Assembly: GCA_026995935.1 (NCBI GenBank)
Contig: JALWNK010000056.1
Span: forward strand, 1-37,006
DNA from: Deltaproteobacteria bacterium
Lineage (GTDB): Bacteria; Desulfobacterota; Dissulfuribacteria; Dissulfuribacterales; QOAL01
DNA length: 37,006 nt
Reading direction: 5' to 3'
Shown: positions 1 through 37,006 of the stretch, one piece after another
Layout of the letters: each line of letters starts with the position of its first letter
How positions within the stretch are numbered: the stretch's first letter is position 1
The notes under the pieces: generated by a model
Told to the model about the DNA's origin: nothing
What the model saw: the letters and a program-made list of their open reading frames with translations, nothing else
Database searches by the model: none
Position numbers and translations under genes: made by a program

Positions 1-1
1 C

Positions 2-1519
2 CTCTATTTCGAGTTTTCAACCAACGAAAAGGTGGCCATGGAGGTTGCCGCAGCAGCAGCGGCCGCAGGGGTCCGCTCCCTTACCTGCATGAAGCACGTT
101 GGCATGAACGTTGCCGCAGACGTGCTCCTGACCCTTGCCTACGTGGGGGTAAAGGCCGGGATGGTGATAGTCACAGCGGATGATCCTTCCATGCACTCAA
201 GCCAAAACGAGCAGGACAACCGCACCTACGCCAAGTTCTCCTGTCTTCCCATGCTTGAGCCAACTTCCCCCCAGGAGGCCAAGGAGATGACCATAAAGGC
301 CTTTGAGCTCTCAGAGGCCCTTGAGCTACCGGTAATTCTCCGGACAACCACCCGCACATCCCACGTCCGGGGGCCGGTTGAGCTTGGCCCCCTGCCTGAA
401 GAGGTGAAGCAGAAAGGAAGGTTCGAAAAGGACCCAAGGAGATGGGTGCCTGTTCCAGCAGTGGCGAGGATTCGACATAAGGTGCTCCTTGAAAGGAGTG
501 AACAGGCCAGGGGTTTTGCAGAAAAGTCCCCCTTCAACACCATCACCGGAAACGGGCCAGTGGGCATAGTGGCCTCTGGCGTAAGCGTCTGCTACGTGGA
601 AGATGCCATTTCAGAGCTTAATGTTGGAAATGAGGTGAGTTTCTTTAAGCTTGGCTTTCCTTTTCCGTTTCCACAGGCCATGCTCAAGGATTTCATAAAC
701 AGCGTTGAAAAGATACTGGTGGTGGAGGAGCTTGAGCCCTTTCTGGAGGACGAGATTAAGATACTTTGCAAGGACATGGGAAGGGACATACAGATCCTTG
801 GAAAGGGAAGCGGCCATTTTTCAAGGATGTACGAGTTTGACCCACTTATGGTGAAAAAGGCCATTTCAGACGTGCTCGGAAAAACCCTTGCTCCGCCTGA
901 GATGCCAGAACTTTCATCTCTTCCGACCCTCCCCATGAGGCCTCCCAGCCTCTGTCAGGGCTGCCCTCATAGGGAGACGTACAATGCGGTAAAGGAGGCA
1001 CTAAAGGAGCTTGGTGAGGAGGAAAGGGCCATATACCCAACCGACATCGGCTGCTACACCCTTGGCCTTCTGCCCCCAATCCAAATGGCAGACTACCTTC
1101 TTTGCATGGGTTCAAGCGTTGGTTCCTCGTCGGGTTTTTCCGTTTCCACTGACCACAAGATCGTCTCCTTCATAGGAGACTCCACCTTTTTCCACTCAGG
1201 GCTTTCATCCCTTGCAAGCGCCTATCACAACCAGCACAAGTTCTGCCTGGTGATACTGGATAACAGCACCACAGCAATGACGGGCCATCAGCCAAACCCA
1301 GGCATTGAGATCCGCCCTCCAGGTTACGACAGGCCCCGGATACCCATTGAGGAGGCAGTAAGGGGTCTGGGGATAAAAAACGTACACAAGGTAAATCCAT
1401 ACAAGAAAAAGGACGCAGTGGCCCTTTTCAAGGACGTGCTGGCAAAAGATGAGCTGTCTGTGGTGATTGCCGAGGCACCCTGCATTCTCTATTACAAAAA
1501 GTTTGGAGGCAAAAAGTAA
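2..1519 (+). CDS. iorA: Indolepyruvate ferredoxin oxidoreductase alpha subunit (5'-truncated by window edge, no C-terminal ferredoxin domain)
   Basis: Large subunit of the thiamine-diphosphate enzyme that oxidatively decarboxylates aryl pyruvates to aryl-acetyl-CoA with ferredoxin as acceptor. The frame is open from base 2, so the N-terminus lies outside the window. Visible are the pyrimidine-binding half (STNEKVAMEVAAAAA), the central domain, and the TPP-binding half with CQGCPHRETY, TDIGCYTLG and GDSTFFHSG, then LDNSTTAMTGHQ. This order is typical of IorA. Family members usually continue past the TPP domain into a domain with two [4Fe-4S] clusters; here the protein ends at CILYYKKFGGKK with no such cysteine clusters. 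The stop is followed at once by iorB (TAAATG), so the two subunits are co-translated. Identification is firm; the missing ferredoxin domain is seen directly, its meaning is inference. Confidence 0.93.
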   Translation, partial: LYFEFSTNEKVAMEVAAAAAAAGVRSLTCMKHVGMNVAADVLLTLAYVGVKAGMVIVTADDPSMHSSQNEQDNRTYAKFSCLPMLEPTSPQEAKEMTIKAFELSEALELPVILRTTTRTSHVRGPVELGPLPEEVKQKGRFEKDPRRWVPVPAVARIRHKVLLERSEQARGFAEKSPFNTITGNGPVGIVASGVSVCYVEDAISELNVGNEVSFFKLGFPFPFPQAMLKDFINSVEKILVVEELEPFLEDEIKILCKDMGRDIQILGKGSGHFSRMYEFDPLMVKKAISDVLGKTLAPPEMPELSSLPTLPMRPPSLCQGCPHRETYNAVKEALKELGEEERAIYPTDIGCYTLGLLPPIQMADYLLCMGSSVGSSSGFSVSTDHKIVSFIGDSTFFHSGLSSLASAYHNQHKFCLVILDNSTTAMTGHQPNPGIEIRPPGYDRPRIPIEEAVRGLGIKNVHKVNPYKKKDAVALFKDVLAKDELSVVIAEAPCILYYKKFGGKK

Positions 1520-2110
1520 ATGAATACCAGAAAGATACTGTTTACAGGCGTTGGCGGACAGGGAACCTTACTTGCCTCAAGGCTCCTTGGAGAGGCTGCC
1601 ATGGCAGCGGGAATGGACGTCCGGGTGAGCGAGGTCCACGGAATGGCGCAAAGAGGAGGCGTGGTTGAGTCCACAGTGATGCTTGGCGGGCTTAAAAGCC
1701 CCATAATTTCCCAGGGAGAGGCAGACATCCTTGTAAGCTTTGAGCCCCTTGAGACCATAAGGGCGCTTAACCGCTGCTCCAAAAACTCTGCAATAGTAAC
1801 TAATACGAAGCCCATTGTCCCCTTTACCGTAAAGCTTGGCCAGGCCGAGTATCCTGATGTGGATCACTGGCTTGATTTCATGCAATCCAATTACAGGCGC
1901 GTCTGTGCCCTGGATGCAGACGAGCTTGCAAGGGAGGCCGGGACCTCAAAGGCGGTGAACGTGGTCCTTCTTGGGGTCTTGATAGGTCTCGGAGAGCTTC
2001 CCATTAACAGGCAGATGGTGGAAGAGACCATCAGGCGCCAGGTAAAGCCAAAGTTTGTGGATGCAAACCTGAAGGCCCTGGACCTTGGGCTCTCAAACGC
2101 AAACTGCTAA
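1520..2110 (+). CDS. iorB: Indolepyruvate oxidoreductase beta subunit
   Basis: Small (gamma-type) subunit that partners IorA in aryl-pyruvate oxidation. At 196 aa it has the normal family length. The N-terminal GVGGQGTLLASRLLGEAA and the following SEVHGMAQRGG are the hallmark motifs of the pyruvate/ketoisovalerate oxidoreductase gamma domain. The ATG directly abuts the iorA stop, indicating an operon and translational coupling. Nothing in it looks damaged. Confidence 0.95.
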   Translation: MNTRKILFTGVGGQGTLLASRLLGEAAMAAGMDVRVSEVHGMAQRGGVVESTVMLGGLKSPIISQGEADILVSFEPLETIRALNRCSKNSAIVTNTKPIVPFTVKLGQAEYPDVDHWLDFMQSNYRRVCALDADELAREAGTSKAVNVVLLGVLIGLGELPINRQMVEETIRRQVKPKFVDANLKALDLGLSNANC

Positions 2111-2121
2111 GGGAGGCCTTG

Positions 2122-2424
2122 ATGAAAAGAACCAGAAAAAGAGAGGGTAGGCGCTGGGCAGCCTGCCTTCTCCTTATTTTTTTCCTTGGACTTTTGGTGT
2201 TTGCCTCAGGATGCACGGAAAGGCAGAGAAAGAACCTAAAGCACTTTAAATCCGACATCATAGGCCTTAAGAGGCGGGTGACTCTATACGATTGTAACGG
2301 AAAGGTGATAAAGAGCTGGCAGGGAAGGTTCAAGATAGAGGTTCAGGGCGCATACATCTCCTTTATTGACGACAAAGGCAAGGACATAAAGATTAGCGGA
2401 ACTGTGGTGGTGGAAGAGCTTTAG
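2122..2424 (+). CDS. Small predicted lipoprotein of unknown function
   Basis: A 100-aa protein with a positively charged N-terminus, a hydrophobic segment (residues about 14-29) and a lipobox-like LVFASGC, so it is probably a lipoprotein exported to the periplasm. The mature part (about 70 aa) includes a predicted beta-rich stretch (VTLYDCNGKVIKSWQG). I chose the ATG at 2122, which has GGGAGG (2111-2116) at good spacing; a TTG one codon upstream is less likely. It lies between iorB and scpB on the same strand with gaps of about 11 and 4 bases. I do not recognise a family, and context gives no clear role. Confidence 0.75.
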   Translation: MKRTRKREGRRWAACLLLIFFLGLLVFASGCTERQRKNLKHFKSDIIGLKRRVTLYDCNGKVIKSWQGRFKIEVQGAYISFIDDKGKDIKISGTVVVEEL

Positions 2425-2428
2425 GGTT

Positions 2429-3004
2429 ATGGGTCGCTGGACTGTGTCGTCTCTCAAGCCTGTAATCGAGGCCATCATCTTTGCAAGTGGAGGGTCCGTA
2501 TCCCTTTCCAACCTGAGACAAACCATTTCCGATGCCCCCCTTGAGCTCATAAGGCAGGCCCTTGGGGAACTTCAGGATGACTACAGCAGGCGGGACAGGG
2601 GCATCGAGCTTGTGGAGGCAGGAAAGGGCTATCGTTTCCAGACAAGGCAAGCTTATAGAAAGTGGATAATCAGGTCCTCCAGAAAGAGCTGCCAGAGGCT
2701 TAGCCGTGCGGCCCTTGAGACCCTGGCTGTCATTGCGTACAAACAGCCCGTAACCAGGGCTGAGATAGAAAAGGTTAGGGGAGTCGACTCCTCTGGCACC
2801 ATAAGGTATCTGCTTTCAAAGAATCTTGTAAGAATTGCAGGAAGAAAGGACGTCCCTGGAAGGCCCCTGCTCTATGGCACAACAAACCATTTTCTTGAGG
2901 TATTCCAGCTAAGAAGCATCAGAGACCTTCCTGGAATAGACGAGCTAGAATCAGGCCTAGCAGCCCGGCAGGCCCCGCTTTTTGACAAGAAGGCCGCCTC
3001 TTAG
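2429..3004 (+). CDS. scpB: Segregation and condensation protein B
   Basis: ScpB is the winged-helix partner of ScpA in the SMC condensin complex used in chromosome segregation. The 191-aa product shows the family signatures: LKPVIEAIIFASGGSVSLSNLR at the N-terminus, the central RLSRAALETLAVIAYKQPVTRAEIE, then the second winged helix GRPLLYGTTNHFLEVFQL ending in the DLPGIDE segment. Length is typical. No scpA is in the window, which is somewhat unusual because scpA often sits next door. It is the last ordinary gene before the accessory island. Confidence 0.95.
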   Translation: MGRWTVSSLKPVIEAIIFASGGSVSLSNLRQTISDAPLELIRQALGELQDDYSRRDRGIELVEAGKGYRFQTRQAYRKWIIRSSRKSCQRLSRAALETLAVIAYKQPVTRAEIEKVRGVDSSGTIRYLLSKNLVRIAGRKDVPGRPLLYGTTNHFLEVFQLRSIRDLPGIDELESGLAARQAPLFDKKAAS

Positions 3005-3191
3005 GGCAGTAATAGGCTACAAAGGCAGGTTTCCAAGGGGATTTTTATCAGGTTGTCAGGATGTGCGTACTGAATTAGACTTAATCCGGCACCGATTAAA
3101 TGTAGTCTGGAAGACAGGGGGACGTATCTTTGCAAGATATCTTGAAGTTATTAAGGAGATGCAGGATTCCAAAGAAATTCTGCCAAAAGAT

Positions 3192-3524
3192 ATGAAAGAT
3201 GATCTATCAGCAGAGATATGTTTTTATGATTTTTGTTCAGAGGGTTTAACCTTTTCTGATCCAGATCTTGTTTTTGGCATCTCGGCCACCAGGGAAAAGA
3301 TTTTCAGACTGCTTCAAAAAGGTCAAAGTCTTGAGCCAAAAGATGCACAAAAGCTACAATGCGTGGACCCTTATGTCTTATCCAACATACAGGGGCTGCC
3401 TGACGATTACGACGAGGACGATCCCAATCAGCCATTTGAGAAATGGTGGTGGCACCTAAAGGCTATTAAAGAAGGCAGATTTTTAGAAAGATTGTTTTTA
3501 GGGCTTGCAAGGTGGACCAGTTGA
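3192..3524 (+). CDS. WWWHL-family small acidic protein, copy 1
   Basis: About 110 aa, no family recognised. The start at 3192 is chosen because it aligns with the other copies (AEICFYDFCSEGLTFSDPD against AEIEYYDFCSEGLTFSDPD in copy 4). The frame is open upstream to 2982, so a longer form (for example ATG 3159) is possible. The C-terminal third carries the shared core DEDDPNQPFEKWWWHLKAIK. After KEGRF the sequence departs from the other copies (LERLFLGLARWTS), so its tail has been replaced or scrambled. The stop overlaps the probable start of copy 2 (TTGA). Likely soluble and strongly acidic in the core. Function unknown; a partner-binding or immunity-type protein would fit the acidity and paralogy, but that is inference. 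Confidence 0.65.
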   Translation: MKDDLSAEICFYDFCSEGLTFSDPDLVFGISATREKIFRLLQKGQSLEPKDAQKLQCVDPYVLSNIQGLPDDYDEDDPNQPFEKWWWHLKAIKEGRFLERLFLGLARWTS

Positions 3525-3844
3525 AAGAGCTGGAACAAAAAGTCGAATTTTATGACTTTGTTTCAGAAGATTTTATGGCCCCAGACTGTCCGTTTTCCTA
3601 CTCTATTCCAGAGATCAGGCAGGAGATTGATGACCTTTTGATTATCATAACGCCTGACTCAAAAAGTCTTATGAGACTAAATAGAGCCGACAGAGATATT
3701 ATAGCTTTCATAGACAACCTTCCTGATGATTATGACGAGGACGATCCCAACCAGCCATTTGAGAGATGGTGGTGGCACCTTAAGGCAATTAAAGAAGACA
3801 GATTTCCGAGGAAATTTTTACCAAAATTGCAGGATAAAGCTTGA
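3521..3844 (+). CDS. WWWHL-family small acidic protein, copy 2
   Basis: About 107 aa. The TTG at 3521 has AAGGTGG about five bases upstream; a GTG at 3512 is the alternative. The N-terminal half (MKELEQKVEFYDFVSEDFM) is divergent from its paralogues, while the C-terminal half is nearly identical to copy 3 in protein and DNA, from GACGAGG at 3734 through the stop and beyond. It overlaps copy 1, so the two are translationally coupled. A decayed CRISPR repeat follows at 3859-3886. Function unknown. The variable-front, constant-back layout is what the sequence shows. Confidence 0.65.
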   Translation: MKELEQKVEFYDFVSEDFMAPDCPFSYSIPEIRQEIDDLLIIITPDSKSLMRLNRADRDIIAFIDNLPDDYDEDDPNQPFERWWWHLKAIKEDRFPRKFLPKLQDKA

Positions 3845-3858
3845 GTTTACAAATGAGG

Positions 3859-3886
3859 TGAATCCGCCCCCGCGTAGGGGGCGAAC
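3859..3886 (+). repeat. Decayed CRISPR-repeat relic a
   Basis: AATCC followed by GCCCCCGCGTAGGGGGCGA matches the I-C repeat of the array at 5999-6560, with loss of AC after AATCC, one G-to-A change and an extra A near the end. It lies 15 bases after the copy 2 stop. Strand is given in the orientation written; the crRNA sense would be the opposite strand. Confidence 0.65.
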
Positions 3887-3924
3887 CTTTATCAACGACT
3901 TTATTGGGGATTTCCAAGAAAAAA

Positions 3925-3998
3925 AGGCGCCAAATTATGCGCGTGAGGACCCAGTAGCCTGAGTGTGCAAGGGTATCCCGTGAAATATTGATGGGCGT
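3925..3998 (+). other. Possible group II intron scrap (domain I-like)
   Basis: The stretch GAGGACCCAGTAGCCTGAG then TGTGCAAGGGTATCCCGTGA resembles, from memory, the conserved 5' region of bacterial group II introns. No reverse transcriptase and no domain V are nearby, so at most it is a fragment. It separates copies 2 and 3 and ends just before the copy 3 start. Low confidence; a covariance-model search would settle it. Confidence 0.3.
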
Positions 3999-4001
3999 GC
4001 T

Positions 4002-4337
4002 ATGGAATGGGATTTAGATTTAGCCTCTGATATAGAGCTTTATGATATGTATTCAGAGGGCCTTACCTTTTCAGATCCTGATTTTATATATTTCATACCG
4101 ATGGCGCGTGAAAGGGTGGCCAGAAAACTTGATTATGGGAAAAAGGTCTCAGAAACCGACTTGAACAGGCTTCGACTCGTAGATTCCTATGTCCTTTCAA
4201 ATCTTGAGAGCCTACCCGAAGACTTTGACGAGGACGATCCAAACCAGCCATTTGAGAGATGGTGGTGGCACCTTAAGGCAATTAAAGAAGACAGATTTCC
4301 GAGGAAATTTTTGCCAAGATCGCAGGGAAAGGCCTGA
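4002..4337 (+). CDS. WWWHL-family small acidic protein, copy 3
   Basis: 111 aa. N-terminus MEWDLDLASDIELYDMYSEG then LTFSDPDFIYFIP, a middle helix-rich segment, then SLPEDFDEDDPNQPFERWWW and the shared tail RFPRKFLPRSQGKA. The middle of the DNA of this core (about 65 bases from CCATTTGAGAG) is identical to copy 2, and similarity runs on past the stop (TGAGTTTACAAATG) into another repeat relic. The start is the first ATG of the frame with only weak ribosome-binding signal. Function unknown; same caveats as the other copies. Confidence 0.7.
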   Translation: MEWDLDLASDIELYDMYSEGLTFSDPDFIYFIPMARERVARKLDYGKKVSETDLNRLRLVDSYVLSNLESLPEDFDEDDPNQPFERWWWHLKAIKEDRFPRKFLPRSQGKA

Positions 4338-4350
4338 GTTTACAAATGGA

Positions 4351-4380
4351 GTGAATCCACGCCCCCGCGTGGGTGGGGGT
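4351..4380 (+). repeat. Decayed CRISPR-repeat relic b
   Basis: AATCCACGCCCCCGCGTGGG (4355-4374) is a perfect 20-base match to the core of the I-C repeat, followed by an inserted T and a G-run. It stands 14 bases past the copy 3 stop, at the same place as relic a behind copy 2. Confidence 0.75.
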
Positions 4381-4402
4381 GGAGAGCCCCACCCTTTCCG
4401 GA

Positions 4403-4822
4403 CTAGCTTTTTCTTTTTGTTTTCAGGTAGTTGTCTGCAAATTTTCTTGGCGTTAAAATTTCAATTCCTTGATATGTCGCTAACTTTAATAAGTGTTTAT
4501 CACCACTGACAATTATTTCGCATCTGCCTGCAATGGCACATTCAATGAATTTATTGTCATTTGGATCTTCACATGCTGTAATTCTTAAATTGCCTGTATC
4601 CACGATCTCAGAATTCAGGATAAATAGTTCCAAAATATTGGAAATATCTATTTGAGGGAATTTTGCACCAATTTCTTCGGCAACCCTTGTATATTCAAAG
4701 ATTATTGGCTTGGAGATGACCGCAGTAAAATTTCCTTTTCTCCAGTGTTTCAATATCTTGGCAGGTGTACCTGAGAAAAAGATGGCTGAAATTAATACGT
4801 TGGTATCAAGTACAACCCTCAC
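4403..4822 (-). CDS. PIN-domain toxin (putative type II TA, COG1569-like)
   Basis: 139 aa, a predicted PIN-family endoribonuclease. The start VVLDTNVLISAIFFSG carries the first conserved Asp; a later Glu (FEYTRVAEE), ACEDPNDNKFIECA and VSGDKHLL supply the remaining acidic metal-binding residues and the TA-type PIN ending. Translation begins at a GTG that overlaps the stop of the AbrB-type antitoxin by four bases (GTGA), a typical toxin-antitoxin arrangement. The pair is on the opposite strand to copies 1-3. The base composition is AT-richer than the housekeeping genes, consistent with transfer. Confidence 0.88.
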   Translation of the reverse strand: MRVVLDTNVLISAIFFSGTPAKILKHWRKGNFTAVISKPIIFEYTRVAEEIGAKFPQIDISNILELFILNSEIVDTGNLRITACEDPNDNKFIECAIAGRCEIIVSGDKHLLKLATYQGIEILTPRKFADNYLKTKRKS

Positions 4823-5082
4823 TTTTGGGACCGCACCCTTTTTATGGCAAGTTCAATATCTGACTTTTTAAGTCCAACCTGTTTTGCAGTTTCCCGAGCC
4901 TCTTTAATCAGGGCATCAAACTCGTCAATAGTAGGTGGAGATATCTTTTTTAAAATTACTACATCCTTATCTCCTAATACGACAAATTGAACACCTGCTT
5001 CAAGATTAAGTTTTTTCCTAATATTCTCGGGTATAACGACCTGTCCCTTGGAAGACAATTTCGTTGTCGCTACATTTGCCAT
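4819..5082 (-). CDS. AbrB/SpoVT-type antitoxin
   Basis: 87 aa. The N-terminal TTKLSSKGQVVIPENIRKKL is the swapped-hairpin AbrB DNA-binding fold; the C-terminal half (DEFDALIKEARETAKQVGLK) should bind and neutralise the PIN toxin. I start at the ATG at 5082, which has GAGGG seven bases upstream, rather than an upstream in-frame codon at 5145 that would run through the promoter. Such antitoxins repress their own promoter; a perfect palindrome lies just upstream. Confidence 0.87.
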   Translation of the reverse strand: MANVATTKLSSKGQVVIPENIRKKLNLEAGVQFVVLGDKDVVILKKISPPTIDEFDALIKEARETAKQVGLKKSDIELAIKRVRSQK

Positions 5083-5104
5083 GATTAATCCCTCATCTTT
5101 CTTT

Positions 5105-5145
5105 CTTACATGTAAGATGATATCAAAGGATAATCGGGCTGGCAA
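5105..5145 (-). promoter_or_regulatory. Promoter and operator of the AbrB-PIN pair
   Basis: On the minus strand TTGCCA (5140-5145), 17 bases, TATCAT (5117-5122). The 12-base perfect palindrome CTTACATGTAAG (5105-5116) lies directly downstream of the -10 and is a plausible autoregulatory AbrB operator. Inferred from sequence only. Confidence 0.6.
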
Positions 5146-5160
5146 ATATATTCTTTTAGA

Positions 5161-5413
5161 TGCGAACGACCAAGCTCATCTGCCGTTATGGAGCTAGTCT
5201 GAAGGCCGCAGCAGTATAGCGGTCGGGCACACAATAAACCACCACCCGACGGCAAGGGCATTGAGGTGCTGTCTGACACGCGGCGTCAGTGGTAAACCAG
5301 CACAAGATGGTAAAGCACTGGGGGAGAGGAGAGGTTGATGCGCTCCCTGTTGGGCAGACAAAGTCAATTCCATTCTGCTGGCTGGTTCACAAAGGCAGGA
5401 CTTAGCATACTTC
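5161..5413 (+). ncRNA. Structured RNA, possible HEARO/omega-RNA (or group II intron domain I) without its protein gene
   Basis: This stretch has no credible gene but a chain of local hairpins: AGCTC (5173-5177) with GAGCT (5191-5195); GCCGC with GCGGT (5205-5222 area); GTCGGG (5222-5227) with CCCGAC (5245-5250); CTGAC (5273-5277) with GTCAG (5285-5289). Single-stranded blocks such as AATAAACCACC and GGTAAACCAGCACAAGATGG look like conserved RNA joints. The overall look reminds me of the HEARO RNAs that accompany IscB/IsrB nucleases; a group II intron domain I is the second choice. No IscB, IsrB, TnpB or reverse transcriptase follows; a CRISPR-repeat relic starts right after. Strand is inferred from the remembered orientation. 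Confidence 0.45.
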
Positions 5414-5437
5414 CCACGCCCCCGCGTGGGGGGCGAC
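5414..5437 (+). repeat. Truncated CRISPR repeat, relic c
   Basis: 24 bases identical to the last 24 of the 32-base repeat as written on this strand (CCACGCCCCCGCGTGG then GGGGCGAC). The other eight bases are missing. It lies on the far side of WWWHL copy 4 from the intact array, so copy 4 sits between two pieces of repeat. Confidence 0.85.
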
Positions 5438-5486
5438 TGCCTCAGAATTTAAATATGGGCGATTTTCAAAAAGTGGGGATTTTGTT

Positions 5487-5804
5487 TCAGGAAACGGGCA
5501 AAAGCTCCCTTGGGAACCTGCCCTCCTTTATGGCCTTGAGATGCCACCACCACTTCTCAAGGGACTGGTTGGGGTCATCCTCATCAAAGTCGTCTGGCAG
5601 CCCATCAATATTGGAGATGACGTAATCATCAACCCGCCTCAGCCTTTCCGCGTCCCTGGGCTCCGGCTTTTCCCCCAGGGAAAGCAGCCTGGAAATCTCC
5701 TCCCTCGTTGCCGGAATGGCCTCGACCACATCGGGATCGGAGAAGGTAAGCCCTTCTGAGCAAAAATCATAATATTCTATTTCCGCCCCTATATCTCTTC
5801 CCAT
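5487..5804 (-). CDS. WWWHL-family small acidic protein, copy 4
   Basis: 105 aa: MGRDIGAEIEYYDFCSEG then LTFSDPDVVEAIPATREEIS, the segment DAERLRRVDDYVISNIDGLP, and the core DEDDPNQSLEKWWWHL ending KEGRFPRELLPVS. It is the most divergent copy at DNA level and the only one on the minus strand, the same strand in which the CRISPR array is transcribed. Its ATG overlaps the end of a truncated upstream frame by sixteen bases. It could be reached by read-through from the array. Function unknown. Confidence 0.7.
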   Translation of the reverse strand: MGRDIGAEIEYYDFCSEGLTFSDPDVVEAIPATREEISRLLSLGEKPEPRDAERLRRVDDYVISNIDGLPDDFDEDDPNQSLEKWWWHLKAIKEGRFPRELLPVS

Positions 5805-5998
5805 AGGTCTTGAAGTATTCCTATTCTCTTGAATTCCTTTTTCTTAACGCGGGCGCGCTGACTTTCAACAAACTTCCGAACACTTCGGGTGTCAAGCGGA
5901 AACCAAGTGGCCCGCACACCTCCCTTTCTTATTACAGTAACTTCCTTGTACCTTCTATTTAACCCGTAATATTGGTTTACGGTGCCATCTTTTCTGAC
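5789..5998 (-). pseudogene. 5'-truncated open frame upstream of copy 4, cut by the CRISPR array
   Basis: A 69-codon open frame begins exactly at the last repeat of the array (an in-frame TGA lies inside the repeat) and ends inside copy 4. The translation contains GTVNQYYGLNRRYKEVTV, IRKGGVRATWFPLDTRS and VRKFVESQRARVKKKEFKR: basic and protein-like, not random. It has no ATG; a GTG about 42 codons from the end is the only start-like codon. I read it as the remains of a basic partner gene of copy 4 whose front was replaced by the array. Family not recognised. Confidence 0.45.
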
Positions 5999-6560
5999 GT
6001 TTCAATCCACGCCCCCGCGTGGGGGGCGACGCGCTAAACCACCATTTCCTCCAGCCTGCCCTTAGTTTCAATCCACGCCCCCGCGTGGGGGGCGACAATC
6101 CGCCCCTGCCCGTGTAGGCATCGAGCATGTTTCAATCCACGCCCCCGCGTGGGGGGCGACCAATGTGGCAAGCTCCCTCATTCTCAATGAGGGCATGTTT
6201 CAATCCACGCCCCCGCGTGGGGGGCGACGTCATAAGGCAGTGGAACAGGCTACAGGATGCCAAGTTTCAATCCACGCCCCCGCGTGGGGGGCGACGCGTC
6301 ATCATGGACACCATTGCCTGGGTCCTGGGTTTCAATCCACGCCCCCGCGTGGGGGGCGACGAGGTCATCCGATAACTGGCAGGCCAAACTTTTAGTTTCA
6401 ATCCACGCCCCCGCGTGGGGGGCGACTACTGAGGGGGTGACAGACCCTGCGATCTATGCCAAGTTTCAATCCACGCCCCCGCGTGGGGGGCGACTTGTGA
6501 CCCACTAAAGCCACCACTTCCCCCAAAAGTTTCAATCCACGCCCCCGCGTGGGGGGCGAC
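5999..6560 (-). CRISPR. Type I-C CRISPR array, 9 repeats, 8 spacers
   Basis: Nine identical 32-base repeats start at 5999, 6065, 6129, 6197, 6264, 6329, 6395, 6463 and 6529; spacers are 32-36 bases. As written they begin GTTTCAATCC and end GGGGGGCGAC; the reverse complement ends in GGATTGAAAC, the usual type I-C crRNA orientation. Transcription is therefore toward lower coordinates, the leader is at 6561-6788 beside cas2, and the newest spacer is 6495-6528. CGCCCCC/GGGGGCG forms the repeat hairpin cut by Cas5c. All repeats are perfect, even the trailer one, which suggests a young or recently contracted array. I noticed no spacer matching elsewhere in the window. Confidence 0.98.
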
Positions 6561-6788
6561 AGTTCAAATCTAAGTATAGAAAATTTTATAGAAATTTCAT
6601 CAAATCTTGCGAATATGGCCGAAATCCAATCCCGCAGGGCTCAAAACAAAAAGCATTGGAAAGAAAAAAGAAAAAATTCTATAGGTTACGAATGTGCGAA
6701 CCTCCCTTTGCCTTAGTGTAAAATTTATTTTTAATTTCAATAGGTTATTCATGGTGTTTTGATTTCTTGCTTCAGGTTCGCAATCGAA
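6561..6788 (-). promoter_or_regulatory. CRISPR leader
   Basis: AT-rich non-coding stretch between cas2 and the first repeat, on the leader side predicted by repeat orientation. A TATACT (-10-like, 6573-6578) lies close to the first repeat. A 9-base inverted repeat, TGCGAACCT (6695-6703) and AGGTTCGCA (6774-6782), spans the middle. No open frame here looks real. I cannot fix the promoter. Confidence 0.75.
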
Positions 6789-7079
6789 TCAAATTATTAA
6801 AGGCCCCTCCTGATCAAGAGCCGGTTTTGCTCCCACATGCTCAACTCTTCTTCGCCAATTTTTCCCCAAATAATAGAATCTCAAACTGTCTTTTTCCGGG
6901 TCTATGACATCAATGAGTTTTTGTTTGAAGGTTTCCCATTGGGCGGGATCGACAATACACTCAAAGACTGAAAATTGTACGCGTTGCCCGTAATTTTGAC
7001 ACAATCTGGCAACCTTTCTGAGTCTTTTCTGGCCATTTTGGTCTGTGGTCGAGACATCGTAACTTACAAGTACGAACAT
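6789..7079 (-). CDS. cas2: CRISPR-associated endonuclease Cas2
   Basis: 96 aa, typical length. MFVLVSYDVSTTDQNGQKRL has the ferredoxin-like first strand with the conserved Asp at residue 8; QRVQFSVFECIVDPAQW is the second family block. With Cas1 it forms the integrase that adds spacers at the leader end. It is the last gene of the operon, 20 bases after cas1 and directly before the leader. Confidence 0.97.
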   Translation of the reverse strand: MFVLVSYDVSTTDQNGQKRLRKVARLCQNYGQRVQFSVFECIVDPAQWETFKQKLIDVIDPEKDSLRFYYLGKNWRRRVEHVGAKPALDQEGPLII

Positions 7080-7099
7080 GAATCCTTCCTATATTTCAG

Positions 7100-8131
7100 C
7101 TACTTCCACAAAAAGGGAGGATAACCATCGATATCTCCCCTTATGTAACGGGCGAGTAACTGGGCTTGAACGTGAAAGGCGATGCCAAGTGGAATCTTCT
7201 CTCCAATAAATGGATGAGTGATTACATCCTGCTTCCTTTTTTGATAGGCGGTCAGAACTGTTTTCCTTGTTTCATCATCCATGTAAACTGCACCGGAACC
7301 AGAAGTTGCAAAGCCTTCTGGCCTGATTTGGCCCAAATTTATAAGGCTTAGAACCAAACGGTCAGCAATTACGGGGCGGAATTCCTCCATCATATCAAGA
7401 GCAAGACTTGGTCTTCCAGGTTTGTCACGGTGCAGAAAGCCAACCTGAGGATCAAGACCAACAGCTTCAAGGGCGCTTCTTATGTCATGCAGCACGATGG
7501 TGTATAAAAATGATAAAAGGCAGTTAACCCGGTCCTCTGGAGGGCGTCTGTTTCTGTTTTTAAAAAAGAATTTTTCCTTTTGGTTGGTTATTAGATGATC
7601 AAACACCGAGAAGTAGCTGTTGGCACCGTCTCCTTCCAGCCCTCGGAGCCTGTTTATATCTTTTTCGTTCCTTATTTTTCTTAAAGTGTGCTTTAGTTCC
7701 ACGGAAGCCTTGTGCAATTTCTCAATGTCCACCTTTTCTGCGTGATCACGCTTAGCCCTTTCAATGACCGTCCGGCAGTTATAGAGCTTGCCAATGAGGA
7801 AACTTGCTGAAATTTTTGCTGTTTGCTCCTTATCGTCTGCCAACCGGTACTGTGAGCGTCTTAACAGTACGTTACCCGATACCGGGCCCTGGACCCGGGC
7901 AAGAAACCTGCCTCTTTCGGTGAGGAAAGATATCCCGATGTTTTTTTCTCCGCAAAATCCCATCAGGAAGGGGCTGCATGAAACATTTCCAAAACAGACT
8001 ATGCTGCCAATGGTATGCGCTGGGAGTCTTAGACGGATGCTACCGTCCAGTTTTACTGCTATGGTCTCGCCATCCTTTTTCAAGTATGCGCCCTGGCTCG
8101 TAACATAAAGTGTGTTAAGAAGCTTTTTCAT
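7100..8131 (-). CDS. cas1: CRISPR-associated integrase Cas1, type I-C
   Basis: 343 aa, full length for subtype I-C. Catalytic metal ligands are visible: Glu166 in RGLEGDGANSYF, His234 in GFLHRDKPGRPSLALD, and the acidic cluster LDMMEEFRP (about 245-253). The N-terminal beta domain (MKKLLNTLYVTSQGAYLKKD) is normal. It overlaps the cas4 stop by four bases, so the adaptation genes are translationally coupled. Confidence 0.98.
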   Translation of the reverse strand: MKKLLNTLYVTSQGAYLKKDGETIAVKLDGSIRLRLPAHTIGSIVCFGNVSCSPFLMGFCGEKNIGISFLTERGRFLARVQGPVSGNVLLRRSQYRLADDKEQTAKISASFLIGKLYNCRTVIERAKRDHAEKVDIEKLHKASVELKHTLRKIRNEKDINRLRGLEGDGANSYFSVFDHLITNQKEKFFFKNRNRRPPEDRVNCLLSFLYTIVLHDIRSALEAVGLDPQVGFLHRDKPGRPSLALDMMEEFRPVIADRLVLSLINLGQIRPEGFATSGSGAVYMDDETRKTVLTAYQKRKQDVITHPFIGEKIPLGIAFHVQAQLLARYIRGDIDGYPPFLWK

Positions 8132-8790
8132 AGGGAATCCAGGGCGCTATTAATAAAGTCATGGACACTGAGATCCACCCCGATTTCGGGCATGCAAAGG
8201 TCTTTCATGGAACACCGAGAGCATTTTGATGACCTGGATGGTGGGGGAGTAATGCCAGAAAAAATAAGTTCATGGAGTCTTTTTGCTGAGTCGGCTGTCT
8301 TTTGTCTCAGTTTCCTGTCAAAAGGCACTTTTTCGCGTCTTCTAGTCTTTCCATAAAATAGAAAGCCATACTTAACAGGGGTGCCAAGCTGCTCCTCAAG
8401 GCAAATGGCCTGGGCGCACAGCTGGACCCTGTCCCAGTCCAGGGTCTCTGCCTTTGGACGGCCGCGTTTATATTCAACAGGCCGGGGAGTCCATATCTCA
8501 CCACCGTTAGCAGTTTTTCTGACGAATTCTACTGCATCTGCCTTGCCATAAAGGCCAAGGGCGTAAGATCTAAGCATTAATCCATATTCCACCCTGATGT
8601 CATTGCCCGGCCGGGTTCCTCCCTGGTCCACCCTTTTATGTAAATTGCGACCTTGAGCAGTGAAATAATTTTCTTCCCACAGGCCTTCTATGTGGATCAA
8701 GGCACACTGTCTTTCGCAAAAAAGAAGGTGCTGAATTGCTGATAACTGCAACAGTTCACTGTCCTTATATACCCGCTCTGGCCTATTCAT
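8128..8790 (-). CDS. cas4: CRISPR-associated exonuclease Cas4
   Basis: 220 aa RecB-family nuclease that trims prespacers and selects the PAM in type I-C adaptation. Cys25 (FCERQC) with Cys189, Cys192 and Cys198 (KCSRCSMKDLC) should hold the [4Fe-4S] cluster; Asp85 (GKADAVEF) and the Glu/Lys of PVEYKRGRP form the nuclease site, followed by QLCAQAICLEE. The ATG overlaps the stop of hicA by eight bases (ATGAATAG), so cas4 translation may depend on reading through a toxin gene. Confidence 0.97.
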   Translation of the reverse strand: MNRPERVYKDSELLQLSAIQHLLFCERQCALIHIEGLWEENYFTAQGRNLHKRVDQGGTRPGNDIRVEYGLMLRSYALGLYGKADAVEFVRKTANGGEIWTPRPVEYKRGRPKAETLDWDRVQLCAQAICLEEQLGTPVKYGFLFYGKTRRREKVPFDRKLRQKTADSAKRLHELIFSGITPPPSRSSKCSRCSMKDLCMPEIGVDLSVHDFINSALDSL

Positions 8791-9013
8791 TACCTGTTTC
8801 GAATTCGGTTTTACTGATCCCGCTTTGCCTAATTATGGACATAAGAGTTCCACGTTTTAGGGATTTGTGGTTTGGAACAGGAACGGTAACAGTTGTATTT
8901 GGCAATCGTTTTTGCATAACTATGTGACTGCCCTTTCGCCTTACTTCCAAAAATCCGTGTGCTTCAAGTATCTTGCAGACGTCCTTCCCAGATAAACTTC
9001 TAAGTTTAGGCAA
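8783..9013 (-). CDS. hicA: HicA-type mRNA interferase toxin inside the cas operon
   Basis: 76 aa, YcfA/HicA dsRBD-like toxin. SGKDVCKILEAHGFLEVRRK then GSHIVMQKR carries the catalytic histidine (His30), and the basic patch is intact, so it should be active. It starts at a TTG that overlaps the hicB stop, with GAGGTAG just upstream. Order here is antitoxin first, the reverse of the classic hicA-hicB order but known in the family. It lies between cas7 and cas4 and overlaps cas4. Confidence 0.92.
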   Translation of the reverse strand: MPKLRSLSGKDVCKILEAHGFLEVRRKGSHIVMQKRLPNTTVTVPVPNHKSLKRGTLMSIIRQSGISKTEFETGNE

Positions 9014-9227
9014 TTGCTACCTCTATCGGGGAGATAAAAATTTCGGTTTTAAGGCGCTCATCGATCTCTTCAGGAGACGCCGTTTCAAAAAAAAGTTCGA
9101 CGGCTTCTGATAAATTCCTTTTCGCCTCTTCAACAGTCCTTCCCTGAGAGGCAATATCCAGTTCGGGACAAAGGGCAACATACATGTCGTCTTCTTTGTT
9201 GAGTATGGCAGTTAGATATTTTTTCAT
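9006..9227 (-). CDS. hicB: HicB-type antitoxin inside the cas operon
   Basis: 73 aa with the degraded RNase H fold of HicB: KKYLTAILNKEDDMYVALCP then ELDIASQGRTVEEAKRNLSE. It lacks the C-terminal DNA-binding helix found in longer HicBs, so on its own it may not repress transcription. GAGG lies upstream of the ATG. Expected to bind and inhibit HicA. Only 54 bases separate it from the cas7 stop, and a hairpin occupies part of that gap. Confidence 0.92.
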   Translation of the reverse strand: MKKYLTAILNKEDDMYVALCPELDIASQGRTVEEAKRNLSEAVELFFETASPEEIDERLKTEIFISPIEVAIA

Positions 9228-9262
9228 GGCTTATATCCTCGCATTTTTAAGGCCTAGAAATG

Positions 9263-9283
9263 AAAAAGGCCTTGAGCCTTTTT
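9263..9283 (-). terminator. Hairpin with A/T flanks at the cas7 stop
   Basis: On the minus strand AAAAAGGC, five-base loop TCAAG, GCCTTTTT: an 8-bp perfect stem with the T-run forming its 3' arm. It starts at the cas7 stop codon. It resembles an intrinsic terminator or attenuator and would split the interference genes from hicBA-cas4-cas1-cas2. The stem is only three G-C/C-G pairs deep, so it may be partial. Confidence 0.5.
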
Positions 9284-10321
9284 ATGGTTTTTCTATCAAT
9301 TCTACTCCCTTGGGAGCGTTGTCCTCGTCTATTAGTACTTCATAATCTTCATACTTTCGTGCCGGGCCATCTATTTCCTCTTTCTTCTTGACCTTAACCA
9401 GATCAAAAAGCACATGGGCTGGGGCATTACCAAGCTCTGAGTCATGCTTGAATATGATAAGTTTTCTTGTGGCCATTTCTCCACGGGCTGCTGAACGGTC
9501 ATGATCAAACATGTTAAGCAGGGCATCCCACAAAAGTTCAAGGTCTCCTTCTGAAAAATCGGTCTGCTTGGCAAGGGGAGCCGAAACGAATCCGTGGGCA
9601 CGGTAAAGACCGTAGGGTACAATAGCTTTTCTTGCCCCCAACCCTTTGTCATCCGGGTTATCAACACTAACTGCCGCCGTTCGAGACATTGCCACATCCA
9701 ATGCTACTATAGGATCAATGCTCCTGGCAAAAGTCAACTGAACTGGACCGCGTACTTGTCCGCAGGTTTTATCACCCGTTGACATAACAGCACCAAAGGT
9801 TCTGACATCAAAAAAATTCTTGCACATCCATTTTTTTGCCATGATCTTTTTGCTGTCAACAAAAAGCTCCTTCAGTTTGGCTTTAGCGGCATCAGAGATA
9901 TCTTTCAATTTCCAAACAGCCTTCTTTGCTTTATCAATATTAGACCCGAGTCTAAGAAAGATACGTTCATCCTCAAATCCTACCCCTTCAGGATAATTTT
10001 GGTAATCACGCAATTCTGGTAACAGATCAGCAGGGACTGAAATGTAAAGTTTCTCGTCATCAAGTGCTTTGTGTGCCCGTCTATGATGTTCAGAAAGGTA
10101 TGCTCCCTCACGAACATGGATCTCATAAGGAGAAACATTTTTTTTTACCATATCCACATAATTTCTCACCTTACGCTTCAAGCACACATCGGTGGTGATT
10201 CCGTGGCCGGTCTCTGGATCGATCCGGGGCAAATTACCACCGTCCGGGTCGCCATTGGGATTGCCATTCTTGACATCGAACAACAGGACAAACTCATAGC
10301 GGTTTTTGATTGCTTCACTCA

Positions 10322-10322
<1 letters not shown>
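9282..10322 (-). CDS. cas7: Cascade backbone protein Cas7c (Csd2)
   Basis: 346 aa. LLFDVKNGNPNGDPDGGNLP is the Csd2 signature, followed by TTDVCLKRKVRNYVDM and FGAVMSTGDKTCGQVRGPVQ. Cas7c copies wrap the crRNA in the type I-C Cascade. It is somewhat longer than the roughly 280-300 aa I expect for this family; the extra length seems to lie in the middle (about residues 85-160). The ATG overlaps the cas8c stop by one base (TAATG) with GGAGG upstream. Confidence 0.97.
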
Positions 10323-12732
<2,410 letters not shown>

Positions 12733-12764
12733 TCACCTCCATACCACACACTTTTTGAATATTT

Positions 12765-14957
12765 TCATCCGAAAAAGGCCTCCCCCTGCGGAGGGGTGCA
12801 TTTTAGCCCGGTGGCATCTGAATAGAGTTCTGCCGAGCGCAATACCCAGACACCTGGGGGCAGATTTTCAAGCCAGTTTTCTATTTCCTTAAGCTGGTAG
12901 GGATAAACCTGCACCGTGTACTGTTGCAGCTTACGCAGGATACCGCCCTTATGATCCGCGTGTTCAAGGGCGTGGACTAGGCGCACCGCCTCCTCGTCAA
13001 CGGCAATAATCACCGGCACGGTGGCAGACTCGATCATCTGGAAGCGGGCCAGATCTTTGAATTGGATATCTCCTCCGGCAGCCTTTTGACAATCGGCGAT
13101 AATTCCGTCCATGTCCATCCGTTGAGAATTCTTCCAGAAATACTCCTCAAAATAGTTACGAACGCACTCCGGCTCGGTGAGGCGGCCGGAAAAACGGTCA
13201 AAGAGTTTTTCTGCCGCCTGGGCAGCCTGTTTGAAAAAGGAGCAGTCCCTGTTTTGGGGAAAGGCAAAGACCGAGACCAGACGAGGGGATTTGTGCAAGC
13301 CATTACGGTTGCAACGTCCCGCAGCCTGGGCAATGGAGTCGATTCCAGCCACGGCCCGGAACACAGCAGGAAAATCGACATCCACACCTGCCTCTATCAG
13401 CTGGGTGCTGACCACCCGACATGGAAGATTGTTTTCCGACTGTAGCCTTCTTCTGATCTCTTCGAGTTTTTCACTACGGTGGGCCGGATGCATCAGTGCA
13501 CTTAAATGAATGTTCTCTTCCGATTCCGGCAGGGCTGTGAAGATATCCAGGGCTTGCTTGCGGGTGTTGACGATGCACAAAACCTGATTGTGCTCCATGA
13601 GCCTCTCTGCCACCTCGGTTTCAGTCAGTGTACCGATAAAACGCTCCTCGGTACGCTTCAAATTTGCAAACAGGGCAGGAACATCACGAATAATCTCGGC
13701 ATCGACCTTGAGTCCAGCCTTGAAATTGTCAGAATAGTTGATCGCGGGCTGGGTGGCGGTACAAAGTACTGTAGTGACCTTGTAATTGGCTGATAATTCC
13801 TTGATGACCTCTAGGCATGGTTTGAGTTTCTCCACCGGGATCGCTTGCACCTCGTCAAAGATGACAACACTGTCGGCCACATTATGCAGTTTGCGGCAGC
13901 GGGATGTTCTATTTGCAAAGAACGAATCGAAAAACTGGACATTGGTGGTGACAATCACCGGCGCATCCCAGTTCTCTGCCGCCAGCTTGTGCTTCCAATT
14001 CTTGTCATCAGTGATGAAGTTACAGTGATGCTCCAGTACCGCATCATCGCCCAGCATCTGCCGGAAGACCCGGGCGTTTTGTTCAATGATACTGGTAAAG
14101 GGAATTACGTAGATGATCCGTCTTTTGCCATGTTTCAGGGCATGGTTTAGGGCAAAGGCCAGCGAGGCCAGCGTCTTACCACCCCCAGTCGGAACGGTGA
14201 GAGAATAAGTTCCCGGAGGCTTGTTAGCCGCCTCCAGACAATCTGCCAGTACTAACTCGCGTTGTTTATTGACATTTAGTCCTGGGTCTGCCTTTGCCCT
14301 AAGTTTGTTAAATTCCTTCCAAAACCGAGCATGTGACTCCTCGATGTCTGGATAGTCACCGCGCTGGGTAAAACGCTCTGGATCAAGAAATTTTTCAGTA
14401 TCAAGGAAATCAGCATCAACTAAACATGAAAAAATCATGCGGGCTAAGAACTGTATCTGAAATCCGAACCGCTCTGGCTCCATGGCAAAGGGAAGTTCTT
14501 CGGTCAGTTCGGCCACTGTGTGAGGAAACGAGATATCTGCCAAAGGGATTGCAAGTTTTTCCCGCAGGGCTGCCGATCCTGTGTCATTCCAGTTCGGCAA
14601 GCCACCATGATGGCCGGCAATGCAGTACGCAAGTAGTTTACCAGCCTGTTTAGAACGGTTGAATAGCAACTTTGCCCCTTCAGCCGCATGGTTGGGGTGG
14701 CCTTTGTAATGCTCGGAAAATTCATCAATGATTCCATTGAACCGGCGGAGGTAGGCCTGCCATGTCTTGGTACCCTTTCCAAGGTCATGCCACAGCCCTG
14801 CAAGGTACGCCCACTTTTCGCCTCCAAACGGCCTGGCAAAACCCGCTGCCAATTCGGCAACATTTTTTAAGTGCTCTTCCAGGGGCTGCCACTTATCAGG
14901 TGGTTCATTGGGCAGGCTATGGGCGTAAAATGCTTGCGGCCGTTGGCACTTATTCAT
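12765..14957 (-). CDS. cas3: CRISPR-associated nuclease-helicase Cas3
   Basis: 730 aa fusion of an N-terminal HD nuclease with an SF2 helicase. His29, His57-Asp58 (GLWHDLGKG), and the later GHPNHAAEGA and AGHHGG histidines form the HD site. Walker A PTGGGKT is at 256-262, DEVQ at 368-371, and motif VI QAAGRCNRNG near 565. All key residues are present, so the effector should be active. It is the first gene of the operon, with about 160 bases from the proposed promoter. No strong ribosome-binding site precedes the ATG. Confidence 0.98.
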   Translation of the reverse strand: MNKCQRPQAFYAHSLPNEPPDKWQPLEEHLKNVAELAAGFARPFGGEKWAYLAGLWHDLGKGTKTWQAYLRRFNGIIDEFSEHYKGHPNHAAEGAKLLFNRSKQAGKLLAYCIAGHHGGLPNWNDTGSAALREKLAIPLADISFPHTVAELTEELPFAMEPERFGFQIQFLARMIFSCLVDADFLDTEKFLDPERFTQRGDYPDIEESHARFWKEFNKLRAKADPGLNVNKQRELVLADCLEAANKPPGTYSLTVPTGGGKTLASLAFALNHALKHGKRRIIYVIPFTSIIEQNARVFRQMLGDDAVLEHHCNFITDDKNWKHKLAAENWDAPVIVTTNVQFFDSFFANRTSRCRKLHNVADSVVIFDEVQAIPVEKLKPCLEVIKELSANYKVTTVLCTATQPAINYSDNFKAGLKVDAEIIRDVPALFANLKRTEERFIGTLTETEVAERLMEHNQVLCIVNTRKQALDIFTALPESEENIHLSALMHPAHRSEKLEEIRRRLQSENNLPCRVVSTQLIEAGVDVDFPAVFRAVAGIDSIAQAAGRCNRNGLHKSPRLVSVFAFPQNRDCSFFKQAAQAAEKLFDRFSGRLTEPECVRNYFEEYFWKNSQRMDMDGIIADCQKAAGGDIQFKDLARFQMIESATVPVIIAVDEEAVRLVHALEHADHKGGILRKLQQYTVQVYPYQLKEIENWLENLPPGVWVLRSAELYSDATGLKCTPPQGEAFFG

Positions 14958-15124
14958 GATAAAGATTTGGGAACCATGTATCTTATGAGCAGACTGGTTC
15001 TGTTAAGCCACATGATTTGCCAAGCGGATTCCTTGAAGGCCCCGTTTTTATAAGGTCCTTTAACTGAAAAAATCCCTGGAAAATTACGCATTGAGCTGAC
15101 GACCAACCATCATTGATTACTTCA

Positions 15125-15153
15125 ATATAACAAAAAATTACACTAAGTCGCAA
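15125..15153 (-). promoter_or_regulatory. Candidate promoter of the cas operon
   Basis: Minus-strand TTGCGA (15148-15153), 17 bases, TTATAT (15125-15130), about 165 bases upstream of cas3. The stretch 14958-15160 has no gene. The long untranslated leader could hold control elements, but I see no clear hairpin. Confidence 0.55.
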
Positions 15154-15160
15154 TAACCTC

Positions 15161-16027
15161 CTACCCCAAACAAATAAGAAACACCCCTGCCACCATGAGG
15201 GCTGCTCCAAGGAGACGAAAGCCAATCCCGGGTTCCTTGAAGAAGAGGCAGCCAATGAGCACGCCAAAAAGCACGCTGGTTCGCTTCACTGCAATCATGT
15301 AGGCAGCAGGGGCAAGGCTTATGGCCCACATGTGGGATATGACCATTGCCGATTGGGCCAGGCCCACAAAAAGCACTCCCTTTGGGCATCTTTCCAGCAC
15401 CTCTTTAGGATTTGTCCTGAAGATCAGGGCAAGGACGCAGGTGGCAAACACGCCGTGGATAATGAAGTAGAAGCTTGCAAAGAAGGTGGGGTTTGAGTGC
15501 TGGATGGCAAGCTTTCCAAGGACAGAGGTTATGGAGTAGATGAAGGCCACAGCGAGCATGAGGATAGAGCCCTGCTCCCTGAACATGGCTCTTATGGGTT
15601 CTGTAAGGCCATGTCTTAAACTTGGAAGGTAGAGTGTGTAGCTGCCTGAAACTATGAGCATTATACCGGCGATTCCTGCGGCTTTCAGGTGCTCTCCAAG
15701 TATCAAAGCCCCTGTAAGTATCATGAATGCAGGCGTAAATGCGAGAAAGGGCAGGGTAAGAGAAAGGGGTGAGACCCTGAGGGCCTTCATGTAAAGGAGA
15801 AGGGCCGAAGTTTCAAGGGGAAGAAGAACCAAAAGGGTCTTCCAGAAGGTAGAGTCAAGGTGTGGAAATCCAGTATAAAAGAGCAGGGGAGCCAGGAAAA
15901 AAATTGGGGCAATTACCCTTCCAATTGCCATTCTTATTGTTGCCAGGGGTTTTAGGTACGCCTTTGTAAGGGCGTCGCTCGTTGCAGTAAGAAGGGCTGT
16001 GGCAAGGGCAATGGGAAGCCAGTTCAT
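15161..16027 (-). CDS. EamA/DMT-family transporter
   Basis: 288 aa, ten predicted membrane helices in two EamA repeats (about 1-140 and 150-288), as in drug/metabolite transporters. Helix-end motifs ALRVSPLSLTLPFLAFTPAF and LAPAAYMIAVKRTSVLFGVL with LGEHL and FFKEPG are the usual DMT landmarks. Substrate cannot be told. It begins 19 bases after the cytochrome gene on the same strand, so they may share a transcript. Confidence 0.88.
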   Translation of the reverse strand: MNWLPIALATALLTATSDALTKAYLKPLATIRMAIGRVIAPIFFLAPLLFYTGFPHLDSTFWKTLLVLLPLETSALLLYMKALRVSPLSLTLPFLAFTPAFMILTGALILGEHLKAAGIAGIMLIVSGSYTLYLPSLRHGLTEPIRAMFREQGSILMLAVAFIYSITSVLGKLAIQHSNPTFFASFYFIIHGVFATCVLALIFRTNPKEVLERCPKGVLFVGLAQSAMVISHMWAISLAPAAYMIAVKRTSVLFGVLIGCLFFKEPGIGFRLLGAALMVAGVFLICLG

Positions 16028-16046
16028 CTATTCATTTTTGTCTATT

Positions 16047-17900
16047 TCATTTAATGGGGCGGGCAAGGTCTAAAAAGGCCTTGCATGGCTTTGGGGTGGT
16101 GTCTTTTTTCCAGCTTTTCATAACCGGGTCGTCCATGCCAGGGTGGCAGGAAAGGCAAAGGCCCACGTGCACTATTTTTTCAAGCTCCCTTTGGTCAAAA
16201 GGTCTTAGCCCCTTTCTGCTGGTATGTACCAGAGGGACGCCATCGGTATTTACGAAGGCATCAAGGCGCCTGTCCTGTCCAAATATGGTGGCATTTACGG
16301 AGCTTGAAGGGGTAAAGCCAAAGCTTCCGTCTTTTTTTAGGAATATGTTTCCGTAACCAAGGCCCATGCTTTTTGGATTTTCGTGGCAGTCGCTACAGGT
16401 CCTTGTCTTCTTGGTCGTCGTGTGCGGGTCCATGGTGGAGACCGTAAGCCTTTCAAAGGTGCCCCTGAACTTTTCCCTTTCATCCAGAAAGCTTACAAAG
16501 TCCTGTCAGCCAGGCACAAGGATGACAACATTGCCTCCTTTTCCTCCACCTTCGATCTCTTTTCCAGGTTTTTCTTCAAGGATCCCTAGCACCGGACTCT
16601 CATAACGCATGTAGGATTTAAACTCCTGCCACATGCCAAAGGTCTCTTTTATGGCAAGTTTGTCAAGCTGACGTTTCCCCCGGTCAAAGCGAACGTGGCA
16701 TCCGTAGCACTGGGGAACCCAGGTGCTGTGGCAGGCCTGGCAGGAAAGGCGCTTGTGTTGGGGATTTCTGCACTTTTCCCTTGAAAAGGGGTTAAGGGGA
16801 TGGATCTTCTTGTCTATTTTGCCTTTAAGAAGGATGCGACCGTCTTGTGTCCTTACAAGGTTGTTTAACATGGGAAGTTTCTTCTTGCTCTTCTGCTCCT
16901 TGAAAAGCCTTTCAAGTGCTTTTTCCCCGCCGTGGCAGGAGGCGCACCTTATTTCCACCTGCTGGTAAAGGTGTGCCCTTTGTCTGCCGTCTCCCATGAT
17001 TTCCTTTTGGCTGTGGCAGTCGATGCAGACAAGGCCCTTTTCAAAGTGAATGTCAGGGCGGATTTTCTTGACAAACCTTCCGTCTTCAAGCTGAAGGGAG
17101 GAGGTCTCCCCGTCCTCAAAGGGAGTACCGTAGCCCTCGGATTCGTAAAGGCCCTGATAGGAAAGGCCGATCCTTCCGCTTCTGTTGTGGCACCTGATGC
17201 AGTTTTCCATGGGTATGTTCCTGGTGATGAGGGGGTGCTTGTCCTGTGTGGTGGTTCTGCCGTCTTTCGCCTTTTTTACGTTGTGGCAGGCAGTGCAGCC
17301 GCCGCCCTTTTCTGAGAGAAAGGAGGGAAGGGTGTGTCTTGGAAGCCAGAGGTGGCAGGTGCCGCAAAGTTTCCTGAAGTAGTTGGTGGCCGGGCTTTTG
17401 GGCGCATTTGCCCCAAGAAGCTTTTCAACTGTAATGGGCTCGTTGTGGTCCCTGGTCTCGCCCCAGTAGTATCTGAGGGTGCTTATTATGCCCCTGTTTG
17501 TGGCCATAAGGCTGTTTTTTACGTCCTTTACCTGCTGAACGTGGCATCCTTCCTGGCCGCAGGTCCTTTCAGCCACCCGCAGGTCCCCTGGGTTTAGGAC
17601 CATGCCCTTGTGGGCCTCTTCAGGGGTTCCGGCAAGGGGATTTCCAAGGTGGCAGCTGTAGCATCCAAGCACCTGCCGACCATGTGCCTTGTCAAGGGTC
17701 TCCTTGTGGCAGGAAAGGCACATGTCTATCTGGCCGCTCAAGGTCTTCGTTACTCTGATTGGCCTCTTAAGTGGAGCGCTGTCTGCGGCTAAGAGGGAGA
17801 TTTTGGCGTCGAATCCTGAAATCAGGATGAAGAACAGCCCAAAGAGGAGGATAAGGGCCAGGCCACGGGGCCTTTTTCTTGGGGCAGGGCCTTGATACAT
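16047..17900 (-). CDS. Periplasmic 12-heme c-type cytochrome, predicted selenoprotein (in-frame TGA at 16506-16508)
   Basis: Read through one TGA, the frame gives 617 aa. The N-terminus is basic then hydrophobic (signal or anchor, residues about 14-32), so it is exported. Eleven CXXCH heme sites are visible (CLSCH, CYSCH, CGTCH, CTACH, CIRCH, CIDCH, CASCH, CQACH, CYGCH, CSDCH, CLSCH) plus one CX4CH (CGQEGCH). The TGA falls in VVILVPG-stop-QDFVSFLD, and the last two heme sites lie after it in the same frame. A hairpin 15-29 bases after the TGA fits the bacterial SECIS pattern, so selenocysteine is the likely reading. Alternatives are a pseudogene or sequencing error. I start at ATG 17900; no clear ribosome-binding site precedes it. 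Role: electron transfer, exact partner unknown. Confidence 0.8.
16470..16508 (-). promoter_or_regulatory. Predicted selenocysteine codon and bacterial SECIS hairpin
   Basis: TGA at 16508-16506. Then CTTTC (16491-16487), loop TGGAT, GAAAG (16481-16477): the apical loop begins 20 bases after the TGA and has G in its second position. A lower stem CTTT (16500-16497) with AAAG (16473-16470) closes below an internal loop. Distance, stem and loop G meet the usual bacterial SECIS rules. Confidence 0.7.
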
Positions 17901-17937
17901 AATCAAAAAAAGAAAAGGGCAGCCAAAGAAGCTGCCC
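17901..17937 (-). terminator. Intrinsic terminator after tRNA-Gly
   Basis: Minus strand GGGCAGC (17937-17931), loop TTCTTTG, GCTGCCC (17923-17917), then a T-rich run TTTTCTTTTTTT. Textbook rho-independent terminator behind the tRNA. It ends about ten bases before the cytochrome ATG, so the cytochrome promoter or ribosome site is squeezed or read-through occurs. Confidence 0.85.
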
Positions 17938-17956
17938 TGTCTATTTCAAAAAAGAG

Positions 17957-18031
<75 letters not shown>

Positions 18032-18087
18032 CCCGTGTAAAATCCACGGCAAATAATAAGGTGGGCGCTTTTGGTTGTCAAGGCCCT

Positions 18088-18126
18088 TTAAGCCGTTAGA
18101 TAGCAGAAGCGAATCTAACCGCTTAA
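18088..18126 (-). terminator. Long imperfect inverted repeat at the chemoreceptor stop
   Basis: TTAAGC-G-GTTAGAT, 11-base loop, ATCTAAC-G-GCTTAA on the minus strand: 13 paired bases with one mismatch, overlapping the stop codon. It lacks a clear T-run, so it may be an RNA-stabilising hairpin or weak terminator. Confidence 0.5.
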
Positions 18127-20408
18127 TCTATAAGTTTTGACAATAGCTCCATAAGTCTTCTGAACTTCTGGGCAACCTCCTTGTCAAAGATTGTAGCGAG
18201 TTCAGATGGGTCATTAGTATGCTTCATGGCCGTTCTCACAACCTGGACACTTGCGTGTAACCCGTCATGGGTATCTGTGACTTCCCGTAAAAGACCATGG
18301 TCGATATTATTCATATTGGGCGCATATCGGTCTAGCCACTGTCCGAGCATACAGGCCTTGGGGTCTTCTTCAACTTGGGGATCTCTGTGATCCATAACAG
18401 CCATTCTGAAATCCTCTAGCCATTTAAAATGGGTCAAAATGGCTACCATTAACAGTACCTTGGTGTCTGCATAGGCCTTGGCCTTTTCCAATGCCTCTGT
18501 ATGCACCTGATACATTCCTGTAACGGTTGAGAGTTGACGTCCAATGTCCTGAATGGCCTCTTCCGCTAACATAACCTTACCGGAGAAATGGACAAAGTCA
18601 CCAGATCTGGTGGCAAGGGCCTTGGCCTGATTCTCAAGTTCTTGAACGCTGTTTGCCCCATCGGTAATGCTCTGGTCTATTTCAGAAACAGTAGCTGTCT
18701 GTTCTTCTGCCGCGCTGGCAATGGTATTGGCAAGGTCGTTTACCGTGTTGATGGTTTCGGTAATCTTATCCACGGCAGATACTGCTTCTGAAATGCCGCT
18801 TGTAAGGGAACCTATTATGCTGGTTATTTCTTCTGTGGCGTTAGATGTCTGTTTTGCTAGCTCCTTCACTTCTGTTGCCACCACTGCGAAACCCTTTCCT
18901 GCCTCTCCTGCTCTGGCCGCCTCTATGGTGGCATTAAGGGCAAGGAGGTTGGTCTGTTCTGCTATGGAGTTTATTACGCCAATTATGTCCTTTATCTTTT
19001 CAGATTGTTGACCAAGGCGCTGCATGAGCTCGTTGGTGGTGGCTGCCTCTTCCGAGGCCTCGCCGGCTGCCCTGGCTGTCTCAGCAACATTCTGGGCTAT
19101 TTCACCTGTTGCCGCATTGAGTTCATTGGATGCAGTGGCAACCGTGGAAAGGGTCTGTGCCGTGGTTGCCGAAGACTCCGCCATGGTTTGGGCTGCCGAG
19201 TCAATGTCTTGTGCTCCCTCCTGCATCTGGTCTACTATGTTTTCTAGCTCTCTCCCTAATGTGTTTAGGCTTTCTGATTGAGTCTTAAGTGTATCCAATA
19301 AATATCCTGTGTTGAAGATGATATTATTTGTAGCCACGGCAATCTTTTTCATTTCCGGGGCCCCTTCTGGCTCAGTGTATTTTACCAGTTTCCCCTCTGA
19401 TGTTGTAGTCAGGGTGGATAGACATTTATTAAGGGGGGTTGCCAGGGATCTCTTCAGCAAAAATGCAACCAACAGCAATGAAAACGCAAGACATCCTAGA
19501 GAAAGTAGTCCAAACTGCAAAAGATCGTCTCTTATTTCCTTGTTTATTCCAGCAAAATCGATATACCTTGTATAGACCGCTATAGGATCTCCTTTGAAAT
19601 CGGTGATATCAGAGGCTGTTATTACCTTGTCTCCAACAAACTTTATTGCAGAGCCCTTTGTCAGGGCCTTTTCCAGAAAGTTTTCATCTATGGATTTGGA
19701 TAGGCCCATATTGGTGCGAGTAAGGATAACAAATCGTCCTATACGGGTCCCTGGTTCTGCTGCATCTGCCTTGACCTTTTCTACATAAAAGAGCTGGTTT
19801 ATCTCTCCCTTTACCTTTTGTAACTGTTTAGCAACCCGCGCCCCGCTTTCAAACACCTCTACAGAACCCACCACTTTGCCACCTAGGTTTATGGGAGCAA
19901 CTGCCCGTACGGCAAAGCCTGCCCTGCCTGCCTCGATGCCCTTTACAGGCCTGTCGTGGCCTATGGCCTCAACCACAGAGTTTCTGAAGGCTGAAAGATC
20001 GTCTCCATACTTGTTTGGCTTCCAGCTTCTAAGGAATGATACGGCTGGCGGAACATGAAAGTGAATCTTTACTGGTCTTCCTATAGTGTCCTTTATTGCC
20101 TGTTCCATGGGGATGAGCATATTGAGCAGGCTGGTTCTATCCCTTTCAGCAATGGATTTTTCCACTTCAGGAATATGGGAGATGATAAGGGCCTGTTTCA
20201 TTAGGTCCACTGAAATGTTCTCTGCCTCCTCCATGAATGCATCCTTGCCCTTAAGGGCCTGTTGAATAAGTTCGTTCTTTTTGGCCCTTGCCTTATTAAG
20301 GGAAAGGCCTGCCTGAATGGCAAGTATGAGAAAAATCAAAGCGCTTATACCCAAAATAAGCCTCGCTGATAACGACATTGAAGAAATGAGCCCTCGTACC
20401 TTTTTCAC
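18123..20408 (-). CDS. Methyl-accepting chemotaxis protein with cache sensor and CZB zinc domain
   Basis: 761 aa from the GTG at 20408, which has GGAGGT at nine bases; an ATG 45 bases upstream lacks such a site. Layout: membrane helix (about 16-34), periplasmic cache-type sensor with [20 protein letters not shown], second membrane helix (about 295-320), HAMP-like linker, then the signalling coiled coil with the conserved tip [20 protein letters not shown] and [18 protein letters not shown]. The last 110 residues form a CZB zinc-binding domain ([27 protein letters not shown] with His/Cys ligands). It should signal to CheA/CheW, which are not in the window. The ligand is unknown. Confidence 0.93.
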
Positions 20409-20534
20409 TTCCAGATTACCTCCAAAAAAAGTTGTTACACCTGTTTTGTCCATCTGTGACGCGTTAACGGCTAATTGGTGTTTCTCAATAGATCGGCAAG
20501 GGCAGCCTGATACTTAAGGTTTTGGGCAAATGAT

Positions 20535-21380
20535 TTAAATGACTAGCTTACACTTAATATCTATCTTTTCCTTTTCCGAAAGAGCCCACTCAACCATCTC
20601 CGAAAGGGCTTTCCTGTCCAGGCCTAGGTGCTGAAGATGGATGTCAGAGGGCTCGGGTGTAAGCGTATCAAGGAGACTGTTACCCATGGCGCTAGCAAGA
20701 AAGTTAGCCAGGCTAACTATGAGAAGGTACTTGGGAGGTGCGGCGTCTTTAAAGGGCTCGTGATGGCGGAAGGCTGTTACCTGAAACGGCTCCGGAAGGC
20801 CCCACTTTTCAAGGAGCTTTGCCCCCCAAAGTTCATGGTCAACGCCCCAGCTTCCCTGAATCTCGTCCAGTGTCTTTTCCTTCTCCTGGGAAATGGACTG
20901 GAAAACAGTTGGCCCCTGGGACATGAGCACCAGCCAGCCCACGTCGTGAAGCATTGAAAGGGTGTAGAGGTCTGGCTCCTCGATGTCGGATTCAAAGTCC
21001 TTTGCGAGTATGGCCGTGGTCATGAGGTGGCGCCAGAGCCTTTCCGCCTCGGCCTTGAGGCTTGACGGGACGGTGAGAAACCTCTTGGCAAGGAGGCTGC
21101 TTATGGCAAGTTGTATGACCTCCTGCTGCCCGAGAAGGACCACTGCCTGCCTGATGGACGTGACCTCTGCGCTCAGGGCGTAAAGGGCGCTGTTGGATAC
21201 CTGAAGGAGCTTTGCAGTAAGTGCCGGGTCCTGGGAGATGAGATCGCAAAGCTGACTCGTATCCACGTCCTCCTGACACAAAAGAGAAATAAGTTTCTGT
21301 GCTATGGAAGGCATTGTTGGCAGGTCTGCACTGTTCCAGTCAATGGGAATGAGGGGCTGTTTCTGGGTTGTTGCTTCCAT
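20535..21380 (-). CDS. HDOD-domain signalling protein
   Basis: 281 aa. LPTMPSIAQKLISLLCQEDV, LISQDPALTAKLLQVSNSAL and IRQAVVLLGQQEVIQLAISS are classic HDOD features, and LHDVGWLVL retains one HD doublet. HDOD proteins sit in regulatory output of chemotaxis or second-messenger paths but lack a known enzyme activity. It is the last gene of the vanZ-udg-nfeD-slipin-HDOD run, three bases after the slipin stop. Confidence 0.92.
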   Translation of the reverse strand: MEATTQKQPLIPIDWNSADLPTMPSIAQKLISLLCQEDVDTSQLCDLISQDPALTAKLLQVSNSALYALSAEVTSIRQAVVLLGQQEVIQLAISSLLAKRFLTVPSSLKAEAERLWRHLMTTAILAKDFESDIEEPDLYTLSMLHDVGWLVLMSQGPTVFQSISQEKEKTLDEIQGSWGVDHELWGAKLLEKWGLPEPFQVTAFRHHEPFKDAAPPKYLLIVSLANFLASAMGNSLLDTLTPEPSDIHLQHLGLDRKALSEMVEWALSEKEKIDIKCKLVI

Positions 21381-21383
21381 TTC

Positions 21384-22151
21384 CTAACCTCGATCTTGTG
21401 GGCTTGATGAAAATTTTTCAAGAAAGGGTTTTACAAGGTCAATAGGTATTGGGAAAAGGATGGTGGAACTGTGTTCCTGGGAGACCTCCCTTAGGGTCTG
21501 AAGGTACCTTAGCTGAAGGGCAGCAGGCACGCTTTCTATTATCCGGGCCGCATCTGCAAGCTTCTGGGCCGCCTGAAACTCACCTTCTGCGTTTATTATC
21601 TTTGAGCGTCTTTCCCTTTCTGCCTCTGCCTGTTTGGCCATTGCCCGTTTCATCTCGTCTGGAAGGTCTATCTCCTTTACCTCAACCTTGCTGACCTTTA
21701 CACCCCAGGGTTCAGTATCTTGATCAAGTATGCTTTGTATCTTGCTATTAATCTGTTCCCTTTCAGACAGGAGGCTGTCCAGCTCTTCCTGGCCGCAGAC
21801 ACTCCTCAAGGTGGTCTGGGCAAGCTGGGAGGTGGCGAAGTAGAAGTTTTCCACCTTTATGACCGCTGCCACTGGATCCAGGACCCTGAAGTAGACCACT
21901 GCGCTCACCTTTACGGAAACGTTGTCCTTGGTGATTATGTCCTGGGGTGGAACGTCAAGGGTAACCGTCCTCAAATCCACCTTTTTCATCTTATCGATAA
22001 TGGGGATGAGTATGATTAACCCAGGGCCCTTTGCCTTGAGCACCCGGCCAAGGCGAAATATCACGCCCCGCTCAAACTCCTTAAGGACCCTTATGGAAGA
22101 GGCAAGAAAGACAATTGTAAAAAAGACAATGAAAATCAGTGCAAAAGGCAT
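21384..22151 (-). CDS. Slipin/stomatin-like SPFH membrane protein
   Basis: 255 aa. The ATG at 22151 follows AAGGAGGAATAG, the end of nfeD, so the ribosome site lies inside the upstream gene. One N-terminal membrane helix ([20 protein letters not shown]), the SPFH domain with [20 protein letters not shown] and [20 protein letters not shown], then a coiled region rich in Glu/Ala ([18 protein letters not shown]). Slipins form membrane microdomains with NfeD partners; the gene pair here is the usual one. Confidence 0.95.
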
Positions 22152-22153
22152 GG

Positions 22154-23548
22154 CTATTCCTCCTTTGGTTTTATCTCTAGCCTGAGACCCCTTACCCCTG
22201 AAACCTCTATCTCCTGGCCTTCCTTCAGGTCCGTAGGGCCAAGGGCCTCCCACAGCTCTCCGTGAACGAAGACCTGGAACCTGTTGTTAGAAAGGCGTTT
22301 TTTTACCACCCCAGCCTCCCCTAAAAGGGCCTCCAGGCCTGTCTTTGGCCTTGAAAAGGTGGCCCTGGCGGCAAGTATGGCAATGGTTACGAAAAAGAGG
22401 ATTACAAAAAGAAGTGTGGGCCAGAGAACAGATGCAGATATGTAAATGGTGCCATGGGAGTCAAAAAGCATCAGGGAGCCAATGGCCAGGGCAATGGCCC
22501 CAGAGATGGCAAGTATCCCGTGGCTGGTTATGAAAAGCTCAAGAACGAAGAGCACAAAGGCAAGAAGTATCAGCAGGACCGCAGTGGTGCTTGCAGAAAG
22601 GGTATGCAGTGCGTAAAGGGCAAGAAGGAGACAGATGGAGCCAACAGAGCCTGGAAGTATCACGCCCGGATGGGCAAGCTCGAAGTAGAGCCCAACCATG
22701 CCTATCATCAAGAGGATGTAGGCAATGTTGGGGTCTGCAATGACCTTTAACACCTTTTCCCTTATGCTTTCCTTTAAAAAGAGGGGATTGGGATTTCTCG
22801 GTGCCACTACGACCATTCTTCCGTCTGAAAGCCTTATGGGATGTTTTTTCAGCTTTTTCATGAGATCCGGGACATCCCTGGCAATCAGGTCAATTATGTG
22901 GAGTTTAAGCGCCTCCTGGGCCGGTGCAGAAACGCTCTTTCTCACCGCCTCTTCTGCCCATTTGGCGTTTCTTCCCCGTTTCATGGCAATACTTACCGCA
23001 AGGGCCGCAAGGTCGTTTTCCACCTTCCTTGACATGGTGCTGTTTGCCTCCATCTCCTTGCCAATGGTGACAGGATGGGCTGCCCCTATGTTTGTGCCTG
23101 GGGCCATGGCGGCAATGTCTGCGCTAAGGGTAAGGAGGGCGCCGGCAGAGGCAGCCCTTGCCCCTGGCGGATATACAAAGACCGCAACCGGAACCGGAGA
23201 GGACATGACCAGCTGTATCATTTTTCTTACGGACGTAACAAGCCCTCCAGGGGTGTCGAGGATGATGAGAAAAAGAGAGGCCCTTTCCCTTCTTGCCTTG
23301 TTTATTCCCCTTTTTAAAAGCTCCAGGGAGGCAGGGTTTATGGCAGAGTCAATCCTAACCGCAATGACAGGGCCTGTAAGAACCTGTGCCTTGTCCTGAC
23401 GGGCCTTTTCATGAGTGCCCGGGCCTTTTTGCGGGTGTCCAAGCTTTGCCTTAGAGGCTTGGGCACAAGTAAGTGAAGATAAGGCAAAAAGAAGGCAGAA
23501 TGTAAAGAGTTTACCTTTAATTTTCCATCTCCATTTTGATCTTTTCAT
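22154..23548 (-). CDS. Membrane-bound ClpP-class serine protease, NfeD family
   Basis: 464 aa, the long NfeD1b form. Signal peptide at the N-terminus, then the ClpP-like domain: LDTPGGLV, the serine region [20 protein letters not shown] and [10 protein letters not shown], a lysine in the following helix. Four to five membrane helices (about 275-390) and a C-terminal OB-fold with [11 protein letters not shown] and [10 protein letters not shown]. It cleaves slipin C-termini in characterised pairs. The start overlaps the uracil-DNA glycosylase end by 32 bases; no later methionine would keep the signal peptide. Confidence 0.95.
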
Positions 23549-24272
23549 ATTCCCTTTGAAGCATCTGTAAGTCGTGCCAGGCCTGTTTTTTAAGGTCTAT
23601 GAGCCTTGAGCCGCCAAAGCGCAAAAGGTATGCAGGGTGATACGTGACCAGAATCTTTCTGCCATCGAAGTCGTGGAAGCTGCCTCTTAAGCTTGAAAGC
23701 GAGCTTTCAGTTTTTAGTAGGGCCCTTGCAGAGGTTGCGCCAAGGCAGAGGATGAGCTTTGGGTCAAGAAGCTCTATCTGTTTGAGAAGGTAGGGGAGGC
23801 ATGCCTCTATCTCCTCTTTTCTTGGGGTACGATTTCTTGGGGGGCGGCACTTTATTACGCTTGTTATGAAGACCTCTTTCCGTTCAAGGCCAATTGCCCT
23901 TAACATCTTTGTCAGAAGCTCACCTGACCTTCCCACAAAGGGTCTTCCCTGGATGTCCTCCTCCCTGCCAGGGGCCTCACCAACGAGCATGAGTATGGGG
24001 TGGTTTGACCCTTCCCCGAATACGGTGTTTTTTCGGCCCTTGCTAAGCTCGCAAAGGGTGCATTTCCTGACCATCTCTTCAAGGGTCAGAAGGTCCACAG
24101 ACTCTAATGAAGTGGCGGTTTTTTTAGGGGATTTTCGCAATTTTTCTATCTCTTTCTCAATACGGATGATTTTTTCAAGGTGGGTGCGGGGAACCTGTTT
24201 GAGGCCAGCCTCCTTTGCCCCCTTAAAAAGGGAAATCACGTCTATTATTGCCTTTTTTACCTGGCTGTCCAT
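23517..24272 (-). CDS. Type 4 uracil-DNA glycosylase
   Basis: About 251 aa. Removes uracil from DNA. Four cysteines for the [4Fe-4S] cluster are visible (CTLCELS, KCRPPRNR, ILCLGATSA); motif 1 GEAPGREEDIQGRPFVGRSG and motif 3 TYHPAYLLR are intact. The first 75 residues are an extra helical, lysine-rich segment, as in SPO1-polymerase-related forms of this family. I use the ATG at 24272; a TTG at 24287 is the alternative. It follows the VanZ-like gene by four bases. Confidence 0.93.
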   Translation of the reverse strand: MDSQVKKAIIDVISLFKGAKEAGLKQVPRTHLEKIIRIEKEIEKLRKSPKKTATSLESVDLLTLEEMVRKCTLCELSKGRKNTVFGEGSNHPILMLVGEAPGREEDIQGRPFVGRSGELLTKMLRAIGLERKEVFITSVIKCRPPRNRTPRKEEIEACLPYLLKQIELLDPKLILCLGATSARALLKTESSLSSLRGSFHDFDGRKILVTYHPAYLLRFGGSRLIDLKKQAWHDLQMLQREYEKIKMEMEN

Positions 24273-24276
24273 GGCC

Positions 24277-24651
24277 TCAACCCTCAAGAGAAGTAAGAAT
24301 AAGCATGAGGATTACCGCCCCTGCAAGCCCCCCCAAGGTATCTGCAACCCAGTCCCTTGGATCCATACATCTTCCAGGCACAAAAAACTGATGAATTTCA
24401 TCCAGAACCGCATAGAGAGAACAAAAAACCGTGGCAAAGACAATGGGCAACCGCACACCTGTCCTGAAAAGATCCTTTGAGGCCCACCAGGAGGCAAGGG
24501 CTCCAAGGATGGAGTATTCCAGAAAGTGCATGAGGTAGTCCGGGGGAAGATCAGAGGGCATGTCATCCCCTGGGACAGAGGAGCCCGTGAAGATAACTGC
24601 CATCCACACAACCACCAGGATGGGCCTTTTGTATCTTTTAAGGAGTGACAA
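24277..24651 (-). CDS. VanZ-like membrane protein
   Basis: 124 aa with four predicted membrane helices. SSVPGDDMPSDLPPDYLMHF then LEYSILGALASWW, and the later LDEIHQFFVPGRCMDPRDWV then ADTLGG, are the conserved VanZ blocks. Function in such short chromosomal homologues is unknown. The start is a TTG with AAGGAAA upstream. First gene of a five-gene run. Confidence 0.9.
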   Translation of the reverse strand: MSLLKRYKRPILVVVWMAVIFTGSSVPGDDMPSDLPPDYLMHFLEYSILGALASWWASKDLFRTGVRLPIVFATVFCSLYAVLDEIHQFFVPGRCMDPRDWVADTLGGLAGAVILMLILTSLEG

Positions 24652-24677
24652 ATTGTTTTCCTTACTACATCCTCATT

Positions 24678-24707
24678 ATTTAATGCATTGAAATTTAATG
24701 CATTAAA
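24678..24707. promoter_or_regulatory. Tandem ATTTAATGCATT sites
   Basis: ATTTAATGCATT occurs at 24678-24689 and 24693-24704, spaced 15 bases; the second is part of the perfect palindrome TTTAATGCATTAAA (24694-24707). The site lies between mazF and the VanZ-like gene. Operator-like, regulator unknown. Confidence 0.4.
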
Positions 24708-24748
24708 GCAGGTCCAAAGGTCCAACAACGATTATTTATGCTTCATAA

Positions 24749-25078
24749 TCAAGGCGCAAACATTTCCTGTAGGATATCGAGCACCTTTTTTTGTGCGCTC
24801 CTGCTGATTGTTCCCAGCCGCTTTACAAGGCGATCCTTATCAATAGTGCGTATCTGGTCCAGTACAATCTGTCCCCTTTTCCCCTGAAACGAACACGAAA
24901 CCCTGGTGGGATATCCCTTCCCCTTTGTTGTCATGGGGGCAACAATAACCGTGGAGATGTTGTGGTTCATCTCATCAGGTGAGATAATGAGACAAGGTCT
25001 TGTTTTCTTGATCTCATGACCTACTGTGGGATCCAGGCTGACCAGGAAGACGTCGAATCTGTTTACTACCACTCCCAT
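24749..25078 (-). CDS. mazF: MazF/PemK-type mRNA interferase toxin
   Basis: 109 aa. FDVFLVSLDPTVGHEIKKTR then PCLIISPDEMN is the MazF start, with the conserved Arg of KKTRPC; VIVAPMTTKGKGYPTRV and GQIVLDQIRTIDKDRLVKRL complete the fold with the catalytic Thr/Ser region. It overlaps the mazE stop by 13 bases. It should cut mRNA at short sites when MazE is lost. Confidence 0.95.
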   Translation of the reverse strand: MGVVVNRFDVFLVSLDPTVGHEIKKTRPCLIISPDEMNHNISTVIVAPMTTKGKGYPTRVSCSFQGKRGQIVLDQIRTIDKDRLVKRLGTISRSAQKKVLDILQEMFAP

Positions 25079-25311
25079 TCATCCTCATCCCACTTGCTGG
25101 ACGGAAGAAATATAGTTTTATCATCTCGATTTCGGGCCATGGCCTTGAAAGCCTTATCCCAATCCTTCCTTGGTCTTCTGGCAGGCCTTATGATGAGCTT
25201 TTTCTTATGGACCTCCATTTCCACCTCGCTGTTAAAACCACACTGCTCTATTATGGGTTTTGGAATACGAATGCCTTGGGAATTGCCGATTTTTATTATG
25301 GACGCCTTCAT
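25066..25311 (-). CDS. mazE: MazE-type antitoxin
   Basis: 81 aa from the ATG at 25311; the longer frame to 25389 runs toward the promoter and is unlikely. SIIKIGNSQGIRIPKPIIEQ is the AbrB-like DNA-binding fold; the acidic C-terminal tail (SSKWDEDEWEW) fits the MazF-binding groove. A near-consensus promoter stands 90 bases upstream. Confidence 0.93.
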   Translation of the reverse strand: MKASIIKIGNSQGIRIPKPIIEQCGFNSEVEMEVHKKKLIIRPARRPRKDWDKAFKAMARNRDDKTIFLPSSKWDEDEWEW

Positions 25312-25400
25312 GATATTTGTGGAAAAACTCAAAGTCTCCTGGATAAAAGAGCTTAATTCAGTTGTCAAATAGATGCTTAAAAGACCCAATAAGTATGCAT

Positions 25401-25457
25401 ATTGTAATTACAAGGGCCTGTAATGTCAATCTTATTGTTGACAACATCTTATTGTTG
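25401..25457 (-). promoter_or_regulatory. mazEF promoter with CTTATTG sites
   Basis: Minus strand TTGACA (25424-25429), 17 bases, TACAAT (25401-25406). The plus strand shows ATCTTATTGTTG at 25429-25440 and 25446-25457, and the inverted CAATAAG at about 25388-25394, bracketing the promoter as autoregulatory operators would. Confidence 0.7.
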
Positions 25458-25476
25458 GGCACATTTTTGCGGGAAC

Positions 25477-25505
25477 TTGACTCCATTTAAAGAGTACACT
25501 AAGAA
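25477..25505 (+). promoter_or_regulatory. Candidate lysS promoter
   Basis: TTGACT (25477-25482), 17 bases, TAAGAA (25500-25505), about 80 bases before lysS and divergent from mazEF. The -35 is close to consensus, the -10 is weak. Confidence 0.5.
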
Positions 25506-25585
25506 TTGCAAGCTGTCACAGAGCCTTTTTCGAAAATTTTAACAGCCGAAAGGGGTCTGGCAAAAGTTTAAGGAGCTTTGGAAAA

Positions 25586-27082
25586 TTGAGTGAAGAAAGT
25601 CAGATATTAAAGCAGAGGCGGCAAAAGGCTGAGGAGCTTGAAAGGCTTGGAGTTGACCTTTTCCCCAACGATGTACCACTTCCAGAAAGGGCAGGGGCCA
25701 TAAAGAAGGTCTATGAAGGCTATGACAACGAGGCCCTTGAAAAGGTGGAGGACACCTTCCGGGTTGCAGGGCGCATCATGGCCTTAAGACGCTTTGGAAA
25801 GGCCGCCTTTTTTACAATAAAAGATGCGTCCGGCTCCATCCAGATTCATATCATGCGGGACAGGGTGGGCAAGGATAGGTACCAGATATTCAAGAAGTTC
25901 GACATTGGAGACATAGTGGAGGTGGAGGGGCGCCTTTTTCGCACAAAGACCAATGAGCTCACCATAGAGGCAGACAGGATAAGGCTTGTAACAAAGTCCA
26001 TGCGACCCCTTCCTGAGAAGTACCACGGCATAAGGGACAAGGAGCTTCGCTACAGGAGGCGCTACGAGGACCTCATCATGAACCAGGAGGTGGCGGAGAC
26101 CTTCAGGGCCAGGGCGCGCATAATCCAGATGCTCAGGCACTACTTCACCTCAAACGGTTTCCTTGAGGTGGAGACCCCCATGATGCAGTCCATCGTGGGA
26201 GGTGCAACCGCAAGGCCCTTTGTCACCCATCACAACGCCCTGGGAATAGACCTTTTCATGAGGATAGCCCCTGAGCTTTACCTTAAAAGGCTCCTTGTCG
26301 GGGGCTTTGAAAGGGTCTTTGAGCTCAACAGGAACTTTCGAAACGAGGGCATCTCACTTCAGCACAATCCCGAGTTCACAATGCTTGAATTCTACGAGGC
26401 CTACGCAACCTTTAAGGACCTCATGGTGAGAACAGAGGAGCTCTTTGCCCAGATCGCCCTGGACATAAAGGGCAGCACCAGGTTTACCTACCAGGGAAAC
26501 GAGATAGACATGACACCTCCGTGGAAGAAGATGACCCTTAGAGAGTCCCTGGTTGAGGTTGGCGGAATTTCAGAGAGCGAGCTGGACGACAAGGAGGCGT
26601 TAAATGTTAGGCTTGAAGGTCTTGGTGTGGAGATGGGAAGGGACCTTGTCCTTGGAAAATACCTTACTAAGCTCTTTGACCTGCTTGTTGAGCCAAAGCT
26701 GATGCAGCCCACCTTCATCACCCATTACCCAACGGACATCTCGCCCCTCGCCAGGAGAAACGCCAAGGATCCTTCCGTTACAGACCGGTTTGAGCTTTTC
26801 ATAAGCGGAAGGGAGATCGCCAACGCCTTTTCCGAGCTTAACGATCCAAGGGACCAGAAGAGGCGCTTTGAGGAGCAGGTGGCATCAAGGGGCGATGACG
26901 AGGAGATCCCGCCAGAGGTGGATTACGACTACATACGGGCCCTTGAGATTGGCATGCCTCCGGCAGCAGGGGAGGGTATCGGGGTGGACAGACTGGTGAT
27001 GCTTTTTACCGACTCTCCTTCCATAAGAGACGTCATTTTCTTCCCCCAGCTTAGACCCGAAGGTGGAAGACGTTCCCCTTGA
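25586..27082 (+). CDS. lysS: Lysyl-tRNA synthetase, class II
   Basis: 498 aa, normal length. Anticodon-binding OB fold (VAGRIMALRRFGKAAFFTIK) at about 60-160; class II motif 1 around FLEVETPMMQ, motif 2 FRNEGISLQHNPEFTMLEFY, motif 3 GEGIGVDRLVMLFTDS. The start is a TTG with AAGGAG ten bases upstream; no ATG would preserve the N-terminus. The end overlaps a possible TTG start of the next gene. Confidence 0.97.
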   Translation: MSEESQILKQRRQKAEELERLGVDLFPNDVPLPERAGAIKKVYEGYDNEALEKVEDTFRVAGRIMALRRFGKAAFFTIKDASGSIQIHIMRDRVGKDRYQIFKKFDIGDIVEVEGRLFRTKTNELTIEADRIRLVTKSMRPLPEKYHGIRDKELRYRRRYEDLIMNQEVAETFRARARIIQMLRHYFTSNGFLEVETPMMQSIVGGATARPFVTHHNALGIDLFMRIAPELYLKRLLVGGFERVFELNRNFRNEGISLQHNPEFTMLEFYEAYATFKDLMVRTEELFAQIALDIKGSTRFTYQGNEIDMTPPWKKMTLRESLVEVGGISESELDDKEALNVRLEGLGVEMGRDLVLGKYLTKLFDLLVEPKLMQPTFITHYPTDISPLARRNAKDPSVTDRFELFISGREIANAFSELNDPRDQKRRFEEQVASRGDDEEIPPEVDYDYIRALEIGMPPAAGEGIGVDRLVMLFTDSPSIRDVIFFPQLRPEGGRRSP

Positions 27083-27093
27083 CGAAGGCATTT

Positions 27094-28386
27094 ATGAGAT
27101 ATGAACTCTACATGGCCCTTAAATACCTCAGGGCCAGAAAACAGCACAAGTTCATCTCTTTGATTTCCGCCATTTCCACAGGGGGTGTGGCCGTAGGAGT
27201 CATGGCCCTTATTGTTGTGATAGCCGTCATGGCCGGCTTTGAAAATCACCTCAAGGAGAAGATATTGGGAGTAAACGCCCATCTTCTCATTAGGAGCTAC
27301 GAAGGGCCATTTGACTCGGTTGAAAGGCTTGAGAAGATTATCCAGGGGGTGAAGGTTGAGCCCGAGGGCGGGCTTTCATCCGTTATGGACAGATTGCGGG
27401 GAAAGGGGGGCGCTCCCCACGTTATTGCTGCAACACCTGTTGTGTACATCCAGGCGCTACTAAGCTCCGGGCGTGCAGTAAGCGGGGTTGCCATCCGTGG
27501 TGTTGACCCAGGCAGTGTTGGCAGGGTCATTACCTTTGGCAAGGTTCTTCAGGGAAAGGGGGTTGAGGCCTTCAGGGATTATTCTCAAAATGGGCCGCCA
27601 CCCATTCTCATAGGAAAGGAGCTTGCCTTGACCCTTGGTGTAAGGGCGGGCGATTACATACGCATAGTGCTTCCAAGCGGAACCATAACGCCCATAGGTA
27701 TGATGCCAAAAATACGGTTGGCAAGGGTGTGCGGTGTCCAGACCATGGGCATGTACGAGTACGACATGTCCCTTGCCTTCATGCCGCTTAAGGCCGCACA
27801 GAAACTTCTCGGAATTGGAAACAAGGTGCACGCCTTTGAGGTGAAGATTTCCGATATCTACGCGGCAGATGGTTTTGTGAAGGCCCTTCAGAAGCTCCTT
27901 GGTTACCCCTTCTGGATAATGGACTGGCAGCAGATGAGCAGGAACCTTTTTTCCGCAATGGAGCTTGAAAAATTCGCCATGTTCGTTGTTTTGACCCTCA
28001 TTGTCCTTGTTGCTGCCTTTAACATCATCTCTACCCTTTCCATGATGGTCATGGAGAAAAAGTCTGACATTGCCATACTAAAGGCTATGGGGGCAACAAA
28101 CGGCCAGGTACTTAGAATCTTTATGCTAAACGGCACCATTATTGGCATAATGGGTACCATTTTCGGCGTGATAGGAGGTACAACCCTGTGCTGGCTCCTT
28201 AAAAGATACAAGTTCATCAAGATACCAAAGGAGGTCTACTACACAGACAGCATTCCCATCCTCCTTTACCGCTCAGACGTTATCATCATTGCTGCAAGCG
28301 CTTTGATAATCTGCCTCCTTGCAACCATTTACCCTGCCAGGCAGGCAGCAGGTATTGAGCCCTCAAAGATACTGAGAAACGGCTGA
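27094..28386 (+). CDS. LolC/LolE-type lipoprotein-releasing permease
   Basis: 430 aa. One N-terminal membrane helix (GVAVGVMALIVVIAVMAGFE), a large periplasmic domain (about 45-270) and three C-terminal helices with the FtsX signature (FGVIGGTTLCWLLKRY, TIYPARQAAGIEPSKILRNG). It should work with LolD to pull lipoproteins from the inner membrane; no lolD follows here, which is a little odd. I use the ATG at 27094 with GAAGG upstream; a TTG at 27079 overlapping lysS is possible. Confidence 0.93.
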   Translation: MRYELYMALKYLRARKQHKFISLISAISTGGVAVGVMALIVVIAVMAGFENHLKEKILGVNAHLLIRSYEGPFDSVERLEKIIQGVKVEPEGGLSSVMDRLRGKGGAPHVIAATPVVYIQALLSSGRAVSGVAIRGVDPGSVGRVITFGKVLQGKGVEAFRDYSQNGPPPILIGKELALTLGVRAGDYIRIVLPSGTITPIGMMPKIRLARVCGVQTMGMYEYDMSLAFMPLKAAQKLLGIGNKVHAFEVKISDIYAADGFVKALQKLLGYPFWIMDWQQMSRNLFSAMELEKFAMFVVLTLIVLVAAFNIISTLSMMVMEKKSDIAILKAMGATNGQVLRIFMLNGTIIGIMGTIFGVIGGTTLCWLLKRYKFIKIPKEVYYTDSIPILLYRSDVIIIAASALIICLLATIYPARQAAGIEPSKILRNG

Positions 28387-28387
28387 C

Positions 28388-29161
28388 ATGGCGAGGATAT
28401 GCCTTGGAGGAAAGCTTAAAGCGGCAAAAAGCGTAAGGTGCATCCCCTTTAGATACAACTGGTCTGATTTTACCAGTAAGGAAAAGGGGCTTATCCTTGA
28501 GGCAGAAAGGATATACTTTCCAACCATCCACTATGCCCCGGTCTTTAACAGCCTTGGGAAGGATATATTCCCATCCAACTCAAGCTACATGCTTCTTGGA
28601 AATAAGATACTCCAGACCCAGGCCTTTGGCGCTGCCTCCATCCCCATGCCAAGGACCAGGCTCTTTACCGGAAGGGACAGGCTCAAAAAGATACTTGAGG
28701 AATTTTCTTTCCCCCTTGTTGCCAAGGTGCCAGTGGCCTCCTCCCGCGGAAAGGGGGTTTCCCTGGTTAAATCAAGAAAGGGGCTTAAAGAATACCTGGG
28801 GCTTGTAACAGTCGCCTATATCCAGGAGTATATACCAATTGAAAGGGACGTTCGGGTTGTTGTCATCGGCAGAAGGGCCGTTCTTTCCTACTGGAAGGTG
28901 GCTGCCACGGGAAAATTTCAGACCAATGTCTTTCTGGGAGGGGAGATAGAGTTTGAAAACGTGCCAGATGAGGCTGTAGAGCTCGCCCTCCTTACGGCAA
29001 ATAGGTGCAACATAGACCATGCAGGCTTTGACATCTGCATGTCAGAAAGGGGGCCTCTTGTCCTTGAGGCGAACATCCACTTTGGCAGGGAGGGCTTTAA
29101 AAAGGCCGGTGTCAGCTACCGTGGCCTTCTTTCCAAAATGGCCGATTCTGGACAGATTTGA
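28388..29161 (+). CDS. RimK-like ATP-grasp ligase
   Basis: 257 aa. Visible ATP-grasp blocks: MLLGNKILQTQAFGAASIPM then PRTRLFT, FPLVAKVPVASSRGKGVSLV, YIQEYIPIERDVRVVVIG, and DHAGFDICMS then LVLEANIHFGREG, in the order of RimK/GshB-type ligases. Substrate cannot be told. It starts one base after the permease stop and its 3' end overlaps the convergent amidohydrolase by 50 bases. Confidence 0.85.
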   Translation: MARICLGGKLKAAKSVRCIPFRYNWSDFTSKEKGLILEAERIYFPTIHYAPVFNSLGKDIFPSNSSYMLLGNKILQTQAFGAASIPMPRTRLFTGRDRLKKILEEFSFPLVAKVPVASSRGKGVSLVKSRKGLKEYLGLVTVAYIQEYIPIERDVRVVVIGRRAVLSYWKVAATGKFQTNVFLGGEIEFENVPDEAVELALLTANRCNIDHAGFDICMSERGPLVLEANIHFGREGFKKAGVSYRGLLSKMADSGQI

Positions 29162-30440
29162 CCCTCTCAAGGAGTTCCTCTTCGTTGATGGTCAGAAGCC
29201 TTGAATCCTCCATCAAGAACCTTCCTGCAACCATGACGTCTGTTACGTCCTGGGCGGATGCAGAGTAGACCATCTGGGAGACCGGGTGGTAGCATGGCCT
29301 TAGGTGGGGCCTGTCAAGGTCCATAATCATGAGGTCCGCCTGAGAACCCGGCTCAAGCCTTCCAATATCCCTTGCACCAAGGGCCCTTGCAGGAGCCTCT
29401 GTAGCCATTTCAAGCACCTTTTCTGCAGGCACAAGGGAGGGATCCTGGTTTATGCCCTTTGGAAGCTTTGCTGCAAAGTCCATCTCCGAGAGCATGTCCA
29501 GGTTGTTGTTGCTTGCTGCCCCGTCTGTTCCGAGGGCTACGTTTACACCTGCCTTCAGCATGGCAGAAACAGGGCTTATTCCAGAACCGAGCTTAAGGTT
29601 GCTCTCCGGGCAGTGGACAACGTTTACCTGCCTTTCTGCAAGAAGCCCAATGTCATCGGGTTCAAGCCATACGCAGTGGACTGCAATAAGGTCTGGACCA
29701 AGAAGTCCCAGGTCTTCAAGGTAGCTTACAGGCGTCTTTGAGTGGATGGAAAGGATCTCGTCCATTTCCCATCTGGTCTCTGAAAGGTGTATCACAAGGG
29801 GAAGCCCATGAATTTTTGCAAATTCTCCTGCCTCTTCAAGGATGTTAGAGCTGCAGGTGTAGGGCGTGTGAGGATCCACAGTGAAGTTTATGCGCGGGTT
29901 TTTTTCATAGAGCCTCACCAGGTCTTTGGTCTCTTCAAGGACCTTTTGCGCATTTTCAAAGGCAGGGGATGGAAAGTCGAAGATGCCCTCACCAAGGTAT
30001 GCGCGCATGCCGCATTCATCAACCACCTGGGCCATCTGCCTTTCAAAAAAGTACATGTCAACAAAGGTGGTGGTTCCGCCCCTTATCATCTCTGCGCAGG
30101 CAAGGAGGGTGGCTGTGCGGATGAGATCAGGTGAAAGGCGGCCCTCGGCCGGAAAGATGTGTTCTTCGAGCCACTTCTTAAGCGGAAGGTCATCTGCCAT
30201 TCCCCTTAAAAGGACCATTGGCGCATGGGTGTGGCAGTTTATAAGGCCAGGGGCAATAAGCCCGGAAGGGCGCCTTACAACCCTTGCCTCAGGGTATTTT
30301 TCCTCAAGTTCCTTGGCTTTTCCCAACTCTTTTACCCTGTCTGCCTCAATAACAACAGCCCCCTGGTGAATAGGGTCTTTACGGGCCGAGGTTATGACAA
30401 ATTCACCTGAGATGACAGTGATTTCTCTGGTTTTATTCAT
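29112..30440 (-). CDS. Amidohydrolase, MTA/SAH deaminase type (MtaD-like)
   Basis: 442 aa metal-dependent amidohydrolase. LIAPGLINCHTHAPMVLLRG has the HxH metal pair, VIHLSETRWEMDEI and VHCVWLEPDDIGLL the further histidines, and VALGTDGAASNNNLDMLSEM the catalytic Asp. These match 5'-methylthioadenosine/S-adenosylhomocysteine deaminases; aminofutalosine deaminase is a close relative and cannot be excluded. Its partner upstream is a purine nucleoside phosphorylase, fitting nucleoside salvage. I use the ATG at 30440, overlapping that gene by eight bases; ATG 30449 is possible. Confidence 0.88.
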   Translation of the reverse strand: MNKTREITVISGEFVITSARKDPIHQGAVVIEADRVKELGKAKELEEKYPEARVVRRPSGLIAPGLINCHTHAPMVLLRGMADDLPLKKWLEEHIFPAEGRLSPDLIRTATLLACAEMIRGGTTTFVDMYFFERQMAQVVDECGMRAYLGEGIFDFPSPAFENAQKVLEETKDLVRLYEKNPRINFTVDPHTPYTCSSNILEEAGEFAKIHGLPLVIHLSETRWEMDEILSIHSKTPVSYLEDLGLLGPDLIAVHCVWLEPDDIGLLAERQVNVVHCPESNLKLGSGISPVSAMLKAGVNVALGTDGAASNNNLDMLSEMDFAAKLPKGINQDPSLVPAEKVLEMATEAPARALGARDIGRLEPGSQADLMIMDLDRPHLRPCYHPVSQMVYSASAQDVTDVMVAGRFLMEDSRLLTINEEELLERVKSVQNRPFWKEGHGS

Positions 30441-31266
30441 GGTCTTCATACTCTGTAAGTATTCCCACAAGGAGCCTTTCCAGCCTGAACTCGGCCCTTT
30501 GGGCCTGGGCGATAACGTCTTCTATGAGTATTGGCATAAAATCATCCGGGTTGTTCACATTGGCAATCACAGAGATTCCAAGCACCTTCATTCCACCATG
30601 AACTGCCGTAATCACCTCTGGCACCAGGGACATGGCCACGGCATCTGCGCCGATGAGGCGCAGGAAGCGGGTCTCAGCAGGGGTTTCAAGCTGTGGGCCA
30701 GGGACTGCCACGAAGATGCCCTCTCTTAAAAGGATGCCGCTACTTGCCCCAACCCGCCTTGCAAGCTCTCTTAGCCCCTTGCTGTAGGCCCTGGACATGT
30801 CCGGAAAGCGAGGGCCCCACTCATCCAGGTTCTGGCCCCTGAGCGGGCTTTCTGGAATGAGGTTTATATGGTCCTTTATGAGCATGAGGTCCCCTGATTC
30901 AAAATCCAGGTTTAGGCCCCCTGCGGCATTGTATGCAATGAGTACCCTTGAGCCAATTAGCGACATGGCCCTCACTGGAAGGGTAAGCTCCCTTGTTGAG
31001 TAACCCTCGTAGAAGTGGAACCTGCCCTGGAAGATGGCGCATCTTGTGCCACCTACTCTCCCAACGTAAAGTTTGCCCGCATGGTCAGGAGCGGTGGATA
31101 CTGGAAAGTTCGGAATCTCGTCGTAATCAAGGACGAGTTCTGTCTCCATGGCCTTTACGAGTCCACCTAGGCCGGTACCCAGCATCACTGTGACCGTGGG
31201 CGCAAAGGGCAAGGCTTTATCCAGGAAGGACACTGACTCATTCACCTTTTCTACATAATCTTTCAT
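30433..31266 (-). CDS. Purine nucleoside phosphorylase
   Basis: 277 aa, trimeric PNP family. VMLGTGLGGLVKAM phosphate loop, CAIFQGRFHFYEGYS, IAYNAAGGLNLDFESGDLML, and the purine-site GPQLETPAETRFLRLIGADA then VAMSLVPEVI are all present; the base-contact Asn appears in ANVNNPDDF. The reading could be guanosine/inosine phosphorylase or MTA phosphorylase. Downstream is the MtaD-like deaminase. I start at ATG 31266, one codon after a GTG. Confidence 0.93.
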   Translation of the reverse strand: MKDYVEKVNESVSFLDKALPFAPTVTVMLGTGLGGLVKAMETELVLDYDEIPNFPVSTAPDHAGKLYVGRVGGTRCAIFQGRFHFYEGYSTRELTLPVRAMSLIGSRVLIAYNAAGGLNLDFESGDLMLIKDHINLIPESPLRGQNLDEWGPRFPDMSRAYSKGLRELARRVGASSGILLREGIFVAVPGPQLETPAETRFLRLIGADAVAMSLVPEVITAVHGGMKVLGISVIANVNNPDDFMPILIEDVIAQAQRAEFRLERLLVGILTEYEDHE

Positions 31267-31281
31267 CACTTAAAACCCCAG

Positions 31282-31914
31282 TTATTTTTTTGCAGATGGG
31301 CAAATATCCCTTAAGACGCAGCGCGCGCAGTCCGGTTTTTTGGCCTTGCACACTCTTCGGCCGTGTTCAATAAGGAGGTAGGTTACTGGCCCCCAATAAT
31401 CCCTTGGAACAATCTCCATGAGCTCTTTTTCTATCTTTACAGGGTTTTTTTCGTCGCAAATGCCAAGCCTTTTAACAAGCCTTTTTACATGGGTGTCAAC
31501 TGCAATGCCCTCGTTTTTTCCAAAGGCATTATAAAGGACAACGTTTGCAGTCTTTCTCGCCACGCCTGGAAGCTTGATTAGGTCTTCCATGTTGTCTGGC
31601 ACTTGGCCACCAAATTTTTCAACTATCAGCCTTGCAGCTGCATGGATGTTCTTGGCCTTGTTCCTGTAAAAACTGCACGAGCGGACAAGTTCTTCCACCT
31701 CTTCAAGGCCTGCCTCTGCCATCTCCCTCGGGCCTGGAAACCTCTTAAAAAGCGTTGGAGTTATCTTGTTTACCCTGTCATCCGTGCACTGGGCAGAAAG
31801 TACAACGGCCACTAGGAGTTCAAAGGGGTTGTTGAACTTTAGCGCAGTCCCTGGCTTGCCATATTCCCTTTCAAGCCTTTTTATGATTTCCATTATCCTT
31901 TTCTTCTTATCCAT
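31282..31914 (-). CDS. nth: Endonuclease III
   Basis: 210 aa. Bifunctional DNA glycosylase/AP lyase for oxidised pyrimidines. Helix-hairpin-helix LPGVARKTANVVLYNAFGK with the catalytic Lys, then VDTHVKRLVKRLG with the catalytic Asp, and the C-X6-C-X2-C-X5-C iron-sulfur loop CKAKKPDCARCVLRDICP. The ATG at 31914 has AGGTGAA upstream and starts after the lptG stop; the longer open frame inside lptG is not used. Confidence 0.97.
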   Translation of the reverse strand: MDKKKRIMEIIKRLEREYGKPGTALKFNNPFELLVAVVLSAQCTDDRVNKITPTLFKRFPGPREMAEAGLEEVEELVRSCSFYRNKAKNIHAAARLIVEKFGGQVPDNMEDLIKLPGVARKTANVVLYNAFGKNEGIAVDTHVKRLVKRLGICDEKNPVKIEKELMEIVPRDYWGPVTYLLIEHGRRVCKAKKPDCARCVLRDICPSAKK

Positions 31915-31922
31915 GTTTTCAC

Positions 31923-32984
31923 CTAGAATTTCACCTTTTTCCTGAACCACACTCCGCCTGTCAAAAGGCATGCATGGGGCAAAATGGAAGCCAAAAGGGG
32001 CGGGATGGCCCCTGTCTTTCCCATTGAAAAGAGCATATTCCAAAGTGCCCAGACTGAAAAGGCTACCCCGGTTCCAAGCACAAGCCCCAGTGCAGGCCCT
32101 CCCTGGAGCCTGTAAAAGGCAATTGGCAGGCAAAGGTAGAGGAGGGATACGCCCAGAAGCGGATAGAAGATATAGCCAAGGAGCACCATCTCCTGGCTGC
32201 TGGCAGGAAGGCCAAGCCTTTTAAGGCGCTTTACTGCCCTTAGGAGTACCCAGAAGCCTGCCTCCTCAACAGGTGTTTCAATTGCAGCAAGGTCCCGGGG
32301 CGAGACGGAAAGGTCCTTTTCAAGGTCCTTAAAAAAGATCACCTTGTCTCCCTTTTCCAGTATGCCATTAAAAAAGTACCATTTGCCTTTGACAAACCTT
32401 GCAGCAGGGGCGGCGATAAACTCGGACATGGAATAGTCTGGGTTAAAGAAGATCCACTGGATGCCAGCCAGCTCCTGGGCATCAGGTATTATGAGGTCTG
32501 CGGACAGGATGGAGTTTTTCCCCCGGTAAAAGAGACGCCCGCCCTGGACCATGACCCCCTTTTTCTGGTTCTTTCCAAGTTCCATCTGTAGGATGAGCCC
32601 TGCGGCCTCTTCAGCCCTTGGGACAAGGAAGATGTTCATAATGAGAAATAGGAGGGAAAAGGTGATGGCAGAGGCCATTACAGGCATGAATATCCTACCT
32701 GGAGATATGCCAACGGAGCGCATGGCCATTATCTCCCTGCTTTTTCCAAGGGTTACCATGGTAAGAAGGCCGGCCAGAAGCACCGTAAGGGGGGAGAGCT
32801 GGTAGATAATCTTTGGAGAGATGAGGGCAAAATAGACCAGGATGGTGAGAAAACTCACCCCCTTATCCAGAAAGTCAGGAAGCGTCTCAAAGGCCTCTAT
32901 GAGAAGGTAGAGGCCAGTAATGCCAAAAAAGAGCATTGCCAAATATGCGCAGTACCTGGTTGCTATGTAGCGCTCGATTATCAT
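31923..32984 (-). CDS. lptG: LPS export permease LptG
   Basis: 353 aa. MIIERYIATRYCAYLAMLFF begins the first of six membrane helices arranged three plus three around a periplasmic beta-jellyroll domain (about 130-250). It pairs with LptF and LptB2 to extract LPS from the inner membrane. Start at 32984 is two bases after the lptF stop, which is the usual pairing. The IMAMRSVGISPGRIFMPVM coupling helix is intact. Confidence 0.93.
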   Translation of the reverse strand: MIIERYIATRYCAYLAMLFFGITGLYLLIEAFETLPDFLDKGVSFLTILVYFALISPKIIYQLSPLTVLLAGLLTMVTLGKSREIMAMRSVGISPGRIFMPVMASAITFSLLFLIMNIFLVPRAEEAAGLILQMELGKNQKKGVMVQGGRLFYRGKNSILSADLIIPDAQELAGIQWIFFNPDYSMSEFIAAPAARFVKGKWYFFNGILEKGDKVIFFKDLEKDLSVSPRDLAAIETPVEEAGFWVLLRAVKRLKRLGLPASSQEMVLLGYIFYPLLGVSLLYLCLPIAFYRLQGGPALGLVLGTGVAFSVWALWNMLFSMGKTGAIPPLLASILPHACLLTGGVWFRKKVKF

Positions 32985-32986
32985 GG

Positions 32987-34093
32987 CTATCTTAGTATGG
33001 GGCCCCTTCTGAAAAGAAGCATGCAGGAGTAGATCACAAGGGCAGAAAAGAGAAAATTTGGAAGCCATACACCAAGGCCAGGGGAGAGGACCCTTTCATC
33101 CGCCAGGGTGGTTCCAAGGAGTATGGCAAGGTAGTAGGCGAGAAAGGCGGTAAGTCCTGCACAAATCCCTGCGGATATTCCGCCCCTTCCAAAAAAGATA
33201 CCAAGGGGTGCGGCTAGAAAGCCGAGGAGAAGAGCGCCAAAGGGTACGCCAATGCGCTTATGAAACTCAATTAGATACTTTTTCCTGGCCTTTTGGGAGA
33301 TGGCCTTTGATCTTGAGATGTTATATAGCTCCCAGGTGGTCATCTCGCCCTTTCTTTTCTTGCTGGATTCAGGGCCGGATGTAAGGGACAGTATGTATCT
33401 TTCAAAGGATATGGTGTCGGCAAGGCTGTAGTTTTCATCTATTCTCACAAGCCTTCCTTCACGCAGCTCAAGGGCGATCTTGCCGGATTTTACGTCTGTT
33501 GAAAGAAGGCCCCTTTTTGCAAGGATGGAGTATGTCATGGCCTTTCCCCTTGCATCCCTTATGTAGATGCCTTCGTAGTTCCTGTTTCCCTGGCTGCTTT
33601 TGTCAACGAAAAATGTAAGCCCCTTAATGGGGGTGAAAAACTGTTTTTCAGGAAGCCCCCGCATGAGGGCCTTCTCCGTTATGTCATCCATGAAGCGGCT
33701 TGTTTGTCTCTTAGCCTTTGGAACCACAAGACCTGATATGAAAAGACCGGCCAAAAAGGCGGATAGGCTCACCAGAAGGACAGGGAAAAGGAGTTTCCAG
33801 GGGCTTACACCGCATGCAAACAGTGCTATTATCTCGCTGTCTCTTGAAAGCCTTATGAACGCCACAAGGACCCCTAAAAGGGTACAGATGGGGATCAGAA
33901 TGTAGAGGAAGATGGGTAGCATGAGGAGATTTAACTTCAAAAACTGGGTAAGACTTATGCCTGCTGCAAGAAGCGGCTCCAGGTGGGTAAAGAGCTTGCC
34001 AATTAGAAAAAGGAGGCTCATGGCTGCTAGAGAAAAGAAAAAGGGCAGGGCCACCTCCCTTAGAACCATCTTTGTGACAAGGCGGTTTGACAT
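32987..34093 (-). CDS. lptF: LPS export permease LptF
   Basis: 368 aa, three N-terminal and three C-terminal membrane helices with a central periplasmic domain. LSRDSEIIALFACGVSPWKL is the coupling-helix motif of the LptF/LptG family and HKRIGVPFGALLLGFLAAPL the typical C-terminal block. Located six bases after rfbD and just before lptG. lptB is not in the window. Confidence 0.94.
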   Translation of the reverse strand: MSNRLVTKMVLREVALPFFFSLAAMSLLFLIGKLFTHLEPLLAAGISLTQFLKLNLLMLPIFLYILIPICTLLGVLVAFIRLSRDSEIIALFACGVSPWKLLFPVLLVSLSAFLAGLFISGLVVPKAKRQTSRFMDDITEKALMRGLPEKQFFTPIKGLTFFVDKSSQGNRNYEGIYIRDARGKAMTYSILAKRGLLSTDVKSGKIALELREGRLVRIDENYSLADTISFERYILSLTSGPESSKKRKGEMTTWELYNISRSKAISQKARKKYLIEFHKRIGVPFGALLLGFLAAPLGIFFGRGGISAGICAGLTAFLAYYLAILLGTTLADERVLSPGLGVWLPNFLFSALVIYSCMLLFRRGPILR

Positions 34094-34099
34094 TTAGTC

Positions 34100-34981
34100 C
34101 TAGCCCCTGGTAGTACCCGGGCCTAAGGCTAAACCCATTTCCTCAAGGTAGCCTTTAACAGCCTCCTTCCACGAACGCGGGGAAGAGCCTGTAATGGCCT
34201 TAAAGCGTGAAAGGTCAAGCACTGAATACCTGGGTCTTTTTGCAGGTCTTTTAAAGACCTCAGATGAGACAGGAACAACCTTCACGTTTTTTATCCCTGC
34301 CTGCTCAAAGGCTAAGCAACAAAGCTCATACCAGGAGCAGGAGCCACTGTTTGCAAGGTTTACGGTTCCAAAGGCACCCTTTTCAATAAGAAGTGCTATG
34401 CCGCGGGCAAGGTCCTTGGTGTAGGTTGGGCGCCCCCTTTGATCGTCAACCACCTGAACAAGCTCTTTTTCTCTTGAAAGCTTGAGCATTGTCCTTATAA
34501 AGTTTGGCCCGTTTTTTCCAAAAAGCCACGAGGTCCTGACTATGAGGTGGTCTGAGTCTGACTTTCTTACAGCCTCCTCACCTTGAAGTTTTGATTTTCC
34601 GTAGATGTTTATGGGGTTCGGCTGGTCGTCTTCCCTGTAGGGCCTACTTGAAGTTCCGTCAAAGACGTAATCGGTGCTTATGTGAACAAGTTTTGTGCCT
34701 ATCTCCTTGCACACATCTGCAAGGTTTTTGGGGCCTTTGGCGTTTACGTCAAAGGCAAGTGTGCTTTCCTCTTCACAAAGATCCACCTTGGTAAAGGCAG
34801 CGCAGTTTATCACGATCTCCGGCCTGATATCCTTTAGAAGGGAGGCGCACTGACCTTTTTCTGTTATGTCAAGCTCCTTTCTGGAAAGGGCCGTAACATC
34901 TAGGCCCCTTTCTTCAAGGACCTTTACCACGTCCTTTCCAAGCATCCCACAAGCCCCTGTGACAAGCACGCGGTTTTTCAT
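34100..34981 (-). CDS. rfbD: dTDP-4-dehydrorhamnose reductase
   Basis: 293 aa short-chain dehydrogenase that makes dTDP-L-rhamnose. VLVTGACGMLGKDVVKVL is the nucleotide-binding loop; STDYVFDGTSSRPYREDDQP then NPINIYGKSKLQGE holds the YxxxK catalytic pair. The ATG overlaps the rfbB stop by four bases. rfbA and rfbC are not in the window. Confidence 0.96.
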   Translation of the reverse strand: MKNRVLVTGACGMLGKDVVKVLEERGLDVTALSRKELDITEKGQCASLLKDIRPEIVINCAAFTKVDLCEEESTLAFDVNAKGPKNLADVCKEIGTKLVHISTDYVFDGTSSRPYREDDQPNPINIYGKSKLQGEEAVRKSDSDHLIVRTSWLFGKNGPNFIRTMLKLSREKELVQVVDDQRGRPTYTKDLARGIALLIEKGAFGTVNLANSGSCSWYELCCLAFEQAGIKNVKVVPVSSEVFKRPAKRPRYSVLDLSRFKAITGSSPRSWKEAVKGYLEEMGLALGPGTTRG

Positions 34982-35991
34982 AATTCCTTTCCGTAGTGCT
35001 CTTCATAGTAGGAGCGGTACTGGCCTGAAAGGATCCTTTTCCACCACTTCCTGTTATCAAGGTACCACCTGACCGTCCTTTCCATGCCCGTTTCAAAGTC
35101 GATTTCTGGTTTCCAGGACAGCTCCTTCTGGGCATGGTGGATGTCCATGGCGTAGCGTCTGTCATGGCCTGGGCGGTCGGTCACGAATTCTATGAGGTCT
35201 CTGGGCCTTTTAAGAAGCCGCAGTATTGTCTCTACCACCTCAAGATTTGTAAGCTCACAGTTTCCTCCAAGGTTGTAAATAGAGCCTGAAGTTCCCTTTT
35301 CTAGTGCGGCAAGCACCCCTCGGCAGTGGTCTTCGACGTATATCCAGTCACGGATATTTTGCCCGTCTCCATAGATTGGAAGGGATCTTCCCTCAAGGCA
35401 ATTTATTATCATGAGGGGTATGAGTTTTTCAGGAAACTGAAAAGGGCCGTAATTGTTTGAGCACCTTGTGATTACAACGGGAAGGCCAAAGGTCTTCCAT
35501 GCGGCCCTGCAAAGAAGGTCTGCAGAGGCCTTTGAGGCAGAATAGGGGCTGTTGGGCAAAAGGTGGTTGCTCTCTGTAAAGGGAGGGTCGTCTTCAGAAA
35601 GGCTGCCGTACACCTCGTCTGTTGATACGTGCAGAAAGGGACCCTTGCAGCCTGCTTTTCTGAAACAGTCAAGAAGTACCTGGGTGCCAAGGACGTTTGT
35701 TACAATAAAGGGCCTTGCACTCTTTATGGAGCGGTCAACATGGCTTTCAGCGGCAAAGTTTACAACTGCATCCACCTCCTTCATGATTGTTGAGACGAGC
35801 TCGGCATCCTCTATCCTGCCTCGAACAAACCTGTATCGTGGATTATCCTCCACTTCCTTCAGGTTTTCCAGATTTCCGGCGTAGGTCAGGGCATCAAGGT
35901 TTATGACGTTATAATCTTGCTCCCTCAGAAGAAGGCGTACGAAATTTGTGCCTATAAAACCGCAGCCGCCTGTTACCAGAATGTTTTTCAT
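34978..35991 (-). CDS. rfbB: dTDP-glucose 4,6-dehydratase
   Basis: 337 aa. ILVTGGCGFIGTNFVRLLLR binds NAD; HVSTDEVYGSLSEDDPPFTE carries the active-site Thr-Asp-Glu and YSASKASADLL the YxxxK pair; YGDGQNIRDWIYVEDHCRGV closes the family pattern. Complete and of normal length. Second step of dTDP-rhamnose synthesis, followed in operon by rfbD. Confidence 0.97.
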   Translation of the reverse strand: MKNILVTGGCGFIGTNFVRLLLREQDYNVINLDALTYAGNLENLKEVEDNPRYRFVRGRIEDAELVSTIMKEVDAVVNFAAESHVDRSIKSARPFIVTNVLGTQVLLDCFRKAGCKGPFLHVSTDEVYGSLSEDDPPFTESNHLLPNSPYSASKASADLLCRAAWKTFGLPVVITRCSNNYGPFQFPEKLIPLMIINCLEGRSLPIYGDGQNIRDWIYVEDHCRGVLAALEKGTSGSIYNLGGNCELTNLEVVETILRLLKRPRDLIEFVTDRPGHDRRYAMDIHHAQKELSWKPEIDFETGMERTVRWYLDNRKWWKRILSGQYRSYYEEHYGKEL

Positions 35992-36022
35992 GTCCAGGTT
36001 CCCTTTTTGTCATGTTTTGTCA

Positions 36023-37006
36023 TTAAAGGTTCAGGCCAAATTCCAGGGAATCTATGGTTTCTATGTCTGGCGGGTAGTTTTCCCTGAAGAACTCCACCAC
36101 CTTGTCCCTGACCTGGTTAGCGGATTCCAGGCCAAGGAGTTCTGAGACAAAGCGAGCGCATTCCTCCTGGTTGCTCTGTCTTATGATCTTTTTTATCTTT
36201 GGTATTGCCATGGCGTTCATGCTTAGTTCGTCAAGTCCCATGCCAAGAAGTATTGGCACGTAAAGGGGCTCTCCAGCCATCTCGCCGCACATGCCAACCT
36301 CTATGTTCTCCCTGTGTCCTGAATCCACGGTCATCTTTATCATTCTGAGCACCCCAGGGTGAAGAGGTTCATAGAGATGGCATACCGCCTCGTTGACCCT
36401 GTCTATGGCAAGGGAGTACTGGATGAGGTCGTTGGTTCCGATGCTGAAAAAGTCCGCCTCCCTGGCCAGGATGTCTGCAGTCAGGACTGCAGTTGGCACC
36501 TCTATCATGATGCCTGCCTTTATGTCCCTGTTAAAGTCTTTTCCCTCTTGGTCAAGTTCGTCCATTATCTGAGCAAGGAGCCTCTTTACCTGTATCATTT
36601 CGCCCTTTCCAGAGACCATTGGAAAAAGGAGTCGGAGGTCTCCAAAGACGCTTGCCCTGAGAATGGCCCTCAGCTGCGCCCTGAAAAGGCCCTTTTCATG
36701 CAGGCAGAACCTTATGGCCCTGAGCCCCAGGGCAGGGTTTATCTCCTCTTCGCAGCAAAGGTCTGAGGCAAGCTTGTCTCCCCCTATGTCAAGGGTCCTG
36801 ATGGTTACAGGGTGGGGTTTCAGCCTTTCTACCACCTCCTTGTAGGCAAGAAAGAGCTGATCTTCTGTAGGCAGGGTCTTTGACGTCATGTAGAGAAACT
36901 CTGTCCTGAAAAGCCCCACACCCTCTGCCCCGTGCTGGATGACTATCGGGATCTCCTCCACAAGCTCCATGTTGGCCATAACCTTTATACGGTAGCCGTC
37001 TGTGGT
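36023..37006 (-). CDS. PEP-protein phosphotransferase (PTS enzyme I / PtsP type), C-terminal part
   Basis: Open to the window edge, so only the last 327 residues are seen, the PEP-binding TIM barrel. GVGLFRTEFLYMTSKTLPTE, RTLDIGGDKLASDL, NPALGLRAIRFCL, MIEVPTAVLTADILAREADF then FSIGTNDLIQYSLAIDRVN, and GMCGEMAGEPLYVPILLGMG are the signature blocks. Whether it is PtsI or the GAF-containing PtsP cannot be told without the N-terminus. It ends 31 bases before rfbB on the same strand. Confidence 0.95.
   Translation of the reverse strand, partial: TTDGYRIKVMANMELVEEIPIVIQHGAEGVGLFRTEFLYMTSKTLPTEDQLFLAYKEVVERLKPHPVTIRTLDIGGDKLASDLCCEEEINPALGLRAIRFCLHEKGLFRAQLRAILRASVFGDLRLLFPMVSGKGEMIQVKRLLAQIMDELDQEGKDFNRDIKAGIMIEVPTAVLTADILAREADFFSIGTNDLIQYSLAIDRVNEAVCHLYEPLHPGVLRMIKMTVDSGHRENIEVGMCGEMAGEPLYVPILLGMGLDELSMNAMAIPKIKKIIRQSNQEECARFVSELLGLESANQVRDKVVEFFRENYPPDIETIDSLEFGLNL

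Follow-up and report, generated by a model that had tools for sequence, protein, structure and literature searches.

A predicted selenocysteine in a twelve-heme, ExtM-like cytochrome and its putative place at a catalytic heme

The cytochrome gene and its surroundings

The window, i.e. the whole stretch of 37,006 nucleotides that was analysed (contig JALWNK010000056.1 of assembly GCA_026995935.1, a bacterium of the order Dissulfuribacterales), carries on its minus strand a gene for an exported c-type cytochrome (Table 1). The frame opens at an ATG or at a TTG, the latter being counted as the first residue in the numbering used here; it is interrupted by one TGA and goes on without a shift, through two further CXXCH sites, to a genuine stop, as the initial annotation of this DNA had described. 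With the internal TGA read as selenocysteine (Sec), the product is 619 residues long if translation starts at the TTG and 617 if it starts at the ATG, and its N-terminus has a hydrophobic, signal-like stretch. The label "12-heme" given to it earlier is correct, since there are eleven CXXCH sites and one CX4CH (CGQEGCH), 12 out of 12 conserved. Plain gene calling splits the cytochrome into two ORFs of 466 and 128 amino acids, a split that had been anticipated for annotation software. In an AlphaFold model (pLDDT 81, pTM 0.81) residue 467 lies between two strands.

The gene has as neighbours an EamA-like transporter gene, CRISPR-Cas, a tRNA-Gly gene and a chemoreceptor gene. Among the homologue loci no functional link was found in a conserved neighbourhood: copies in Desulfobulbales often adjoin an ORF for a putative NAD synthetase, and those in the genus of the window adjoin a chemoreceptor. 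Downstream of the cytochrome and of the putative EamA-type transporter gene lies a complete type I-C CRISPR-Cas system (5992-14957; cas3, cas5c, cas8c, cas7c, cas4, cas1, cas2), the array of which has about nine repeats (GTTTCAATCCACGCCCCCGCGTGGGGGGCGAC) at ~66-nt spacing.

Table 1 Features of the cytochrome gene in the window, with the evidence on which each assignment rests.
Feature	Position	Strand	Evidence or remark
Predicted selenoprotein gene, exported twelve-heme c-type cytochrome	16047..17900	minus	Frames, homologues
Start options and terminal stop	ATG 17900-17898 or TTG 17906; stop TGA 16049-16047	minus	
In-frame TGA, predicted Sec, residue 467, motif VVILVPG-U-QDF	16506..16508	minus	TGA in 38 distinct orthologues, otherwise Cys
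Bacterial SECIS hairpin, 5-bp stem CTTTC/GAAAG, loop TGGAT	16477..16491	minus	Covariation, fold, Sec versus Cys genes
Extended SECIS with lower stem (16503-16497 pairs with 16473-16467)	16467..16503	minus	Folds here, unconserved in relatives
Heme 10 site CYGCH, residues 400-404	16695..16709	minus	Presence tracks Cys/Sec467
Heme 11 site CSDCH	16383..16397	minus	3' of the TGA
Heme 12 site CLSCH	16143..16157	minus	3' of the TGA
Arg245, candidate active-site residue	17172..17174	minus	Invariant where heme 10 is present, mostly lost in its absence
Glu428, candidate active-site residue	16623..16625	minus	Invariant where heme 10 is present, lost in its absence
Cys379, lone invariant Cys, probable axial heme ligand	16770..16772	minus	Met/His in paralogues
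Cys608, lone near-invariant Cys close to the C-terminus, probable axial ligand of heme 12	16083..16085	minus	

TGA and cysteine codons at a single column

A search of 99 related genomes yielded full-length homologues throughout the order of the window and in a small number of other groups of the phylum, including Thermodesulfobacteria, and nearly all of these contain exactly one TGA. The orthologues align without a gap over the motif PG-[U/C]-Q. At the column of residue 467, 38 of the 41 orthologues from this search (38 distinct sequences) have TGA and three have TGT; the TGA persists down to ~41% identity and is a feature common to about 40 related genomes. A scan of named genomes gave 80 loci, overlapping partly with the 41 orthologues (some genes are identical), of which 22 have TGA, 33 TGC and 25 TGT, with no other residue. 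Among the Sec forms are those of Thermosulfurimonas dismutans S95 and of MAGs labelled Deltaproteobacteria, and among the Cys forms those of Desulfobulbus, D. rhabdoformis being one, of Desulfocapsa and Desulfopila and of the cable bacteria Electronema and Electrothrix. The cable-bacterial Cys forms (loci L115, L092 and L143) may correspond to the ExtM homologue that is mentioned for cable bacteria in PMC11976967.

Judged by these alignments, the conservation of TGA at the column exceeds chance. Two marks by which selenoproteins are recognised are present: the coding sequence is conserved on both flanks of the in-frame UGA, and Cys-bearing homologues exist at its column (58 of the 80 named loci). 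The expectation that only Sec or Cys would stand there was thus borne out, and the recurrence of the TGA in many separate assemblies excludes a sequencing error. A true stop, whether in a pseudogene, through an error or between two separate genes, would agree with the 466- and 128-residue ORFs that standard gene calling yields. It is extremely improbable, however, because the 38 distinct orthologues from separate assemblies retain the TGA at one column between conserved flanks, all remaining homologues have Cys, and both a SECIS and the Sec machinery are present (see below); error, pseudogene and frameshift readings are excluded, the alignment refuting a true stop. Reassignment or readthrough of TGA as another amino acid such as Trp, in favour of which there is nothing beyond the open frame, is just as improbable: the homologues refute it by carrying Cys and never Trp, the internal TGA is single in a gene that itself terminates with TGA, and the genome has a tRNA-Sec.

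In a maximum-likelihood tree, built with the residue-467 column masked in nearly all rows and with Cys outgroups for polarity, the Sec label requires 3 changes versus a shuffled mean of 30. Read on the tree, Cys is ancestral, Sec arose from it once, where the Sec clade begins (support 94), and Cys was regained twice; because of some long branches, individual placements are not all secure. The Sec form has been kept in several families. Loss of selB as the cause of the returns was rejected, since the Cys-form genomes of the order (G027 and G032) keep selB.

SECIS hairpin and selenocysteine machinery

The hairpin starts 15 nt past the TGA, its loop starts at +20 and the second loop base is a G, all of which had been noted initially. 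These properties are those of a bacterial SECIS, a stem-loop 3' of the UGA with a loop G at about +16 to +37. The lower CTTT/AAAG stem that had been proposed in addition folds in the window sequence (-10.9 kcal/mol for the extended structure, z -2.35, 3 of 200 shuffles equal or better), but relatives conserve the upper stem only.

In the apical stem of 36 distinct Sec sequences, pairing reaches 89%, and both sides have changed in 16 cells. For paired cells, double changes and covariation score alike, 0 of 500 shuffles reach the observed values, and controls slid along the sequence score lower; the counts of doubly changed pairs and of additional pair types do not clearly exceed the shuffles, which limits the evidence that a stem of 6 bp can give. 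The loop G belongs to a Leu codon that is CTG in 35 of 38 sequences and is among the lowest 1% in codon diversity of 223 conserved columns. Of 41 Sec sequences, 98% have a stem of at least 5 bp together with the loop G, versus 23% of 57 Cys sequences, and for a fixed stem the difference has p ~1e-14, a value that is indicative only, as the sequences are related. In Thermodesulfobacteria the hairpin is shifted in position, yet strong.

The genome (100% complete) encodes selA (618 bits), selB (389 bits), selD (368 bits) and a tRNA-Sec (74 bits; called by ARAGORN with anticodon TCA), so that selA, selB, selC and selD, whose presence had been proposed as a check, were all found. Its selD (L148, G000:C48:27361-28284) has one in-frame TGA of its own in the N-terminal part, and the genome is therefore an active Sec user; a search of plasmid DNA with the selD stretch found nothing. 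SelB scores above its cut-off in 48 of the 51 related genomes tested. Five genomes (G023, G013, G022, G024 and G045) have two selB-like genes above the curated cut-off, or two matches on separate contigs. A dsrA-like match with a TGA (G000:C18) was considered as a further selenoprotein and rejected: the TGA looks like an ordinary stop and the frame breaks soon after.

Comparative sequence evidence thus supports the original selenocysteine prediction in its main points. UGA 467 would almost certainly be decoded as Sec, via SelB, tRNA-Sec and the downstream SECIS, in a periplasmic twelve-heme cytochrome of the ExtM-like superfamily.

Relation to known families

Pfam returns generic multiheme domains only. 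The best NCBIfam match is ExtM (NF040943), the 12-heme cytochrome of the Geobacter extHIJKLMNOPQS cluster for selenite/tellurite reduction. The match is full-length (residues 56-597 to profile positions 15-585) with a similar heme layout, but it scores 268.4 bits versus a curated cut-off of 800, and the protein is therefore an ExtM homologue and not ExtM as curated. It differs from ExtM in having Sec for Cys and, at some His/Met ligand positions, Cys; its gene stands alone, without an ext cluster (ExtKL, ExtN, ExtO); a profile search of the genome of the window found no ExtKL above the cut-off. In genome G072, an ExtM-like protein with Cys at the column in question adjoins a Sec-containing ExtKL, in an ext-type neighbourhood.

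ExtKL (NF040886) is likewise a multiheme c-type cytochrome, predicted to have a UGA-encoded Sec, in the same phylum. It differs in having 5 hemes, all before the Sec, and a PDG-U-P motif instead of PG-U-QD, and its profile does not match our protein at E 10. The same lack of a match at E 10 holds for the octaheme tetrathionate reductase family TIGR04315, also multiheme and with a predicted Sec (listed as GenBank-annotated), which is named for sulfur oxyanion chemistry and has 8 hemes rather than twelve. The VPGUxxT selenoprotein family (NF041383), named thioredoxin-like, has the letters VPGU in common with our protein, which its profile does not match. A search of solved structures by sequence and by fold gave no trustworthy match; that to the undecaheme cytochrome 6qvm is weak (Z 2.9).

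An inventory from 2026, which covers 119 selenoprotein families, includes ExtKL and the octaheme TIGR04315 as Sec cytochromes and none like the present protein (PMC13188914), and a text search for selenocysteine-containing cytochromes found no paper. The twelve-heme cytochrome is apparently an unlisted, well-supported selenoprotein family.

Residue 467 and heme 10

In a superfamily alignment of 159 proteins, Cys or Sec stands at position 467 in all 146 that carry heme 10 and in none of the 13 that lack it, where the residue is Phe, Tyr, Gly, His or Arg. Few columns are fixed or almost fixed in the first set and altered in the second: those of the heme-10 cysteines (Cys400 and Cys403), Arg245, Glu428, Gly466 and residue 467; Glu318 and Gly519 follow the same pattern less strictly. 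On the tree a single change divides the two states, which makes this one evolutionary event, so the association could be coincidental. In loci L172, L171, L177, L184, L186 and L062 a heme-10 ExtM-like cytochrome is accompanied, apparently in tandem, by a relative that lacks heme 10 and Cys467, and the two possibly form a two-subunit unit.

There are twelve candidate distal ligands for the twelve hemes (His75, His99, Met134, His224, His287, Met304, His312, Cys379, His384, Sec467, His495 and Cys608), all conserved with the exception of His312, which is incompletely so; such a set is compatible with heme ligation by Sec467. Four of the positions change residue in paralogues, as axial ligands would when they switch type. 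His takes the place of Met134 and Met304 in paralogues of the type found in the same genome; Cys379 and Cys608 look like axial ligands because Met or His replaces them in paralogues that keep Cys467, the His that replaces Cys608 standing in that column or one aligned column beside it. The genome's own Cys paralogue (L059 6359-8260, G000:C67), with 12 CXXCH sites and 297 bits to ExtM, has His at positions 134 and 304 and Met at 379, and lies ~18 kb from dsrA. Unlike the other presumed ligands, Cys467 is never exchanged for His or Met in heme-10 proteins, and a catalytic or structural role therefore fits it as well as that of a ligand.

The initial annotation had suggested a heme ligand or a catalytic site. 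This idea is promising and draws indirect support from the strict coupling of Cys/Sec467 to heme 10 and to a conserved Arg and Glu, a coupling that goes back to a single event on the tree. We lean towards placing Sec467 at the distal side of heme 10, in a catalytic site with Arg245 and Glu428 that the other hemes would wire to electron partners. Direct Fe-Se ligation is possible and only a candidate, which we consider unlikely.

A role of Sec467 away from the hemes, as a redox or resolving residue that forms, for example, a selenenylsulfide with Cys379 or Cys608, could draw on the fact that these partners exist and are invariant and nearly invariant, respectively, in the family. We judge it quite improbable: both are Met or His in paralogues that retain Cys467, as axial ligands would be, and the loss of Cys467 coincides exactly with that of heme 10. 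Alternatively, residue 467 might serve the packing of heme 10 in a pure electron-transfer protein, selenium giving only resistance to over-oxidation or a tuned potential. ExtM-like cytochromes are indeed discussed as electron-transfer proteins (PMC5877670), and Cys works in most relatives; this account is improbable, however, in view of an Arg and a Glu that are invariant with heme 10 and Cys467, in the manner of a catalytic set, and of a costly Sec that several families have retained, Cys having been regained just twice. As a whole, an ExtM-like cytochrome decoded with Sec, with Sec467 at a putative catalytic site of heme 10, is the probable explanation of the sequence data.

Proposed mechanism and sulfur metabolism

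We propose that SelB delivers Sec-tRNA at UGA 467 under the control of the hairpin, a step for which the comparisons above argue strongly. The apoprotein would then be exported and the twelve hemes c attached. Arg245 would bind the substrate, an anion, and Glu428 would transfer a proton as the selenolate at heme 10 forms or cleaves a chalcogen-chalcogen bond, and the heme chain would carry electrons onward from heme 10.

By analogy with enzymes that have a His/Cys heme, such as TsdA, this chemistry might tentatively be the making or breaking of S-S or Se-S bonds of sulfur oxyanions or polysulfide. TsdA works through the Cys ligand of its active heme, on which a cysteine S-thiosulfonate forms; TsdA, SoxA and DsrJ, with a reactive Cys at a c-type heme, would be comparable in mode of action (PMC4423706). 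The protein differs from them in size, and the region has no Pfam or NCBIfam match to them. We know of no Sec form of any of the three.

A sulfur setting is suggested by dsrA, which is present in the genome, and by relatives with sulfur disproportionation, a process reported for the groups of Thermosulfurimonas dismutans, Desulfocapsa and the cable bacteria (PMC4911364, PMC12998232, PMC6976610). The family extends to Desulfobulbus and to related sulfate reducers in general, so the link with disproportionation is loose. That Sec467 ligates heme 10 on its distal side, forming a natural selenolate-ligated c-type heme for S-S/Se-S catalysis in the sulfur energy metabolism of disproportionating bacteria and their relatives, is rather unlikely in our estimate.

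The cytochrome represents a selenoprotein family that is absent from the fullest inventory that was found (119 families, 2026) and conserved across the order and in Thermodesulfobacteria. Because its Sec and Cys forms are both natural, and Cys was regained twice, the family lends itself to comparing what a multiheme cytochrome gains from selenium. If selenium does sit on the heme iron, this would be, to our knowledge, the first such natural heme. PMC8780430 describes the first step of sulfur disproportionation as unknown, and the cytochrome is a putative candidate enzyme for this process.
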